Below, piece by piece: positions 1 to 64,000 of a stretch of DNA of 64,000 nucleotides (the stretch's first letter is position 1; every line of letters starts with the position of its first letter). The stretch is from NCBI RefSeq assembly GCF_029433105.1, contig NZ_JARNTW010000005.1, positions 129,659 through 193,658 of the forward strand, written 5' to 3'. Position numbers and translations under genes: made by a program. The notes beneath the pieces are model-generated. The model was not told the DNA's origin, searched no databases, and saw only the letters and a list, made by a program, of their open reading frames with translations. The DNA is from Runella sp. MFBS21 (GTDB taxonomy: Bacteria; Bacteroidota; Bacteroidia; Cytophagales; Spirosomataceae).

Positions 1-1
1 G

Positions 2-340
2 CCAGTCCTTGATTTTGAAATTGGTACCAATGCTTATAGTCGCGAGCAGGTCATCGAAAATTTGCGAACTTGGCTAAAATTGGCCGAAAACCACTATGGA
101 GTGCAGCCCATCATTTATACCAATGCTGACTTTTATCGGCGATACATCAAAGACAATCTCGACAACTATCCCCTTTGGATTGCCGATTACTCAGGCTGGA
201 CGCTAAATCGCTACGATGATGCGACGATTTATTTTTGGCAACATTCAAAAAGTGGGTATTCGGAAGGAGTGCGTGGATTGGTGGACTACAATGTATTTTT
301 GGGGGATGTGGATGCTCTCAAGAGAATTTGTGTAAAGTAG
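2..340 (+). CDS. GH25 lysozyme, C-terminal part (5' end outside window)
   Basis: The reading frame is open from base 2 and ends at TAG 338-340, so this is the last 112 residues of a longer protein. The fragment begins PVLDFE, which matches the catalytic Asp-x-Glu strand of glycoside hydrolase family 25 muramidases, and continues with PIIYTN and PLWIADY, typical later strands of the same barrel, then a YFWQHS segment near the end. GH25 enzymes cleave the beta-1,4 MurNAc-GlcNAc bond of peptidoglycan. The family call rests on these motifs; the signal peptide and first strands cannot be seen. The gene converges on the next one, with a single base between the two stop codons. Confidence 0.8.
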   Translation, partial: PVLDFEIGTNAYSREQVIENLRTWLKLAENHYGVQPIIYTNADFYRRYIKDNLDNYPLWIADYSGWTLNRYDDATIYFWQHSKSGYSEGVRGLVDYNVFLGDVDALKRICVK

Positions 341-341
341 A

Positions 342-1439
342 CTAAGGACGAGCCGGCGTAACACCATAACTCCGTAATTCATCCCTGACTTTTTTGACCC
401 ATGCTGCTTGGGCGGCTTGGTTGGTTCCGTGGCCAGTCTCGTTGTCGTACTGGATTTGTAACTGACTATGCACCCGATAAAAATCAATGTATTGGTACTG
501 TAATTCACTGCTGAAATCTTCTACCGAAAAGGTCATCTTTTGAAGATAGCGCTTAAATCGCTCCGCTGCAAGACGAGTGATGTCGAAGTGAAGCTGCTCA
601 TGGTCAAGTACATAGTCGTTTTTGGAGCCGGGCCTTACCCATGAGATGGTTTTGTCAATCCATATTTTAGGGCGAACATAGAGTTCGATGACTCTATTGG
701 CAACGACGGTGCGAGCTTCAAACCCAAAACTAGTAAATACTTGAGCCGCCCAGCGACTCAACACGCTCGGTGCTCCTTGGAAGTCAGACCAGTTGAGCGG
801 GCGCTTGGCATGATAATAAAGAGTGTCACCGTGGTCGATAAGCGTTTCTTCTTCTAGGATGAGCTTCACTTCGCGGGCAAGCAAATCAGAGGTCTTGATG
901 CCTTTGGCAAACCAATTGTTAAAACCTTTGAGTTCATTTTCCAATAATTTTCTAATCACGCTCTCAATCATCTCTTCGGGTACCACGCCTGCGCGAGTGT
1001 AGGTAGTGGCGGCATTGCCATTGGTGAGAAGTACGCGCCGCCCTTCTCGGTATGTTTCGTAGCCTAGTATCATTTTGACTTCGCCCTTGACACGGTTTTC
1101 GGGAGTAAGTGTCTCGCTAATTCGTAGTTCGTTGATAGTGAGTAAAATAGGCGTAAGAGAATCGGTGTTAACAGGGTTGAAATTTTTCTTTAAGAAAGAT
1201 TCCAGGGCATTGGCCGTGCCACCTTGAAGCTGAGCTGTGAGGGGCTGAGGTCTACTCCAAATCTTGCCGATATTGGTAGTAATAGCCCTATTGTCAATTA
1301 CCTCTAAAATAAAAAAGCCTTTGGGTTGGACGTTTAGGCGAATGGGTTTAAGGGCAATTGTTTGGGTTTGAGTCCAAGCAGAATAGGAGGCTTGTAGCAC
1401 AATAAAACCCAACAAAACACTAAAGATACTACGCTGCAT
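342..1439 (-). CDS. DUF922 family secreted protein, putative zinc metalloprotease
   Basis: I start it at ATG 1437-1439 (365 aa), because this gives an N-terminal signal peptide (MQRSIFSVLLGFIVLQASYS); the longer frame to 1487 needs a TTG start and puts 16 residues before it. The C-terminal third fits DUF922: WSDFQG, then DHEQLHFDI containing an H280-E-x-x-H284 zinc-binding pattern, then YDNETGHGTNQAAQ close to the C-terminus. DUF922 members are predicted Zn-dependent proteases of the bacterial envelope; activity and substrate are unproven. The N-terminal half (about residues 25-190) is not recognised. It appears to be a single gene. Confidence 0.72.
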   Translation of the reverse strand: MQRSIFSVLLGFIVLQASYSAWTQTQTIALKPIRLNVQPKGFFILEVIDNRAITTNIGKIWSRPQPLTAQLQGGTANALESFLKKNFNPVNTDSLTPILLTINELRISETLTPENRVKGEVKMILGYETYREGRRVLLTNGNAATTYTRAGVVPEEMIESVIRKLLENELKGFNNWFAKGIKTSDLLAREVKLILEEETLIDHGDTLYYHAKRPLNWSDFQGAPSVLSRWAAQVFTSFGFEARTVVANRVIELYVRPKIWIDKTISWVRPGSKNDYVLDHEQLHFDITRLAAERFKRYLQKMTFSVEDFSSELQYQYIDFYRVHSQLQIQYDNETGHGTNQAAQAAWVKKVRDELRSYGVTPARP

Positions 1440-1641
1440 AAATTTCTTATTCGTTACTTTGTGCTGTTCAAAGAGATGCTCCAACAAAGATACTTATGAC
1501 TCTGATTTTAGGAATAATCGACGGTAAGTATCTTGATTGATAATGCTATTAACGGATAATTAACAAAAGAAAGATGAAGAGGGGTCATTTTTTTCTAAAA
1601 GTGATTTGAACCTCATTAAACACAATAATCTAAAACAACTC

Positions 1642-2109
1642 ATGCGTCCTGCTTTTGACGATATTTTTATGGAACTAGCCCAAAACCTAGCGCGTAGGTC
1701 TCACTGTATCAAAGCGCAAGTGGGGGCAGTTCTTACCAAAGACACCCGAATTATTTCGATTGGTTATAATGGTCCTCCTTCGGGTACCCACAATTGTGAC
1801 GAGGAGTTTCCGGGGGTAGGCTGTCCGCGCGATTCCAAAGGAAGCTGTTCGTTGGCACTTCATGCAGAACAAAACGCCATCTTGTATGCCGTCAAAAATG
1901 GAGCTAATTTAGAAGGAACGACTTTGTACGTGACTTTGTCGCCTTGCATTGCTTGCGCGCGCGTGATTTATACGATGAAAATCAAACGAGTCATTTATTT
2001 GGATTCCTATGCTGATTATAAGGGCATTGGGGTAGATGAAGGCGTCGAGTTTTTGCGAAAATTTGGAGTACAAGTCGAGCGTTTTAAAAAAGTAGCTGAA
2101 CAATCTTAA
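1642..2109 (+). CDS. dCMP/cytidine deaminase family protein
   Basis: A 155-aa zinc-dependent nucleotide deaminase of the dCMP deaminase (ComEB-like) group, expected to convert dCMP to dUMP for dTTP synthesis in the cytosol. The zinc site is complete: H74-A-E76 supplies the first ligand and the proton-shuttling Glu, and P-C102-I-A-C105 the other two ligands. An insert with extra Cys and His residues (HNCDEEFPGVGCPRDSKGSC) is typical of dCMP deaminases rather than tRNA or guanine deaminases. ATG 1642 is preferred; an upstream in-frame TTG at 1606 would add 12 polar residues with no family support. It is followed after 6 bp by the ACP phosphodiesterase-like gene, so the two are probably cotranscribed. 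Confidence 0.88.
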   Translation: MRPAFDDIFMELAQNLARRSHCIKAQVGAVLTKDTRIISIGYNGPPSGTHNCDEEFPGVGCPRDSKGSCSLALHAEQNAILYAVKNGANLEGTTLYVTLSPCIACARVIYTMKIKRVIYLDSYADYKGIGVDEGVEFLRKFGVQVERFKKVAEQS

Positions 2110-2115
2110 CAAATC

Positions 2116-2712
2116 ATGAATTACCTAGCCCACTTCTACTTGTCATTTGAGCAAGAGCCGCTAATTGTGGGGAATTTGTTAGGTGATTTTGTAAGAGGAA
2201 GATTAGATCATCCCCGCAATCAGCACTACAATGCCGCCATAAAGCAGGGGATATTGTTGCATCGCCACATTGATTTTTTTACAGATACACACCCAACGGG
2301 ACAGGAGTGCCGCAAAGTGCTTCCTGCTAGGTTTTCGAAGTTTAGAGGAGTGGTTACGGACATGTATTTTGATTATTTTTTAGCCAAATATTTCCGCGAT
2401 TATTCTACCTTTCCCCTTCATGAATTTACGGTGTATGTGTATGGAGTTTTAGATAAAAATCGAAGGGTATTGCCGCCTGAGGCAGCATCATTGGCAGAAA
2501 CAATGAAAAAATACGATTGGTTGTACAACTACCAATTTGAAGAGCGGATGATTCGTTCTTTCGTAGGAATGTCACAAAGATTTCCGTTTTTGAAAGGCAT
2601 CGAAACCGCCGGAGAAGAGTTGTTTGCCAATGAAGAAGTGTATGCCGATTATTTCAGAACCTTTTTCCCGGATTTAATTCATAGCTGTGAAGATTTTTTA
2701 GGCAGTAATTAA
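2116..2712 (+). CDS. ACP phosphodiesterase-like protein (AcpH/DUF479 family)
   Basis: A 198-aa protein starting MNYLAHFYLS, the characteristic opening of the AcpH family, followed by LLGDFVRG, a histidine/aspartate-rich HRHIDFFTDTHP segment and VTDMYFDYFLAKYF. These His/Asp motifs form the HD-like metal site of holo-ACP phosphodiesterase, which removes the 4'-phosphopantetheine arm from acyl carrier protein. Bacteroidota members are annotated by similarity only, and the true substrate here is not known. The length is normal for the family. It starts 6 bp after the dCMP deaminase stop, which suggests an operon but not a shared pathway. Confidence 0.78.
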   Translation: MNYLAHFYLSFEQEPLIVGNLLGDFVRGRLDHPRNQHYNAAIKQGILLHRHIDFFTDTHPTGQECRKVLPARFSKFRGVVTDMYFDYFLAKYFRDYSTFPLHEFTVYVYGVLDKNRRVLPPEAASLAETMKKYDWLYNYQFEERMIRSFVGMSQRFPFLKGIETAGEELFANEEVYADYFRTFFPDLIHSCEDFLGSN

Positions 2713-2861
2713 AATCGCCTTTGAAGATAGTACTTGTCTTAGTAAAGAGATTGTGGGAAATTTTATGCTCAAATTTTCCTATTTGCCGATAGCTATCTGA
2801 TGGCATACTTATCTAGCGGGTTGTGCCTAATAAGATTATTACATTTTCAAATTGACAAACT

Positions 2862-3377
2862 ATGTTTACAGAACCCAGCCCTTTAAAAGAATTGATGAAC
2901 CACTTTGCGCAGGCAGGAGAAGTGATTTGGATAGGGGTGAGACCCGCATCTCGACAGCCTGTATCGCCTATTACTGAGACTTTTGCCCGAATAGGAACGG
3001 GGCTCGACGGTGACCGCTACCGTGGCAATCCAGACAGCAAACGCCAAGTAACATTGATTCAGGCGGAGCATTTGGCGGCGATAGGCTCTTATTTGGGAAG
3101 AGGCATTATCAATCCTGCCTTGTTGCGGCGCAATATCGTCGTGACAGGTATCAATCTACTAGCTCTTAAAGACCACACCATCCAAATCGGAGAGGCGGTG
3201 ATTCAGATTACAGGTTTGTGTCATCCATGTAGCCGTATGGAGGAGGTGCTAGCAGAGGGTGGCTATAATGCCATGCGAGGGCATGGGGGAGTCACTGCCA
3301 AAGTACTGCATGAAGGTACTATTAAGGTGGGAGATAGCGTAAAGGTGCTGAGTCAGCTAGACAACCTAAATCAGTAA
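2862..3377 (+). CDS. MOSC domain protein
   Basis: A 171-aa single-domain MOSC protein. The conserved cysteine region appears as GLCHPCSRME (C120 and C123), preceded by DGDRYRG and followed by RGHGGVTAKVL, the usual order of MOSC motifs. MOSC domains bind sulfur-carrying or molybdenum-containing cofactors and are found in molybdenum cofactor sulfurases and in YiiM-like proteins. No partner gene is adjacent, so the substrate cannot be inferred. The 149 bp upstream contain no clear promoter match. An alternative internal Met (residue 12) would shorten the N-terminus without affecting the domain. Confidence 0.8.
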   Translation: MFTEPSPLKELMNHFAQAGEVIWIGVRPASRQPVSPITETFARIGTGLDGDRYRGNPDSKRQVTLIQAEHLAAIGSYLGRGIINPALLRRNIVVTGINLLALKDHTIQIGEAVIQITGLCHPCSRMEEVLAEGGYNAMRGHGGVTAKVLHEGTIKVGDSVKVLSQLDNLNQ

Positions 3378-3456
3378 CTGCCTGAGTGCTTTTGACTTAA
3401 TTTTGCAAAAGTTTTTTTCTGTTTGAATTCAACGGCGGACTTACTAACTTGCGGGC

Positions 3457-5226
3457 ATGGCAGACAATTTTGTGGTATCGGCTCGGAAGTATCGTCCCGT
3501 TACGTTTGATACGGTAGTTGGGCAGTCGCACATTACGACTACTCTCAAAAATGCTATTCGTACCAATCACTTGGCACAGGCGTTTTTGTTTTGTGGACCT
3601 CGCGGTGTGGGGAAAACAACGAATGCTCGTATTCTCGCAAAAACCATTAATTGTCAGCGTCTTACCGATGAGGTAGAGCCTTGCGGAGAGTGTGAGTCGT
3701 GCGTGGCTTTTCAAAACAATGCGTCTTTTAATGTGCATGAACTAGACGCCGCGTCTAACAACTCTGTAGATGATATTCGGAACTTGATTGACCAAGTGCG
3801 CTATCCTCCCCAAACGGGTAAATACAAAATCTACATCATTGACGAGGTGCACATGCTATCGTCGGCGGCTTTCAATGCTTTTCTGAAAACCTTAGAGGAG
3901 CCACCTAGCTATGCCATTTTTATCTTGGCTACGACCGAAAAACACAAGATTTTACCCACGATTTTGTCGCGGTGTCAAATCTTTGATTTTAATCGGATTC
4001 AGCCTAGTGATATTGCCGACCACATCGAACGAATTGCCCAAAAGGAAGGTATCCAAACCGAACGTGAAGCCCTCGAACTAATCGCCCAAAAAGCCGATGG
4101 CGGTTTGCGCGACGCGCTGTCGATGTTTGACCTCAACGTGACTTTTTCGACCGACGGGACGGTGCGGTATCGGGATGTTTTAGAAAATCTCCACATCCTT
4201 GATTATGATTATTACTTTAAGGTAACAGACGCCCTTTTGACAGGAGATTTGTCCCAAACCTTGTTGACTTTCAATGAGATACTCAAAAAAGGTTTTGACG
4301 GGCATTTGTTTGTTATTGGATTGCTTGAGCATTTTAGAAATTTGCTGGTTTCCAAAGACCCCTCAACGGTGCAGTTGTTGGAAGTCTCCGAAACTGCCAA
4401 AAACAAATATTTGGACCAATCGGCCAAAGCCTCTTTGTCGTTTTTATTGTCTGCGTTGAGTATTGGTGGTCAGTGCGACATCAATTATAAAGCCGCCAAG
4501 CAGCAGCGCCTACACGTGGAGCTGTGCTTGATGAAGCTCGCAAAGCTCGCAGATGTCTTGGACTTGGAGGCTATATCCCAAGACGAAAAAAAAAAGCATA
4601 ATATAAGTGCAACTACCTCAGTGACTGTGCCCAATGCCACGGTGACCACCCACGTGAATTTGGCCGGAAATCCAGCGGCTACTAAGCCCATCATGACCAC
4701 GAGCGAGCCTACGGTCAGTTATCAAAATGCGGCTACCGGGACACTCGGCAAACTTCGCTCGACAGTAAATCTCAATGCTACGGCCATAGTAACCCCCGAA
4801 ACAGCCAAAGTAACTACCTCAGTTTCTAAGGAAGCAGAACCTTTAATGAGCTGGACTGACCAGCCTTTTGCGTTCGAACAACTCAAAGAAACCTGGGAGG
4901 CATTTGCACGTTTAAGGGAGACCAAAGGTGGGGGCGTAAGTGAGCAAATCATGCTCAATCGTGAGATTAAGTTTGAAAACATGACGATTGAGTTGATTTT
5001 GGATAATCTTCACCAAGAGACCTTACTCAATGACTTAAAACCTGAGTTGTTGAGTTATCTTCGTCATACCCTCAAAAACCGTCAGATTCAGGTTACGCAC
5101 CGTATCGCGCCCAATGAGGTAAAACGCAACCCTTATACGCCCCTCGAAAAATTCAACGCCTTGGCTGAGCGCAATCCCGCCTTACTAGATTTGCAGCGGT
5201 TGTTGGGATTGGATGTGGATTTTTAG
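3457..5226 (+). CDS. dnaX: DNA polymerase III subunit gamma/tau (DnaX)
   Basis: This is the clamp-loader ATPase of the replicative polymerase. The AAA+ core (about residues 1-370) shows Walker A GPRGVGKTT (47-55), four zinc-binding cysteines (C66, C76, C79, C82), Walker B IIDEVHML and the arginine-finger motif LSRCQIF. Residues about 380-470 are a Thr/Val/Ala-rich linker, and the last 110 residues form a tau-like C-terminal domain. A run of ten A at 4586-4595 followed by G lies exactly at the core/linker junction (codons 377-380) and looks like a frameshift or slippage site giving a short gamma form; see the separate feature. A TAATTTTG box at 3398-3405 may be its promoter. The 589-aa length is normal for a Bacteroidota DnaX. 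Confidence 0.96.
   Translation: MADNFVVSARKYRPVTFDTVVGQSHITTTLKNAIRTNHLAQAFLFCGPRGVGKTTNARILAKTINCQRLTDEVEPCGECESCVAFQNNASFNVHELDAASNNSVDDIRNLIDQVRYPPQTGKYKIYIIDEVHMLSSAAFNAFLKTLEEPPSYAIFILATTEKHKILPTILSRCQIFDFNRIQPSDIADHIERIAQKEGIQTEREALELIAQKADGGLRDALSMFDLNVTFSTDGTVRYRDVLENLHILDYDYYFKVTDALLTGDLSQTLLTFNEILKKGFDGHLFVIGLLEHFRNLLVSKDPSTVQLLEVSETAKNKYLDQSAKASLSFLLSALSIGGQCDINYKAAKQQRLHVELCLMKLAKLADVLDLEAISQDEKKKHNISATTSVTVPNATVTTHVNLAGNPAATKPIMTTSEPTVSYQNAATGTLGKLRSTVNLNATAIVTPETAKVTTSVSKEAEPLMSWTDQPFAFEQLKETWEAFARLRETKGGGVSEQIMLNREIKFENMTIELILDNLHQETLLNDLKPELLSYLRHTLKNRQIQVTHRIAPNEVKRNPYTPLEKFNALAERNPALLDLQRLLGLDVDF
4586..4601 (+). promoter_or_regulatory. Putative dnaX frameshift/slippage site with -1 stop
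   Basis: Ten consecutive A followed by G, read in frame as GAA AAA AAA AAG (codons 377-380). The last seven bases are A AAA AAG, identical to the Escherichia coli dnaX slippery heptamer. After a -1 slip the next codons are GCA TAA, with the stop at 4599-4601, giving a product of about 381 residues that ends after the AAA+ core. RNA polymerase slippage adding one A reaches the same TAA, and loss of one A gives AGC ATA ATA TAA, so every out-of-frame path stops at once. A GGAGG lies at 4566-4570, 15 bases before the A run. I see no strong downstream hairpin. Confidence 0.7.
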
Positions 5227-5662
5227 GGAAATTATCTTCTGTTTTTCACCTTGCTTGGAGTCTTCTATTTTCTGTACAATCAGAACTAACTATTTCATGC
5301 ACTTATTCTGCAAAAACGCTAGGGTGATTTTTGTTAAATTTATAATTAATCGTGTTCTATCTCAGCGAGATTTCCTCTTAAATCGTTGTGTTAGCAAAAA
5401 AGATGCCATATTTTCGATATGAAAAAATAATAATTTTTTATATCGAACGTCAATTATATACTAGTTCTTTTAGATTGCCGTTGGATAAAAATCATTTCTT
5501 TTTTAATATTTTTCTTCTAATATTAAAGCGTCATATACACTTACAAACTATAAGTATGCTTTTTAGCGATATTAGCAATTAGCATCATTTTTATTTCAAA
5601 CCATTTCTGAAATCTATCCAACTCCATTTTATACTACTTATATTATTAAACCTCCCTCTTTT
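5227..5662. other. AT-rich intergenic region between dnaX and DUF3857 gene
   Basis: This is a 436-bp stretch without a convincing gene; the short open frames in it lack family features. It contains a small hairpin ATCTC-AGC-GAGAT (5359-5371) and a much stronger hairpin at 5413-5447, listed separately. The region probably holds the dnaX terminator and the promoter of the downstream pair, but I find no clear TAnnTTTG box. Confidence 0.5.
5413..5447. repeat. AT-rich inverted repeat (15-bp stem, one bulge)
   Basis: The left arm 5413-5428 and right arm 5433-5447 pair over 15 bp, with one bulged G at 5421 and a loop of four bases (AATA). The arms begin and end with TTCGATAT and ATATCGAA. It lies 187 bp after dnaX and 215 bp before the DUF3857 gene. 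It may be a terminator (A/T-rich inner stem, no T run after it), an mRNA-stabilising hairpin or a protein site. Confidence 0.5.
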
Positions 5663-7627
5663 ATGATTAAGTACATTATTACTCTTTTCACCTTTATAGT
5701 GGCACTATCTACTACAGCCCAAGAAAACAAACATAAGTTTGGCGAAGCCTCTCTTGAAGAAGTCAGCATGAAAGCTTATCCTAAAGACTCATCAGCAGAT
5801 GCTGTTGTATTGTATGATTATGGCGAGACTAATTTTAGATATACCAACAACAACATTTTTATTGTTTTAAAGCAACACACGAAAGTAAAGATTTTGAAAA
5901 AATCCGCTCTTGATAGGGCTTCTTCTAGTGTGTTATTATACAAAGTTGGCAACAACGAAGAAAGAATTTTTGATATTAAAGCATTCACTTACAACTTGAT
6001 AGATGGTAAAGTAGCGAAAGATAAGTTGTCAAAAGATATGATTTTTAAAGAAAAATCTTCTGACAACTATACAAATCACAAATTTACATTGCCTAATGTG
6101 AAAGAAGGCTCAGTGATTGAGTATAGTTATGAAATAGAAACTCCCATGACTCTTTCTCATAATCCTAAAATATGGATTTTTCAAAATGACATTCCCGTTT
6201 TATGGAGCGAATACAGAATAGATATCCCTAATATATTTTATTATACAATGCTGATGTCAGGATATTTGCCTTTGGCTATCAATGAAAAAAAACCTTTAAA
6301 CATTCGATTTGCAGGCACAGATATGCCTGGTGTGAGTTATCGGTTTGTGGTAGAAAACGGCGCAGCTTTTAGAGATGAACCCTACATTACGACTCCTCTT
6401 GATTACGTCTCCAAGATTGATTTTGAACTTTCAAGCATTGATTGGACTGGAGTTTTGACAAAAAATTTCTCCTTAGATTATGCTAGTATGAACAAAACCT
6501 TGCTCGTAGATTATAACCTAGAAGAACAACTTCGTAAAACCAATTTCCTTAAAAATATTGCAAAGGAGATAAAAGCCAAAAATGCAGATACACTTAGTCA
6601 ATGGAGGGCTGCCAAAAATTACGTTTTTTCTAATATCAAATGGAATGGAAAAAGTAGCATTTATTCCAATGGCCTTAAAAAAGTATTTGATAAAAAAGAA
6701 GGTGATGCAGGCGACATTAATTTGCTACTTACGGCTCTTCTTAGAGAAATGGGTTATGATGCCAATCCCTTGATTTTGAGTACACGTGCTAATGGATACA
6801 TAAATGAAACCTATGCATTGCTTAAAAAATTTAATTACCTACTTGCATACATGAATTACTCCGGAAAAGATATTTTCTTGGATGCTACCGACGAATTTGC
6901 CGATGTAGGAATTGTACCTATAAGGTGTTTAAATAAAAAAGGATGGCTGGTACATCCTACAGAAGCTAGGTTTGTATCATTGATTCCTAAAGAGCAGGAT
7001 AGAGAATATAAGAAGGCAGAATTTGTGCTTAATGAAGAAGGAGAGCTTTCGGGAAAAATATCGTTTTCGTATGCAGGGTATGGTGCTATTAGAGCCAAAA
7101 GCGATTTGAAAGAAACGGGGCAAGAAAAGTATTTAGAAGAAGTAAAAAAAGACAACCCTTCATGGTCTATTTCTAAAGTACAATATTCAAATACCGAACC
7201 AAACAATAGAGCCATGGAAGCGGCTTTTGATTTGAATATCAATGAGCACGTTATCAAAGCGGGAAATCTATTGTATTTAAAGCCGATTTTAAGTGACGAC
7301 TATTCCGAAAATCCATTTAAAGCTTCTGAAAGGTCTTTTCCAGTCGATTTTGGGTGTTCACTTGACGAGACTTATATGGCAAATTTTGAGATTCCTGAAG
7401 GCTATAAAGTAATAGAAGCTCCAAAAAGTGCCTCTATTACTTTGCCTTCTGACGGTGGGCGGTTTTCGTATATGGTAAGGGCAGACGGGCGAAAAATAAA
7501 TGTAGTCAGCAAAATACAGCTTAAAAAGCCGATTTATTATGCGGATGAATATTTATTCCTGAAAGAATTTTTTGATAAAATCATTGCAAAACATCAGGAA
7601 CAAATTGTAATCAAAAAAGAAAATTAA
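5663..7627 (+). CDS. DUF3857 protein with degenerate transglutaminase-like domain
   Basis: A 654-aa exported protein with signal peptide MIKYIITLFTFIVALSTTAQ, an N-terminal DUF3857 domain (about residues 40-250), a transglutaminase-like domain (about 300-430) and a C-terminal beta-rich domain. The catalytic motif normally read as GDCKD is here GDAGDIN, so the nucleophilic Cys is Ala349, and the catalytic His region FNH reads FNYLL. Only the Asp (FLDATDE) remains. I infer a binding or scaffold protein rather than an active enzyme. It is followed after 7 bp by a paralogue that keeps the Cys and His, implying an operon of an inactive and a potentially active partner. The cellular role of DUF3857 proteins is not established. 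Confidence 0.85.
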   Translation: MIKYIITLFTFIVALSTTAQENKHKFGEASLEEVSMKAYPKDSSADAVVLYDYGETNFRYTNNNIFIVLKQHTKVKILKKSALDRASSSVLLYKVGNNEERIFDIKAFTYNLIDGKVAKDKLSKDMIFKEKSSDNYTNHKFTLPNVKEGSVIEYSYEIETPMTLSHNPKIWIFQNDIPVLWSEYRIDIPNIFYYTMLMSGYLPLAINEKKPLNIRFAGTDMPGVSYRFVVENGAAFRDEPYITTPLDYVSKIDFELSSIDWTGVLTKNFSLDYASMNKTLLVDYNLEEQLRKTNFLKNIAKEIKAKNADTLSQWRAAKNYVFSNIKWNGKSSIYSNGLKKVFDKKEGDAGDINLLLTALLREMGYDANPLILSTRANGYINETYALLKKFNYLLAYMNYSGKDIFLDATDEFADVGIVPIRCLNKKGWLVHPTEARFVSLIPKEQDREYKKAEFVLNEEGELSGKISFSYAGYGAIRAKSDLKETGQEKYLEEVKKDNPSWSISKVQYSNTEPNNRAMEAAFDLNINEHVIKAGNLLYLKPILSDDYSENPFKASERSFPVDFGCSLDETYMANFEIPEGYKVIEAPKSASITLPSDGGRFSYMVRADGRKINVVSKIQLKKPIYYADEYLFLKEFFDKIIAKHQEQIVIKKEN

Positions 7628-7634
7628 AATTTTA

Positions 7635-9563
7635 ATGATGGAGTATAAGAAGACATGGATAAAGAGGGTTTTAACTTTATCGATTATTGTTAGTCCTTTA
7701 GTGGGATATGGGCAGAATTTTGCTGTCGCAACTTTAACAAATGAACTGACCGACAAGGCAAGTAGTGTAGTACGATTTCATCATACGGAATTTGTGGTAA
7801 AAGATATGGGGCAGGCTTTGGTGAAGATAAGTGGAGCTGTCACGGTATTGGACGAAAAGGGCGAACGGCAAGCCGCGATTGTGATTCCTTACAATAAATT
7901 TACGACTATTAAGGATATCGAAGCGCAGCTTTACGACGCACAAGGTCAAAGAGTAAAGCGTCTGAAAAGAAGCGAAATCGAAAGCTTTAGTACCAATTCG
8001 GGTGATAACTCTATCGATGATAGTTTTGTGAAAGTGGCAATGCTTAAACATACCACTTATCCTTACACGGTGGCTTTTGCTTATGAATTCACCACCCGCA
8101 ATATGATGATATATCCTACGTGGGAGGCTGTCCCGAATAATCTTCCCAGAACGGCGGTCGAGCACAGCAGCTTAACTGTAACAATGCCCCAAGGCTTGAA
8201 ATTGAGGTATTTGGAGCAGAATATGCCCTCCAAAGCCGCTATTACGGAAGACGGGGGTCAAACCAAATACACTTGGGTTGTAAAAAATATAAAAGCAATT
8301 GAGGAGGAGCCTTACGCCCCGTCACTTTCCAAAATATTGCCCTGTGTATATACCGGTCCCACCGAATTTATGGTAGAGGGCTATCGTGGTAATCTCTCTA
8401 CTTGGACGGATTTCGGCATGTTTTATCGGGAATTGAACAAAGACCGCTATACCTTACCTCCGCAAACTATCAATAAAGTAAAAGAATTGATCAAAGGGAT
8501 AGACAATCCTCAAGAAAAAGTACAGAAATTATATGCTTACCTGCAAGGTAATACCCGCTATGTAAGTATTCAGTTGGGATTGGGAGGGTGGCAATCCATG
8601 AAAGCCGAAGAAGTAGCTACCAAAGGCTATGGTGACTGTAAAGCACTTACTACTTATTTAGGTGCGATGTTGAAAGAAGTAGGGATCAAATCATACCCTG
8701 TGTTGGTAAAAGCGGGAGCGGATGAAAGCGATATTCAGTCTACGTTTCCTTCATTTCAGTTCAATCATTTGTTTTTGTGTGTACCCAACCAAAAGGATAC
8801 TATCTGGCTAGAATGTACCAGCCAAACGGCTCCTTTTGGGTATTTGGGAAGTTTTACGGGAGATAGACATGCGGTTTTGATTACCGAAAATGGGGGTGTA
8901 CTGGTCAAAACTCCCTCGTATCGACCCGAAGATAATCAGCAGCTACGTCGTGCTTTGGTCAATCTACAAGAAAATGGTGAAGCCATAATTGATATGATAA
9001 CCTACTACAAAGGAATTCAGCAAGAAACAGTATCGGGGGTGATGCATGTTTATGGTAAAGAAGAACAAAAAAAATGGTTGGTAAAATCGTTGTCGCTGTC
9101 GAGTGTCGAAATCCTGAAATTTAGTTTTGAAGAACACCCTTCGGCGCTTCCTGCGGTGGAAGAAAAAGTGCATTTTTTTGCCAAAAACGTCTATAATAAA
9201 AGTAGCTCTCGACTTTTTTTGAGTCCCAATCAGTTTAATGTTGTCAGTACGGTACCATTTCCCAATGCTTCACGAAAGTATGATTTTGAGATTTCGTCCA
9301 ATTATTTAGATATCGACAGTATCACCTACATAGTTCCGAAAGGGTACATTGCCGAGTATTTGCCAGAGAAATCAAATCTTGTTTCAAAATTTGGCGAGTA
9401 CGAAGCCGAAGCTCAAAAAGTAAATGACCGTATTATCTACACCCGCAAAATGAAAATGAAAAAAGGACTTTATCCTGCAAGTGCTTTTAACGAATGGGTG
9501 GAATTTAGGAAGAAGATTGTGAAACTAGATAAAAATCAAATTGTGTTGGTCCAGGAAAAATAG
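7635..9563 (+). CDS. DUF3857/transglutaminase-like protein, catalytic residues present
   Basis: A 642-aa exported protein; the signal peptide runs to about residue 26 (LSIIVSPLVGYGQN). The domain order is as in the preceding gene: DUF3857 (about 45-260), transglutaminase-like (about 285-410) and a C-terminal beta domain. The Cys motif is intact (GYGDCKALT, Cys335) and is followed by FNHLFL, which supplies the His, and DTIWLECTS. It could act as a periplasmic protease or transglutaminase, but the substrate is unknown. Two adjacent ATG codons (7635, 7638) are possible starts. Transcription probably ends at the hairpin at 9608-9632. Confidence 0.87.
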   Translation: MMEYKKTWIKRVLTLSIIVSPLVGYGQNFAVATLTNELTDKASSVVRFHHTEFVVKDMGQALVKISGAVTVLDEKGERQAAIVIPYNKFTTIKDIEAQLYDAQGQRVKRLKRSEIESFSTNSGDNSIDDSFVKVAMLKHTTYPYTVAFAYEFTTRNMMIYPTWEAVPNNLPRTAVEHSSLTVTMPQGLKLRYLEQNMPSKAAITEDGGQTKYTWVVKNIKAIEEEPYAPSLSKILPCVYTGPTEFMVEGYRGNLSTWTDFGMFYRELNKDRYTLPPQTINKVKELIKGIDNPQEKVQKLYAYLQGNTRYVSIQLGLGGWQSMKAEEVATKGYGDCKALTTYLGAMLKEVGIKSYPVLVKAGADESDIQSTFPSFQFNHLFLCVPNQKDTIWLECTSQTAPFGYLGSFTGDRHAVLITENGGVLVKTPSYRPEDNQQLRRALVNLQENGEAIIDMITYYKGIQQETVSGVMHVYGKEEQKKWLVKSLSLSSVEILKFSFEEHPSALPAVEEKVHFFAKNVYNKSSSRLFLSPNQFNVVSTVPFPNASRKYDFEISSNYLDIDSITYIVPKGYIAEYLPEKSNLVSKFGEYEAEAQKVNDRIIYTRKMKMKKGLYPASAFNEWVEFRKKIVKLDKNQIVLVQEK

Positions 9564-9607
9564 GATTTGGTTATGTTGGATTAATAAGATTAATATAATT
9601 TACTGCC

Positions 9608-9632
9608 AAACTAGCTTCCCAGAGGCTAGTTT
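9608..9632 (+). terminator. Hairpin terminator after DUF3857 pair
   Basis: Stem AAACTAGC (9608-9615) pairs with GCTAGTTT (9625-9632) around a nine-base loop, and the right arm runs into a short T stretch. It lies 45 bp after the stop codon and fits a factor-independent terminator of moderate strength. Confidence 0.55.
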
Positions 9633-9769
9633 TAATGCGGTTAAACTGAATATTAGGCAAATTGCTGAGTAATTTACACTTTGTCACTTATTTTTAGAGT
9701 ATATTTTATTCAAAAAGCCATATATATATCAAACGCAATCAATCCTAATATAAAAACCCTTTACTTACC

Positions 9770-10855
9770 ATGTTCAATCGTCGAGATTTTCTGAAAAGTA
9801 CCCTCATTGGTGGGGCTGCTAGCATCATTACTCCCAACGCGCTCTGGGCAGCTACTCGCCCCAAAAAAGACAAATTAGGGGTAGCTTTGGTAGGCTTGGG
9901 CTATTATAGCACCGACTTGCTGGCACCCGCTTTGCAACTGACCAAAAACTGCGAGCTGGTAGGAATCGTGACCGGAACCCCCTCAAAAGCAGAAACTTGG
10001 AAGAAAAAATACAATATCAAGGATAAAAATATCTACAACTATCAGAATTTTGACCAAATCGCCAACAATCCTGATATTGATATCGTGTATGTGGTATTGC
10101 CTCCAAGTATGCACCGCGAGTATGTAGTACGCGCGGCAAAAGCAGGAAAACAAGTTTTTTGTGAAAAACCCATGGCACCTTCGGTGGCTGATTGTGAAGC
10201 GATGATCAAGGCTTGCGCTGACAATAAAGTAAAACTAGCAATAGGTTATCGTTGTCAGCATGACCCAAATACCCAAGCGTATCAGAAATTTGCCAAAGAA
10301 AAAACCTTTGGTAAAGTACGCATGGTGACTTGCGGAGCAGGGTATTTTGATGGTCGTACTACCCATTGGAAGCAAAACAAGGCCCTCGGTGGTGGCGTAA
10401 TGGGCGACATGGGCGTGTATGCCTTACAAGGGGCACGCTTGGCTACGGGCGAAGAGCCTATTTCGGTGACAGCGCAATTTCACACTACCCGCCCTGATAT
10501 CTATAAAGAAGTAGAAGAAACCGCCACTTTTCAGTTGGAATTTCCAAGTGGTGCTTTGGCGGCTTGCCACACGAGCTTTGGTATCAATATGAACTATCTG
10601 CAAGCCAACTGCGAAAAAGGCTGGTTTAAAATGGAGCCTTTTTCGAGTTATAGTAACAACAAAGGAAGTAGCCCACTCGGTCCCATTGATTTTCCGCTGG
10701 CCAATCAACAAGCCAAACAGCTCGATGATGATGTGGAAGCTATCATGAAAAATATGCCCCTTATCGCTCCTGGAGAAGAAGGACTACGGGATATTAGAGT
10801 GGTAGAAGCAGTTTATAAATCGGTAGCCAACGGAGGCAAGCTCATCAAGCTCTAA
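9770..10855 (+). CDS. Gfo/Idh/MocA family oxidoreductase with Tat-type leader
   Basis: A 361-aa NAD(P)-dependent sugar oxidoreductase. The N-terminus carries a twin-arginine leader (NRRDFLKS, then a hydrophobic stretch to about residue 28), so it is probably exported folded with its cofactor. A Rossmann fold follows (GLGYYS at 42-47), the catalytic E132-K-P is present, and GGGVMGDMGVYALQGAR fits the glucose-fructose oxidoreductase branch. That branch oxidises or reduces sugars with tightly bound NADP; the actual substrate is unknown. The stop codon overlaps the convergent small gene by 4 bp. No sugar-specific neighbours are present. Confidence 0.87.
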   Translation: MFNRRDFLKSTLIGGAASIITPNALWAATRPKKDKLGVALVGLGYYSTDLLAPALQLTKNCELVGIVTGTPSKAETWKKKYNIKDKNIYNYQNFDQIANNPDIDIVYVVLPPSMHREYVVRAAKAGKQVFCEKPMAPSVADCEAMIKACADNKVKLAIGYRCQHDPNTQAYQKFAKEKTFGKVRMVTCGAGYFDGRTTHWKQNKALGGGVMGDMGVYALQGARLATGEEPISVTAQFHTTRPDIYKEVEETATFQLEFPSGALAACHTSFGINMNYLQANCEKGWFKMEPFSSYSNNKGSSPLGPIDFPLANQQAKQLDDDVEAIMKNMPLIAPGEEGLRDIRVVEAVYKSVANGGKLIKL

Positions 10856-11043
10856 TCGGCGATTTTGTTGAGCATACCTACGCCCACAAACATAAAAAGC
10901 CCTCCGACCAGAAATGGGACGAGGGTTTCCCATTTTGTAAGGGTAAAGCCCAGTACTGGTTTGTCAGACATGAAAGCAAAAAGAGCAAAAAGAATAAAAA
11001 CAACTCCCATTCCCGTGAGAATACTACCGAACGTACGTTTCAT
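10852..11043 (-). CDS. Small two-helix membrane protein, unknown function
   Basis: A 63-aa protein with two hydrophobic segments (about residues 8-25 and 41-58) separated by a short polar loop (SDKPVLGFTLTKWET). It has an ATG start and its stop overlaps the end of the convergent oxidoreductase gene by 4 bp. I do not recognise a family. The regular two-helix pattern and basic N-terminus (MKR) favour a real inner-membrane protein over a chance frame. Confidence 0.55.
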   Translation of the reverse strand: MKRTFGSILTGMGVVFILFALFAFMSDKPVLGFTLTKWETLVPFLVGGLFMFVGVGMLNKIAD

Positions 11044-11101
11044 TAAATGATAATTTTAGAAGAAATGAGCACAAAATTATCATTTTTGTTGAAAGCTTGC
11101 A

Positions 11102-12235
11102 CTATTCTTCTGGCCTTAGTTTGAGGTTGTCTTTCGAAACAATGTATTCGGAGTTATAATAATGACGGTGAAAAAGATAGATGCCTGCGCCGAGGCTGCA
11201 TACAGCTAAGAGGAATGTCGGGATTTGAAACATAATCAGGAAAAAAAGGCTTATAAAAGCATAAAATCCTTGGCGTAACAATAAATCCATTAAATAATGC
11301 TGCTGAAGAAAACGCCCAAAAATTAACCAAAAAAGACCTAGAATAAGCACCCACCATTCAAGTGTATATACCCAACTTATACCTGACGGATGGTATCGAA
11401 TCATAAAGATAGATTCGGGAAAAACCAATAAAATAAAGAGAATCGTGTATTGAAGTCCTCTTTGGAACAAGGTAAGAGGAAGATTACGGAGGAGAGGCAA
11501 TTGCAAATGTTCAAATTCGTAGAGATGTAGCAACATCACCGAGTGACTAAGGGCAATAGTAGCCGCAGCCAACGAAAACAAACGCTCGTCGTAAGCATCG
11601 GTAGGGTAAATTTTACAAATGCCATAGACAATAAAACACGTAAAAACCTTGGTAAGAAATAATAAAATGGGGGCTTTTTGAAACAAGTAAAGCAAGAAAT
11701 ACGACCAGTAGGGTTTTGTGAATTGGCGATTCAGAAAACCACTCAATATACTCAGACGGGTATCGGGATTGGGATGAAAAAGACGATACTCATAAGCCAT
11801 TACACCCGTAAAGGGTAAGAACAATGCGAAACTCATGGTAATAATTACGGCTTGATGCTGCCCAAATAGCCACCCATAATAGCCCACAAAACCCGCATAC
11901 AATACCACAGGCAGCCACAACATAAAATGTACATACAACAACCCTGCCCAACGCCTTGGTTTTGAGACGGTCACGAGATGATACAAAAACTCGTGTGAAC
12001 TAAAAAGTAACCTTTGCCTCACAAAATAGACCACTTTGAGGTGATACAATCCCCACAGAGATAGCCCAAGCGACAGCAAAAAAGGAGAGGTAAAAGCATA
12101 CGTTGCCAATGCGATGTGGTCTTCGGGGCGTAAAATCCCGAAACCAAACATGGCAACCAAAAATAAGAAACCCGTATTGAGACGATAATATTCGATTACA
12201 AAAGTCTTGCGAAGGATATTAATAATGGACTTCAC
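11102..12235 (-). CDS. Multi-spanning membrane protein, probable ABC transporter permease partner
   Basis: A 377-aa protein with roughly eight to ten hydrophobic segments and short basic loops. It has no recognisable permease signature, but its start overlaps the stop of an ABC ATPase gene by 4 bp, so it is most likely the membrane subunit of that transporter. It is the last gene of the minus-strand operon haloperoxidase-like lipoprotein, ATPase, membrane protein. The substrate is unknown. It resembles Bacteroidota ABC-2-like membrane proteins in size and hydropathy only; the assignment is by context. Confidence 0.7.
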   Translation of the reverse strand: MKSIINILRKTFVIEYYRLNTGFLFLVAMFGFGILRPEDHIALATYAFTSPFLLSLGLSLWGLYHLKVVYFVRQRLLFSSHEFLYHLVTVSKPRRWAGLLYVHFMLWLPVVLYAGFVGYYGWLFGQHQAVIITMSFALFLPFTGVMAYEYRLFHPNPDTRLSILSGFLNRQFTKPYWSYFLLYLFQKAPILLFLTKVFTCFIVYGICKIYPTDAYDERLFSLAAATIALSHSVMLLHLYEFEHLQLPLLRNLPLTLFQRGLQYTILFILLVFPESIFMIRYHPSGISWVYTLEWWVLILGLFWLIFGRFLQQHYLMDLLLRQGFYAFISLFFLIMFQIPTFLLAVCSLGAGIYLFHRHYYNSEYIVSKDNLKLRPEE

Positions 12236-12870
12236 TGTTGGTTACGGATTAAATGAATCGTCTTGTTGTGGACTTGATATAAACCTTGAATGGGGAGTTT
12301 TTCAAAGATAAAATCCTGATGTGAGGATAACAAAAAAGTGACACCTTGTGTATGATATTGGCTCACAAGGTCGTACACTTTCTGTACGGTAGCATCGTCG
12401 ATAGTGATCAGGGGTTCGTCTAAAATAATGACTTTGGGAGTTCCTAAAAAAGCGAGAATCAAAGAGGTCTTTTTGAGCATTCCACTTGAGTAAGTACCCG
12501 TAGGTTGATACAAAAAATCATGCACTCCGAAGGTTTCGATGAGCTGATTCACTTGCTTTTGAGACGCTTTTTTGGCATGTCCTACAAACTGAATCAAATC
12601 ATTGGCGGTCAAAAATTCAGGATAATCAGGTTCGGCTTCGCCATAATTGATGTGAAGTCGATAGTCGATGGGCTGTTTTCGAATATCCCAAGCGTGGAGT
12701 TGGATGTCGCCTTCAAAGGGCAGCATTCCGGCAAGGGTTCTGAAGAACGTAGTTTTGCCAGAGCCGTTGGCACCTTTAAACCAATGAATGCCAGGCTTTA
12801 ATACTAAATCGGGCACTTGGATGACCAAGTGCCCGCCGTACGATTTACGTAAATTTTTGATGATTATCAT
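12232..12870 (-). CDS. ABC transporter ATP-binding protein
   Basis: A 212-aa ATPase subunit with Walker A GANGSGKTT (33-41), an ABC signature reading YSSGM with Lys-Lys after it, Walker B VIILDEP and a switch His in LLSSHQ. The signature deviates from LSGGQ but keeps the central SSG. It is short, as in simple ABC-2 exporters. It overlaps both neighbours by 4 bp (12232-12235 and 12867-12870), so the three genes are very probably translationally coupled. A single ATPase would act as a homodimer with the downstream membrane protein. Confidence 0.9.
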   Translation of the reverse strand: MIIIKNLRKSYGGHLVIQVPDLVLKPGIHWFKGANGSGKTTFFRTLAGMLPFEGDIQLHAWDIRKQPIDYRLHINYGEAEPDYPEFLTANDLIQFVGHAKKASQKQVNQLIETFGVHDFLYQPTGTYSSGMLKKTSLILAFLGTPKVIILDEPLITIDDATVQKVYDLVSQYHTQGVTFLLSSHQDFIFEKLPIQGLYQVHNKTIHLIRNQQ

Positions 12871-14225
12871 CGCTTGCTTATAGTATTTTGCTTGCGGGTT
12901 TGGGCTACTTGCAGCACATGTTGCCCAATTTTTATGCCTGCTTTGTTTCCTTCATCACAGCCCGACCAGTAGTGAATCCCGCCATACAAACGACTTACGC
13001 TTGCATTCAAAGCCGCTTCTCTAAAAGATTTAAAAGTCATTACGCCGTGGCCGTGTTTAAATTCGGTCGAGTCAGTAAATATTATATTATCTCCATGCAC
13101 AAAACTATACACCTCTGCCGCTGCGCCAGAGATAGTACTGTGGCCACTTGTGTATTCAGGAAAAGGGGGCGTCTGCAAATAAGGTTGCCATTTGGGGTCA
13201 ATGTCTGAGTTGATAACCGTTTCGGGTCTCACTTTGGTGCTGCGGTATTTTTCGTCCCAACAACTAATGAATGCATCCATAAGTGCTAGAGAACCAAGTA
13301 AATAACCTTCCACACTTTTTTCAAACGAAGCTTTGCTGTTACGAGATACGGTGGCATTGATAGCGAGCCAATGCCCACCGGGGGTCATTTTTTTATTCGC
13401 AAACATAACATGCCCCACTACATTCATCACAAATGGATTGTCGTCCCAAAACCAAGCCGTGCGTTTTTGTTCTTCCGTAAGGTTTTTACCAATTTCATAG
13501 ACTTGACGCGTTTCTTTCCAAAACTCGCTGTCTTTATTAGGCGTCCACATAGGGGGCCGTGGAGGCATAAACTGCGTAATCGAATCCAATGTAAACGAAC
13601 GAATTTTGTTCCATTCAGGTTCGCAGGCATCGGCATAGGCAGGGGGAGTGGGTACCCAAGTACCAGGCTTGTTGGTAACTGTAAAACGAATGCCTCGGGT
13701 TTGTTTATACTTATCTTTTCCCGAGTACCGAATCACGTGAGCCGCTACACTATCCCCAAATGCTTTAGAGCGCTCGATTACATCAGAGGGTATACCCATA
13801 TCTTCGTACTTGGAGTAGAAAGTCTTTTCGTAATCATCAAAGAAGCTTGCTGAAAATGTAAGCGCACGAGCTACTTTCAAAAACGCATGAGTACTTGCTA
13901 AAGGAAAACAATATTCGGCATTAGGTTCAGGTGGAGCAGGAGAAGTAAAATCGTTTAACTTTCCTCCGAGAGATTGATACGCTGGATAGCCCGGAACCAT
14001 AGCTTCATATCCTGCTAAGTTGGCATAGGCATAGATTCGACTGGCTACGGGAGGTTTGAAAATATCGTGAATAATCACCTCTGTGAGCAGTTCGACCGAT
14101 TGGTGATACAATTCCGCATCAGCAGCCTTTTTGTTATACTCCTCAGGTTTGGCTTTTGGTTTACAGGCGTTTAATGATAAAAAGATGCTGCCTATAATCA
14201 CAAAAAAGAAAGGCTGTTTCATCAT
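12867..14225 (-). CDS. Vanadium-haloperoxidase-like PAP2 family lipoprotein
   Basis: A 452-aa protein with a lipoprotein signal ending LSLNA-C21. The C-terminal half has the complete PAP2/vanadium haloperoxidase active site: K326-x6-R333-P334, SGH with H362, and S411-R412-x5-H418. This pocket binds phosphate or vanadate. Bacteroidota members of this group are annotated as vanadium-dependent haloperoxidases, but several may be acid phosphatases, and sequence alone cannot separate the two. Being lipid-anchored outside the cytoplasm, it would act on periplasmic or surface substrates. It is the first gene of an operon with an ABC transporter, with the start region of the ATPase overlapping its stop. 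A TAAATTTG box on the minus strand (14276-14283) is a likely promoter. Confidence 0.85.
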   Translation of the reverse strand: MMKQPFFFVIIGSIFLSLNACKPKAKPEEYNKKAADAELYHQSVELLTEVIIHDIFKPPVASRIYAYANLAGYEAMVPGYPAYQSLGGKLNDFTSPAPPEPNAEYCFPLASTHAFLKVARALTFSASFFDDYEKTFYSKYEDMGIPSDVIERSKAFGDSVAAHVIRYSGKDKYKQTRGIRFTVTNKPGTWVPTPPAYADACEPEWNKIRSFTLDSITQFMPPRPPMWTPNKDSEFWKETRQVYEIGKNLTEEQKRTAWFWDDNPFVMNVVGHVMFANKKMTPGGHWLAINATVSRNSKASFEKSVEGYLLGSLALMDAFISCWDEKYRSTKVRPETVINSDIDPKWQPYLQTPPFPEYTSGHSTISGAAAEVYSFVHGDNIIFTDSTEFKHGHGVMTFKSFREAALNASVSRLYGGIHYWSGCDEGNKAGIKIGQHVLQVAQTRKQNTISKR

Positions 14226-14275
14226 AAGTACTAAAAAAATGAAAAAAAAAGTTTAGAAAGGAATACTCATAAGCG

Positions 14276-14283
14276 CAAATTTA
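14276..14283 (-). promoter_or_regulatory. Candidate -7 box of haloperoxidase/ABC operon
   Basis: Read on the minus strand this is TAAATTTG, an exact match to the Bacteroidota -7 consensus TAnnTTTG, 50 bp upstream of the ATG at 14225. No good TTTG -33 element is seen at the usual 19-21 bp spacing, so the call rests on the -7 box and position. Confidence 0.45.
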
Positions 14284-14370
14284 TAAAATCATGCCCTTAT
14301 TAAAGTGATTTTGGTCAGTTATTTCGGTATTTAAAAAGGATTAAAAACTTTTAATGTAAAAACCTCTTTT

Positions 14371-15429
14371 ATGCAACGTCGTACCTTTTTTTCAACATCC
14401 ATAGGGGTAGTTTCTTGGGTGGCATTTGAAACGGCAGAGGCAGCCCCTCGTCCTTCTAAATTGCCACGGTGGCGAGGGTTCAATTTGCTCGAAAAATTTA
14501 ATCCTAACCAAGCCCAACCTTATTCAGAGCGAGATTTTGAATGGATGCATCAGTGGGGCTTTGATTTTGTAAGATTGCCTATGTCATATTGGTGTTGGTC
14601 TAAACCCGACCCGCAGCAGTGGCTTGTGATGGATGAGATGCAGCTTAAAGAAATAGACCAAGTCGTTGAATGGGGCAAAACCTACAAAATCCACGTAAAT
14701 CTCAATATGCACCGTATTCCGGGCTATTGTGTCAATCCTCCTGCCGAGCCGCTTAATTTATGGAAAGATGAAAGGGCTCTGGAGGCTGCTTGTCATCATT
14801 GGCGCGCGTTTGCCACTCGTTATAAAGGGATTTCTAATAAAAGGCTCAGTTTTGACCTTCTCAACGAACCTCCCGATATTCCAGAAGCTGATTATGAGCG
14901 TGTAGTGCGGGCATTAGTCAAAGCCATTAGGGACGTAGATGCCCAGCGGCTTATCATCGCTGATGGTTTACGATGGGGTACCACTCCCGTCCATAGTATT
15001 GCAGATTTGAATGTGGGACAAAGTACACGTGGATATAACCCCATGCAGGTGAGCCATTATCGGGCTAGTTGGGTGAAGGCTTCAGAGCAATGGCCTACTC
15101 CCGATTGGCCTCTCAAAATTGGTGAAACTGATTGGAACAAAGATTTGTTGAAAAAGAAATACATCGCTCCTTGGAAAGAACTGGAACGTAAAGGTGTCGG
15201 GATTCATGTAGGAGAGTGGGGGGCTTTTCAGCACACACCTCACACTACAGCTCTTAAGTGGATGGAAGATAATCTTCAACTTTGGAAAGAAGCAGGCTGG
15301 GGGTGGAGTTTATGGAATCTGAGAGGCTCGTTTGGGGTTCTGGATAGCGGGCGCAAAGATGTAGTTTACGAAGACTGGCAGGGGAGTAAGCTAGATAGAA
15401 AAATGCTGGAGTTGCTAAGGCGATACTAA
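14371..15429 (+). CDS. Glycoside hydrolase family 5 protein, exported
   Basis: A 352-aa (beta/alpha)8 glycosidase of the cellulase (GH5) superfamily. The N-terminus (MQRRTFFSTSIGVV) looks like a twin-arginine or Sec leader ending near residue 25. The acid/base glutamate is E166 in FDLLNEP and the nucleophile is E282 in GIHVGEWGAF; the conserved VRLPMSYW and HVNLNMHRIPGY strands are present. GH5 enzymes act on beta-glucans, mannans and related polymers; the subfamily cannot be set by eye. It is divergent from the haloperoxidase operon and appears to be a single gene. Confidence 0.85.
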   Translation: MQRRTFFSTSIGVVSWVAFETAEAAPRPSKLPRWRGFNLLEKFNPNQAQPYSERDFEWMHQWGFDFVRLPMSYWCWSKPDPQQWLVMDEMQLKEIDQVVEWGKTYKIHVNLNMHRIPGYCVNPPAEPLNLWKDERALEAACHHWRAFATRYKGISNKRLSFDLLNEPPDIPEADYERVVRALVKAIRDVDAQRLIIADGLRWGTTPVHSIADLNVGQSTRGYNPMQVSHYRASWVKASEQWPTPDWPLKIGETDWNKDLLKKKYIAPWKELERKGVGIHVGEWGAFQHTPHTTALKWMEDNLQLWKEAGWGWSLWNLRGSFGVLDSGRKDVVYEDWQGSKLDRKMLELLRRY

Positions 15430-15682
15430 TGAAAGGCAAATTGTGAAAAAACAATAAAAGACTTGAATATAGAAAAGAAGATAGCGGATAATTGAAGTAA
15501 TAAAAAGACATCATAGGTTCAAGTGTTTCATAATCAAACAACACTGCCCTTTGAGCCTTAAAAAGTAGAAAGAAAAGTTGTTTTTTTGAAAACAAGACGC
15601 TATATTTCCATTGACGAATTTGACGAATGCAACGTCAATAAAAAGTTTAACGTATTAATCAATAATAAAACATTTACATCGT

Positions 15683-16639
15683 TTGGTCGAAAAAGTAATT
15701 TCCTTGGAGGATGTGTCTTTAGTTGATTTCCTCGGCGTAGAAAACAACCACATCAAAGAAGTCGCAGCTGCGTTTCCGATGAGCAAAATCATATCTCGTG
15801 GCAACGAAATCCGAGTAATGGGAACCCAGCCTGAAATAGTCCGCATCACCGATATTCTGCAATCCCTTCTTCAACATTACCAGAAGTACGGTAAAATCAC
15901 CAACGAAAACGTACGACATTATCTTACTGCCAACGGAGGCTCGGTAGCACCACCTCATGTACTGGAAGATGAAAAGGATGTGATTTTGTATGGTACAAAA
16001 GGAGTAGTGGTAAAAGCAAAAACGGCTAACCAACGATTGATGGTCGAAAAAGCGGCTGAAAATGACTTGCTTTTTGCCATTGGCCCGGCAGGTACTGGCA
16101 AAACCTACACGGCGGTGGCTATTGCGGTACAGGCACTCAAAGAAAAAAAAGTAAAGAAACTTATCATCACGCGCCCAGCCGTAGAAGCAGGCGAAAACTT
16201 AGGCTTTTTGCCGGGCAATTTAGAAGAAAAAATTGACCCCTATTTACGGCCTATTTATGATGCCTTAGATGATATGATTCAAGGTGAAAAGCTGAAGTTT
16301 TATCTCGAAAATCGTATTGTAGAAATTGCCCCACTTGCCTACATGAGAGGGCGCACGCTCAACAATGCCTTTATTCTTCTGGATGAAGCTCAAAATACAA
16401 CACCTTCCCAAATGAAGATGTTTTTGACGCGGATGGGGCCAAGTTCTAAAGTGATTATTACGGGCGATAAAACCCAAGTCGATTTGCCTAAAAATCAGAA
16501 GTCGGGCCTGAGAGATGCGCTAGAAACCCTCAAAAATGTCAAAGGAATCGGTTTTGTAGAGCTTGACGGACGCGACGTAGTGCGCCACCGCCTCGTTAAA
16601 GAAATTTTGGAGGCATACGAAAGAAAAGAAAAAGAATAG
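15683..16639 (+). CDS. PhoH family ATPase
   Basis: A 318-aa PhoH-like P-loop protein, cytosolic. Walker A GPAGTGKT is at 134-141, followed by ITRPAVEAGENLGFLPG and EEKIDPYLRPIYDAL, the family signatures, and Walker B FILLDEAQNT. PhoH proteins are ATPases with predicted RNA-related roles. The start is the TTG at 15683: the frame is closed by TAA at 15656-15658, no ATG lies between, and the resulting VEKVISLEDVSLVDFLGVEN fits the usual Bacteroidota PhoH N-terminus. It is followed 1 bp later by the GTG of the M43 protease gene, so these may be cotranscribed. Confidence 0.92.
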   Translation: MVEKVISLEDVSLVDFLGVENNHIKEVAAAFPMSKIISRGNEIRVMGTQPEIVRITDILQSLLQHYQKYGKITNENVRHYLTANGGSVAPPHVLEDEKDVILYGTKGVVVKAKTANQRLMVEKAAENDLLFAIGPAGTGKTYTAVAIAVQALKEKKVKKLIITRPAVEAGENLGFLPGNLEEKIDPYLRPIYDALDDMIQGEKLKFYLENRIVEIAPLAYMRGRTLNNAFILLDEAQNTTPSQMKMFLTRMGPSSKVIITGDKTQVDLPKNQKSGLRDALETLKNVKGIGFVELDGRDVVRHRLVKEILEAYERKEKE

Positions 16640-16640
16640 A

Positions 16641-17981
16641 GTGAAAGGGAGACAATACACCAAAATCGCTAAATATATCCAAGTAGGAGTCATCGGCAGT
16701 TTTTTGTTGTTTGTCTCCTTTTTCATGCCTCCTAGTTTTGCACAGCGCTGTTCGGCGGTGCCCTATGATAGCCTTCTTCAAAAACGCTATCCTTATTGGG
16801 CGCTGAAACGTAGGTTGCTCGAAGATTCTGTGCAAAATACTTTACGCAATCCTAACCGTAGAAACCTTCGTACAGCAGTACTTTGCGAAACGATTCGTAT
16901 CCCTGTTGTGGTGCACGTGATTCATAATAACGCCGCTGGCACTACAGGAGGACGCGACAATGTCAATATTTCAGATGAACAGATTTTGTCGCAGATTAAG
17001 ATTTTGAATGAAGATTATCGGCGCAAGGCAGGGACGAAAGGGTTCAACAACAATCCCGTTGGCGCAGATACAGGGATCGAATTTTATCTAGCCAATGTCG
17101 ACCCAAACAACCAACCTACTAATGGTATCACAAGGCATTATTATCCCAATAAAACTTCTTTTGATATTTTTTCGGATGATCAGCTTCTGGCCAATATCGT
17201 CAGTTGGCCTACGGATCTCTATATGAATATCTGGGTAACCCGCTTTTCTGGTAATTTTTTAGGAGTAGCGCAGTTCCCGTCAGTAACAGGTATTCAGGGT
17301 CTGGACAATAGTTCGGAGCTTCAAGAGCGTACCGATGGGGTTTTTATTGATTTTCGGGTGTTTGGGGTAGGTAGCGCCGTCACAAGCCGTCTTTACAACC
17401 TAGGCCGTACGACCACACACGAGGTAGGGCATTGGTTAGGATTGATTCATACTTGGGGAGACACCAATTGTGGCGACGATTATTGCGCTGATACGCCCAC
17501 CGCCGAGAGTGGTAATCAATCGGCTAATTGTGGTCCCGTATTTTCAAATTGTAATGGACAAAGGACGCGCAACATGACCGAAAATTACCTTGATTATTCG
17601 CCTGATTCGTGCATGAATATTTTTACTAAAAACCAAGCCGAACGGATGCTTGCCGTCATTGAAAAAGCACCAAGAAGGGCACGATTGGTGAAGTATTGGT
17701 GCGCAAGCGTGCCTTTTGGCGAAAAATTAGCGGTAAGGGTCTATCCTAATCCCGCTCCTTCTACTGAAAGGGTGAAAGTAGAGGTGACACTCAAAGAGTT
17801 TGGCGACTTTGAGGTAGAGGTATATAGCGTCACTGGTCAATTGGTGAAGCGATTTGTGTACGAAGATTATCCCAGTTGGATTGTGGATTTCCCGACCGAC
17901 GATATGGCCTCTGGTAGCTACATCGTAAGGGTAAAAACCAAAGATGAAACCATTACTTCCCGTTTGATTATCAGGCGATGA
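16641..17981 (+). CDS. Secreted M43-type zinc metalloprotease with type IX sorting domain
   Basis: A 446-aa protein with a hydrophobic signal segment (about residues 14-35, ending SFAQ). The pappalysin-like domain contains H260-E-V-G-H264-x5-H270 (HEVGHWLGLIH), and downstream MTENYLDYSPDSCMNIF provides the Met-turn. The last 75 residues start VRVYPNPAPS and end in GSYIVRVKTKDETITSRLIIRR-type strands, the C-terminal domain recognised by the type IX secretion system. It is expected to be secreted or surface-attached and to degrade proteins. The GTG at 16641 is used as start. Its stop overlaps the ATG of comEC (17978), suggesting coupled translation. Confidence 0.9.
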   Translation: MKGRQYTKIAKYIQVGVIGSFLLFVSFFMPPSFAQRCSAVPYDSLLQKRYPYWALKRRLLEDSVQNTLRNPNRRNLRTAVLCETIRIPVVVHVIHNNAAGTTGGRDNVNISDEQILSQIKILNEDYRRKAGTKGFNNNPVGADTGIEFYLANVDPNNQPTNGITRHYYPNKTSFDIFSDDQLLANIVSWPTDLYMNIWVTRFSGNFLGVAQFPSVTGIQGLDNSSELQERTDGVFIDFRVFGVGSAVTSRLYNLGRTTTHEVGHWLGLIHTWGDTNCGDDYCADTPTAESGNQSANCGPVFSNCNGQRTRNMTENYLDYSPDSCMNIFTKNQAERMLAVIEKAPRRARLVKYWCASVPFGEKLAVRVYPNPAPSTERVKVEVTLKEFGDFEVEVYSVTGQLVKRFVYEDYPSWIVDFPTDDMASGSYIVRVKTKDETITSRLIIRR

Positions 17982-20083
17982 ACATTCTCCTTCGCTATAC
18001 GTTGGTTTTTGCCTTGGGGATTTGGCTAATGGGGCAAGTCCAATGGCCCATAGAATGGATTGGCGGAGGGCTGGGAGCTGTGGCTTTAGGTACTTTAGGC
18101 ATGTGGCGTTTTTTTCGAAGCCGCTTTTGGATGGGCGTTTTTACGTTGTTACTTTTTGTCAACTTAGGAATGCTCAATCGGGTCTTGCACCAAGAACAAA
18201 ACAATAATCTTCACTTAAGTCACTTTTCTCTTTCCGAAATAAAGGCATATCAAGGATATGTTTTATCGCTGCCCGAAACCCGTACCAAAGTTCATAAAGT
18301 TGAATTGGAAGTATCGGCTATCAAAACACCGCGTGAGTGGAAAAAGGCTAGTGGTAAAGTATTATTATATATCGACAAAAAAGCCCCTAAACCTAGCTAT
18401 GGCGATGAATTGGTAATTTTAGGAACACCGACCGAAATTTTGCCACCCGCCAATCCTGCCCAATTTGACTATCAACGATTCCTTTCGTATCAGTATATTT
18501 TCTTTCAAGATTACCTGCGAATTACCGACTTTGAAAAAACGGGAAAAAGTCGCACGGTTTGGTACAAAGTAGGACCTTATCGGTTAAGTGCGTGGAGCGA
18601 TGCTGCCTTGCGTAAGCTCATACCCTATGAGCGCGAATATGGAGTAGCCAAAGCAATGGTCTTGGGTTTACGTGATGAAATGGATATTGACTTGCTGCAA
18701 GCTTACTCCGCAGCGGGAGCGGTACATGTGTTGTCGGTATCGGGTTTTCATATTGGGATTTTTGTGTGGCTGCTCACCTTATTGTTGAGTCGTTTCAAAA
18801 AAAATCGTTTCGGAAAGTGGCTTTATTTGGGACTTACGCTCACTATCTTATGGTTTTATGCTGTGCTCACGGGGCTATCGGCTCCGGTGATTCGCTCGGC
18901 TTTGATGTTTACCATTTTTTTGTTGGCAGAGCCTCTTCAGCGAAAACAAAACATCGCTCATGCTCTTTTTGGCTCAGCACTTATTTTATTGGTGCTCGAC
19001 CCACTTCTGATATATTCGGTGAGCTTTCAGCTTTCGTATGCTGCCTTAGGTGGTATTATATTTTTGCAGCCTATTCTTTACCAAAGCCTTGTTTTTAAAG
19101 ATTGGTTTTTGGATAAAATATGGGCCATTACCGCCGTAGCATTGACGGCCCAATTGGCAACTTACCCTATTGCAGTTTATTATTTTCACCAATTCCCCAC
19201 TTATTTTTTGCTGGCAAATCCCATCGTGGTAGTTCTTTCTACGGCCATGCTGCCTGTGGCTTTGGCTGCTATTCTATTGTCGTGGGTTCCATTGATAGGC
19301 TCTGCTTTGGGATGGATATTGACCAGTATTATTTGGTTACTGAATCAATCGGTCGTTTTGATCGATAAATTGCCTTTTTCGCTAGTTCCCAATCTTTCGT
19401 TTTCTTGGTTAGAGCTTTTATTGGTGTATGCAATCATCGGGCTGTTGATTGTGATGCTATACGAGCGCGAGCTAAAATGGCTTTGGACGGTGGCAGGTGT
19501 AAGTACATGCCTAATGGTAGTACAGCTAGTCGAGATTTTTGAGTATCATCATCAGAAGGCAGTGGTCTTACATGCAGTTCCGTATCAGACGGTGGTTAGT
19601 TTGATTGACGGCCAAAATGCGGTTATTGTGGCCGATTCGGCTTTTTTCCAACAAGGCAAACAGCCTTATGATTATTATCTTAAAAACTTTTACGTACAGC
19701 GTGGTATCAAGCATATTATCAAAGAAAAGCTAGAGTCACCTTCGTCTCGCTTAGGAATCATAAAGACATTGCCGTTTGGTAAATTGATTGTTTGGAACCA
19801 GAAAACGATATTGTTGGTAGAGCAGCCACTTACGGAGCCGCTTCCGAACGTAGATTATGTACTTGTCAGAAAATCAAGTCACAAAAATATGGCTCAACTT
19901 CAAAGGTCATTTGGAACACAGAAGCTATTTTTTGACCATTCCAACAAATTTTATGTGTTGGATACCCTTCAAAAACAAGCAGAAGTGGCTAAGTTGGACT
20001 ATCATTTTATGAATAAAAAAGGAGCTATTTTGTGGCACAATGGGCATGAACACAAGATTCCAGACTTGAATGCTTGGTATTAA
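17978..20083 (+). CDS. comEC: ComEC/Rec2 family DNA-uptake channel protein
   Basis: A 701-aa polytopic membrane protein. Order: N-terminal helices, a DUF4131-like extracytoplasmic region (about 60-190), then the competence domain (about 220-500) with the hallmark GAVHVLSVSGFHIGI near residues 246-260 and GLSAPVIRSALMF. The C-terminal 190 residues are soluble and resemble a reduced metallo-beta-lactamase-like domain without visible HxHxDH. ComEC forms the inner-membrane channel for single-stranded DNA in natural transformation. No other competence genes are adjacent except cinA, far away at 46661. It overlaps the M43 protease gene by 4 bp. Confidence 0.88.
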   Translation: MNILLRYTLVFALGIWLMGQVQWPIEWIGGGLGAVALGTLGMWRFFRSRFWMGVFTLLLFVNLGMLNRVLHQEQNNNLHLSHFSLSEIKAYQGYVLSLPETRTKVHKVELEVSAIKTPREWKKASGKVLLYIDKKAPKPSYGDELVILGTPTEILPPANPAQFDYQRFLSYQYIFFQDYLRITDFEKTGKSRTVWYKVGPYRLSAWSDAALRKLIPYEREYGVAKAMVLGLRDEMDIDLLQAYSAAGAVHVLSVSGFHIGIFVWLLTLLLSRFKKNRFGKWLYLGLTLTILWFYAVLTGLSAPVIRSALMFTIFLLAEPLQRKQNIAHALFGSALILLVLDPLLIYSVSFQLSYAALGGIIFLQPILYQSLVFKDWFLDKIWAITAVALTAQLATYPIAVYYFHQFPTYFLLANPIVVVLSTAMLPVALAAILLSWVPLIGSALGWILTSIIWLLNQSVVLIDKLPFSLVPNLSFSWLELLLVYAIIGLLIVMLYERELKWLWTVAGVSTCLMVVQLVEIFEYHHQKAVVLHAVPYQTVVSLIDGQNAVIVADSAFFQQGKQPYDYYLKNFYVQRGIKHIIKEKLESPSSRLGIIKTLPFGKLIVWNQKTILLVEQPLTEPLPNVDYVLVRKSSHKNMAQLQRSFGTQKLFFDHSNKFYVLDTLQKQAEVAKLDYHFMNKKGAILWHNGHEHKIPDLNAWY

Positions 20084-20113
20084 ATAAATACTTTCATCAA
20101 CAAATGTTATTTT

Positions 20114-20986
20114 ATGAAAACACAATTTACTTGGCTGTTTTTATTGGCTTCGCTCACCTCTTTGGCACAAGACAAAAGCCAATACATAAAAGATATAAAA
20201 GCATGGCATCAAGACCGTTTAGAAAGCCTAAAATCTGAAAATGGATGGCTTAATCTTGCGGGCTTATTTTGGTTGGAAGAAGGCGCAAATTCATTTGGAA
20301 GCGATGCCAGTAATCAAATTGTGTTTCCAGAAAAAGCGCCTAAAAAACTAGGGACACTCCTACTCAAAGATAGCAAAGTAAGTTTTTTGGCCGAACAAGG
20401 TGTGGAGGTAAGTTTATTAGGGTCGAAGGTGCCCGCTCCTTATGTATTTGTGGACGGACAAAGTGCTACTATGCAATATGGTTCCTTAAGATGGTTTATT
20501 ATAAAACGTGGCCCCAAAGTAGGAATTCGTTTGAGAGATTTGGAAAGTGTTGACTTGCAACATTTTAAAGGAGTTGATACTTATCCTATTGATGCCAAAT
20601 GGAAAGTGACGGCCAAACTTGAAAAAAACACTACCGACAAAAAAATAGCTATTATGGATGTGCTGGGTCAAACCACGATGCAACCTTCGCCGGGTACTTT
20701 GGTGTTTTCAATCGCTGGAAAAGAGTATCGTTTGGATGCAGTCGAGAGTGAAGGAGAGCTGTTTATCCTTTTTGCTGACCCTACCAATCAAAAAGAAACC
20801 TACGGAGCAGGGCGTTTTCTATATGCCGAATTGCCCAACGAACAAGGTACTACCATTCTTGATTTCAATAAAGCTATCAATCCTCCTTGTGCTTTTACAG
20901 CTTTTGCTACTTGTCCATTACCACCTAAACAAAATCGCTTGCCTATTGCCATTAGAGCTGGCGAAAAAAATTATGGATTGCATTAA
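20114..20986 (+). CDS. DUF1684 family exported protein
   Basis: A 290-aa protein with signal peptide MKTQFTWLFLLASLTSLAQ. The body matches DUF1684: WHQDRLESLKSENGWLNLAGLFWL at the start, YGSLRWFIIKRGPKVGIRLRD in the middle and YGAGRFLYAELP followed by LDFNKAINPPCAFT and TCPLPPKQNRL at the end. No enzymatic function has been assigned to this family as far as I know. It lies 30 bp after comEC and could be cotranscribed with it. Confidence 0.85.
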   Translation: MKTQFTWLFLLASLTSLAQDKSQYIKDIKAWHQDRLESLKSENGWLNLAGLFWLEEGANSFGSDASNQIVFPEKAPKKLGTLLLKDSKVSFLAEQGVEVSLLGSKVPAPYVFVDGQSATMQYGSLRWFIIKRGPKVGIRLRDLESVDLQHFKGVDTYPIDAKWKVTAKLEKNTTDKKIAIMDVLGQTTMQPSPGTLVFSIAGKEYRLDAVESEGELFILFADPTNQKETYGAGRFLYAELPNEQGTTILDFNKAINPPCAFTAFATCPLPPKQNRLPIAIRAGEKNYGLH

Positions 20987-21082
20987 AAGAAAAAGGATGG
21001 AGAATGTGTTTGTGAGCTAATGTATCATGCGCTATTCTTACAAAATTCTTTGGCAGAGAGTACATTTGTAGAAATATAGGGC

Positions 21083-21090
21083 TATTTTTG
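21083..21090 (+). promoter_or_regulatory. Candidate -7 box before acidic lipoprotein/RND locus
   Basis: TATTTTTG matches TAnnTTTG and lies only 4 bases before the ATG at 21095, so transcription would begin at or near the start codon (a leaderless mRNA). The only nearby TTTG (21065-21068) is too close (14 bp) for the usual spacing, which lowers confidence. Confidence 0.35.
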
Positions 21091-21094
21091 TCGT

Positions 21095-21490
21095 ATGATT
21101 AGTTGGTTGGGAAAAAATACGGTTTTTCGCTTCTTTTGGGTATTGATGACAATTCACATACTCAATTGTAGCATTGACTCTCCTGACCCCGAACCAGACG
21201 ATATTCCCGAAAATCTTGCTTATAATGATATCGAAAGTATCGCCGAATTGGTGATAGAACAATGGTTGGGATTAGGTGATTTTTTTGCTGAGCATGATGA
21301 ACATGATACAGAAGATGGTAGCCATATTTCGCTAGGAAAAATTCTTTTTTACTGCCAATCTCTCCATTCATTTAAACTTTCAAACAATACCCACTCTTTA
21401 GCCTCTCCTTTGCTTCCTATTTATTACCAAGATATGTATGCGAGTCAGTATCACCCTGAACTAGTATCTCCCCCTCCCCAACACTCCTAA
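21095..21490 (+). CDS. Small acidic, His-rich putative lipoprotein next to RND efflux genes
   Basis: A 131-aa protein with a hydrophobic N-terminus and a lipobox-like HILNC. The central part is strongly acidic (DSPDPEPDDIPENL) and contains AEHDEHDTEDGSH, a His/Asp/Glu cluster that could bind metal. The C-terminus is Pro/Ser/His-rich. I recognise a recurring pattern of such small proteins beside metal or multidrug RND systems in Bacteroidota but cannot name the family. It precedes the membrane-fusion gene by 80 bp and may act as a periplasmic metal or substrate binder; that is inference. Confidence 0.6.
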   Translation: MISWLGKNTVFRFFWVLMTIHILNCSIDSPDPEPDDIPENLAYNDIESIAELVIEQWLGLGDFFAEHDEHDTEDGSHISLGKILFYCQSLHSFKLSNNTHSLASPLLPIYYQDMYASQYHPELVSPPPQHS

Positions 21491-21570
21491 ATTCCTTTTT
21501 TCTTAATTATTCCAAAGCGTAATCTAAGGTGATTACGTTGGTTTATATTTTTATTTTTAACCCCATTATT

Positions 21571-22695
21571 ATGAAAGCAAATGCTTTTAAGGTAGGTGTG
21601 TGTGCCTGCCTGTTGTTGTGTTGGTCGTGTATCGAAGAGACAAACCAATCCAAAGTCGAACAAATATCTTTTCCTGTCACTAGTCCAGTGGTAGTAGATA
21701 CTGTATACACAAAAGAATATGTGACAACAATTGCTTCTCTCCAAAACGTAGAGGTTCGTAGCAAAATAGAAGGATATATCGAAGCTGTTTTGATAGACGA
21801 AGGGAAGGCAGTTCATAGCGGACAAACATTGTTTAGAATCGGAGGGCAACGATACCGACAAGAACTTCACAAAGCCCAAGCAATGCTCAAAAGTGCTCGC
21901 TCAGAGGCAAAGACCCTTGAGCTAGAAATTAAGAATATACGCCACTTGGTGGAACAAAAAATAGTAGCCAAGACGGAGTTGGAGATAGCAGAATCAAAAC
22001 TAGAAACCCTGAAAGCCCGAATCGAAGAGGCCGAATCGGATGCTGCCAATGCCCAATTACAACTCTCGTTGACCGAAATTAAGGCCCCTTTTAGTGGGGT
22101 GGTAGGACGAATTCCTAACAAAGTGGGAAGTTTGGTAGACGATGGCACCCTACTAACAACAGTCTCCAACAATCAAGAGGTGTATGCTTATTTTAACGTA
22201 ACCGAAAAAGAGTATTTGGATTTTACGACACAAAATGAAATCAATCGTCGGCGTCCTGTTAGGCTAATATTAGCCAATGGACAACCGTATTCGCAAACGG
22301 GAGTTATCGAAACTATTGATAGTCAGTTTGATAAAAATACGGGAAATATAGCTTTTCGTGCCAAATTCCCTAATTTTCAACAAATCCTCAAAAATGGAGC
22401 AAGTGGTAAAATCCAATTGACTAATACGATTAAAAATGCGTTGGTAGTTCCTCACAAAGCGGTGTTTGAGGTGCAAGACCGCAACTGCTTGTACGTAGTA
22501 GATGCCCAAAATAAAGTAAGTATCCGCAACGTGCAAATTCTCCAGCGATTGCCACAGCTGTACGTGATTGAGTCTGGACTAGATAAGTCCGAAAAAATTC
22601 TGTATGAAGGTATACAACGAGTAGTAGAAGGTGACGTAATCACCCCTCAGTTTATACCTATGCGTCAAGCGATGGCGAGTATTGCTAAAAATTAG
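21571..22695 (+). CDS. RND efflux periplasmic adaptor (membrane fusion protein)
   Basis: A 374-aa HlyD/AcrA-type adaptor. The N-terminus ends in a lipobox-like LLCWSC (C20). A lipoyl half-motif (VRSKIEGYIEAVLIDEGKAV) is followed by a coiled-coil hairpin (about 95-165, rich in Glu/Lys/Ala), the second lipoyl half (EIKAPFSGVVGRIPNKVGSLV) and a beta-barrel domain. It links the inner-membrane RND pump to an outer-membrane channel. ATG 21571 is chosen because the upstream extension to 21529 begins with TTG and would lengthen the signal sequence unnaturally. The pump gene follows after 64 bp. Confidence 0.92.
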   Translation: MKANAFKVGVCACLLLCWSCIEETNQSKVEQISFPVTSPVVVDTVYTKEYVTTIASLQNVEVRSKIEGYIEAVLIDEGKAVHSGQTLFRIGGQRYRQELHKAQAMLKSARSEAKTLELEIKNIRHLVEQKIVAKTELEIAESKLETLKARIEEAESDAANAQLQLSLTEIKAPFSGVVGRIPNKVGSLVDDGTLLTTVSNNQEVYAYFNVTEKEYLDFTTQNEINRRRPVRLILANGQPYSQTGVIETIDSQFDKNTGNIAFRAKFPNFQQILKNGASGKIQLTNTIKNALVVPHKAVFEVQDRNCLYVVDAQNKVSIRNVQILQRLPQLYVIESGLDKSEKILYEGIQRVVEGDVITPQFIPMRQAMASIAKN

Positions 22696-22711
22696 AGGGT
22701 AAGTTAGTTGG

Positions 22712-22729
22712 CCGTATATAGATATACGG
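22712..22729. repeat. Short inverted repeat between adaptor and pump genes
   Basis: CCGTATA (22712-22718) and TATACGG (22723-22729) form a perfect 7-bp stem with a four-base loop in the 64-bp gap between the two efflux genes. It could modulate relative expression or mRNA decay, or be a protein site. Confidence 0.4.
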
Positions 22730-22759
22730 TTCAACGATTCACTATTAACAAAAAAACGT

Positions 22760-25700
22760 ATGTTTAGTCAATTCATAAATCGGCCTGTTTTGTCGATAGT
22801 CATTGCTCTGATTATCACCTTACTGGGCTTACTAATGCTTACACGCTTGCCTATGACGCAGTTTCCAAGTGTGGCACCACCAGAGGTAAACGTGACTATC
22901 GAATACACCGGCGCCAACGCCGAAACAGTTACCAAAGCTGCGCTTGTTCCAATTGAGCGTGCTATCAATGGCGTACCGGGTATGAAATATATGTCTTCGG
23001 ATGCGGGCAACGACGGCGTAGGAGTGGTACAAGTTATTTTTGAAGTAGGTACCGATCCTGATGTGGCAGCGGTCAATGTTCAGAATCGCGTAGCGGCTGT
23101 CATGGGCGAACTCCCCGCCGAGGTGATTAGAAATGGGGTCAAAATCGCCAAAGAAGAAAATGCCATGCTGATGTATATCAATATATTCAGTAAAGACAGC
23201 ACGCTCAAAGAAAAATTCCTTTACAACTTTGCCGATATTAATGTACTAGCAGAAATCAAAAGGGTAAAAGGTGTAGGGTATGCGGAGATTTTGGGGGCAC
23301 GCGAATATGCCATGCGGATTTGGCTGAAGCCCGATAAAATGCTGAATTACAACGTTTCTACTGAAGATGTTTTGGATGCCTTGGAGGAACAAAACGTAGA
23401 GGCTGCGCCCGGAAAGGTAGGTGAAAGTACTGATAAAACACCTCAGCAATTACAATACGTGATTAAGTACGGCGGTAAATACAATACGCCCGAAAAGTAT
23501 GAAAACATCCCTATCAAATCCAACGAAGAAGGGCAAATTTTGCGGATCAAAGACATTGCCGATGTCGAATTTGGCACTACCTATTTTGACGTAGAAGCTA
23601 AAATTAATGGGAAACCTACCGCTGCTATCATGCTCAAACAGCTGCCAGGCTCTAATGCTAGTGAGGTGATTGCCAATGTCAAAAAAAGCATGGAACGTAT
23701 CAAAGGAAGTGCTTTTTTGAAGGGTATGGATTACGAATTTAGCTACGATGTCTCGCGCTTTTTGGATGCATCCGTACACGAAGTGGTCAAAACCCTCATC
23801 GAAGCATTCTTCTTGGTTGCTTTGGTCGTGTTTTTGTTTTTACAAGATTTTCGTTCTACGCTTATTCCAGCTATTACGGTGCCGGTGTCACTTATCGGGA
23901 CATTCTTCTTTATGCAATTGCTAGGTTTTTCGCTCAATCTCATCACGCTTTTTGCTTTGGTATTGGCGATTGGGATTGTGATTGACGATGCTATTGTGGT
24001 GGTAGAAGCGGTTCATGCCAAACTAGAAACTGGCAAATATTCGCCACGAAAAGCAACCGAAAAAGCCATGAAAGAAATCAGCGGGGCGATTGTAGCCATT
24101 ACGCTTGTGATGTCGGCGGTGTTTGTTCCTACTTCTTTTATGACAGGGCCCGTTGGGATTTTTTATAAACAGTTTTCAATCACCATGGCCATTTCTATCG
24201 TGCTTTCTGGCGTAAGTGCCTTGACGCTTACGCCTGCTTTGTGCGGTATGTTTTTAAAAAGCAATCATAGTGCGCATCCTGAAAACCATTTTTTGGGGCG
24301 ACTTTTTGGGGGATTCAATCGCTGGTATGAGGGCCTTGCTAGTAAATATCAACGTTTGCTGTCGGCCATTGTTAACCGTCGAGTGATTACGTTTGGGATA
24401 CTACTGGCGTTTTGTGCGGGTATAGGTATTTTTGGAAAGATGTTACCTTCGGGTTTTATTCCAAACGAAGACCAAGGTACTTTTTATGTAAGTGTAACTA
24501 CGCCTTCTGGCGCTACCCTCGAACGTACCAAGGCGGTTGTGAACGAAATCCAAAAAGCCTGCCAAAATATAACGGCTGTGGAATCTATCTCTACTTTGGC
24601 TGGTACCAACATCCTTTCGGATGGTACTGGGGCTACTTATGGTACATGCTTAATCAACCTTCATGATTGGAAATCCCGTAAAGAAACGGTAGAAGAAGTC
24701 ATGGAAATGGTGGAGCAACGGACCAAACACATCAAAGACGCACGTCTTGAGTATTTTCCTCCTCCTGCCGTACCTGGGTATGGAAATGCGAGTGGTTTTG
24801 AACTTAGATTACTAGATAAAACGGGCAGAGGTGACTTCAAAGCCATGGAAGATGTGGTCAATCAATTCATTAAAGACCTGAAAGCTCGTCCCGAAATCGC
24901 TTCTGCATTTACGATTTTTGATGCTAGTTTTCCGCAATACCTCTTACATATCGACGAAGACAAGGCCGCTCAAAAAAAGGTAACTATCAACAATGCAATG
25001 GGGGCATTACAGACTTTGTTGGGAAGCGAATATGCCACTAATTTTATTAAATATGGCCAAATGTACAAAGTAATGGTACAAGCCCTACCGCAATATCGTG
25101 CCAAACCAGAAGACATTTTAAACCTTTACGTTAAAAATAATGAAGGGGATATGGTGCCTTTGTCGGCATTTGTAACCCTCGAACGGGTATATGGCGTAGA
25201 CCAAGTGACGCGCTACAATATGTACCCCTCTGCTGAGCTAAACGGTGAGCCTGCCGAAGGGTATAGTAGTGGTAGTGCTATTGAGGCGATTCAGGAGGTA
25301 GCCAAAACCAAGCTTCCCAAAGGCTATGACATCGATTGGGCGGGTATCAGCCGCGACGAAGTCGAAACGGGTAACCAAGCCGTCTATATTTTTCTGATTT
25401 GTTTGGTGTTTGTGTATTTATTGCTTTCGGCGCAGTATGAGAGTTTTTTGTTGCCATTGCCTGTTGTCCTGTCTCTTCCCACCGGCATCTTTGGGACATT
25501 TTTGTTCTTGTCTATATTGGACTTAGAAAACAATATCTATGCCCAAATTGCCATGGTAATGCTCATCGGGCTGTTGGGTAAAAATGCTATTCTTATTGTA
25601 GAATATGCCACGCTGCGCCATCGGGAAGGATATAGTGTGATAGAAGCTGCAATCGAAGGTGCCAATGCACGTTTGAGGCCTATCTTAATGACCTCTTTTG

Positions 25701-25936
25701 CGTTTATCGCAGGTTTACTTCCGTTGATGTTTGCATCGGGAGCGGGGGCCTTAGGCAATCGCACCATTGGCACGGCAGCTGCGGGAGGGATGTTGTTCGG
25801 GACGGTCTTTGGCGTAGTGGTCATTCCTGGCTTATATGTGATATTTGCTACTTGGGCTGATAGGTTGGGCCATAGAAAAGACGGAAAAAAGGAAGTCAAA
25901 CCCCTTACAGAAGACAAGCTAGAAAAATGGAGCTAA
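22760..25936 (+). CDS. RND multidrug efflux pump, HAE1 (AcrB/MexB-like)
   Basis: A 1058-aa inner-membrane proton-driven exporter. It starts with the canonical FINRPVLSIVIALIITLLGLL helix and has two repeats of one plus five helices with large periplasmic loops. The proton-relay residues are present: D409-D410 in VIDDAIVVVEA (helix 4) and K941 in GLLGKNAILIVEYA (helix 10), which places it in the hydrophobic/amphiphilic efflux group rather than the metal (CzcA) group. The trimer works with the adaptor encoded just upstream; no TolC-like channel gene follows, so the outer-membrane partner must be elsewhere. No local TetR or AraC regulator is adjacent. Confidence 0.95.
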   Translation: MFSQFINRPVLSIVIALIITLLGLLMLTRLPMTQFPSVAPPEVNVTIEYTGANAETVTKAALVPIERAINGVPGMKYMSSDAGNDGVGVVQVIFEVGTDPDVAAVNVQNRVAAVMGELPAEVIRNGVKIAKEENAMLMYINIFSKDSTLKEKFLYNFADINVLAEIKRVKGVGYAEILGAREYAMRIWLKPDKMLNYNVSTEDVLDALEEQNVEAAPGKVGESTDKTPQQLQYVIKYGGKYNTPEKYENIPIKSNEEGQILRIKDIADVEFGTTYFDVEAKINGKPTAAIMLKQLPGSNASEVIANVKKSMERIKGSAFLKGMDYEFSYDVSRFLDASVHEVVKTLIEAFFLVALVVFLFLQDFRSTLIPAITVPVSLIGTFFFMQLLGFSLNLITLFALVLAIGIVIDDAIVVVEAVHAKLETGKYSPRKATEKAMKEISGAIVAITLVMSAVFVPTSFMTGPVGIFYKQFSITMAISIVLSGVSALTLTPALCGMFLKSNHSAHPENHFLGRLFGGFNRWYEGLASKYQRLLSAIVNRRVITFGILLAFCAGIGIFGKMLPSGFIPNEDQGTFYVSVTTPSGATLERTKAVVNEIQKACQNITAVESISTLAGTNILSDGTGATYGTCLINLHDWKSRKETVEEVMEMVEQRTKHIKDARLEYFPPPAVPGYGNASGFELRLLDKTGRGDFKAMEDVVNQFIKDLKARPEIASAFTIFDASFPQYLLHIDEDKAAQKKVTINNAMGALQTLLGSEYATNFIKYGQMYKVMVQALPQYRAKPEDILNLYVKNNEGDMVPLSAFVTLERVYGVDQVTRYNMYPSAELNGEPAEGYSSGSAIEAIQEVAKTKLPKGYDIDWAGISRDEVETGNQAVYIFLICLVFVYLLLSAQYESFLLPLPVVLSLPTGIFGTFLFLSILDLENNIYAQIAMVMLIGLLGKNAILIVEYATLRHREGYSVIEAAIEGANARLRPILMTSFAFIAGLLPLMFASGAGALGNRTIGTAAAGGMLFGTVFGVVVIPGLYVIFATWADRLGHRKDGKKEVKPLTEDKLEKWS

Positions 25937-26080
25937 ACCTAATCTAACTGAATTTAGCAGAATAAAGTATCCGAATTAAAATGACTTTGGTTGGTTGGGA
26001 AGGTGCATTTTCTCATTTTTAGCGGTGGAGCTAAGGAGTAGATTTAAAATTATTTTAAACTTTCTAATTTCTTGATTATT

Positions 26081-26914
26081 ATGAAAACTATCCTCATCAC
26101 CACAGATTTCTCTAGCAACTCTAAGTCAGCCATTCGCTTTGCTCTGCAAATGCACTCTCAAGCTTTATGTAAGTTTGTGTTTTACAGTGTTGTCGAAACC
26201 ATAGCACCCACATCTTGGCCTAAGGCAGAAGTCGACAAATTTTTGAAATCAGAGTTGGAAAAAGGCAGAGCACAATTAAAAAGTTTTTTGGAGAAGGCTT
26301 TCAAACAACTAAAAGTTTCTAACATTGATTATCAATACGAGGTACAAATTGGTAGTGCCGTGAGTAATATGATTATTGCTTACGCTAAAGAGATTAAGGC
26401 GGATTTTATTTGTATGGGAACCAGAGGAGCAGGCGCTTTTCAAAAAATAATGGGAACACACGCATCGACTCTGGTCAATTCTTCGCCGGTGCCGGTGATT
26501 GTAGTTCCCAAAAATTACCGATTAAAAGATATTGACAAAGTGGCTTATGCGTCTGATTTAGAGAATCTTGAGGGGGAGATTCCCACGGCTTTGTCGTTTT
26601 CGGGCTTATTCGCAGTTCCGTTAGAGGTATATCATTTCAACATGCTTACTCCCAAGCAAAATGAAACGAAAGAGAAAGGACTCAATTTACAGTACCGAAA
26701 CCAACTTTGTAGCTTTTACTGTTTACAACAAAAAGTACAAGATACCTTTATTAAAAACCTGCAACGAGTAATTAAAAATAAGAAGCCGTCAATGTTGATT
26801 ATGTTTTCCAAACATAAACCCAACTGGATAGAGCGCTTGTTTTTTGCGGGCTTTACGGCAGGGATGAGCTTTGATATCAATATTCCGCTTGTTTCATTTA
26901 GAAAAGAATCGTAG
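26081..26914 (+). CDS. Universal stress protein (UspA), tandem-domain
   Basis: A 277-aa cytosolic protein. The first UspA domain (about 1-145) is complete: MKTILITTDFS at the start and the ATP-binding loop GTRGAGAFQKIMGTHASTLVNSSPVPVIVVP at its end (positions about 124-153). The second half (about 155-277) keeps the fold outline but no phosphate-binding glycine motif. Such tandem proteins bind ATP or act in stress signalling. ATG 26081 is used; the frame also opens with TTG at 26072. It lies 18 bp before the CNNM/CorC gene start, so the two are probably cotranscribed. Confidence 0.85.
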   Translation: MKTILITTDFSSNSKSAIRFALQMHSQALCKFVFYSVVETIAPTSWPKAEVDKFLKSELEKGRAQLKSFLEKAFKQLKVSNIDYQYEVQIGSAVSNMIIAYAKEIKADFICMGTRGAGAFQKIMGTHASTLVNSSPVPVIVVPKNYRLKDIDKVAYASDLENLEGEIPTALSFSGLFAVPLEVYHFNMLTPKQNETKEKGLNLQYRNQLCSFYCLQQKVQDTFIKNLQRVIKNKKPSMLIMFSKHKPNWIERLFFAGFTAGMSFDINIPLVSFRKES

Positions 26915-26932
26915 TTTCATCAAATTTTATTT

Positions 26933-28213
26933 ATGGAAATCATCATCATCCTGCTTCTTACAGTACTCAATGGTATATTTTCAATGTCCGAAATTGCCGT
27001 TGTTTCTTCGCGTAAAGTCAAACTTGAAAATGCTGCTCGCCGAGGAAGCAGTTCTGCCCAACAAGCTTTAGCCTTGCTCAATTCCCCCAATCAATTCCTC
27101 TCCACCGTACAGATTGGTATTACGCTGATTGGTATTTTGCTGGGGATTTTTGGGGGAGAAAGCCTGACGGGTGACCTGCAAGCAATACTCAATGAAGTGG
27201 CGTGGCTCAAACCTTATAGCCGTCCATTGGCTGTAGGTGGAGTGTTGGTGATGATTACTTTTCTTTCTTTAGTAATTGGGGAGCTAGTACCTAAGCGGAT
27301 AGGACTAACCAACCCCGAAGGAATTGCCCAAACGGTGGCTTTCCCTATGCAAATTTTATCCAAAGCGACGGCTCCTTTTGTGTGGCTTTTGACCAATACT
27401 ACGGAGTTGTTGTTAAAAATTTTGCAAATCAAACCTTCTTCCGACAACAAAGTGACTGAAGAAGAAATCAAGGCCATTATTCAAGAAGGAACCGATGGCG
27501 GTGAGGTACAGGAGATTGAACAAGAGATCATGGAGCGGGTTTTTTTGCTGGGAGACCGCAAAGTATCATCTCTTATGACGCACCGTAGTCAATTGGTATG
27601 GTTAGATACCGAAGATACTCCTGACAAAATCCGCCAAAAAATTACTACTGAAATACATTCAGTTTATCCACTTTGTAATGATAGTTTCGATGAAATCATC
27701 GGTATCGTAACGATGAAAGATATTTTTCGGCAATTGATGGAAAACAAACCACTAGATTTGATGGCCATCAAGCAGCCTGTTCACTATATTTCAGAAAACA
27801 GTTCGGCTTATAGAATTTTAGAGCGTTTTCAAGAATCGCGGCAGCATTATGGAGTAGTCATTGACGAATATGGTGCTATTCAAGGAATGGTCACCCTCAA
27901 TGACCTCATGGATGCTCTAGTAGGTGATGTGAGCGATACCATTTATGACGATGAAAAAAGTATTGTTGAGCGCGAAGATGGTACCTACATTACAGACGGT
28001 CAAATCCCATATTACGACTTTTTGAGTTATTTTGAACGAACAGATCTTTACGAAGACAATACGGCCTTCAATACGCTTGCGGGGCTTCTTCTTGAAAAGT
28101 TGGGTGACATACCTACCGTAGGCGAAAAAATCTACTGGAAAGGTTTTAGCTTCGAAATTTTGGATATGGACGGTGCTAGAATCGACAAAGTGCTAGTGAA
28201 ATTATCTTCTTAG
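26933..28213 (+). CDS. CNNM/CorC family (hemolysin-like) membrane protein
   Basis: A 426-aa protein with an N-terminal DUF21/CNNM membrane domain (about 1-190, with NGIFSMSEIAVVSSRKVKLENAARRGSS at the start), a pair of CBS domains (about 205-330, LMTHRSQLVWLD and YGVVIDEYGAIQGMVTLNDLM) and a CorC_HlyC C-terminal domain (about 345-424). Family members are linked to magnesium or cobalt efflux and are often named hemolysin; ion specificity is not visible here. The length and order are typical. It is the last gene before the TonB receptor promoter region. Confidence 0.9.
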   Translation: MEIIIILLLTVLNGIFSMSEIAVVSSRKVKLENAARRGSSSAQQALALLNSPNQFLSTVQIGITLIGILLGIFGGESLTGDLQAILNEVAWLKPYSRPLAVGGVLVMITFLSLVIGELVPKRIGLTNPEGIAQTVAFPMQILSKATAPFVWLLTNTTELLLKILQIKPSSDNKVTEEEIKAIIQEGTDGGEVQEIEQEIMERVFLLGDRKVSSLMTHRSQLVWLDTEDTPDKIRQKITTEIHSVYPLCNDSFDEIIGIVTMKDIFRQLMENKPLDLMAIKQPVHYISENSSAYRILERFQESRQHYGVVIDEYGAIQGMVTLNDLMDALVGDVSDTIYDDEKSIVEREDGTYITDGQIPYYDFLSYFERTDLYEDNTAFNTLAGLLLEKLGDIPTVGEKIYWKGFSFEILDMDGARIDKVLVKLSS

Positions 28214-28361
28214 CGTTTTTATTCTTTCTATCTTAACAACTCTGTGGCCGACAAAGCCGTACAGAGATACTTCTAATTTGTACCTGAGGATGCACTATTT
28301 GGCACTTTAGTGACAATTTGTTGTCTTTTTTTGGGTGATATTAAAATCTAATTAAATTTTC

Positions 28362-28392
28362 TTTGTATTTATTTAGATTAAGTCTAATTTTG
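28362..28392 (+). promoter_or_regulatory. Bacteroidota promoter of TonB receptor/DUF4374 operon
   Basis: TTTG at 28362-28365 (-33) and TAATTTTG at 28385-28392 (-7, exact TAnnTTTG) are separated by 19 bp, the consensus spacing for the Bacteroidota housekeeping sigma factor. Transcription would start near 28398, about 110 bases before the ATG at 28508. A palindromic operator (28373-28387) sits between the two elements. Confidence 0.75.
28373..28387. promoter_or_regulatory. Palindromic operator inside promoter, candidate metal-repressor site
   Basis: TTAGATTAAGTCTAA: outer arms TTAGA and TCTAA are perfectly symmetric around a five-base centre. It fills the spacer between -33 and -7 and overlaps the first bases of the -7 box. 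The right half, as TAAGTCTAA, is repeated exactly at 28407-28415, just after the expected transcription start. The TTAGn5CTAA architecture resembles DtxR/IdeR-type metal-repressor boxes; Fur is an alternative. A repressor bound here would block RNA polymerase. Confidence 0.6.
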
Positions 28393-28507
28393 CCAGTAAT
28401 TAATAATAAGTCTAAATAAAATTTATATTGTTTTCGACTTATTGATTAACAACAAAATGATGGTCTTGAATCATCATTGGTGAAAACGATATTTTATCCA
28501 CCCTTTT

Positions 28508-30916
28508 ATGAAAAAATTATTTACTTCTATTTGTTTAATATTCATTGCAGTTAGCGTTTTTGCCCAAACCGCCACTATCAAAGGAAAAATCTACAGCAAA
28601 GAAAATGGGGGAGTCGGTCATGCCAATATAAAATTGGCAGAAAGCAATATCGTAGCGGTAGCTGATGAAAACGGATATTTTGTAATGAAAAATGTGCCGT
28701 TTGGCCAGCAAGAACTCTTAGTTACGTCGGTCGAAATAGAGCCACAAAACGTAAAAGTTAATGTAAACAAACTTCAAACACCTCTATCTGTTGTTGTTAA
28801 ACCCAAAAACTTTGACATTAATGAAGTCCGTGTGGTTCAGAAATCTGAAAAGAAGGAAATTGAAACACGGGGTTTTGCGGTAAATGTCATTGAAACCAAA
28901 GAAGTTGCACAGCGAAACTTTCAAACCAACGAGTTGCTAGACAGAACAGTCGGCATCAGAGTTCGTCAAAACGGAGGGTTAGGGTCTTCAGTTAATTACA
29001 ATCTAAACGGAATGTCGGGAAATTCAGTGCGTATTTTCATTGACGGCATTCCTATTTCTACTTATGGAGAATCGTTTAGCCTAAATAGTATTCCGCCTGC
29101 TTTAATTGAGAAAATAGAAGTATATAAAGGCGTGATTCCAGCTCACTTAGCCGACGATGCTTTGGGAGGTGCTATCAATGTGATTCTTAAAAAAGGGTCT
29201 ATGAATAACCTTTCGGCTTCCGCTTCGTATGGCTCTTTCAATACATTTCAAACAAATTTCAGTGGTACATACCGTAACGAAAAATCGGGCTTTACCGTAA
29301 AAGCTTCTGCCTTTCACAATTATTCTGACAATGACTACGAGGTATGGGGCAAATTTGTTAGGAATATTCTCCCCAATGGTCGCTATGAATATGTGCGAGC
29401 TAGGCGCTTCAATGATGCCTATCGCTCCACTGGTGGCCAAATCCAACTTGGGTTTATGAATGTAAAATGGGCAGATCAATTTTTTATCGGTTATAATGGT
29501 TCCGACGATTTCAAAGAGATTCAGCATGGTACCTACATGTCGATTCCTTACATGGGGCGATTTACCAAATCCCAAGCAAATGTATATAGTTTGAACTACG
29601 TCAAGAAAAACTTCCTAATCAGAGGACTTGAGTTCAATGTAAATGGGATGTATAGTCAGCGTGGGCAAGTGGTAGTTGATACCGTGAAGTGGAATTATAA
29701 CTGGTATGGCCAAATCAGTGTGGGACTCAATGGAAATCCTATTTTACGTCCAAGTGGAGCCCAGCAAGCTGCCCCCACTATCATGAATTTGGATCGGAAT
29801 ATTGGTACCTTCAGGGCAGGTTTAAACTATGATTTGAGCAGAAATCATCGATTGGTATTAAACCATATTTTTTATACAATTGATCGGAGAGAGCAGGATT
29901 TTATGCGTTCAGAGCTTGAGAGGGAGTTTGTAGGAACCCGTGACCTTCGAAAAAATATCACCTCTGTAGCTTACGAAGCAAAAGCATTTGAAGACCGCCT
30001 GAAAAGTAACCTTTTCGCTAAATTTTACCAACAAGGCATCAATCGTGTTGATCCAGTACTACGTGTGGTGGAAGGTCAAAATGTGCGCCAAGAAAACCGC
30101 GCAAATAGTAGCAAAAGCCACACAGGTTATGGTTTAGCGATGTCTTATACTGTAGCACCGAAGTTTATTGTACTGACTTCGGCCGAAAAAGCAGTACGCT
30201 TACCTTCTGAAAGTGAAGTGTTTGGCAATCCGGGCGAAAACATCATTGAAAACTTTGGTATTCGGCCAGAAGTAAGTTACAACTATAACTTAGGACTCAA
30301 TGCCGGCAATTTTTACTTTAACAAACATCGTTATTCATTCACCGTTTCAGGCTTTATCCGTGATACTCGCGACAAAATCGTACAGCGAATCAATCCTCGT
30401 GTCAATGATGCCCTTCAAACCAATCCTTTTGAAAACTTAGGAAAAAATAAAGCCATAGGTTTTGAGGCAGACTTCCATTATTCGTTTGACAACAATCTTC
30501 GGGTGGATCTGAATATGTCGAAGTTTAATTCGGTTTTCAACGTGCGTTATGACCCCAACGGTCGAGAATATGATTACTATAATCGACAATTGCCCAACGA
30601 ACCATTCTGGACAACCAACGCCAATGTACAGTATACTATCAAAGATTTGTGGAAAGAAAAATCGGCCTTAAACCTGTATTACGGTTTTCGTTTTGTAGAA
30701 AGATTTTATACGACTTGGCTTCTTATTGAAGACTTCCGTACCCCTCGTCAGTATATCCAAGATATGGGGGTAAGCTATGCATTTCCTCGGAATAAGTTTG
30801 TCATTAGCGCAGATGCAAAAAATATTTTTGACCAGCAGGTGTATGACAACTTCGCAGTTCAGAAACCTGGACGTGCTTTTTATCTGAAACTTAACTATCT
30901 GATTAATAATTTTTAA
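28508..30916 (+). CDS. TonB-dependent outer-membrane receptor (probable iron/siderophore type)
   Basis: An 802-aa receptor: signal peptide MKKLFTSICLIFIAVSVFAQ, a carboxypeptidase-regulatory-like beta-sandwich (about 22-100, TIKGKIYSKENGGVGHANI), a plug domain (about 120-230, LDRTVGIRVRQNGGLGSSVNYN and IEVYKGVIPAHLADDALGGAINV) and a 22-stranded barrel ending in the aromatic residue F802. The size and the absence of a SusD partner argue against a polysaccharide SusCD system. The gene downstream is a DUF4374 lipoprotein and the promoter carries a metal-repressor-like palindrome, so uptake of an iron chelate is the best inference. Specificity is not visible. Confidence 0.9.
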   Translation: MKKLFTSICLIFIAVSVFAQTATIKGKIYSKENGGVGHANIKLAESNIVAVADENGYFVMKNVPFGQQELLVTSVEIEPQNVKVNVNKLQTPLSVVVKPKNFDINEVRVVQKSEKKEIETRGFAVNVIETKEVAQRNFQTNELLDRTVGIRVRQNGGLGSSVNYNLNGMSGNSVRIFIDGIPISTYGESFSLNSIPPALIEKIEVYKGVIPAHLADDALGGAINVILKKGSMNNLSASASYGSFNTFQTNFSGTYRNEKSGFTVKASAFHNYSDNDYEVWGKFVRNILPNGRYEYVRARRFNDAYRSTGGQIQLGFMNVKWADQFFIGYNGSDDFKEIQHGTYMSIPYMGRFTKSQANVYSLNYVKKNFLIRGLEFNVNGMYSQRGQVVVDTVKWNYNWYGQISVGLNGNPILRPSGAQQAAPTIMNLDRNIGTFRAGLNYDLSRNHRLVLNHIFYTIDRREQDFMRSELEREFVGTRDLRKNITSVAYEAKAFEDRLKSNLFAKFYQQGINRVDPVLRVVEGQNVRQENRANSSKSHTGYGLAMSYTVAPKFIVLTSAEKAVRLPSESEVFGNPGENIIENFGIRPEVSYNYNLGLNAGNFYFNKHRYSFTVSGFIRDTRDKIVQRINPRVNDALQTNPFENLGKNKAIGFEADFHYSFDNNLRVDLNMSKFNSVFNVRYDPNGREYDYYNRQLPNEPFWTTNANVQYTIKDLWKEKSALNLYYGFRFVERFYTTWLLIEDFRTPRQYIQDMGVSYAFPRNKFVISADAKNIFDQQVYDNFAVQKPGRAFYLKLNYLINNF

Positions 30917-30933
30917 ATTTTAATTTATCCACA

Positions 30934-32256
30934 ATGAAACAACAATTGAGAAACATTTTGCTTTATACTTCGGTAATCAGTGCATTTACGATTGCTAGTT
31001 GCGACAATTCGGGTGGTGGTACGGTAGAGCCAGATGAGACTACCAAAGAACGCTGGATAACCGTAGCAGGCGCCTTGATGGGAACTACCCCAGGGGATGG
31101 AAACGGTGGTACAATGGTATATTCTGTAAGTAAAGAAGATGCCAAAAATCCAAACGTCTCTATCAGTGTTTATGACAATGGTTTTCCGGTAAAATCAAAC
31201 CGAACAGCACGTTTGCAATCTTCAGAAGATGGCAATACGCTATTTAATATCGCTTACACAGGCGACAACGGAGGTGAATTTGCCCGCTATAAAGTGAATG
31301 GTTCAGGTAGTTTTGCCCAAGAAGATGTGACGGTAAATATTTCTCAATATGCAAGTACATCGCCACGTTGGTCTAAATTATTGGATGGCGACAAAACGGG
31401 TATTGCGGTCAATGTAGCTAACATTGCCGCCAACAATGCTACTGACAAAACGAAGGCATTTGCTTATTATAGAGGTACTGCTACGGTATTAGCCCTTGAT
31501 TTGCAGAAAGTACTTATCAATGGATACAAACAATACGAGATTCCTTTGTCTACGGAGGAAGAACTAAACGGTCATACTATTTTCCGTTTGGATGCACCCG
31601 TACTTAACAAAGCTCAAAACAAGCTTATTATCGGAACGTGGATGCGCAAGTACAATCCTGCAACAGGTGTCATCGAAAGTACTTTTGACCGTTTAGGTAG
31701 TAAATCGGTAGTGGTAGATTTCCCTTCTTTGGAAAATCCTAAAGTGATTACTTCTACCGTAAGCAATGGCGACAACAGCGGCTACCGCAGCCCTAATGCC
31801 TTTGTAGGTGATGACGGAAATATCTATCAGGCTACCCAACGTGATAGTAAAGGCTCACATATTTTGAGAATTAACCAAAACAATGAGTACGACAATTCTT
31901 ATGTCTTTAGTTTGGACGCTGCTTTGGGTGTAAAGGGCTCCTATGTAGACAGCTGGAAGTATGCGGGCAATGGAATTGCATATGTGCTTTATACTCATGA
32001 TGGTACCGAGCAAGGCTATATCGCCCGTCTTGACCTAAATGCTAAAACTGCTACTAAGGTTAATATTGATTATGATGCTGACTTGAATTTTGGTCAATAT
32101 CAAGGTATTTTGGTAAGTGGTGATGAAGTCTACGTAGCCGTAACTCCTACGGGTAAAGACGGAAACATTTATATTTTCAACAGCAAAACAGGCGCTGTCA
32201 CTAAAGGTGCAAAGCTCGTGAACAAAGCTGGAAACCACTATATAGGTGTTTTTTAA
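30934..32256 (+). CDS. DUF4374 family surface lipoprotein
   Basis: A 440-aa lipoprotein, signal ending in TIASC (C23), followed by a Gly/Thr-rich tether and a beta-propeller-like body with repeated blocks (VYSVSKED, IYQATQRDSKGSHILRINQ, IYIFNSKTGAVTKG). I assign it to DUF4374. It starts 17 bp after the TonB receptor stop, so they form one operon. In Bacteroides a comparable receptor-lipoprotein pair (XusA/XusB) takes up siderophores; I recall that parallel from knowledge, not from sequence comparison. Here the third gene of that system (an inner-membrane PepSY protein) is absent. Confidence 0.8.
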   Translation: MKQQLRNILLYTSVISAFTIASCDNSGGGTVEPDETTKERWITVAGALMGTTPGDGNGGTMVYSVSKEDAKNPNVSISVYDNGFPVKSNRTARLQSSEDGNTLFNIAYTGDNGGEFARYKVNGSGSFAQEDVTVNISQYASTSPRWSKLLDGDKTGIAVNVANIAANNATDKTKAFAYYRGTATVLALDLQKVLINGYKQYEIPLSTEEELNGHTIFRLDAPVLNKAQNKLIIGTWMRKYNPATGVIESTFDRLGSKSVVVDFPSLENPKVITSTVSNGDNSGYRSPNAFVGDDGNIYQATQRDSKGSHILRINQNNEYDNSYVFSLDAALGVKGSYVDSWKYAGNGIAYVLYTHDGTEQGYIARLDLNAKTATKVNIDYDADLNFGQYQGILVSGDEVYVAVTPTGKDGNIYIFNSKTGAVTKGAKLVNKAGNHYIGVF

Positions 32257-32261
32257 ATCAA

Positions 32262-32319
32262 ATTATCTATAAAAGAAGGGGTCTCCGATGCATCGGAGAC
32301 CCCTTCTTTTATAGATAAT
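32262..32319. terminator. 58-bp perfect palindrome, bidirectional terminator
   Basis: Bases 32262-32290 are the exact reverse complement of 32291-32319, with no loop at all; the centre is GATGCATC. The GC core GGGGTCTCCGATG is flanked by AAAAGAA on the left and TTCTTTT on the right, so both strands present a strong hairpin followed by a U-rich stretch. It lies between the convergent DUF4374 gene (stop at 32256) and metY (stop at 32326), six bases from each, and would terminate both. Confidence 0.9.
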
Positions 32320-32325
32320 GATAAG

Positions 32326-33660
<1,335 letters not shown>

Positions 33661-33726
33661 TTAAAGTCTGAATTTTGGAATTGCTTTGCGCTTTTGTATT
33701 AAAAACTACTTTGAGGGGATTTTTAA

Positions 33727-33846
33727 TCATAAAAAATCTAAATCATCCCTAATTAAGTAAGGGATAGGAGGTAGCAAACCATGCCAATCCAATAGCGCTC
33801 ACCTGCATTACTTAAACTGATTACTGCCTGAGTTTAGACAAAAATA
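33727..33846 (-). promoter_or_regulatory. Putative structured leader/attenuator upstream of metY
   Basis: On the minus strand a TATTTTTG -7-like box (33839-33846) precedes a leader with three pairable elements: CTCA-GCA/TGC-TGAG (33798-33832), AGGTGAGC/GCTACCT (33769-33775 with 33797-33804), and a terminator-like hairpin ATCCCT/AGGGAT (33745-33765) followed by a T6 stretch at plus 33731-33736. The first two use the same bases, so they exclude each other, as in a riboswitch. It does not show the conserved SAM-I, SAM-II or cobalamin-box sequences. Function is inference. Confidence 0.4.
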
Positions 33847-33899
33847 AAATCTCTTCTTTCTCTAGTGATTTAATTGTTTATGCAAAGATGAAACCAAAA

Positions 33900-34068
33900 A
33901 AGTCCTTCTCCAAATATTATTTATGAAATTTTGGTAGTGAGAAAGTGTGCTCAAAGAAGAGTAAGAGAAGCAATAAATGAGGATTTTGAAGAATTTGCAA
34001 GGGAGATTTGGGGCAGTGATGGTCTTTAATTAGAAAGTAGGACTAATTATTTATAAAACCACAAATTC
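33900..34068. other. Region upstream of sulfatase, with gene-like 30-codon frame
   Basis: No full gene is seen. A plus-strand frame from GTG 33937 to TAA 34027-34029 encodes a peptide ending VREAINEDFEEFAREIWG plus four residues, which reads like a natural amphipathic protein C-terminus; its upstream frame closes at a TGA about 45 bases before. It may be a gene remnant or a microprotein. Confidence 0.25.
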
Positions 34069-35499
34069 ATGAAAAAGACTTGGTTAGGGATTTGTTTTTT
34101 GATATGCCTCTCACTACCTGGAAAAGCCCAACAAAAAAATGCCATTCAACCCAATATCGTGTTGATTGTGGCGGACGACTTAGGCTACGGAGATGTGGGT
34201 TTCAATGGCCAAAAACTAATAAAAACTCCCAATCTGGATCGTTTGGCGGCTCAAGGAATGCGCTTCAATCAGTTTTATGCTGGCACTACGGTATGCGCCC
34301 CTTCGCGTTCAGCACTTATGACAGGGCAGCACACGGGGCATACGTACATACGAGGCAACAAAGAAATGATTCCCGAAGGTCAACAACCCTTGGCGGCTTC
34401 TGAAACCACCATTGCCGAAGTCTTGAAAAAGGCAGGATATACCACAGCTGCATTTGGTAAATGGGGGCTGGGGCCAGTAGGGTCGGAGGGAGACCCTCTC
34501 AAGCAAGGCTTTGATTATTTTTATGGGTACAATTGTCAAAAGTTGGCACATCGCTATTATCCTGCTCACCTTTGGGAAAATGAAAAGAAGATAGTTTTAA
34601 CGGAAAATCAGAATCTTCAATTTGCAAAGACTTTTGCACCAGACTTAATTCAAGAGCAAACTTTGACATTTATTGACAAACAAAACGATAAACAGCCTTT
34701 TTTTCTGTTTTTACCCTACATTTTGCCTCATGCCGAATTGTTAGTCCCTGACGATCCTCTTTTGGAATATTATAAAGGGAAATTTCCTGAAAAGCCATTT
34801 AAGGGAGCCGACTATGGCGTAGACGCCAAAGATGGTGGATATACCTCTCAACCTTATCCACATGCTACCTTTGCAGCAATGGTGGCGCGCTTGGACCAAT
34901 ACGTTGGAGAGGTCATGGATAAGCTCAAAGCCAAAGGTTTGGATAAAAATACCATCATTATGTTTTCGAGCGACAATGGCCCTCACGTTGAAGGAGGTGC
35001 TGACCCTGTTTTTTTTAATAGTGGAGGAGGGCTTAGGGGAGTTAAGCGTGATTTGTACGAGGGCGGGATTCGGGTACCTTTTGTGGTAAGTTGGCCTGGT
35101 ACGATAAAACCCAATACCCAAAGTGATTTTGTGGGAGCTTTTTGGGATTTGTTTCCTACAGTGGCCGAGCTTGCTCATACCAAAGTGACTTCACCTACTG
35201 ACGGACTTTCTTTTGCAGCTACTCTTACTGGAAAAGGCAAACAAAAACAGCACGAATATTTGTATTGGGAGTTTCATGAAGGAGGCGGTAAGCAAGCCGT
35301 TCGCCAAGGAAACTGGAAAGCCGTCAAACTGAATGTAAATCGTCCAGAATCCTCTAGAATAGAACTCTACGATTTGACCAAAGATAGTTCAGAACAAGTA
35401 GATTTGTCTAAGCAATTTCCTGACAAAGTAGCTAAAATGGAAGCATTGATGAAAGAAGCTCACCGAGCTTCTGCCCTATTTCCGTTGGGAGCTGACTGA
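34069..35499 (+). CDS. Arylsulfatase (formylglycine-dependent sulfatase)
   Basis: A 476-aa alkaline-phosphatase-fold sulfatase, exported (signal peptide to about residue 21, LSLPGKAQ). The nucleophile motif C76-A-P-S-R-S-A-L-M-T-G fits the Cys-type C-x-P-S-R sequence that is converted to formylglycine; the metal-binding start IVLIVADDLGYGD and the later SSDNGPH (Asp/Asn ligands) are present. It would hydrolyse sulfate esters, for example on polysaccharides. The maturation enzyme is not in the window and no polysaccharide utilisation genes flank it, so it looks like a single gene. Confidence 0.92.
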   Translation: MKKTWLGICFLICLSLPGKAQQKNAIQPNIVLIVADDLGYGDVGFNGQKLIKTPNLDRLAAQGMRFNQFYAGTTVCAPSRSALMTGQHTGHTYIRGNKEMIPEGQQPLAASETTIAEVLKKAGYTTAAFGKWGLGPVGSEGDPLKQGFDYFYGYNCQKLAHRYYPAHLWENEKKIVLTENQNLQFAKTFAPDLIQEQTLTFIDKQNDKQPFFLFLPYILPHAELLVPDDPLLEYYKGKFPEKPFKGADYGVDAKDGGYTSQPYPHATFAAMVARLDQYVGEVMDKLKAKGLDKNTIIMFSSDNGPHVEGGADPVFFNSGGGLRGVKRDLYEGGIRVPFVVSWPGTIKPNTQSDFVGAFWDLFPTVAELAHTKVTSPTDGLSFAATLTGKGKQKQHEYLYWEFHEGGGKQAVRQGNWKAVKLNVNRPESSRIELYDLTKDSSEQVDLSKQFPDKVAKMEALMKEAHRASALFPLGAD

Positions 35500-35533
35500 T
35501 AATAAGTGGTTTTTAGAAAATAACACCAATAAT

Positions 35534-35565
35534 TTTGGCTAGAATTTTAAAAAAAGCTACCTTTG
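35534..35565 (+). promoter_or_regulatory. Bacteroidota consensus promoter of rpsF operon
   Basis: TTTG at 35534-35537 and TACCTTTG at 35558-35565 are separated by 20 bp, a textbook match to the Bacteroidota -33/-7 consensus. Transcription should start near 35571, about 45 bases before the rpsF ATG at 35617. Confidence 0.85.
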
Positions 35566-35616
35566 CGCCCTCATTTACAATGAGTTCATTTTTATAAACG
35601 TTTAACAATTCTCAGT

Positions 35617-35985
35617 ATGTTTACAAAACAGTATGAGATGGTGTTCATTTTAACTCCCGTTTTGTCTGATCAACAGATGAAGGACACCGTCGAGAAGTTT
35701 CGCAAAATCCTTACCGACAACGGTGCGGAACTAGTACACGAGGACAATTGGGGCCTAAAGAAATTGGCTTATCCTATCCAAAACAAAAACACAGGTTTTT
35801 ATCAACTCTTCGAGTTTAAGTCTGAACCTTCACTTATTCAAGTGATTGAGACAGAGTTTCGCCGTGATGAGCGTGTGATGCGCTACTTGACTGTCGCTAT
35901 GGATAAGCATCATGTAGCGTATGCAGAACGCAGACGCGGAGGACTTGTAGGAAAAAAACAAACCGAAACATCTAAGGAGGGCTAA
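35617..35985 (+). CDS. rpsF: 30S ribosomal protein S6
   Basis: A 122-aa S6 protein: [25 protein letters not shown] at the start, [23 protein letters not shown] in the middle, and [18 protein letters not shown], then a basic tail. S6 binds S18 and 16S rRNA in the platform of the small subunit. It is first in the operon rpsF-rpsR-rplI; ssb, which often lies between S6 and S18 in other phyla, is absent. The spacing to rpsR is 4 bp. Confidence 0.97.
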
Positions 35986-35989
35986 GACA

Positions 35990-36241
35990 ATGACATTAGT
36001 AAACGAACCCATCGAGCGTAATCAAAACCGCAAAAAATACTGCCGCTTCAAAAAAGCTGGTATTAAGTTTATTGATTACAAAGACCCTAACTTCTTATTG
36101 AAGTTAATCAACGAGCAAGGTAAAATTTTACCTCGCCGTCTTACTGGTACTTCATTGAAGTATCAACGCAAAGTGTCGCAGGCTATCAAACGTGCGCGCC
36201 ACTTAGGATTATTACCGTACGTAGCTGATCAATTAAAGTAA
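35990..36241 (+). CDS. rpsR: 30S ribosomal protein S18
   Basis: An 83-aa S18 protein with [63 protein letters not shown], all family signatures. A strong Shine-Dalgarno (AAGGAGG at 35974-35980) inside the end of rpsF precedes its ATG by 9 bases, which is notable in this genome where most genes lack one. It pairs with S6 in the ribosome. Confidence 0.97.
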
Positions 36242-36263
36242 AAACGGAAGGAGAAAACTGACG

Positions 36264-36707
36264 ATGCAAGTTATTTTAAGAACTGATATTGCCGGGCTTG
36301 GTTACAAAAACGACGTTGTAGATGTAAAAGCTGGCTATGGTCGCAACTATCTTATTCCGCAGGGCTTCGCGGTAATGGCGACAGAATCAAACAAGAAACA
36401 ATTGGCCGAAAATTTGAAGCAAGCTTCTCACAAGGCCGAAAAAATCAAAAAAGACGCTGAAGATTTGGCGGCTAGCATTGGAGATATTACTATCCAACTA
36501 GTAGCTAAAGTAGGTGACAGTGGCAAGATCTTTGGACGTGTGACCAACACTCAGATTTCTGATGCACTTAAAGTAAAAGGTTTTGACGTAGATCGTAAGA
36601 AAATTACGATTGAAGACGTAAAAACAGTAGGTACTTATAAAGCAATCCTCGACTTACACAAAGAAGTAAAACATTCTTTGAGCGTAAGTGTAGTAGGCGA
36701 AGAATAA
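36264..36707 (+). CDS. rplI: 50S ribosomal protein L9
   Basis: A 147-aa L9 protein. The N-terminal rRNA-binding domain has the signature VILRTDIAGLGYKNDVVDVKAGYGRNYLIPQGFAVMAT, a long helix follows (about 42-75), then the C-terminal domain with KVGDSGKIFGRVTNTQISDALK. GGAAGGAG at 36246-36253 serves as a ribosome binding site. It is the last gene of the operon, terminated by the hairpin at 36730-36759. Confidence 0.97.
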   Translation: MQVILRTDIAGLGYKNDVVDVKAGYGRNYLIPQGFAVMATESNKKQLAENLKQASHKAEKIKKDAEDLAASIGDITIQLVAKVGDSGKIFGRVTNTQISDALKVKGFDVDRKKITIEDVKTVGTYKAILDLHKEVKHSLSVSVVGEE

Positions 36708-36729
36708 TAAGTCACTAGTTGTACAATAT

Positions 36730-36759
36730 AAAAAGGTGCGCCTAAAAGCGCACCTTTTT
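36730..36759. terminator. Bidirectional terminator between rplI and YtxH-like gene
   Basis: AAAAAGGTGCGC (36730-36741) and GCGCACCTTTTT (36748-36759) form a perfect 12-bp stem with a six-base loop; the flanking A and T tracts serve each strand. It ends the ribosomal operon and the convergent gene at 36772. Confidence 0.9.
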
Positions 36760-36771
36760 GCATTTGCATGA

Positions 36772-37074
36772 TTACTTTTCGACGGTAGCCGAAGGGGTGT
36801 TTCCTTTTCCTTGGAGGCTATCCAGCAAATCCTGTAGCATTTTTTCGGCTTCGGGAGTATATTTTTTGAGAGCATCTGAGCCTTGGGTTTTGAGCTGCTC
36901 AAAGTATTCTGGCATTTTGTCGATTGCACCTTCAGCTTCCGATTTGAGGTCGTTGGCTTTGGTTTTGAGATCTTCAAACATCTTTTCACCCTCTTCTGTC
37001 TGTAAATATTTGTGTAATGCTACTCCTGCCGCTGCGCCGAGGATAAAAGTAGCTAAGTGTTTGGCATTGACCAT
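36772..37074 (-). CDS. YtxH-like small membrane-anchored protein
   Basis: A 100-aa protein with one glycine/alanine-rich membrane segment (HLATFILGAAAGVALHKYL, residues about 5-23) followed by a charged, heptad-like helical tail (EEGEKMFEDLKTKANDLKSEAEGAID). This fits YtxH-type proteins, single-span proteins of unknown function often linked to stress. ATG 37072-37074 is chosen; the frame extends 13 residues further upstream (MICLIFKLKPTIA), which is less typical. Transcription ends at the shared bidirectional terminator. Confidence 0.75.
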   Translation of the reverse strand: MVNAKHLATFILGAAAGVALHKYLQTEEGEKMFEDLKTKANDLKSEAEGAIDKMPEYFEQLKTQGSDALKKYTPEAEKMLQDLLDSLQGKGNTPSATVEK

Positions 37075-37281
37075 GGCAATTGTTGGTTTTAGTTTAAAGA
37101 TGAGACAAATCAAATTCTTTTAAGTCACATAAAAAATGACTTTTATACCAACGGATGGGTTTTTATTTAGACATTATAAAACTCAACACTAAATTTGTTT
37201 GTTGTTTTGGTAGCCTTCTCAAATACTTCTCTTTGACAAAGGCTGTTCGCAATTTAAGTATCACGAATAACGTATTTCTCT

Positions 37282-38499
37282 GTGCTTGATATTCAAAAAA
37301 TTCGTCAAGATTTTCCTATTTTAGAGGAGGTTGTCAATGGCAAACCATTGGTTTACTTTGACAATGCCGCCACTACTCAAAAACCCCTGCCCGTATTGAA
37401 TGCTTTGGCGCGTTATTATGAGCATTACAATGCCAACATCCACCGGGGGATTCATTCATTGGCCGAAAAAGCAACTTCTGCATTTGAGGCGTCTCGATAT
37501 AAGATTCAACATTTTATGAATGCTCGTCGGGTAGAGGAGATTATCTTTACCTATGGTACCACCGATGGTATCAACCTCGTTGCACAAACCTACGGACGTA
37601 AGTTTTTGAAAGAAGGTGACGAAATTATCATTAGTACCATGGAGCATCACTCCAATATTGTTCCCTGGCAAATGCTCTGTGAGGAGAAAGGTTGTGTGCT
37701 ACGGATCATCCCTATCAATGATGCGGGCGAACTTTTGATGGATGAGTTTGAAAAGATGTTGTCAGAAAAAACCAAACTCGTGTCGGTGGTTCATGTTTCC
37801 AACGCCCTCGGAACCATCAACCCTATTGCCGAAATTATCGAAAAAGCACATGCTGTAGGAGCCAAGGTGCTTATCGATGGGGCACAAGCAAGCTCTCACA
37901 TTACAATAGATGTACAAGCACTTGATTGTGACTTCTACGTGTTTTCGTTGCACAAGCTCTATGGCCCTACGGGCATGGGCGTTTTGTATGGTAAAAAAGA
38001 AGTTTTGGAGGCGATGCCGCCGTACCGGGGGGGAGGAGAAATGATTAAAGAAGTGACCTTTGCCAAAACTACCTACAATGATTTGCCTTATAAATTTGAA
38101 GCAGGCACACCCAACATTGCTGATGTAGTGGCGGCTCATAATGCACTAGAATATGTCGAAACTCTTGGTAAAGACAAAATTGCAGCATATGAGCATGAAC
38201 TGCTAGTGTATGGTACTGAGGCTCTTAGTAGTATAGAAGGGCTGCGTTTGGTGGGTACTGCCAAAGAAAAAGTAAGCGTGATTTCGTTTGTAATGGAGGG
38301 CATACATCCAGAAGATATTGGGGTGATTCTGGACCAGCAAGGTATTGCGGTTCGGACGGGGCATCACTGTACACAGCCTTTGATGCAACGCCTCGGAATC
38401 GTCGGAACTTCTCGGGCCTCTTTTGCGGTTTATAACACCAAAGAAGAGATTGATAAATTGGTGGTAGGCTTAGAACGAGTCAAAAAAATGTTAAACTAA
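37282..38499 (+). CDS. sufS: Cysteine desulfurase SufS
   Basis: A 405-aa PLP enzyme that takes sulfur from cysteine for Fe-S cluster assembly. PLYYFDNAATTQKP-like start, PLP lysine K225 in SLHKLYGPTG, and the persulfide cysteine C363 in RTGHHCTQPLM; the short active-site loop marks the group II SufS type that needs SufE. The start is GTG 37282, giving the expected LDIQKIRQDFPIL N-terminus. The operon continues with a toxin-antitoxin pair, sufE and sufT; sufBCD is not in the window. Confidence 0.95.
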   Translation: MLDIQKIRQDFPILEEVVNGKPLVYFDNAATTQKPLPVLNALARYYEHYNANIHRGIHSLAEKATSAFEASRYKIQHFMNARRVEEIIFTYGTTDGINLVAQTYGRKFLKEGDEIIISTMEHHSNIVPWQMLCEEKGCVLRIIPINDAGELLMDEFEKMLSEKTKLVSVVHVSNALGTINPIAEIIEKAHAVGAKVLIDGAQASSHITIDVQALDCDFYVFSLHKLYGPTGMGVLYGKKEVLEAMPPYRGGGEMIKEVTFAKTTYNDLPYKFEAGTPNIADVVAAHNALEYVETLGKDKIAAYEHELLVYGTEALSSIEGLRLVGTAKEKVSVISFVMEGIHPEDIGVILDQQGIAVRTGHHCTQPLMQRLGIVGTSRASFAVYNTKEEIDKLVVGLERVKKMLN

Positions 38500-38510
38500 A
38501 TTTAAAAATA

Positions 38511-38708
38511 ATGTTATCAACGACAATTAGCACAAAAAGTGTCATTGACTCTCTACAGGATTTGCCTGAAAGAGTAAGTGTCGATGAAATCATTGAACGA
38601 ATTATCGTGATTGCTAAATTGGATGATGCGTTGGAACAGGCAGCATCAGGAAAAGTGGATTCACATGATAATGTTATGACTCAAGCCAAGCAATGGTTAA
38701 AACGATAA
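38511..38708 (+). CDS. Putative antitoxin, ParD-like
   Basis: A 65-aa protein, starting 11 bp after sufS. It has the size and layout of an antitoxin of a ParE-type module: an N-terminal helical segment (SVIDSLQDLPERVSVDEIIERIIVIAKLDDALEQA) and a short C-terminal part ending AKQWLKR. Its last 16 bases overlap the start of the toxin gene, the usual arrangement of type II modules. The DNA-binding fold is not obvious, so the assignment rests on position and size. Confidence 0.65.
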   Translation: MLSTTISTKSVIDSLQDLPERVSVDEIIERIIVIAKLDDALEQAASGKVDSHDNVMTQAKQWLKR

Positions 38709-38986
38709 TATGGACGGAGCCTGCTAAAGAGGATTTACGTGATGTAGTTTCTTATTTAATGCGTGATTCAGACGTTTTAGCAGAAAACTGGGTAAAAGAA
38801 TTAGAGCATAATTTGCTTATCTTAAGTAAGTTTCCTGAAATGGGAAAGATGAATCCTGAAAAAGAAATCCGTTTTATCAGAGAAATATTTGTTGGCAAAT
38901 ACAGAATAGTTTATAGTTACTTAAATGATGTAATTACTATATTGATGATACGACATCAATCAAGACCTCTAGGTAAAATAGAATGA
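38693..38986 (+). CDS. ParE/RelE family toxin
   Basis: A 97-aa protein matching the RelE/ParE toxin superfamily: IIWTEPAKEDLRDVVSYLM at the start, LLILSKFPEMGKMNP in the middle, and YRIVYSYLNDVITILMIRHQSRPL at the end. ParE toxins poison DNA gyrase, RelE toxins cleave mRNA; the absence of the RelE catalytic Lys/Arg/Tyr pattern favours the ParE side, with moderate confidence. It overlaps the antitoxin by 16 bp and sufE by 4 bp, so the pair is embedded in the SUF operon. Confidence 0.85.
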   Translation: MVKTIIWTEPAKEDLRDVVSYLMRDSDVLAENWVKELEHNLLILSKFPEMGKMNPEKEIRFIREIFVGKYRIVYSYLNDVITILMIRHQSRPLGKIE

Positions 38987-39408
38987 CAATCAACGAAAAA
39001 CAAGACGAGCTAATCGAAGATTTTGATTTGTTTGACGAACAGTTAGACAAAACACAATATATCATTGACTTAGGTAAAAAACTGCCTCCTATTGATGAAG
39101 CTTACAAGACCGACGACAACCTGATTCGGGGGTGTCAGTCGAAGGTGTGGCTACACTGCGAAATGCGTGATAATCTCGTTCATTTTGAGGCAGATAGCGA
39201 ACCAACAGCCCAAATCAGTAAGGGATTGGTGAGTCTCTTAATTAAGGTTCTTTCGGACGAAAAACCCGAGGATATTGCGGCTGCCCAACTTTATTTCATT
39301 GAAAAAATAGGCATGAGCAATATCATCACTTCGCGTCGTGCGGGAGGATTGGCCTCTATGATTGCGCGGATGAAAGAATTTGCCCAGAGTCAAATCGTAC
39401 CCAACTAA
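38983..39408 (+). CDS. sufE: SufE family sulfur acceptor
   Basis: A 141-aa protein that accepts persulfide sulfur from SufS. The acceptor cysteine is C51 in DDNLIRGCQSKVWL, the family signature; the C-terminal GMSNIITSRRAGGLASMIARMK is also typical. Its ATG overlaps the toxin stop (ATGA), so translation is probably coupled. Its place in the operon next to sufS is as expected apart from the inserted toxin pair. Confidence 0.95.
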   Translation: MTINEKQDELIEDFDLFDEQLDKTQYIIDLGKKLPPIDEAYKTDDNLIRGCQSKVWLHCEMRDNLVHFEADSEPTAQISKGLVSLLIKVLSDEKPEDIAAAQLYFIEKIGMSNIITSRRAGGLASMIARMKEFAQSQIVPN

Positions 39409-39419
39409 TCAACCATACA

Positions 39420-39734
39420 ATGACCGAAGAAGCAGAATTAAAAGAAGAAGTCATAAAAGCAATAAAGCAAGTCTATGACCCTGAGATTCCCGTGGATGTA
39501 TGGGAATTGGGGCTAATCTATGACTTGAAAATCTTTCCTGTCAATAACGTCTACGTAGAAATGACGCTCACTTCTCCCTCTTGCCCTTCGGCGGGGACGA
39601 TTCCGGGTGAGATTGAACAAAAAATCAGGGAAGTAGAAGGCGTAAACGATGTGAGCGTAGAACTTACTTGGGATCCTCCCTACTCGCAAGATATGATGAG
39701 TGATGAAGCCAAGCTTGAGCTAGGCTTTTTGTAA
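39420..39734 (+). CDS. sufT: SufT-like MIP18 (DUF59) Fe-S assembly protein
   Basis: A 104-aa single-domain MIP18 protein: VYDPEIPVDVWELGLIYD near the N-terminus and LTSPSCPSAGTIPGEIE with C55. These proteins help maturation of Fe-S proteins together with the SUF machinery; in this position they are usually named SufT, and some relatives (PaaD) act elsewhere. It follows sufE by 11 bp and ends the SUF-related operon before the hairpin at 39758-39793. Confidence 0.9.
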   Translation: MTEEAELKEEVIKAIKQVYDPEIPVDVWELGLIYDLKIFPVNNVYVEMTLTSPSCPSAGTIPGEIEQKIREVEGVNDVSVELTWDPPYSQDMMSDEAKLELGFL

Positions 39735-39757
39735 TAATGTAAAAATGAGTAAATTCA

Positions 39758-39793
39758 GTCATTTGAAAATGATTCTATTCATTCTCAAATGAC
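39758..39793. terminator. Hairpin between sufT and bacilliredoxin gene
   Basis: GTCATTTGA (39758-39766) pairs with TCAAATGAC (39785-39793) and AATGA (39768-39772) with TCATT (39779-39783): 14 bp with one A/C mismatch and a six-base loop. It is probably a terminator or processing site for the SUF operon, although the T run after it is interrupted. A regulatory role for the downstream gene (ATG 39839) is possible. Confidence 0.45.
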
Positions 39794-39838
39794 CAAATTA
39801 GACCTTTTAATTTTCAAATTTTCAAATTAAATAAACTT

Positions 39839-40267
39839 ATGTATCCTCCTCACTTAGTAGCTCCGATGAAAGAAGATCTGACGAGCGTAGGATTTCAACA
39901 ACTGACAACTGGCGCTGAAGTAGACGATTTTATGGCCAACGCTAAAGGCACTTCTTTGGTGGTTGTAAATTCGGTTTGTGGCTGTGCAGCGGGTGCTTGT
40001 CGCCCAGGTGTAAAAGCGGCTTTGGCTTTTAGTGACTTAAAGCCTGACAATCTCGTAACTGTATTTGCGGGCGTAGACCAAGAAGCTACTGCCAAAATGC
40101 GCGAGTATTTGTTGCCATATCCTCCTTCTTCGCCTTCTATTGCGATTTTTAAGGACGACGAGCTGGTTCATTTCATTGAACGTCACCACATTGAGGGTCG
40201 CAATGCCAAAATGATTGCTGAGCACTTAGTAATGGCTTTTGAAGAGTTTTGTGGCGAAAAAGCCTAA
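39839..40267 (+). CDS. BrxA/BrxB family bacilliredoxin
   Basis: A 142-aa thioredoxin-fold protein of the YphP/YqiW group: MYPPHLVAPMKEDLTSVGF start and SVCGCAAGACRPG with the C47-G-C49 redox pair and C54. In Bacillus these remove bacillithiol from mixed disulfides; in Bacteroidota, where bacillithiol occurs in some lineages, the same role is likely but unproven. It follows the SUF genes, so it may protect Fe-S assembly from oxidative stress. Confidence 0.92.
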   Translation: MYPPHLVAPMKEDLTSVGFQQLTTGAEVDDFMANAKGTSLVVVNSVCGCAAGACRPGVKAALAFSDLKPDNLVTVFAGVDQEATAKMREYLLPYPPSSPSIAIFKDDELVHFIERHHIEGRNAKMIAEHLVMAFEEFCGEKA

Positions 40268-40277
40268 GACTTTACAT

Positions 40278-40321
40278 CAGTTTTAAGAGGCAGTTTTCTA
40301 TCAGAAAGCTGCCTCTTACTG
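40278..40321. terminator. Terminator between bacilliredoxin and methyltransferase genes
   Basis: AAGAGGCAG (40285-40293) pairs perfectly with CTGCCTCTT (40309-40317) around a 15-base loop, with flanking CAGT/ACTG (40278-40281, 40318-40321) extending it. It lies between two converging genes and ends next to the methyltransferase stop at 40322. Confidence 0.75.
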
Positions 40322-41056
40322 TTAAAATATCTTGATGTCTTGTCCCTGGTGGCGACACAAAACCGCATAAGCATTGGGCTTGACACGATAAAATGGAGAG
40401 TTTTTTAGGAAAAAAACTTTGGTTTTGTAAATCAATCGTTGTTTCCAATCTTTCATCATAAAATCCACTACTTCATCACTCAAAAACATGAAGGCTTCAT
40501 CCAAAATCTCAAAGCCCTCCGATTTTAACAAAAACTTGAACAAAGCGGGTGTATAAATATTGATATGCCCGTAAGACAAAAAATGTTCGATTTTTTGATC
40601 TACAAACAAACTAAAATCAATCGGGATTTCGAAAAATTGGTACGTAGAAACGCGAGCAATCTCCCTTAACAAAATCCGTGGATGCTCTACATGCTCTATC
40701 ACATGTGAGCAGGTCGCCAGCGGAAAGGTTTTGTCAGCATAAGGAATCGAATACCCATCAAATAGCTTTACTTCTTTAAGAGAATTAAGCTGTCGTGAGT
40801 TGATTTTTTCGATGCCGCTATTGGAGATTTCGACGGCAGATAGCTCTTTGACAAAATGATGCCTATCTAATTCGGTAAGCACTGCGCCATCGCCTGCTCC
40901 TACGTCGAGAAGCTTGTTAAAGTTATGTTTTTTACATAACTTGATGATGTTTTCGGCTTTTTGGCGAGCGCCTATATCGCGCCAGCGTGTGTCGGCTTGA
41001 GCATACTGCTGATCATACACACTCTTTAAGTTAGAAGAGATTTCGGATTGATTCAT
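40322..41056 (-). CDS. Class I SAM-dependent methyltransferase
   Basis: A 244-aa Rossmann-fold methyltransferase. Motif I is LLDVGAGDGAVLTEL (about 49-63), the acidic residue of motif II is in SAVEIS, and HVIEHVEHPRILLREIARV is the usual helix region after motif IV. The substrate is unknown; the profile with an N-terminal helical segment (YDQQYAQADTRWRDIGARQK) resembles UbiE/small-molecule methyltransferases. It is a single gene, convergent with the bacilliredoxin gene and divergent from the VWA gene. Confidence 0.87.
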   Translation of the reverse strand: MNQSEISSNLKSVYDQQYAQADTRWRDIGARQKAENIIKLCKKHNFNKLLDVGAGDGAVLTELDRHHFVKELSAVEISNSGIEKINSRQLNSLKEVKLFDGYSIPYADKTFPLATCSHVIEHVEHPRILLREIARVSTYQFFEIPIDFSLFVDQKIEHFLSYGHINIYTPALFKFLLKSEGFEILDEAFMFLSDEVVDFMMKDWKQRLIYKTKVFFLKNSPFYRVKPNAYAVLCRHQGQDIKIF

Positions 41057-41246
41057 AACGATACGAAGTGGTTAATAACCTAAGAAGCTGCTAAGAAAGG
41101 CAATATACCTCAACTATAGTTAACTCAATGATAAAAATAGATATATAGCTTATTTTGTAGGACGTTCTCCAAACTTCTGAGGAATTTTCGGTGTTGAGCA
41201 GAAGCGGAGATTCTTATTAAGTTACATCTTAATCCCCAATTTTATT

Positions 41247-42350
41247 ATGTTAGGTCATCGTTTTTCAGAATTTAAACCTACCCAACAAAGCGGCAAAAGT
41301 AAATTTGACGAATTGTTCAATGTTTTTCAGCAGTTGTTGCTGATGACCTCAGGCGATGTGTCGCAAGCGATGGCTTGGATGAGTCAATTGGATCGGCAGT
41401 ATAACCTTACCAATGACCAATATGGGATTGGCGATTTCTTTGAGGATTTGAAGCGCAAGGGCTACATCACCGAAGAAAATGAAGAAGGAAAAGTAGTGAT
41501 GACTCCTAAAAGCGAACGAAGTATTAGACGAAGTGCTTTAGAAGAGATTTTTGGTAAACTCAAGCGCTCCAAAGCGGGGGGCAATCATCATACGCCTTAT
41601 ACTGGCACGGGCGATGAACTTAGCAGTGATGTACGTGACTTTCAGTTTGGAGATACACTTGAGCAAATTTCGATGACCGAATCCATCAAAAATGCCCAAA
41701 TCAATCATGGCATTGGAGACTTTTTTTTGCTAGAAAAAGATTTAGAAGTTGTAGAAAAAGAGCAAAAAACCAACACCTCTACCGTCTTAATGATCGATGT
41801 GAGCCACTCGATGATTTTGTATGGAGAAGACCGTATCACCCCTGCTAAAAAGGTGGCGTTGGCAATGGCAGAGCTTATCAAAACTAAATACCCAAAAGAT
41901 ACACTAGATATTATTGTGTTTGGAAATGATGCTTGGCAGATTCAACTCAAAGATTTGCCCTATCTGGAAGTAGGGCCTTACCACACCAATACCGTGGCGG
42001 GACTGGAGCTGGCGATGGATTTGCTACGGCGTCGTAAAACCAAAAACAAGCAGATTTTTATGATTACTGATGGCAAACCTACGTGCTTAAAAGAAGGGCT
42101 TAGATATTATAAAAATAGTTTTGGGCTTGATCGAAAAATCGTGAGTAAAACCCTTACGCTTGCAGCGCAGTGTCGTCGCCTAGAAATTCCAATCACGACC
42201 TTTATGATTGCTTCTGACCCTTACTTAAAACAATTTGTTCAGGAGTTTACGAGAGTTAACAATGGTCGGGCATATTATAGCAATTTGCAGGGCTTAGGAG
42301 GGTTTGTGCTGGAAGATTTCCAACGTAATCGTCGTAAAAATTTAAAGTAA
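41247..42350 (+). CDS. VWA domain protein (MIDAS-containing)
   Basis: A 367-aa soluble protein. The C-terminal von Willebrand factor A domain (about 178-365) has a complete metal-ion adhesion site: D184-V-S186-H-S188, a Thr in NTVAGL and the Asp of MITDGKP. The N-terminal 150 residues are helical and unassigned (QAMAWMSQLDRQYNLTNDQYGIGDFFEDLKRKGYI). Such VWA proteins usually work with a MoxR-type AAA ATPase as a chaperone pair; none is encoded in this window. It is followed after 32 bp by a metallo-beta-lactamase gene, possibly by chance. Confidence 0.85.
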   Translation: MLGHRFSEFKPTQQSGKSKFDELFNVFQQLLLMTSGDVSQAMAWMSQLDRQYNLTNDQYGIGDFFEDLKRKGYITEENEEGKVVMTPKSERSIRRSALEEIFGKLKRSKAGGNHHTPYTGTGDELSSDVRDFQFGDTLEQISMTESIKNAQINHGIGDFFLLEKDLEVVEKEQKTNTSTVLMIDVSHSMILYGEDRITPAKKVALAMAELIKTKYPKDTLDIIVFGNDAWQIQLKDLPYLEVGPYHTNTVAGLELAMDLLRRRKTKNKQIFMITDGKPTCLKEGLRYYKNSFGLDRKIVSKTLTLAAQCRRLEIPITTFMIASDPYLKQFVQEFTRVNNGRAYYSNLQGLGGFVLEDFQRNRRKNLK

Positions 42351-42382
42351 AAAATATTTGAGAGCAGAGTAAATCATTGATA

Positions 42383-43117
42383 ATGACTAAAAAAAGTATA
42401 TTTAAGATTGCCTTAGGGCTATTGTTTTTCATAGAACTAAAGGCACAGGTTTATAAAACGCCTCTTATTGAAGTAGAGCCAATCAGTGCAAATATTTACG
42501 TTCATCGTTCTTTTTTATTTACGCGCGTATGGGGAAAGGTACCGTGCAATGGCATGATTTATATCCAAAATGGAGAAGCGATTGTGTTTGACACTCCTGT
42601 CAACGATTCAGCTTCGGTGGCGTTGTTTAAATGGGTTGAACTCGAAGCCAAGGCGAAGGTAAAGGCGGTGGTTATCAATCATTTTCATGAAGATTGTTTG
42701 GGGGGGCTTCGAGTATTTCATGATAGAGGAGTGCCCTCCTATTCCTCTACTCTAACGCAGCAGTTTGCCCAAAAAGATACTGTTGGTAAGCCTGAAATTC
42801 CTCAACACGGTTTTGAAAAAGAATTGATATTGACATTGGGCAACCAAAAAGTCATTAATACTTACTGGGGCAAGGGCCACACTTCCGACAATATCACAAG
42901 TTATATTCCAAACGAAGAGGTATTGTTTGGAGGGTGTTTAATCAAAGAGATTGGAGCCAAAAAGGGAAATTTGGCCGATGCTACAGTAGGAGATTGGGGC
43001 GCTACTGTAGCCCGTATCAAGCAGCAGTATTCTTCCCTAAAAACCGTAGTGCCAGGGCATGGAAAGTACGGAGATATGAGCTTGTTGGATTATACAATCA
43101 AGTTGTTTCAAGAATAA
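42383..43117 (+). CDS. Subclass B1 metallo-beta-lactamase
   Basis: A 244-aa exported zinc hydrolase; signal peptide to about residue 22 (FFIELKAQ). All B1 zinc ligands are present: H100-x-H102-x-D104 (HFHED), H166 (GKGHTSDN), C185 (FGGCLIK) and H226 (PGHG). Also present are the B1 substrate-binding K188 and N196 (CLIKEI...KGNLADA). This is the pattern of genuine carbapenem-hydrolysing B1 enzymes such as CcrA, IND and BlaB, rather than glyoxalase-like relatives. ATG 42383 is used; the frame's earlier codon (42377) is TTG. No mobile element or regulator is adjacent, so it looks chromosomal and intrinsic. Activity needs testing. Confidence 0.9.
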   Translation: MTKKSIFKIALGLLFFIELKAQVYKTPLIEVEPISANIYVHRSFLFTRVWGKVPCNGMIYIQNGEAIVFDTPVNDSASVALFKWVELEAKAKVKAVVINHFHEDCLGGLRVFHDRGVPSYSSTLTQQFAQKDTVGKPEIPQHGFEKELILTLGNQKVINTYWGKGHTSDNITSYIPNEEVLFGGCLIKEIGAKKGNLADATVGDWGATVARIKQQYSSLKTVVPGHGKYGDMSLLDYTIKLFQE

Positions 43118-43156
43118 ATACAGCAGTCTTCTATTGCTTACAACCTAACTTTACTA

Positions 43157-43687
43157 ATGCTCATTAGAAAATCTACCTTAGAGGATCTTCATTCAATCCA
43201 ATACTTGTACCAAACTGTTGCCCGGATATCGGGTGGGATTGCCCGCAAAGAACACGAAATCACGGAGGTATATATCCAAAACTTTTTAACCAAAAGCTTG
43301 GCCAATGGTTGTTCTATCGTAGCAGAAGAAAAAGGGCAAATTGTGGCCGAAGTACACACTTATTCTTTAGGTATTGAGTGTTTTAAGCATATGTTGGGAG
43401 ATACTACTATTTGTGTGCATCCTGATTTTCAGGGGAAAGGGCTAGGGAAAAAAGTCTTTACGGCTTTGCTCGATTATGTTATGCAGGAGCGAAAAGATAT
43501 TTTACGTATTGAGCTTCATGCACGTTCAAGCAATCCTAAGGCGATTGAACTTTACAAAAAAATAGGATTCAAAGAAGAAGGTAGAGCAGAAGGGAGGGTG
43601 CTTGACCCCGACGGAACTATCGTAGCCGATGTGCCCATGGGATGGCTCAATCCAGCATTTTCGGGTGTCACCAGAATTACCGTTTGA
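43157..43687 (+). CDS. GNAT family N-acetyltransferase
   Basis: A 176-aa acetyltransferase: LIRKSTLEDLHSIQYLYQTVAR start, the acetyl-CoA loop in CVHPDFQGKGLGKKVFTALLDYV (Q/R-x-x-G-x-G/A), and ELHARSSNPKAIELYKKIGFKEEGR near the end. The substrate is unknown; the RimI-like end (LYKKIGFKEEGRAEGRV) is common in uncharacterised Bacteroidota GNATs. It follows the beta-lactamase gene by 39 bp and may be cotranscribed. Confidence 0.9.
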   Translation: MLIRKSTLEDLHSIQYLYQTVARISGGIARKEHEITEVYIQNFLTKSLANGCSIVAEEKGQIVAEVHTYSLGIECFKHMLGDTTICVHPDFQGKGLGKKVFTALLDYVMQERKDILRIELHARSSNPKAIELYKKIGFKEEGRAEGRVLDPDGTIVADVPMGWLNPAFSGVTRITV

Positions 43688-43766
43688 TAAATTAGAATAG
43701 AGCTTAATAGAAATTTTTGTTAACTTTAAATAAAAGTTTTTCTCACACCTTTTTATCTATTATCTT

Positions 43767-44264
43767 ATGGTAAACACACTTTTTCCTTCTCCGGTTTTTT
43801 TACGGTCAGCGGCGATTTGCCTTCTCATGACAGTTGTTTTTTCTTGTAGTAAAAAAGACGACCCAACGGCCGGTGGGCCCTTGGTGGGCAATTGGAAGTT
43901 GAGCGCACTATTAATAAAAGAAGACAATGAGCCCGAAGAAGATATTCTGCCTCTTTTTGCACTTTTTGGTACTTGTTTTTCAGACATGATTTTTACTTTC
44001 AAATCAGATGGTGTATTTTCCACAAACAATCCTCCAAGTTGTATTACTGAGGATACAGAAATAGAAGGGCTTAACGGTACTACCAAATGGGAGGTCTCAG
44101 GAAGTAAACTCAAGTTTACGGATAAAGATAATGAGGTGACGGAGTTCGATTATACGGTAGATAGTGATACTTTTTCGATGTCACAGACCATAATGGAGCC
44201 AGACCCCGATAATCCTTCGGTCAATATTAAAGTGATTACTACCTACAAATTTAAAAAAGTATAG
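43767..44264 (+). CDS. Lipocalin-like lipoprotein
   Basis: A 165-aa protein with a long signal and lipobox (VVFSC, C27), then GPLVGNWKLSALLI, a lipocalin-like opening, TFKSDGVFSTNN, TKWEVSGSKLKFTD and TTYKFKKV, which outline an eight-stranded barrel. It would be an outer- or inner-membrane-anchored binding protein; the ligand is unknown. The strong inverted repeat at 44276-44321 follows its stop. Confidence 0.75.
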   Translation: MVNTLFPSPVFLRSAAICLLMTVVFSCSKKDDPTAGGPLVGNWKLSALLIKEDNEPEEDILPLFALFGTCFSDMIFTFKSDGVFSTNNPPSCITEDTEIEGLNGTTKWEVSGSKLKFTDKDNEVTEFDYTVDSDTFSMSQTIMEPDPDNPSVNIKVITTYKFKKV

Positions 44265-44275
44265 TAATGAGTATT

Positions 44276-44321
44276 GAGCGGCCTTGTTATGGTGTGGCGT
44301 CACAGGATAACAAGGCCGCTC
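44276..44321. terminator. 15-bp-stem bidirectional terminator
   Basis: GAGCGGCCTTGTTAT (44276-44290) is perfectly complementary to 44307-44321 with a 16-base loop, followed by a TTGTTTT stretch. It separates the converging lipoprotein and hydrolase genes. Confidence 0.85.
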
Positions 44322-44328
44322 GGTTGTT

Positions 44329-45177
44329 TTAGGATAATACTTTTTCTTCTATGGCTACTGAGCTGGTGATAAACTCAGTTAGGTGGCGGTTGAGTTGAGG
44401 CCATTCGGTATAAAAAAAGCCATGAGGGGCCTCTTCATAGGAAATCAATTGTGAGCCTGCTATACCTTGGTGCATGGCTTTGGCAGTGAGTTCAAATGGA
44501 ACAGTTTTGTCGCCTGTACCATGAATAATAAGCGTAGGAACATCAATTGTGGCGAGGTCTTCTCGCAAGTCGGCCTGACTGAAAGTGAGAATACAGTTTA
44601 CAAAGGCTCTTGGCGACGATTTCATTCCTAGACCATGAAACCAATCTAGCAATTGGCTGCTCAAAGGGGTATTGAGAAGATTGACTCCAAAAAAATCTTT
44701 GCTGAATGATTCCATAAAAGTAGCACGATCTTGGATGGCATTTTCAATCATTTCGTCGAATACTTCTTTATCAATACCTTCTTCAAAATCAGGTGTTTTT
44801 AACATTTTAGGGGCAGCGGCTCCCAGCAAAACTAACTTGGCGATACGGCGGCTTCCGTGTCGACTTATGTAGCGAATGGCTTCGGCACCTCCCATTGAAA
44901 AACCTATCAAAGTAATCTCTTCTAAGCTGAGGGCTTCAAAAACTGCTTCTAGGTCATCAGCCAAAGTATCGTAATCATAGCCTGACCAAGGCTTATCGGA
45001 TTGTCCAAAGCCGCGGCGGTCAATCAAAATACACCGAAAATCGTTACCAAGTTGATTGATTTGATATTCAAACATTTCGTGGCTTAGTGGCCATCCGTGC
45101 AAAAAAACGACCGTTGGGCCGTGACCCCAATCTTCTACGTGGAGATTTACATTGGGGGCTGTTTGTATCATGGGCAT
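44329..45177 (-). CDS. Alpha/beta hydrolase, haloperoxidase/esterase-like
   Basis: A 282-aa hydrolase: oxyanion loop FLHGWPLSHEMF, the DRRGFGQS strand, nucleophile S94 in GFSMGG, a probable Asp in GTGDKTVP (about 224) and catalytic H252 in APHGFF. The pattern is that of the cofactor-free chloroperoxidase/arylesterase group. Substrate not predictable. It is transcribed alone on the minus strand, with a stop next to the bidirectional terminator. Confidence 0.88.
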   Translation of the reverse strand: MPMIQTAPNVNLHVEDWGHGPTVVFLHGWPLSHEMFEYQINQLGNDFRCILIDRRGFGQSDKPWSGYDYDTLADDLEAVFEALSLEEITLIGFSMGGAEAIRYISRHGSRRIAKLVLLGAAAPKMLKTPDFEEGIDKEVFDEMIENAIQDRATFMESFSKDFFGVNLLNTPLSSQLLDWFHGLGMKSSPRAFVNCILTFSQADLREDLATIDVPTLIIHGTGDKTVPFELTAKAMHQGIAGSQLISYEEAPHGFFYTEWPQLNRHLTEFITSSVAIEEKVLS

Positions 45178-45319
45178 AGCGAAAGAAAGTTAAGCTAAGA
45201 AATAGCCTTAGCAAGTGATAAAATAAGCTCTTTCTTGAATCGCTAAAAGAATCGTACCTTACAATTTTAGGAAAAAAAATCCCCAACTTATCTGCGAAGG
45301 TGGGGATGAAAATGGGCTT

Positions 45320-46630
45320 TTAGAATATTTTTCTTTGTGGGTCAAAACCTTCTAAGTACTCACTGACTCGCTTAACAAACATCCCTCCCAGAGCGCCGTC
45401 TACCACTCTATGATCATATGAGTGAGAGATATACATCATACTTCTGATACCAATTACGTCACCTTGTGGGGTTTCGATGACCACGGGACGCTTTTGGATA
45501 GCCCCAAAAGCCATGATGGCTACTTGCGGTTGGAGGATGATAGGAGTTCCCATGATGTTACCAAAAGTTCCGATGTTGGAAACGGTGTAGGTACCACCGG
45601 CTAGATCGTCGGCAGTGAGCTTGTTTTGGCGAGCTCGATTGGCAAGGTCGTTTACTTTTTTGGCTAAACCAATCAAACTATACTGGTCGGCATTGTGGAT
45701 TACAGGTACAATCAGATTCCCACTAGGCAATGCCACCGCCATACCAATATTGATGTCTCTTTTCTTAAGGATGTTGTCGCCTTCTACCGAAATATTAATA
45801 AGCGGGAAGTCTTTGATTGCTTTCACTACTGCTTCAATAAGCAGCGGTGTAAAAGTGATTCCTTCTCCAGTTTGGCGTTTGAAATCGTCTTTGATTTGAT
45901 TGCGCCACAAAACAATGTTGGTCATGTCGGTTTCTACAAACGACGACACATGGGGTGAAATACGTTTGGATTCGATCATGCGCTCGGCGATGAGACGGCG
46001 CATTCGGTCCATAGGTATGATTTCTACCGCACCTGAGTCAGAAGTTTTGATAGGAGTGACCGTTGGCGAGGGCGCGGTAGGCTTTTGGGTTGGAGCAGAA
46101 GGTGTTTGTTTTTTCTGTTCCAAATACCTGAGAATATCTTTTTTTGTAACCCTATTTTCGGCACCTGTTCCTTCGATTTGGTCGAGTTCTTGGGCAGAGA
46201 GTCCTTCGGTTTTGGCGATGTTTAATACCAATGGAGAATAAAATCGCCCTGTAGCTTTAGCACCTGATTCAGTAAAACTTGAGGTAAGTGCGCTCGAAAC
46301 TTCATGAAACTGGCGCTCTAGTTCGATTACTTCTTCTTCGCCGTCACTAGGCGCGGGGGCATCAGAAGGGGGGGCTATAGGGAGAAGGGATGAAGTCTCA
46401 ATTTTGATTACGGTCTGACCAATAGGAACTACATCTCCCTCTTTGACAAGGATTTCGGTAATTACGCCACTAAAAGGGGAAGGCACTTCGGTGTCTACTT
46501 TGTCGGTGGCTACTTCCAATACCGAATCATCGGCTGATACCGAATCACCTACTTGTTTTAGGATATTGATGATGGTACACTCCATGATGCTCTCACCCAT
46601 GCGAGGCATCACCATTTCTGCTATTGCCAT
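45320..46630 (-). CDS. 2-oxo acid dehydrogenase E2 (dihydrolipoamide acyltransferase)
   Basis: A 436-aa E2 with one lipoyl domain (about 3-78, lipoylated K44 in ATDKVDTE), a Pro/Ala-rich hinge, an E3/E1-binding domain (about 130-170, YSPLVLNIAKTEGLSAQELD), a second hinge, and the acyltransferase domain (about 200-436) ending with the catalytic SHSYDHRVVDG (H407). It carries acyl groups from E1 to CoA; whether it is the pyruvate, 2-oxoglutarate or branched-chain complex is not certain, though the domain layout favours the branched-chain or pyruvate type. E1 and E3 genes are not adjacent. It is followed downstream (at lower coordinates) by the hydrolase, with a 140-bp gap. Confidence 0.9.
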   Translation of the reverse strand: MAIAEMVMPRMGESIMECTIINILKQVGDSVSADDSVLEVATDKVDTEVPSPFSGVITEILVKEGDVVPIGQTVIKIETSSLLPIAPPSDAPAPSDGEEEVIELERQFHEVSSALTSSFTESGAKATGRFYSPLVLNIAKTEGLSAQELDQIEGTGAENRVTKKDILRYLEQKKQTPSAPTQKPTAPSPTVTPIKTSDSGAVEIIPMDRMRRLIAERMIESKRISPHVSSFVETDMTNIVLWRNQIKDDFKRQTGEGITFTPLLIEAVVKAIKDFPLINISVEGDNILKKRDINIGMAVALPSGNLIVPVIHNADQYSLIGLAKKVNDLANRARQNKLTADDLAGGTYTVSNIGTFGNIMGTPIILQPQVAIMAFGAIQKRPVVIETPQGDVIGIRSMMYISHSYDHRVVDGALGGMFVKRVSEYLEGFDPQRKIF

Positions 46631-46660
46631 TGGTATTTAATTAAGAATGATTAAACTACT

Positions 46661-47905
46661 CTATATACCCAACATTTGTTTACGTAATAAATTCAATAAA
46701 TAAACGCTGGTAAATTGAATGTTTTGTTCGCGAAATTTTCCTAACTGAAGTTTTTGGGTTACGGTATTGTCAGGACCCGCCACCGCAATCCAAATAGTAC
46801 CTACTGGTTTTTCGTCGCTGCCCCCGTCAGGGCCTGCGATACCACTTGCCGAAATACCATAGGTAGTTTGGAGACGCTGACGCACTCCTTCAGCCATTTG
46901 TATGACTGTCTGCTCGCTTACAGCACCCACAGTAGCTAGTGTATCGGGACTCACGCCTAGTTGGTGTATCTTGACGTCGTTGCTATAACTTACTATTCCT
47001 CCCATAAAATACTGAGAAGAACCGGGTATTTTGGTGATAAGATGAGATACGTAGCCACCGGTACAGCTTTCGGCAGTAGCTACGGTTTGGCCTCGTTCTT
47101 TGAGTAATTTACCCACCACAGTTTCGATTTCATCGTCATCGTATCCATACACAAAATGGGCGATGAGAGGCATTACTTTGTCTACTTCTGTTTGCGTATC
47201 TTTTTGGAGCTGAGAGAGGTCAGTGCCAGTAGCTGTGAGGCGTAAGCGTACTTGTCCAAAACTAGGTAAATAGGCAAGTTTGATATGAGAGGGTAGGGCA
47301 TCTTCCCAAGCTTCTATGCGCTCGGCTAAGAAAGACTCCCCAATGCCAATGGTGCGTAGCATTTTGTGATGAATGACCGCTGTTTTAAAAAACGACTGTA
47401 ATTTTGGCAAAATAGCATGACTCATAAGGCTTTTCATTTCAAAAGGCACACCCGGCATCGAAACAAAAACTTTGCCGTTGCGTTCAAACCACATCCCAGG
47501 AGCAGTACCCCAATTATTGGGAATGTATGTACTGTTTTTAGGAAGAGCGGCTTGTTGACGATTGAGTTCTGTCATGGGGCGACCTCTCTTTACAAAAAAT
47601 GAGGTCACCAATGCCAACGCTTCTTCATTGATATATAGCTCAGTATCAAAATATTTGCAAAGAGTAGTTTTGGTGATATCGTCTTTGGTGGGGCCAAGTC
47701 CGCCTGTGATTAAGATGACGTCCGCTCTCTTTTCGGCTTCGGCGAGAATTTCCAAAATACTATCTTCATTGTCGCCCACGGAAGATTTGCGAATGGTTCG
47801 GATGCCAATATTGGTGAGTTCTGTACTTATCCATTGCGTATTTGTATCGGTGATTTGTCCAAACAATATTTCGTCTCCAATCGTAATTACTTCAGCTTTG
47901 ACCAT
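46661..47905 (-). CDS. cinA: CinA family protein (competence/damage-inducible)
   Basis: A 414-aa protein with an N-terminal molybdopterin-binding-like (COG1058) domain (VKAEVITIGDEILFGQITDTN, about 1-170) and a C-terminal nicotinamide-nucleotide amidase domain (about 255-414, TVATAESCTGGYVSHLI and YGISASGIAGPDGG). CinA proteins have ADP-ribose pyrophosphatase and NMN deamidase activities in the pyridine nucleotide salvage route. The start is ATG 47903-47905; the frame opens 10 residues earlier at ATG 47935. A TAACTTTG -7 box lies at 47923-47930. It lies upstream of the E2 gene with a 30-bp gap, so both may be cotranscribed. Confidence 0.93.
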   Translation of the reverse strand: MVKAEVITIGDEILFGQITDTNTQWISTELTNIGIRTIRKSSVGDNEDSILEILAEAEKRADVILITGGLGPTKDDITKTTLCKYFDTELYINEEALALVTSFFVKRGRPMTELNRQQAALPKNSTYIPNNWGTAPGMWFERNGKVFVSMPGVPFEMKSLMSHAILPKLQSFFKTAVIHHKMLRTIGIGESFLAERIEAWEDALPSHIKLAYLPSFGQVRLRLTATGTDLSQLQKDTQTEVDKVMPLIAHFVYGYDDDEIETVVGKLLKERGQTVATAESCTGGYVSHLITKIPGSSQYFMGGIVSYSNDVKIHQLGVSPDTLATVGAVSEQTVIQMAEGVRQRLQTTYGISASGIAGPDGGSDEKPVGTIWIAVAGPDNTVTQKLQLGKFREQNIQFTSVYLLNLLRKQMLGI

Positions 47906-47922
47906 GGTTAATAAATTTTTTT

Positions 47923-47930
47923 CAAAGTTA
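47923..47930 (-). promoter_or_regulatory. Candidate -7 box of cinA
   Basis: Reading TAACTTTG on the minus strand, an exact TAnnTTTG match, it lies 17 bases upstream of the ATG at 47905. It supports that start over the ATG at 47935. No consensus -33 is obvious. Confidence 0.5.
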
Positions 47931-48055
47931 GACAAAATTCTGTTTTGGCATGAACGTTGTTCTTTTACAATCTATTTTCTTAGTAATATGTTTGTGACTT
48001 CTTTACAAATTAGTTGTCTTACTTACACACCTACTTAAATCAAATGTTACGTATC

Positions 48056-48802
48056 ATGAAAAAATCTGCGTTTTTTACGGGTCTTATTACTCTTATTTCT
48101 CTTCAAATTTTTGCCCAAGACAATAAGCCTGGCGGTCTTGGAGGGCTGCTAAACAAAGCAGGACAAGTACTTACGGGGCAAAACACCGCCGATGGTCTCA
48201 CCAATGATGATATCATAAAAGGACTAAAAGAAGCCTTGCAGGTAGGTATTTCCAATGGCTCCGCCAAAGCTTCGGCGGTGGATGGCTATTTTAAAAATTC
48301 GCTGATTAAAATCGCATTTCCGCCCGATGTACAGCGCGTAGAAGCAAGACTTCGTCAAATGGGATTTGGCAAAGAGGTGGATAGATTTGTGCTTTCGCTC
48401 AACCGTGCTGCCGAAGATGCCGCCAAAAAATCAAAACCTATTTTTGTGAAAGCCATCACCTCTATGACGATTCAAGACGCGTTGGGGATTTTGAAGGGAG
48501 ACTCTACGGCCGCAACGGGCTACTTGCAGCGTACCACCAATGAGGAGTTGTACAAGCAGTTTTATCCCGTAGTAGATAGTACGCTTAAGCTCAACAACGC
48601 TACCAAATACTATGCCGATTTGGTCAACACGTACAACAAAATTCCTTTGGTACAAAAGGTGAATCCTGACCTTAAGCAGTATGCTACGCAAAAAGCGATT
48701 GACGGGCTGTTTGTGTTGGTAGCTCAAGAAGAACGCAAAATCCGTAAAGATCCTGTGGCGCGAGTCAATGACATACTACAAAAAGTATTTGGATCAAAAT
48801 AA
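48056..48802 (+). CDS. DUF4197 family exported protein
   Basis: A 248-aa protein with signal peptide MKKSAFFTGLITLISLQIFAQ. The rest matches DUF4197: ALQVGISNGSAKASAVDGYFKN, IKIAFPPDVQRVEARLRQMGFGKEVDRFVLSLNRAAEDAA, and AITSMTIQDALGILKGDSTAATGYLQRTT, then a helical C-terminus ending DILQKVFGSK. The family has no assigned function. ATG 48056 is preferred because it gives a clean signal peptide; an upstream ATG at 48044 is also possible. Confidence 0.88.
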   Translation: MKKSAFFTGLITLISLQIFAQDNKPGGLGGLLNKAGQVLTGQNTADGLTNDDIIKGLKEALQVGISNGSAKASAVDGYFKNSLIKIAFPPDVQRVEARLRQMGFGKEVDRFVLSLNRAAEDAAKKSKPIFVKAITSMTIQDALGILKGDSTAATGYLQRTTNEELYKQFYPVVDSTLKLNNATKYYADLVNTYNKIPLVQKVNPDLKQYATQKAIDGLFVLVAQEERKIRKDPVARVNDILQKVFGSK

Positions 48803-48813
48803 CGTATAGTATT

Positions 48814-49518
48814 TCAGTTGGGTAGCGTATTATCCAAAAAACTAAACAAGGAATTGAATTTGGCCTTATATACTCCCCCCAATTCAATTTCCTTGTTTTC
48901 TAAATAGACCTTTCGCTTGTCAAAACCCATGATTTTTTGAATGTTGACTACAAAAGAGCGATGAATACGTAAAAATAATTTATTAGGGAGTTGTTTTTCT
49001 AGGGATATTAACATGGAATTGGCGATGAGAACCTTTCCGTTGTCCTGAAATATTTTGGAGTACATTCCGTAAGCTTCTATGTATTGAATAGTGTCAAAGT
49101 GCACTATTTCCATTCGTCGTCCTGACTTAACCAAAATTTCAGAGGGAAATACAATACTGTGCTGGGTAACATTAGCTTTGATTGCTCTGAAAAAAGCCTT
49201 CGAAAATTGGGGCACGTTTAAGGGTTTGATTAGGTAATCGGTAGCACCTATTTCAAATGCTTTTAAGGCCTCTTTGTCGCTATCAGAAATGACAATAATT
49301 GTTGCCATATTAGAAAGAATACCCAATTCGTTGAAGTGAGGAAGAGAAGCATCCAATAGTACTACATCAACAGCGTGTACCTTAAGGAGCTTTGTCATTT
49401 CCTTGAATGTGAGACAATTAATCGCAATCGAAAAAAAAGGTAGTTCATCTACAAAGCTGATAATTTGTTGACTCAACTCGTAACTGCCTACCACTAGATA
49501 TTTAATCTGTTTTCTCAT
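48814..49518 (-). CDS. LytTR response regulator with degenerate receiver
   Basis: A 234-aa two-domain regulator. The receiver (about 5-115) keeps the phosphoacceptor D56 (VVLLDASLP) and K98 (YLIKPLN) but lacks the N-terminal acidic pair: the strand reads YLVVGSYELS, so Mg binding may be impaired. The C-terminal LytTR DNA-binding domain (about 130-232) has IQYIEAYGMYSKIFQDN and FLRIHRSFVVNIQKI. No histidine kinase is nearby. It diverges from the surface-protein cluster across a 700-bp gap and may regulate it; that is speculative. Confidence 0.9.
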   Translation of the reverse strand: MRKQIKYLVVGSYELSQQIISFVDELPFFSIAINCLTFKEMTKLLKVHAVDVVLLDASLPHFNELGILSNMATIIVISDSDKEALKAFEIGATDYLIKPLNVPQFSKAFFRAIKANVTQHSIVFPSEILVKSGRRMEIVHFDTIQYIEAYGMYSKIFQDNGKVLIANSMLISLEKQLPNKLFLRIHRSFVVNIQKIMGFDKRKVYLENKEIELGGVYKAKFNSLFSFLDNTLPN

Positions 49519-50223
49519 CTTTGTGGGGTGTTAGGGCGGTTGTAAAGTTATTCCAATTAGTCAATTTATTTGCCAATTAGTCAATAGAAATTTATGCCCC
49601 CCCTTTTTTGGTTAAGCATTTTTATGGACAAACTTGACTAACGTATAATGAAGTACGAATGTAATCAGCTTGTGAGAGTAAACAATCTAAAAGTATAATT
49701 GAGTGGTGATTCGTTGTTTATGTTGACTTGGGGGGATGTGGCTCAACTTGTACTTTGGCTTCAACACAAAATACAGATTGCTAAACTGTATTCTATGAAT
49801 ATTCTTCTAACAACGTATTTTAGATAAGCTTTGAAATTATGGATGATTGATTGTCCGCTACTATAGCATAGGGTTAGGAGCTTATATGTTGTTTGATATA
49901 GAAAATAAGCGACGTAGTTGGCTTTTTGGAATATTTTGATGAGGCTTTGTGTAATAAATATACCTGTAATTTAAAGGGGGAAAGTGTGGTTTGGTATGCT
50001 CAAATGGAATATTCGTTGAGTTATATCAGCTATTCATATGTTTTGTTTGTCATATTGATAATATGGCTTGGAAGTTGATATGTAATTGAGAAGAGTTGAA
50101 AGGGTGTGTGTAATTGATTGATAGTTAGTGATTTGATTTTTATAATTTATCGAATCAGTAAAATTTTATATAAGCGAATTAGTTGAATCAATTCATTTTA
50201 AAAACATGCCCTAATTATATTCA
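49519..50223. other. Gene-free 705-bp region before surface-protein cluster
   Basis: I see no supported coding frame, RNA gene or clear TAnnTTTG promoter here. The sequence is AT- and GT-rich, with long runs of T on the plus strand. A small inverted repeat AATACAG/CTGTATT lies at 49770-49792. It probably carries the promoters of the divergent LytTR gene and the TPR gene, and its length suggests complex regulation or a long leader. Confidence 0.4.
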
Positions 50224-51888
50224 ATGAAATCTTTATTTTTTGATATACTAAAGCGACTTGGATTTTTGTTCTTTAGGGTGCTTTGTACGAAAGGGATAGA
50301 AGTTGTATTTTTAAACAGCATATTTATAGTATTTGTGGTGGGTTGTAGCACAGATTCTACAGACAAGGATAGTGCTATATCTACAAGCCCAAAATCCATT
50401 CCTTTATGCAGAAGTGGAGGTGTTCTGCTGGCTTCTATTGCTGATTTACCAGCCCCCCAATTTCGTAAAGAGATAGGAAACAGTCATTTGGAGATAACTA
50501 CCGCTAGCCAAGAAGCACAAAAATGGTTTGATCAAGGATTGAATCATCTCCACGGATTTTGGCATTTGGAAGCTTATAGGGCTTTTCAACAAGTAATAAA
50601 GCTAGATACCAACTGTGCCATGGGGTATTGGGGAATGGCTATGTGCCAACCCGGTTTTGGCGGTGACAATCAACCTTGGGTAGAGGCGATTGACAAAGCA
50701 AAATATCTTCAACAGCCTATTTCAGGTTTTGAAAAAGACCTGATTCATGCCTCAGAGGTAATGATTAAAGAGGGAATTGGTAATAAAGCCGTCGAAGCAT
50801 TTAGGAATTTGTATAAAACCTATCCAGACGAACCTGAGGCGATTGCGTTTGCGGCCATCATATTGCGTCAATATGATAATGAAGCGACTCAATTGGAAGT
50901 GAAAAGTTTGTTAGAAAAATCTCTTCGGCGCTTTCCAGACCAAGTTTCGCTTATGCATTACTATGTACATGTAATGGAGCTACGGACTGAATTTGAAAAA
51001 GCAAAGCCAGTTGCAGAAAAAATGGCAAAATTAGCTCCTAACTCTCCCCACCTCGTGCACATGCCGGGGCATTTGTATTATCTATCGGGAGCCTATGAAA
51101 AGGCTATTGGAGCATACCAATCCACTAAAAAACAAGAGAATGAATATCATTTGGCGGAAAAAATCCCCTTTTCCGCCAATCAAAACTATATCCATAACCT
51201 GCACTTTTTGGCCGTAGCACAAGCCGAAATGGCAGACTATAAAGGAGCGCTGCAAACTGCTACTACCATTGCAAATCTTACGCTTAGTGGTGCATTTCCA
51301 AACGAAGGTGCAGGCCAGATGATTCATTATGAGGGACGCATATTGCCTGCGTTAGTTCATATTCGATTTAGAAAATGGCCCCAAGCCGTGACGCATATTG
51401 ATAAACTATTGCATTCGCTTGATCAGCCTATAGTTAGTCCATTTGTTCAAAAATACTTTCAAGTAATGCGCCTCTATTGCCTTGGTATGGAGGCTATTAC
51501 AAACAACCAAATGCAGGAAGCTATTGGGTATGGAGGTGAATTAAGCCAACTCATGACTCAATTTGAACAAGAGGGACAAAACCAGCAACATACTTCAGAA
51601 TTTAAAAGTATCAATGAAACCTATGATATTATGAGTGTAGCGCGCTATGAATTAGCAGGATGGATAGATAATATGGATAAAACGCAGTCTTTCAATGAAA
51701 CTGCTTGGAGCGAAGCAAGTAGACTTCAGAATGCTATTAAATACGATGAACCACCGCGATTGATGTACCCTATTGAGGAAAGTAGGGCCCGATTGCACCT
51801 TTATCGGGGCGAGCAAGAGCCATATCATGTAGCCAAACAAGTAGCATTATCAAAAAGACCCAAAAGTAGAATAATACAATCTATCTAG
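50224..51888 (+). CDS. TPR lipoprotein, first gene of surface-protein cluster
   Basis: A 554-aa protein with a long N-terminal hydrophobic region and lipobox VVGC41. The rest is helical with several tetratricopeptide-like repeats (for example WFDQGLNHLHGFWHLEAYRAFQQVIKLDTNCAMGYWGMAM and HMPGHLYYLSGAYEKAIGAYQ, about 100-330). The repeats are typical of Bacteroidota tetratricopeptide lipoproteins with conserved PGH and HYYVH motifs. It begins a probable operon (25 bp to the next gene, then 31 bp) with two giant surface proteins and may support their export or anchoring; that is inference. The long leader is unusual, and a later start may be used. Confidence 0.8.
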   Translation: MKSLFFDILKRLGFLFFRVLCTKGIEVVFLNSIFIVFVVGCSTDSTDKDSAISTSPKSIPLCRSGGVLLASIADLPAPQFRKEIGNSHLEITTASQEAQKWFDQGLNHLHGFWHLEAYRAFQQVIKLDTNCAMGYWGMAMCQPGFGGDNQPWVEAIDKAKYLQQPISGFEKDLIHASEVMIKEGIGNKAVEAFRNLYKTYPDEPEAIAFAAIILRQYDNEATQLEVKSLLEKSLRRFPDQVSLMHYYVHVMELRTEFEKAKPVAEKMAKLAPNSPHLVHMPGHLYYLSGAYEKAIGAYQSTKKQENEYHLAEKIPFSANQNYIHNLHFLAVAQAEMADYKGALQTATTIANLTLSGAFPNEGAGQMIHYEGRILPALVHIRFRKWPQAVTHIDKLLHSLDQPIVSPFVQKYFQVMRLYCLGMEAITNNQMQEAIGYGGELSQLMTQFEQEGQNQQHTSEFKSINETYDIMSVARYELAGWIDNMDKTQSFNETAWSEASRLQNAIKYDEPPRLMYPIEESRARLHLYRGEQEPYHVAKQVALSKRPKSRIIQSI

Positions 51889-51913
51889 TAAAATCCTATC
51901 TTATACATACATT

Positions 51914-54900
51914 ATGAGAACTAAAATACCCTTCCAGAGGCATGCAAAAACAGGAGCTGGCTCGCTGTTTTTTCTGGTGATGTTGAATATACTAGTTTAT
52001 ATTCCCTCTTATGCCCGCAAGCCTATCAAAAAAGCAGCTATTACACTAGCTAATCCAAGCTGTTATGTTGATTGGAATGCGTCGAGCAACAAAACCACCA
52101 TTACTATTTCTTCTGAAATAACGACAGGAGGAGGAGCATTGACAGCTCTTAAAGATGGTGATGCTAGTACCAATGGTTTTTGGTTTACAAATAGTCAGGC
52201 CATTGCCAACAAAGAAGTATTGAAGTTTGTGTTTCCTTCTGCTGCCATTATCAATGGTATAGAGATTGTCACTAATACACCTCTCAACAATAACGCGACT
52301 TATCGTATTGAAGGAAGTAATAATGGTACAGACTGGACGGATTTGACAGGAACGCTCACCTTTTCATCGACAGCTACGGCGCCAGTATACGGAGCAAGCG
52401 GCAACTCCCGTAAATTTCCAATTGCTGGAAACACAACGCCTTATTTGCAGTATCGTATTTATGGGATTTCGGGTACTACAGCCAACAACTGGACGCATGA
52501 ACTCTATTTTGGGAGCCCTACCTTGACTTTGGGTTTGTCGGATATTGATAATAACTATGGATCAAATACGAGTATCACGACCGACGACCAAATCACATTT
52601 AAGCTGAATCCACAAGGGGGGACGGGTACTTATGCAGTAGCCGTATCGAGCGGCTCGGTTACTCCTACCACAGGTACTTATGGCACCACTACATCATTTT
52701 CTCTTCAACCTGGCTCAGCGGGTGCTGGAAATGTAACCCTTACTCTTACAAACACAACTAGCAATTGTGACCTTAGCGCCACCATCGTTGACCCAGGTGT
52801 GACTCCATTTGTAGATACAGACGGGGATGGACTAGGAAATAAAGTAGATCTTGACGACGATAACGACGGCATTCTGGATACCGTAGAAGATGCCTATTGT
52901 GCTGCTATTAATTACAATACAAACCTCACCAATAAAGCCAAAATCAAGCTTTCTACGACAGCCACTGTTACGGGGAGTATTGATGTATTATTGGACGGAA
53001 ATGTAGCAAACAATTCTTTTTACTATACAGGCGCTACGCAGGCAGTGGCTAATAAAACGTATGTAAAGATAGATTTTCTCAAACCCACCTTGCTGAAGGG
53101 GTTTGAGTTGGCAGTAGGTGCCTATGTATTTGCTAACGGAACAGTCATGAAAGTCCAAGGTAGTAACGATGGGAGTACGTGGACTGATTTGTTGACCTCT
53201 ACTCGCACCGCAACTGTAGCCGCTTGTGCATATGGGACCTGTGATAATGCAGAAACATTCAATTTTTCTTCTAATACTACATCGTATAAATCATACCGTT
53301 TGTATGGTGTTTCCGGAACTTCTCGCCAATCACCTTGGATCAATGAGTTATTTGTTCATATAGAAGCGGCTTCCTTGTGTGATTTTGATGGAGATGGTAT
53401 TGCCAATAGTTTAGATTTGGATTCCGACAACGATGGTATTCCTGATAACGTAGAAGCACAACCTACCTTGACATACATAGCATCTAATGCTGATAATGCG
53501 CCCACCTATCTTACCAATAATGGGGTAAATTCGGCGTATTTGGGTGGACTCACTCCCCCCGATACCGACGGAGATGGTTGCGAAGATTTTTTGGATACCG
53601 ATTCAGACGGAGATTTAGAGTTGGATAAGAATGAATCGGGGCTAACTTTCAACGGAGTCCCTGGTCTGAATGGCTTGGATAGTGGCTCCGAAACAGCCGA
53701 TACCTATGAGGACGTCAACGGAATCGTGGATAGTCCCAAAAACATATTGTCAAGTACAAACCCTGGAGTTGGAGAAGCAAAATATCGTGAAATACCTCCC
53801 CTAAAGCGTACAATCACAGTGTGTTATAAGTCAGGGCTCCAGTATGGGATTGGAGGTGGTGACCGAAATAACGCGGCCGACAAATTACTAAATGCAGCTA
53901 ATTTTAGTTTGACAGGGACTTCTACATTTACATTTAAAATGGTTGCATTTTCAACGGCTTTTACCAAGTCAGGGCTAGAGGCTCAAGGTTGCCAAATTGT
54001 GGATCTCGGAATTAGTAATACTGATGCAGGTTCAGCCTCTACCCATGGTACCTATACTGATACAGAAGAAAATGAACTAATTGCTTGGACTACAGCCTCA
54101 AAAAGCAATATGATTTTAGCGTTTCAAGGGTATGCCACCCGTCTGGGAGGCTCTGGGTATGTGGGTAGTGGTAACAACACCAATCCCAATTCATTGACCA
54201 CACTTGGCCAAAAAATTATAGAAGGACCTTTTGGTACAGTTGCTAGTTTTAATCAAGGAGGTGGTTTTCAAGGAGCATACGACCAAATCCCCACTACTAG
54301 CTGTGTACTTGTACAAGATAATAGCACCACAAAAAGAAACACGGGCGTTTTGGATAAGCTAACAGGCGATGTATATCTGGCTGATGTAGGGTTAATTGGT
54401 GAAACAGGAGGTCTAACCACTGGTAATGCCATTACTAGCAATACCGACAAGTTTTTTGCCAACTTGTACCATTCCTTAGCGAAACTAGTTGTATATGCTC
54501 CCAACGATCCTTGTACTTATTTTGAATGTGCAGCGGGTGAACATGCCCCTACATTGAGTACTACTTCGATTTCGGGGTCAGGAACGGTCAATCTTAATAG
54601 CATTACTACCTCCAATTTACCTTCAGGCACTTCACTCACTTGGCATACAGCTACGCCTGCAACTAGTGACAATAAGATTGCCAATCCTTCAGCCTATCCT
54701 GTGCCTGGTACAGTTTATGCGGCTTTCCACGACAGTGCCTTGGATTGTTATTCTGGTGGAGGAGCAGCTACTACTGCAGTGGTGGTGTCGGCGGCACTTC
54801 CACAGGCTAATTTGAGTGTAGCGGTGACGGCTCCTACGTCTAAAACTGGAGCAAAGGGACAACAACTTACCTATACCGTAACCCTAACAAATGCAGGCCC

Positions 54901-55069
54901 CGCTACCGCTACCAATGTAGTAGTAGATGTCCCTATTCCTACGTCTGCGGTTACATTACTTTCGGCTTCTGCTGGTGCAGGCACTTACAACTCCCTTACT
55001 CATGAATGGAGTGTACCTAGTCTAGCGGTAGGAAGTACTACGCTCACCTTCACCGTAAAAGTTAATTAA
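51914..55069 (+). CDS. Large surface protein with discoidin-like, TSP3 and DUF11 domains
   Basis: A 1051-aa exported protein; the signal is unusual, with a charged start and the hydrophobic part at about 16-35 (ending SYARKP). Two related discoidin-like beta-sandwiches (about 60-205 and 330-480) share GSN-DGT/S-WTDL and YRLYGVSG patterns. Between and after them are calcium-binding thrombospondin-3-type repeats (about 300-322, 489-514, 549-573; DTDGDGLGNKVDLDDDNDG). A further unrecognised domain (about 630-880) precedes a C-terminal DUF11 domain (about 965-1051). No type IX or LPXTG-like sorting signal ends the protein; it stops at the end of DUF11. Calcium-dependent adhesion is a plausible role. 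Confidence 0.8.
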   Translation: MRTKIPFQRHAKTGAGSLFFLVMLNILVYIPSYARKPIKKAAITLANPSCYVDWNASSNKTTITISSEITTGGGALTALKDGDASTNGFWFTNSQAIANKEVLKFVFPSAAIINGIEIVTNTPLNNNATYRIEGSNNGTDWTDLTGTLTFSSTATAPVYGASGNSRKFPIAGNTTPYLQYRIYGISGTTANNWTHELYFGSPTLTLGLSDIDNNYGSNTSITTDDQITFKLNPQGGTGTYAVAVSSGSVTPTTGTYGTTTSFSLQPGSAGAGNVTLTLTNTTSNCDLSATIVDPGVTPFVDTDGDGLGNKVDLDDDNDGILDTVEDAYCAAINYNTNLTNKAKIKLSTTATVTGSIDVLLDGNVANNSFYYTGATQAVANKTYVKIDFLKPTLLKGFELAVGAYVFANGTVMKVQGSNDGSTWTDLLTSTRTATVAACAYGTCDNAETFNFSSNTTSYKSYRLYGVSGTSRQSPWINELFVHIEAASLCDFDGDGIANSLDLDSDNDGIPDNVEAQPTLTYIASNADNAPTYLTNNGVNSAYLGGLTPPDTDGDGCEDFLDTDSDGDLELDKNESGLTFNGVPGLNGLDSGSETADTYEDVNGIVDSPKNILSSTNPGVGEAKYREIPPLKRTITVCYKSGLQYGIGGGDRNNAADKLLNAANFSLTGTSTFTFKMVAFSTAFTKSGLEAQGCQIVDLGISNTDAGSASTHGTYTDTEENELIAWTTASKSNMILAFQGYATRLGGSGYVGSGNNTNPNSLTTLGQKIIEGPFGTVASFNQGGGFQGAYDQIPTTSCVLVQDNSTTKRNTGVLDKLTGDVYLADVGLIGETGGLTTGNAITSNTDKFFANLYHSLAKLVVYAPNDPCTYFECAAGEHAPTLSTTSISGSGTVNLNSITTSNLPSGTSLTWHTATPATSDNKIANPSAYPVPGTVYAAFHDSALDCYSGGGAATTAVVVSAALPQANLSVAVTAPTSKTGAKGQQLTYTVTLTNAGPATATNVVVDVPIPTSAVTLLSASAGAGTYNSLTHEWSVPSLAVGSTTLTFTVKVN

Positions 55070-55100
55070 TCTTACCTCTTCCTTTCACAATATAAAAACG

Positions 55101-58100
55101 ATGAAAAACTTTATCTCTATTATCGTAATAGCTCTAGGGCTTGTGTGTGGAATTGGTTCCACTCGTGGGTATGCTCAATGCGGTTCGCCTTCAGTTCTTA
55201 CCAAATGGGATTTCAATTCCAAAACAGTTCAATGTAATGGAGCCACTGCCAAGCCAAAAGACCTTTTAACACCTACTTTTTCTAAAAACGTATACACCTA
55301 CTGTCCCAATGTCAATAATGGTTGTGGAGCGGGATTGTTGGGTTCGGTTGGTTTTTTAAATAGTACGGCGTTTGCAAATGGGCTTTGTTTGTCAAATTTT
55401 TATAATTCAACCTATATCAAAAGTGTAGGAGGAGCTGCCTATGACCCAGCAAGTACTACCTTTAATCCAGATGCTCCCATAAACCTTAAAATAACCTACA
55501 AAAGTACCATTGGAAAGGCAGGATGCCTCAGTGATTTTAGCCTTACTGTTCTTCAAAAGCAATTCAACGGTTCTACGGTTAACTTTGAAAAACAAGCCGT
55601 TGCAGTCAAAAGAAATGGAGTAGTGGTTTACAACCAAATGCAAAATATCTTGGCCAGCAATGTCAATGGAACTCCCTTAACTTTTGCTTTTACTGGAGAT
55701 GATTTTTGCTGGGACGGCTCTACTGAGGTCACGTTTGAGATTGTTTTTGGATTGGTAAAACAACTAACCAAACAAGATTTTCCGGGAAGCCCCTCTACTA
55801 CAGGATATGATGACATAACCCTCAAAGGTACCTGTGGCAGTAGTCCTACTCCTGTAGCTACAATCGCAGCAGCTACCTGTACTGGAAGCAATGTCAACAG
55901 CGACGGCAAAATTACGCTTAGCAATTTTGGAGCAACAGATAAGTATGATTATACCACAGGAAGTACTTATACTGGCAGTAAAACTTATGCCACTGCCACA
56001 ACAATTCCGCCGGGTGGTGTCATTGTTAATAACCTAGCCAATCCCGTTTCATCAACTGTATATACGGTACGCGTATTTACTTCTGCGGGATGTACGACTG
56101 ATTTAAACGTAACACTTACTCCTACTACTTGCGCTCAACCAAGCTGTACTGCCCCCACAGCTTTAGTTACATCTACACTTGCTACTTGCAATGGCACTAG
56201 TCCAAACTACGATGCCAGCATTGTGGTTTCTAATGTTAGCAATGGGGATAAAGTGGCCCTTTCATTAGGAACAGCTTATACGGGGGGAGGGTATGCAAGT
56301 GCAAATACCCTGACGGGAGGAGCTTTTACTTTTACTAATTTGGCAAATCCAATTAGCAGCCAAAACTACGTAGTTAGGGTTTTTAATGGTAACACTGCTT
56401 GCTTTCACGACTATGCTGTTGTGGTGAATGAAAAAGACTGTGGTTGTAAAAGAATCGCTGTTCAGATTAAGTCTTCTGACCAAGCTGACCCCAACTCAAC
56501 CCCCAACAATGGTAATACCTCAGAAGATGATTTTGCAACGTACGAAGTATGTAAAGATACAACCTATATTGACCTTAAACTGACAGAAGTAGTAGCACCT
56601 AATTCTGGCACAACGTGTCCTGTCAATACACCCTTTGTGTGGACGTTTACACTTACTAACGAAGGTACCATGACTGCGACCGATATTCAGGTGGCTAATA
56701 ATTTGCCAGAAGACTTGAAGATTATTTCATCTACTGCTACTTCTGGCACTTTTGGCGCCAATACGGGATGGCTAATACCTAGTCTGGCTCCCAATAGCTC
56801 CATTACACTTACCATCACAACGGTTGCGCCAAAGGCAGGTAGCTATCAGACTTGTGCATGGGTCAATGGCGCTGCTCCGCTCAATGATATTGACTCTTCA
56901 CCCGACAACGATTATACCGCCAACGAAGATGACGACGATTGTGCGAGTATTACTGTCACAGGGCCTAACGTTCCAACCATCGCCAAAGAGTTTAGCCCAA
57001 TGGCAGCCAAGCCAGGCACGCCCATTCGATTGACTCTTAAAATAACTAACAACGAGACAACGCCCATTACGTTGACATCGACTTTTACGGATTATCTACC
57101 TAGCAGTCCGGCTGCAATGACCATTTCTGCTACGCCTAATGTAAACGTAAACAATGGAGTACCAGTGATTGCGGCAGCGGGTAGTAATCTGATTTTTATT
57201 CCCAACGGAACGACCTTGCCTGTGGGAACCACCCAAATTCAGGTAGATGTAATAGCTCCGGCAGAAGGTACCTACTGCAATGTTATTTTACCAAATGCCT
57301 TGCAGACAAGCTCTTGTAGTAATATTGATACGGTGCAGGCATGTGTGTTATTAAAAAGTGATTTTGTCGCGGCTCCACTTATCAAAAAATCGTTTTTGCC
57401 TGCTATGGTAGAAACCAATCAAAATAGTGTGTTGACCATTACTATCGAAAACCGTAATGACAATCCAATTACTTTATTACAAGACTTAAAAGACTATTTA
57501 CCAGCAGGTGTAGTGTTGGCAGGGGCTGCGTCAGGTACTTGTACTACCATTAGTACTTTTGGAAGTACCGATGAGGTAGGATTGACTTCTGGCTCGGTGC
57601 TTGCTCCTGGCTCCTGTACTATTTCGGTTCCGGTAAAAAGTGCAACGGCCGGAGATTATTGCAATCAAATTCCGATGAATGCCTTGGTAGGTCAGGTAAG
57701 TAATGGTTCCATTATGGTCATGTCGGGCAATGAAGATGTAGCCGAAGCTTGCTTAAAAGTAGTACCCGACCCTATTTTTGATTTGGCACTTCGTAAGACA
57801 TTGGCCGCTGGACAGGATTCTATCGTGTCGTTGGGGGCTACGGTCAACTACAATATCCGCGTCTTCAATCAAGGAACAGTAGATGCCACAGCCGTGCAAA
57901 TCACCGATTATATCCCAACAGGAATGAGCTTATCAGCAAGTTCACAATGGACCGTCACGGGTAGTAGGGCCACCTTAGTCACGCCATTACCATTACTAAA
58001 AGCAGGACATGATACAACCCTCACTATCAGCTTGAAAGTAGAAAATAATGCTACTAGTGAACTGATTAACCGTGCTGAAGTAAGTGCTGCCTCGGGAGGA

Positions 58101-61100
58101 ACTGACATTGACAGTACGCCCGATAATGATTCCACTAATGATACGGGAGGGAAGGCTCGAACCCCAAGCGATGATTCTATTTTTGGAAATGGTACTGGAG
58201 CTCCCAATGATTCAAATGGACTCACCGATGAAGATGATGCCGACCCGGCTGCTGTACGGGTTGGAAATATATGCGACGCTGCAAAAATGGCGGTTGGTGT
58301 GGTGTTGGCACCTCAAAGTATTAGAACACAGAATGACATTGTAACCGTCACATTTGGGGTAGTCAATAATGGCCCAACACCATTATCTAATGTCACTTTT
58401 GAAGGCTCTTATAAACTCTTTAAAGGAAGTGTAGGGGCACCTACTGTGCTATCAGTGACCAAAAGTGGAGATGTTAACAACGACGGCATTATGCAACCCC
58501 AAGAAGCGTGGCTATTTACCGCTACTTTGACCAATCTTCCGTATCGGCCTGGTGATGTATTCCTAGTTTGTGGCTTAGCCAAAGCTTTGTGTGGTACTGA
58601 TACTGTTAAAGCGGGTGGTGCTGACTTACTATTTACGGCTGGGGTAAATATGGATGTTGAGATTACAAATGATTGTGTCAAACCCGGAGAATTGATTGAT
58701 GTAAATTTGATAGCACGCTTATTAATAGACGAAGACGTGGCGCTGAATCCTGGTAGTATTACCGTGGGGGAAACTGTCATTACTTTGCCAAAACGTCGTT
58801 TTGAGGCGCGCAACATGCGTATCACTTCCCCATTGCTCAATGGTGGTGTGGCTTTTGATCCTTTCAATCCGCCAGTGGGACTTACCATCGAAACCGTAGC
58901 CGACCAAGGTGGGGCTGATGGAGGGCGCAATACCTCCAATATACTTGATGAAAGTGAACCTGTGAATACCGCTCGCAAGCCATGCAGTGCATTGGGTCAG
59001 AATGATGCCAACTGTGACTTCCCTGATTGGGTATTTAAGGTGAAGATTCAAGTCCCGGTCAATTACACAGGCGACTCCTTCATTGTGGAGGCAGCCGATC
59101 AATTTGACTTGTATGAAGCGATCGAAGACCCAGCAGGAAGTGGTACTTATACGGCTTTTAGTAGTTTGGGAGTTGCGACTGAATCTGATAAAGATACTGT
59201 TTCTATCAAACCCAATGCCGGCCCTGACCAGACATTGGTATGTACCGACGGTAGCTTACCTGCTACACTTCAGTTGGTAGGTACACCTGCTGGAGGTAGT
59301 TGGGCAGCCAAAGCTGGCAACCCCGCAGGAATGAGCGTCAATGGTTCGGGATTGGTAACCATTACCAATGCAACAGCCCAAGGCAAAAGTTTTGAGTTTG
59401 TGTACACACTCAATGGCTGTACTGATACCATCTCTATTACGGCACCGGTTTGTGCGCCAGCGTGTACCAAGCCGATTGCAATTGCCAGTCCTAAAACCCA
59501 GACAATTTGTGTAGGAAGTCCAGCTATCGCATATGTCGCAACACCAAGCTCTGGTGTAGAATACAAGTGGTACGGACCATTGGCTGATACGACTACTTCG
59601 TTTGGCACGGCCATCGTTGGTCAAACCACTGCTAGTTTTACGCCTACAGGCACAGCAATCTCAACTGCTGGAACAAAATACTTTGCGGTGATTGTCAATA
59701 CCACCGGCAATACTGCCTGCTCCGATACGGCGTTTGTGAAGTTGGTAGTCAATGCAAAACTAACTCCAATTACGTTTACGCCAGCTAGTATTTGTGTTGG
59801 CACAAACATAAATTATCCAAATCCGTCGGGTACTACAGGAGCGTGGACTGGCCCAGGAGTAACCGATAATGGTTCTGGAGCCTCAGTCAATATAGCCAAT
59901 GCCTTGACTCAACTTTCTGCCACTCCTCCTAAGAAGTTTTATATATATTATACCCAAAGCTCCAATGGCTGTACACAAGTCGATAGTGCCGAAATATTGG
60001 TACAACCGCGGCCTATCGTCACCATTACGGGGCCCACTGCTACAGGCGCTACAGTGGTATGTAAAGACGAGCTGCCAGTGAGTTTTACTGCTACACCAAC
60101 AGGCGGTACTTTTGACATACCTCAAGGCTTACCCGTAGGTGCAGTTACTCATAGCGGTAATGTCCTGACTCTCAATCCTGGCCACAACATCGCAAGCCTA
60201 ACCTTTAGCTATAGCTACACAGATTCGGGTACGGAATGTACGGGTACAGATAGTCATGTTGTCACTGTCAATCCAAAACCCAATGCCGGTAGCAATCAAG
60301 CACCTAGTTGTGTAGGTACAACGCCGATTACTACAGTCAACTTAGCTGCAACGGCCACCACTGGAGGTATATGGAGTCAAGTAGCTAGTAATCCTTCGGG
60401 AGCGACTATCACAACTCCTTCAAGTGCCACCTCTAGTGTGACAGGCTTGAATCCTGGTATATACCGCTTTGTCTGGACTGCGGCGACGGGGTGTGCGGAT
60501 ACTGTTCAAATTACGATTCCGAATTGTGTTAAGGGAAGTTTGGGAGATTATGTGTGGAAAGATGTCAACGACAATGGGATTCAAGGTGATGCTGAAGATA
60601 CTCCTGTGCAGGGTGTGATTCTTGAACTTTATAAGAATGGCTTGGCTACTGGAATCAAAGATACAACTGATAGCAACGGTAAATATTTGTTCACCATTGC
60701 CGATTCGGCTAGTTATCAGGTCAAAATCCTGACGTCGAGTTTGCCAGCCGGATGTTTGATTTCATCAAAACAAAATGTTGGAGCTGATGACAAAGATTCA
60801 GATTTTGACCCAACTACGGGGCTTTCTGATGAGGTAACGGTCAATCCGCTCAACCCTGCCAAACGGAACGTATTGACAGTAGATGCAGCCCTTGTTACAC
60901 CTTGTACAGCCCCTGTATGGACAATCACCTCAAGTCCTCAATGTGCTCCTAATCAGCAAACCTACAGTGTTACGTTCACTATTACAGGACAAACAGGGAC
61001 GCTCAAAGCCAATGGAATTGTACTGACGGGCGGTAATCCATATACGGTATCAGTAGCTAGTGGCGTAAATATAACACTGACCGACAGTCTATCGTCTGTT

Positions 61101-61442
61101 TGTCGTTTTGATACTACAATTGTAGCTCCTTTCTGTGGATGTCCTATCTCAGAACCTGTAGCGATAGCACCGAGTGTGTCTGTTTGCGAAGGGCAGGCAC
61201 TGCCGCCGTTGGTCGTAACTGTAGCTACAGGAGCTACTGCCAACTGGTATGCAAGTCAAACGGGAGGGGTAGCTTTGGCTTCCAACACGCTAACTTACCA
61301 ACCTTCCAAGGCTGGAATCTATTGGGTAGAAGCAGTAGTAGAAGGGGGACAAGGATGCGTGAGTGTGCGCCGTACGCCTGTATCTCTTATCATTATCCCC
61401 AATAATTGTATTCCGTTTGTGGTTAGAAAATTGAAAAAATAA
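55101..61442 (+). CDS. Giant multidomain surface protein with DUF11 and SdrD-like repeats
   Basis: A 2113-aa exported protein, signal peptide MKNFISIIVIALGLVCGIGS (further to about 26). At least four DUF11-type repeats (about 490-590, 625-720, 755-850, 890-990) carry the pattern of weak-hydrophobic strands with LTxTNxG. Ig-like repeats follow (about 1370-1780, GPTATG and CADTVQITIPNC), then a SdrD_B-like domain (about 1812-1930, LGDYVWKDVNDNGIQGDAED) and further Ig-like repeats. The C-terminus ends RKLKK without the type IX C-terminal domain or a sortase motif. Cys-rich repeats suggest disulfide stabilisation. It is probably a cell-surface adhesin or matrix component; the role is not established. 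Confidence 0.82.
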   Translation: MKNFISIIVIALGLVCGIGSTRGYAQCGSPSVLTKWDFNSKTVQCNGATAKPKDLLTPTFSKNVYTYCPNVNNGCGAGLLGSVGFLNSTAFANGLCLSNFYNSTYIKSVGGAAYDPASTTFNPDAPINLKITYKSTIGKAGCLSDFSLTVLQKQFNGSTVNFEKQAVAVKRNGVVVYNQMQNILASNVNGTPLTFAFTGDDFCWDGSTEVTFEIVFGLVKQLTKQDFPGSPSTTGYDDITLKGTCGSSPTPVATIAAATCTGSNVNSDGKITLSNFGATDKYDYTTGSTYTGSKTYATATTIPPGGVIVNNLANPVSSTVYTVRVFTSAGCTTDLNVTLTPTTCAQPSCTAPTALVTSTLATCNGTSPNYDASIVVSNVSNGDKVALSLGTAYTGGGYASANTLTGGAFTFTNLANPISSQNYVVRVFNGNTACFHDYAVVVNEKDCGCKRIAVQIKSSDQADPNSTPNNGNTSEDDFATYEVCKDTTYIDLKLTEVVAPNSGTTCPVNTPFVWTFTLTNEGTMTATDIQVANNLPEDLKIISSTATSGTFGANTGWLIPSLAPNSSITLTITTVAPKAGSYQTCAWVNGAAPLNDIDSSPDNDYTANEDDDDCASITVTGPNVPTIAKEFSPMAAKPGTPIRLTLKITNNETTPITLTSTFTDYLPSSPAAMTISATPNVNVNNGVPVIAAAGSNLIFIPNGTTLPVGTTQIQVDVIAPAEGTYCNVILPNALQTSSCSNIDTVQACVLLKSDFVAAPLIKKSFLPAMVETNQNSVLTITIENRNDNPITLLQDLKDYLPAGVVLAGAASGTCTTISTFGSTDEVGLTSGSVLAPGSCTISVPVKSATAGDYCNQIPMNALVGQVSNGSIMVMSGNEDVAEACLKVVPDPIFDLALRKTLAAGQDSIVSLGATVNYNIRVFNQGTVDATAVQITDYIPTGMSLSASSQWTVTGSRATLVTPLPLLKAGHDTTLTISLKVENNATSELINRAEVSAASGGTDIDSTPDNDSTNDTGGKARTPSDDSIFGNGTGAPNDSNGLTDEDDADPAAVRVGNICDAAKMAVGVVLAPQSIRTQNDIVTVTFGVVNNGPTPLSNVTFEGSYKLFKGSVGAPTVLSVTKSGDVNNDGIMQPQEAWLFTATLTNLPYRPGDVFLVCGLAKALCGTDTVKAGGADLLFTAGVNMDVEITNDCVKPGELIDVNLIARLLIDEDVALNPGSITVGETVITLPKRRFEARNMRITSPLLNGGVAFDPFNPPVGLTIETVADQGGADGGRNTSNILDESEPVNTARKPCSALGQNDANCDFPDWVFKVKIQVPVNYTGDSFIVEAADQFDLYEAIEDPAGSGTYTAFSSLGVATESDKDTVSIKPNAGPDQTLVCTDGSLPATLQLVGTPAGGSWAAKAGNPAGMSVNGSGLVTITNATAQGKSFEFVYTLNGCTDTISITAPVCAPACTKPIAIASPKTQTICVGSPAIAYVATPSSGVEYKWYGPLADTTTSFGTAIVGQTTASFTPTGTAISTAGTKYFAVIVNTTGNTACSDTAFVKLVVNAKLTPITFTPASICVGTNINYPNPSGTTGAWTGPGVTDNGSGASVNIANALTQLSATPPKKFYIYYTQSSNGCTQVDSAEILVQPRPIVTITGPTATGATVVCKDELPVSFTATPTGGTFDIPQGLPVGAVTHSGNVLTLNPGHNIASLTFSYSYTDSGTECTGTDSHVVTVNPKPNAGSNQAPSCVGTTPITTVNLAATATTGGIWSQVASNPSGATITTPSSATSSVTGLNPGIYRFVWTAATGCADTVQITIPNCVKGSLGDYVWKDVNDNGIQGDAEDTPVQGVILELYKNGLATGIKDTTDSNGKYLFTIADSASYQVKILTSSLPAGCLISSKQNVGADDKDSDFDPTTGLSDEVTVNPLNPAKRNVLTVDAALVTPCTAPVWTITSSPQCAPNQQTYSVTFTITGQTGTLKANGIVLTGGNPYTVSVASGVNITLTDSLSSVCRFDTTIVAPFCGCPISEPVAIAPSVSVCEGQALPPLVVTVATGATANWYASQTGGVALASNTLTYQPSKAGIYWVEAVVEGGQGCVSVRRTPVSLIIIPNNCIPFVVRKLKK

Positions 61443-61478
61443 CCGTCTTAGATTGCCCCTAGCATGGGTGAGGTAGTT

Positions 61479-62501
61479 TTAATGAAGAGATACCAATTCA
61501 AGGCTTTTCATTACTACTTCGCCCATGCTGCGGCATTTTAAAAAACCATTGTTTTTGTAATGCTGAGCAAGTTCTTGTTTAAGTTGCTCAACATTGCGTG
61601 GCGGAGAAATAGGATCTTCTACCATTATTTTCATGAGGTCTTGTACACGTTTGCCTTCTACTCTGATACGCCCTGCTATGAGGGAGCGCTCTTCTTTTTG
61701 GTATTGTATCACACTTTCAAAAGTCAAGTATTTGATACCGAGTTCTATAATGGCGTTGTTTTGTTTGAAATATTGAGGCAAATACACCGCCTTTTTGCCT
61801 TCGTACGATTGCTGGTCGAAGTCAATCGAGCGAATACGGTAGTAAATCTCTTCAAAGTCAGGCGTGATATCTACTACAAAATTGCTAGAGTGCATATCGC
61901 CTAGTAGTCTCACAAAGCAGCGTTCGTTGAATTTGACAAATTCTTTACAAAAGCGAATGATGTTGAGGTTGGGTTCGTGTAAGTAATTTTTGATAAACAT
62001 ATCACCCGGCACTCCCGCAATATGCTCTTCGACGAGTGTATTGTCGCTAGTGAGATAGCTGATGCGATTGGGAGATAAAATATGCTCTAACTCAAGCCCA
62101 TAGATGCGCGAAGCATCGGCATTTTTGATGTAGAAATAATCGAAATTGTCGTTGACTTTATTGACAATCCTGACCCGAAAAGGCTTGGAATTGCCGTATG
62201 AGCACAAATCTACCCTATCTACATATAAGTGCTTCATAACCGACAAATCACCATCAGCTTTGAGATCAGCATAAATGGTTTTGAGGGCATGATATACCTC
62301 TTCTATTTCGCTAGGAGGATAAAAAACCGTTTCCCAAAGGGTGTCATTCCCGTTTTTGTCATAAAGCGGAATGGCATTGTCATAGCGAAGCAAGTTGCTA
62401 TAATCAATCGGTAGCGAGACTTCTCGATTGTAGTTTTCTAGATAGCCACGCAAACAGGTATTGATTCTAAACGGAATTTTTTTGTTGGAAATGAAGGCCA
62501 T
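61479..62501 (-). CDS. Protein-kinase-fold-like protein, unknown substrate
   Basis: A 340-aa cytosolic protein not assigned to a family. Its middle resembles aminoglycoside-phosphotransferase-type kinases: FYIK126 as candidate ATP-anchoring lysine, LEHI (E140), LLGDMHSSNFVVD (201-211, catalytic loop D-x-H-x-x-N) and IDFDQQ (226-231, DFG/D-x-D equivalent). The strength of each motif is moderate, but the order and spacing agree with a kinase fold. I use ATG 62499-62501; the frame could also open with TTG at 62519. The gene is convergent with the giant surface-protein gene. Confidence 0.6.
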   Translation of the reverse strand: MAFISNKKIPFRINTCLRGYLENYNREVSLPIDYSNLLRYDNAIPLYDKNGNDTLWETVFYPPSEIEEVYHALKTIYADLKADGDLSVMKHLYVDRVDLCSYGNSKPFRVRIVNKVNDNFDYFYIKNADASRIYGLELEHILSPNRISYLTSDNTLVEEHIAGVPGDMFIKNYLHEPNLNIIRFCKEFVKFNERCFVRLLGDMHSSNFVVDITPDFEEIYYRIRSIDFDQQSYEGKKAVYLPQYFKQNNAIIELGIKYLTFESVIQYQKEERSLIAGRIRVEGKRVQDLMKIMVEDPISPPRNVEQLKQELAQHYKNNGFLKCRSMGEVVMKSLELVSLH

Positions 62502-62547
62502 AACATTCCTATGCGACAAATTTTAAGCGCAAGGTAATGCTAAATCC

Positions 62548-63120
62548 CTACTTATTCTGTTTTTGATATAACTTATAAAAAGGCTCAATATCGTTTATGC
62601 CAATGCGTCTAGCTATAATTTTATGGGTTTTATCTATGACATAAATTGTTGGGGTGGTTTTGACATCATAATCTTTGCTATAATTTACATTTCGAGATAC
62701 TACAGCCCCGTATCCATTTGTGAAGTCTTGCCATTGGTAATCATTGATGAATTTGAGCCAATCAGCTTCGCTTTCTTCGGTTGAAATAGGCATGATGCTG
62801 ATACTTTCGTTTTTGTGAGAATCATAAAATGCTTTTAGTTTGGGGGCAGCTTCTTTGCAATGCCCACAAGAAGGAAGATAGAAAAAGATGATATTGAAGT
62901 CTTTATTTAATTCATGTATAAAATTAAACTTACCTTTTGTATTCAGTACCCCAAGGTCTGGTATTGTTTTGTCTACTAAAAGAGGTTTGAGGGTGTGCGT
63001 TTTTTTAATAAAATTATAGTAGAGCGTAGATCTGTCAATTATGTTGATGTGTTTTGTTGGAAAATACTTTTTTGCCATGTATACAAATCCCCCACCATTC
63101 AGAGTTTGTTTTATAAACAA
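62548..63120 (-). CDS. Thioredoxin-fold (TlpA/DUF5106-like) protein, probably 5'-truncated
   Basis: A 190-codon frame (TTG start at 63120; the first ATG is at 63078, giving 176 aa). The C-terminal thioredoxin domain (about 50-190) has the redox pair in LPSCGHCKEAAP and TPTIYVID. The N-terminal part (FVYMAKKYFPTK...PLLVDKTIPDLGVL) resembles the middle of longer exported thiol-disulfide proteins, whose signal peptide and N-terminal domain are missing here. A terminator-like hairpin (63120-63147) immediately precedes the frame and an in-frame TAG closes it. I therefore suspect a truncated or decaying gene; a functional short cytosolic protein cannot be excluded. Confidence 0.6.
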   Translation of the reverse strand: MFIKQTLNGGGFVYMAKKYFPTKHINIIDRSTLYYNFIKKTHTLKPLLVDKTIPDLGVLNTKGKFNFIHELNKDFNIIFFYLPSCGHCKEAAPKLKAFYDSHKNESISIMPISTEESEADWLKFINDYQWQDFTNGYGAVVSRNVNYSKDYDVKTTPTIYVIDKTHKIIARRIGINDIEPFYKLYQKQNK

Positions 63121-63147
63121 AAAACTTCCCTATTTTGGGAAGTTTTT
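63120..63147. terminator. Terminator-like hairpin directly upstream of truncated gene
   Basis: AAAAACTTCCC (63120-63130) pairs perfectly with GGGAAGTTTTT (63137-63147) around a six-base loop, with A and T tracts on each side, so it can terminate both strands. Its position at the 5' edge of the thioredoxin-like frame is unusual for an active gene. Confidence 0.7.
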
Positions 63148-63423
63148 GTATCACGATACCCTACTTATAGAAATAATTTATCAAAGGATGTTTCTTCTTT
63201 TAATGTTTAAAAAAGGTAAAAATTATTTAGGTTTTTTAAACATTATTTTGCTGCCTCTGCCCTTTTTTTGACTTCTATTTCTGAGAGTTAAATTTAGGAC
63301 AAACCGTAACTCATCAAGCACCACTGATAGCCTAAATAGCTATTAGTAGAGTATTGAAATTGGAAAATTTATACCATTTTTGAATTGTGAATGAAGAGCA
63401 TATTCATTAATAATTGCATAGTC

Positions 63424-64000
63424 TTAAACACTAACTTTATTCCTTTTCAAGAAAGATTCTCTATATTTTTTAGCAGATATATTGTAGTTTTCTTTGAATA
63501 TTTTAGAGAAATAAGACAAACTGCCAAAGCCGCAATTAAAAGCTATAGACTCAATACTTTTGTCAGTATTTAATAATAACAAATCAGCTTTTTTAAGTCT
63601 ATGCATTTTTATTAACTCTCTAAAAGAAAGGTTGTAATACTTTTTGATTTGCCGTTGGAGTGTAGATACACTCATATCCATCGCTTCGGCCACCTCAGCA
63701 ATAGTAGTATTTGAGTCAGTATAAAAAAAATTCATTTTCTTTTCTAAGTTCTTCAAAAATTCGTTCTCATTATGAAGAGATATATTATTTTGATAGAGGG
63801 GGTTTTTAAATAAAGTATTGCTAGCAAAAGTATTATTTTCTATTCTTTGTAAAAAATCTTCTACCTCTAATTTTTTTGAAGAATTAGCATCTTTGTCGGT
63901 ATAGGTGTTATCCCCTTTTCTATTATGGAAAAGGGATTCAATAGGTAAAAAAATGACAGGTATCATGAATCTGTCTTTTTTCTGTTGAATTTTACAGAAA
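63424..64000 (-). CDS. AraC family transcriptional regulator (5' end outside window)
   Basis: The frame runs from the stop at 63424 through ATG 63966 and stays open to the window edge, so the true start may lie beyond base 64000. The C-terminal AraC-type DNA-binding domain has two helix-turn-helix units: TIAEVAEAMDMSVSTLQRQIKKYYNLSFRELIKMHRL and SIESIAFNCGFGSLSYFSKIFKENYNISAKKYRE. The upstream part is unassigned; Bacteroidota relatives often carry TPR, membrane or sensor segments there. No regulated partner is visible. Confidence 0.85.
   Translation of the reverse strand, partial: FCKIQQKKDRFMIPVIFLPIESLFHNRKGDNTYTDKDANSSKKLEVEDFLQRIENNTFASNTLFKNPLYQNNISLHNENEFLKNLEKKMNFFYTDSNTTIAEVAEAMDMSVSTLQRQIKKYYNLSFRELIKMHRLKKADLLLLNTDKSIESIAFNCGFGSLSYFSKIFKENYNISAKKYRESFLKRNKVSV

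Follow-up and report, generated by a model that had tools for sequence, protein, structure and literature searches.

A probable programmed slippage site at the gamma/tau hinge of dnaX in Runella and its relatives

In the window, the whole 64-kb stretch of Runella DNA that was analyzed, the dnaX gene carries a run of ten adenines just past the end of the clamp-loader core, and this run is probably a programmed transcriptional slippage site with RNA polymerase as the main device. Judged from sequence comparison, the most likely arrangement is one gene that makes a long and a short DnaX by polymerase stutter on the run. RNA polymerase slipping on the A10 run would generate dnaX mRNAs with 9, 10, 11, 12, or more adenines; those with 10 or 10+3k adenines would encode full-length tau of 589 aa, and the other run lengths would lead into a stop in the −1 or +1 frame within a few codons, giving a gamma of 380 to 383 aa that consists of the core without the tau tail. 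Slippage by the polymerase rather than the ribosome, a high yield (near 1:1), and a place for gamma in the holoenzyme are inferred; both polymerase and ribosome slippage may be at work. The first-pass annotation had proposed a gamma-like product of about 381 aa and a tau-like product of 589 aa from one recoding site, and had mentioned RNA polymerase slippage of the Thermus type in an aside; our comparisons support both.

Parts of this design are already known: transcriptional slippage in Thermus dnaX, ribosomal frameshifting in Escherichia coli dnaX, and dnaX genes with A10 that are divided over two ORFs. Transcriptional slippage in Thermus thermophilus dnaX was reportedly described by Larsen et al. 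in 2000. According to the accessible parts of PMC5009743 and PMC1088944, the Thermus gene slips at an A9 run, has stops in both off-frames, and makes gamma from length-mixed mRNAs. The window gene is similar in containing a single tau ORF, a run of at least nine adenines after the core and near stops in both off-frames, and presumably also in making gamma from length-shifted mRNAs, but it has A10 where Thermus has A9, it belongs to another phylum, and the only tRNA-Lys found for it reads UUU, whereas Thermus has two lysine tRNAs. The GeneTack survey of 2013 lists 17 dnaX frameshift genes from 12 genera, nine of them with A10, for which polymerase slippage was inferred (PMC3711429, accessible part). 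Like those two-ORF genes, the window gene has A10 at the gamma/tau junction, and the two-ORF layout itself occurs in 59 of its relatives; the window gene is a single ORF, and neither single-ORF members nor drift of the run through the codon phases is described in the accessible part of that survey. An earlier statement that no report was known for this lineage thus has to be narrowed, since the survey predicted two-ORF dnaX genes with A10, in the accessible part without species names. The literature consulted, mostly outside subscription papers and supplements, held no account of the single-ORF members described here, of the breadth of the site, or of its phase drift.

The A10 run and its conservation

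The window gene scores 841.7 bits against the NCBIfam model NF011531 (cut-off 685) and 430.8 bits against TIGR02397 (cut-off 250). The Pfam match to domain III (PF12169) stops at residue 371 and the run opens in codon 377, with positions 4585-4596 reading GAA AAA AAA AAG, which bears out the earlier placement of the site at the end of the clamp-loader core. The A10-G run with its in-frame A_AAA_AAG lies where it had been noted (Table 1). Past the run, the −1 frame reads GCA TAA and the +1 frame AGC ATA ATA TAA, and the predicted products are 381 aa ending in EKKKA with one extra adenine and 382 aa ending in EKKSII with one adenine fewer, in agreement with the prior claim that a one-base insertion or deletion stops translation at once. 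Tau in the window is encoded by one ORF, not by the two-frame layout found in some relatives.

Table 1 Features of the dnaX gene and its hinge in the window
Feature	Position	Strand	Basis
dnaX, DNA polymerase III subunit gamma/tau, 589 aa (tau in frame)	3457..5226	+	ORF, family models
Clamp-loader core (AAA+ and domain III), shared by gamma and tau	3457..4569	+	Pfam matches to residue 371
GGAGG, SD-like; probably outside the signal	4566..4570	+	within the genus in L001 (window) and L085 only
A10 slippage run (probable)	4586..4595	+	sequence; identical place in 13/13 genus genomes
A_AAA_AAG, in-frame −1 heptamer (E. coli dnaX type), 3′ part of A10	4590..4596	+	
TAA, −1 frame stop, predicted product 381 aa	4599..4601	+	−1 stop at this place in 13/13
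TAA, +1 frame stop, predicted product 382 aa	4604..4606	+	equal length in 12/13
Variable linker and tau C-terminal region, missing in predicted gamma	4602..5223	+	ORF; tail frame in relatives via tblastn

Long adenine runs are depleted in the window, where three overlapping nine-A matches occur at two places against 9.66 expected, and at least three such matches were present in 97 of 100 shuffles of the window. The only place besides dnaX is 14242-14250. Uniqueness of A10 in the genome was considered and rejected: the 44 overlapping A10 matches in the whole genome, merged by eye, form 24 separate runs, so that the run is rare and not unique. Nine of the 17 distinct genomic A10 runs inspected sit in some open frame of at least 100 codons.

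The genus was represented by 13 genomes, the window genome among them. A10 followed by G is found at the same codon in all 13, and one added adenine ends the protein at 381 aa in each; in the +1 frame the predicted product is 382 aa long in 12 genomes and 389 aa long in L095. The two in-frame residues after the run differ across the genus (HN, PN, PS, SS, NS), and the −1 frame always reads TAA or TAG. It is hard to explain how the linker after the run can be so variable and yet keep its off-frame stops without selection on the off-frames. The first-pass annotation had pointed to the A run and the nearby off-frame stop in relatives as the comparison to make, and both are kept in 13 of 13 genomes; by this sequence evidence the A10 site in dnaX is no chance feature.

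Beyond the genus, the closest named contig is Dyadobacter L005 at 65% identity, though very near records may be missing from the comparison. NCBI places Dyadobacter in the Spirosomataceae, Cytophagales, and from this placement family f1 is taken to be the Spirosomataceae. We used tblastn to locate the end of the core in 259 loci, along with the tau tail where this could be done. Counted before deduplication, a hinge run of at least nine adenines is present in 13 of 13 loci of the genus, 50 of 60 of the family, 79 of 86 of the order or class, and 64 of 80 from named contigs, together 206 of 239, compared with two of 20 loci from other classes of the phylum. Outside the hinge, the same 206 genes contain four runs of at least nine, all A9, in 397,098 nt. 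By genus, the family has the run in 23 of 28 fetched, an in-frame G_GGA_AAG in three, and neither in two, one of which (L234) has A_AAA_AAG with GGAGG.

For later counts, loci with identical last 300 core bases were counted once, and L217 was removed for its short core. With later additions this gave 365 loci, comprising 245 with the run, 15 with G_GGA_AAG, 11 with UAG, one with A8, and 93 with none, totals that do not reflect natural frequencies since sampling was not random (mostly best-scoring loci, plus targeted relatives of the UAG loci). Hinge run length is bimodal. When the other classes are left out, the longest hinge run in the 346 nonredundant loci is 10 in 190, 9 in 33, and 11 to 13 in 19 (at least nine in 242), it is 8 in a single locus, and it is 7 or less in 103; the run class was defined as at least nine adenines, and the gap at 8 appears without that rule too. 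In a 390-nt core stretch of the same 346 genes, used as a control, no adenine run exceeds seven.

Selection on the run and on the off-frames

Among the 245 nonredundant run loci, the run starts in codon phase 1 in 136, in phase 2 in 69, and in phase 0 in 40. On a FastTree tree of the core proteins, with the hinge left out, run phase changes at least 32 times, compared with 90 to 104 times with shuffled labels. The tau tail, whose tblastn placement underlies our readings of the run loci, is in frame in 169, in the −1 frame in 59, in the +1 frame in three, and unassigned in 14, and its frame changes at least 25 times on the tree (231 loci with an assigned tail) against 49 to 60 times with shuffled labels. 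Lysine codon use was also compared: the codons for KKK at the run are AAA AAA AA(A/G) in 169 of 169 cases, partly by construction, as the run was found by its adenines, and KKK elsewhere in the same genes is coded in this way in six of 41. Selection for poly-lysine at the protein level is rejected by this codon use and by the phase changes on the tree, and the pattern in the sequences indicates selection on the nucleotides of the run rather than on the lysines they encode.

These observations also bear on an account without any recoding, according to which the run merely encodes a lysine-rich hinge and the stops reflect chance or a safeguard against errors. The hinge is indeed lysine-rich, and 33 of the 239 loci have fewer than nine adenines, but the run stays A10 while its phase and its encoded residues change, runs of at least nine hardly occur in the rest of these genes (4, against 206 at the hinge), and tau needs a shift in 59 of the 245 run loci, which makes this account very improbable.

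In those 59 loci, gamma is in frame and tau lies in the −1 frame, a two-frame tau. The two layouts can be found in close relatives. Mucilaginibacter L007 has A10 with tau in frame, and its relative L130, with a core that is 93% identical, has A9, gamma in frame, and tau in the −1 frame. This swap of roles implies that evolution has accepted a change in run length, which would be expected if every frame is supplied at all times, and suggests that slippage is frequent. As a general point, the accessible part of PMC5009743 states, naming dnaX, that when efficiency is near 50% one altered base can be enough to exchange the roles.

The two non-tau frames mostly end at once, whichever frame holds tau, a design with both off-frames closed that is also described for Thermus dnaX in the accessible parts of PMC5009743 and PMC1088944. 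Where tau is in frame (169 loci), a −1 stop lies within five codons in 158 and a +1 stop in 111, compared with means of 62.4 (maximum 76) and 41.9 (maximum 54), respectively, when the downstream codons are shuffled. For the 59 loci that have tau in the −1 frame, an in-frame stop lies within five codons in 55 and a +1 stop in 45, against shuffle means of 15.1 and 27.4. In 70 signal-less control loci, read from a fixed hinge position, a −1 stop is present in 13 (shuffle mean 21.9) and a +1 stop in 20, the latter above the shuffles (mean 11.8, maximum 17) but well below the share found at runs. Selection merely to limit the cost of accidental slippage could also account for stops in both off-frames. 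Gamma might also arise mainly by proteolysis of tau, with the A run secondary, as is known in Caulobacter (PMC5009743, accessible part), but this would leave both the off-frame stops and the relatives with off-frame tau unexplained, and we regard it as highly unlikely.

Polymerase or ribosome

The main competing explanation is a −1 ribosomal frameshift on A_AAA_AAG, in which the UUU-reading tRNA-Lys would slip back and translation would stop at GCA TAA to yield gamma; in two-ORF relatives the same −1 slip would yield tau, and it may add to polymerase slippage. We consider this explanation unlikely, though with more in its favor than either of the preceding two. The window gene resembles E. coli dnaX in its in-frame A_AAA_AAG and in the −1 stop directly after it. 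It differs in its run of 10 rather than six adenines, in also keeping a +1 stop, and in having neither an SD-like element about 10 nt upstream (the spacing is 19 nt in the window) nor a conserved downstream stem-loop. In E. coli, the SD-like stimulator of dnaX stands about 10 nt upstream of the heptamer.

The first-pass annotation had favored an E. coli-type frameshift with GGAGG as stimulator, and this is the part that did not stand. The GGAGG does lie 15 nt before the run, as described, and 19 nt before the heptamer, but a stimulatory role finds no support in relatives: within the genus the motif is limited to the window and its nearest relative L085, and it occurs at −26 to −5 of the run in six of 204 unique hinges compared with 0 to 2 in five stretches further upstream. 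GGAGG was rejected as part of the signal on this count; the frequency is slightly above that upstream, and it may help in a few genes. Bacteroidia ribosomes are reported not to recognize SD sequences (PMC9976891, accessible part), and prfB frameshifting is reported to be inefficient in Flavobacterium johnsoniae (PMC12421855, accessible part).

A conserved downstream hairpin was not found in 202 hinges, in which the 60 nt after the run have a mean folding energy of −10.75 kcal/mol compared with −10.1 to −10.4 kcal/mol in windows placed 80 to 200 nt on. The corresponding 60 nt of the window gene have −12.2 kcal/mol, which is not strong; four other members of the genus (L089, L092, L093, and L096) have strong downstream folds.

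Several features nevertheless fit ribosomal slippage. In addition to the in-frame A_AAA_AAG of the window, all 13 genus genomes have G as the next base after the run, off-frame tau tails lie in the −1 frame in 59 loci against three in +1, and of the two off-frame stops the −1 stop is the tighter. The tRNA complement points the same way. A tRNA search in which 150 of 482 candidates were scored gave 35 matches, of which 31 were read (the 31st lies in the locus of a neighbor), and among these 31 there is one tRNA-Lys, with anticodon UUU, and no second tRNA-Lys of the kind offered for Thermus. The four remaining matches are 82 to 87 nt long, which suggests tRNAs of Leu, Ser, or Tyr size, and a second tRNA-Lys in the genome is unlikely. 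The sole tRNA-Lys of E. coli also reads UUU, and with UUU as the only tRNA-Lys found there is room for ribosomal slippage.

Against this, A_AAA_AAG needs just six adenines, but hinge runs reach nine or more in 242 of 346 loci and stop at eight in one. Any of G, C, and T may follow the run (98, 70, and 36, respectively, of 204 unique hinges), +1 stops are enriched as well as −1 stops, and neither SD nor hairpin is conserved. Furthermore, the hinges that do look ribosomal carry GGAGG 10 nt upstream, as in 16 of 17 with in-frame G_GGA_AAG and in L234 with A_AAA_AAG. The reading of the run as a polymerase slippage site accordingly draws on the length gap at eight, the free phase, the free next base, and the enrichment of +1 stops, and on the lack of a conserved SD and of extra downstream folding.

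Slippage by the polymerase has its own difficulties. The off-frame tails that are nearly all −1 and the tighter −1 stop would be produced likewise by −1 ribosomal slippage; each phase of A10 still holds an A_AAA_AAN for the ribosome, and the genus always has G after the run; and the sole tRNA-Lys found is UUU, as in E. coli and unlike Thermus. Loci without the run also count against it, both the 33 of 239 and the 18 of 20 from other classes, as do 10 of 78 run-less loci with a short in-frame A_AAA_AAN and a −1 stop within five codons.

Other signals at the dnaX hinge

Taken with the run-less loci, the comparison suggests that the dnaX hinge of Bacteroidia may be under lasting selection for gamma and tau with an exchangeable device (slippage, an SD-driven −1 shift, UAG, and possibly a +1 shift), a reading to which we give an even chance. 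If it is true, most of the sampled lineages would use polymerase slippage on A9 to A11 with swapping of which of gamma and tau is in frame; some members of the family would have exchanged the run for an SD-driven −1 shift (GGAGG, 10 nt, then G_GGA_AAG or A_AAA_AAG); one genus, taken to belong to the Bacteroidales, would read through, or restart at, an in-frame UAG that precedes Ile-Ala-Arg; and another might use a +1 shift at CCC AGG, amounting to at least three decoding devices for one protein pair in one class. The importance of gamma has long been disputed in E. coli (PMC5009743, accessible part). The presence of the run in 23 of 28 family genera and 206 of 239 loci, drifting through all frames, argues that both DnaX forms are needed in these bacteria. 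A plain gene call of the run genes shows half of this, tau alone in some and gamma alone in others, and the natural A9/A10 pairs together with the lineages that carry other signals make the need for gamma, and its ratio to tau, directly testable.

The signals other than the run (G_GGA_AAG, UAG, and CCC AGG) are offered as leads to recoding mechanisms. The G_GGA_AAG class was at first defined with GGAGG or GAGGG required upstream; a recount of 365 hinges that dropped this SD condition found 17 in-frame G_GGA_AAG sites, 16 with GGAGG exactly 10 nt upstream. These 16 are 15 loci of genera g2, g29, and g36 plus L043, where the site lies further down, and L419 is the one without GGAGG. The 15 sites belong to family f1 loci that lack a long A run and have G_GGA_AAG as their main signal (L231, L233, L237, L245, L249, L250, L252, L257, L297, L299-L301, and L408-L410). 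In g36 an in-frame TAG directly follows G_GGA_AAG in eight of nine copies, and the tail is in the −1 frame in all seven that could be assigned. Such loci look like SD-driven −1 frameshift sites in a group said not to use SD. L234, of genus g6, has GGAGG, a 10-nt spacing, A_AAA_AAG, and a −1 stop.

Several lineages, namely family f11, part of f117, and genus g7, contain one tau ORF and show no visible signal, and the loci scored as having none include L036, L133, L140, L143, L161, L363-L365, and L097; such lineages either have lost the device or make gamma otherwise.

A different arrangement is found in 11 loci (L043, L063, L080, L332, L362, L367-L371, and L376), in which an in-frame UAG right after the core precedes Ile-Ala-Arg codons that differ by synonymous changes; in 11 of 11 the tau tail continues in this frame. 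They comprise eight genomes of genus g551 (family f117) and the MAG contigs L043, L063, and L080, titled Bacteroidales or Bacteroidetes, and are candidates for stop readthrough or restart. In L080 a neighboring gene, read by eye as dapF, ends in UAG, which makes a reassignment of UAG improbable. A short hairpin that starts 12 to 13 nt after the U of the UAG can be drawn in 10 of 11, with shuffle fractions of 0.04 to 0.6 that are singly unconvincing. Translational bypassing at these loci was rejected, as no matching landing codon was seen by eye.

In L064 an in-frame TAA is present, the tail lies in the +1 frame, and there is neither an A run nor a known heptamer; this single case could be a sequence error. 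Finally, five loci of genus g571 (f117) carry CCC AGG or CCC AGT, and four codons further the +1 frame reaches a stop; L406 has the opposite layout, with gamma in frame and tau in the +1 frame. This group (L383, L386, L387, L411, L412, and L406) is a candidate for +1 frameshifting, and within it L412 alone also has an A run of at least nine.
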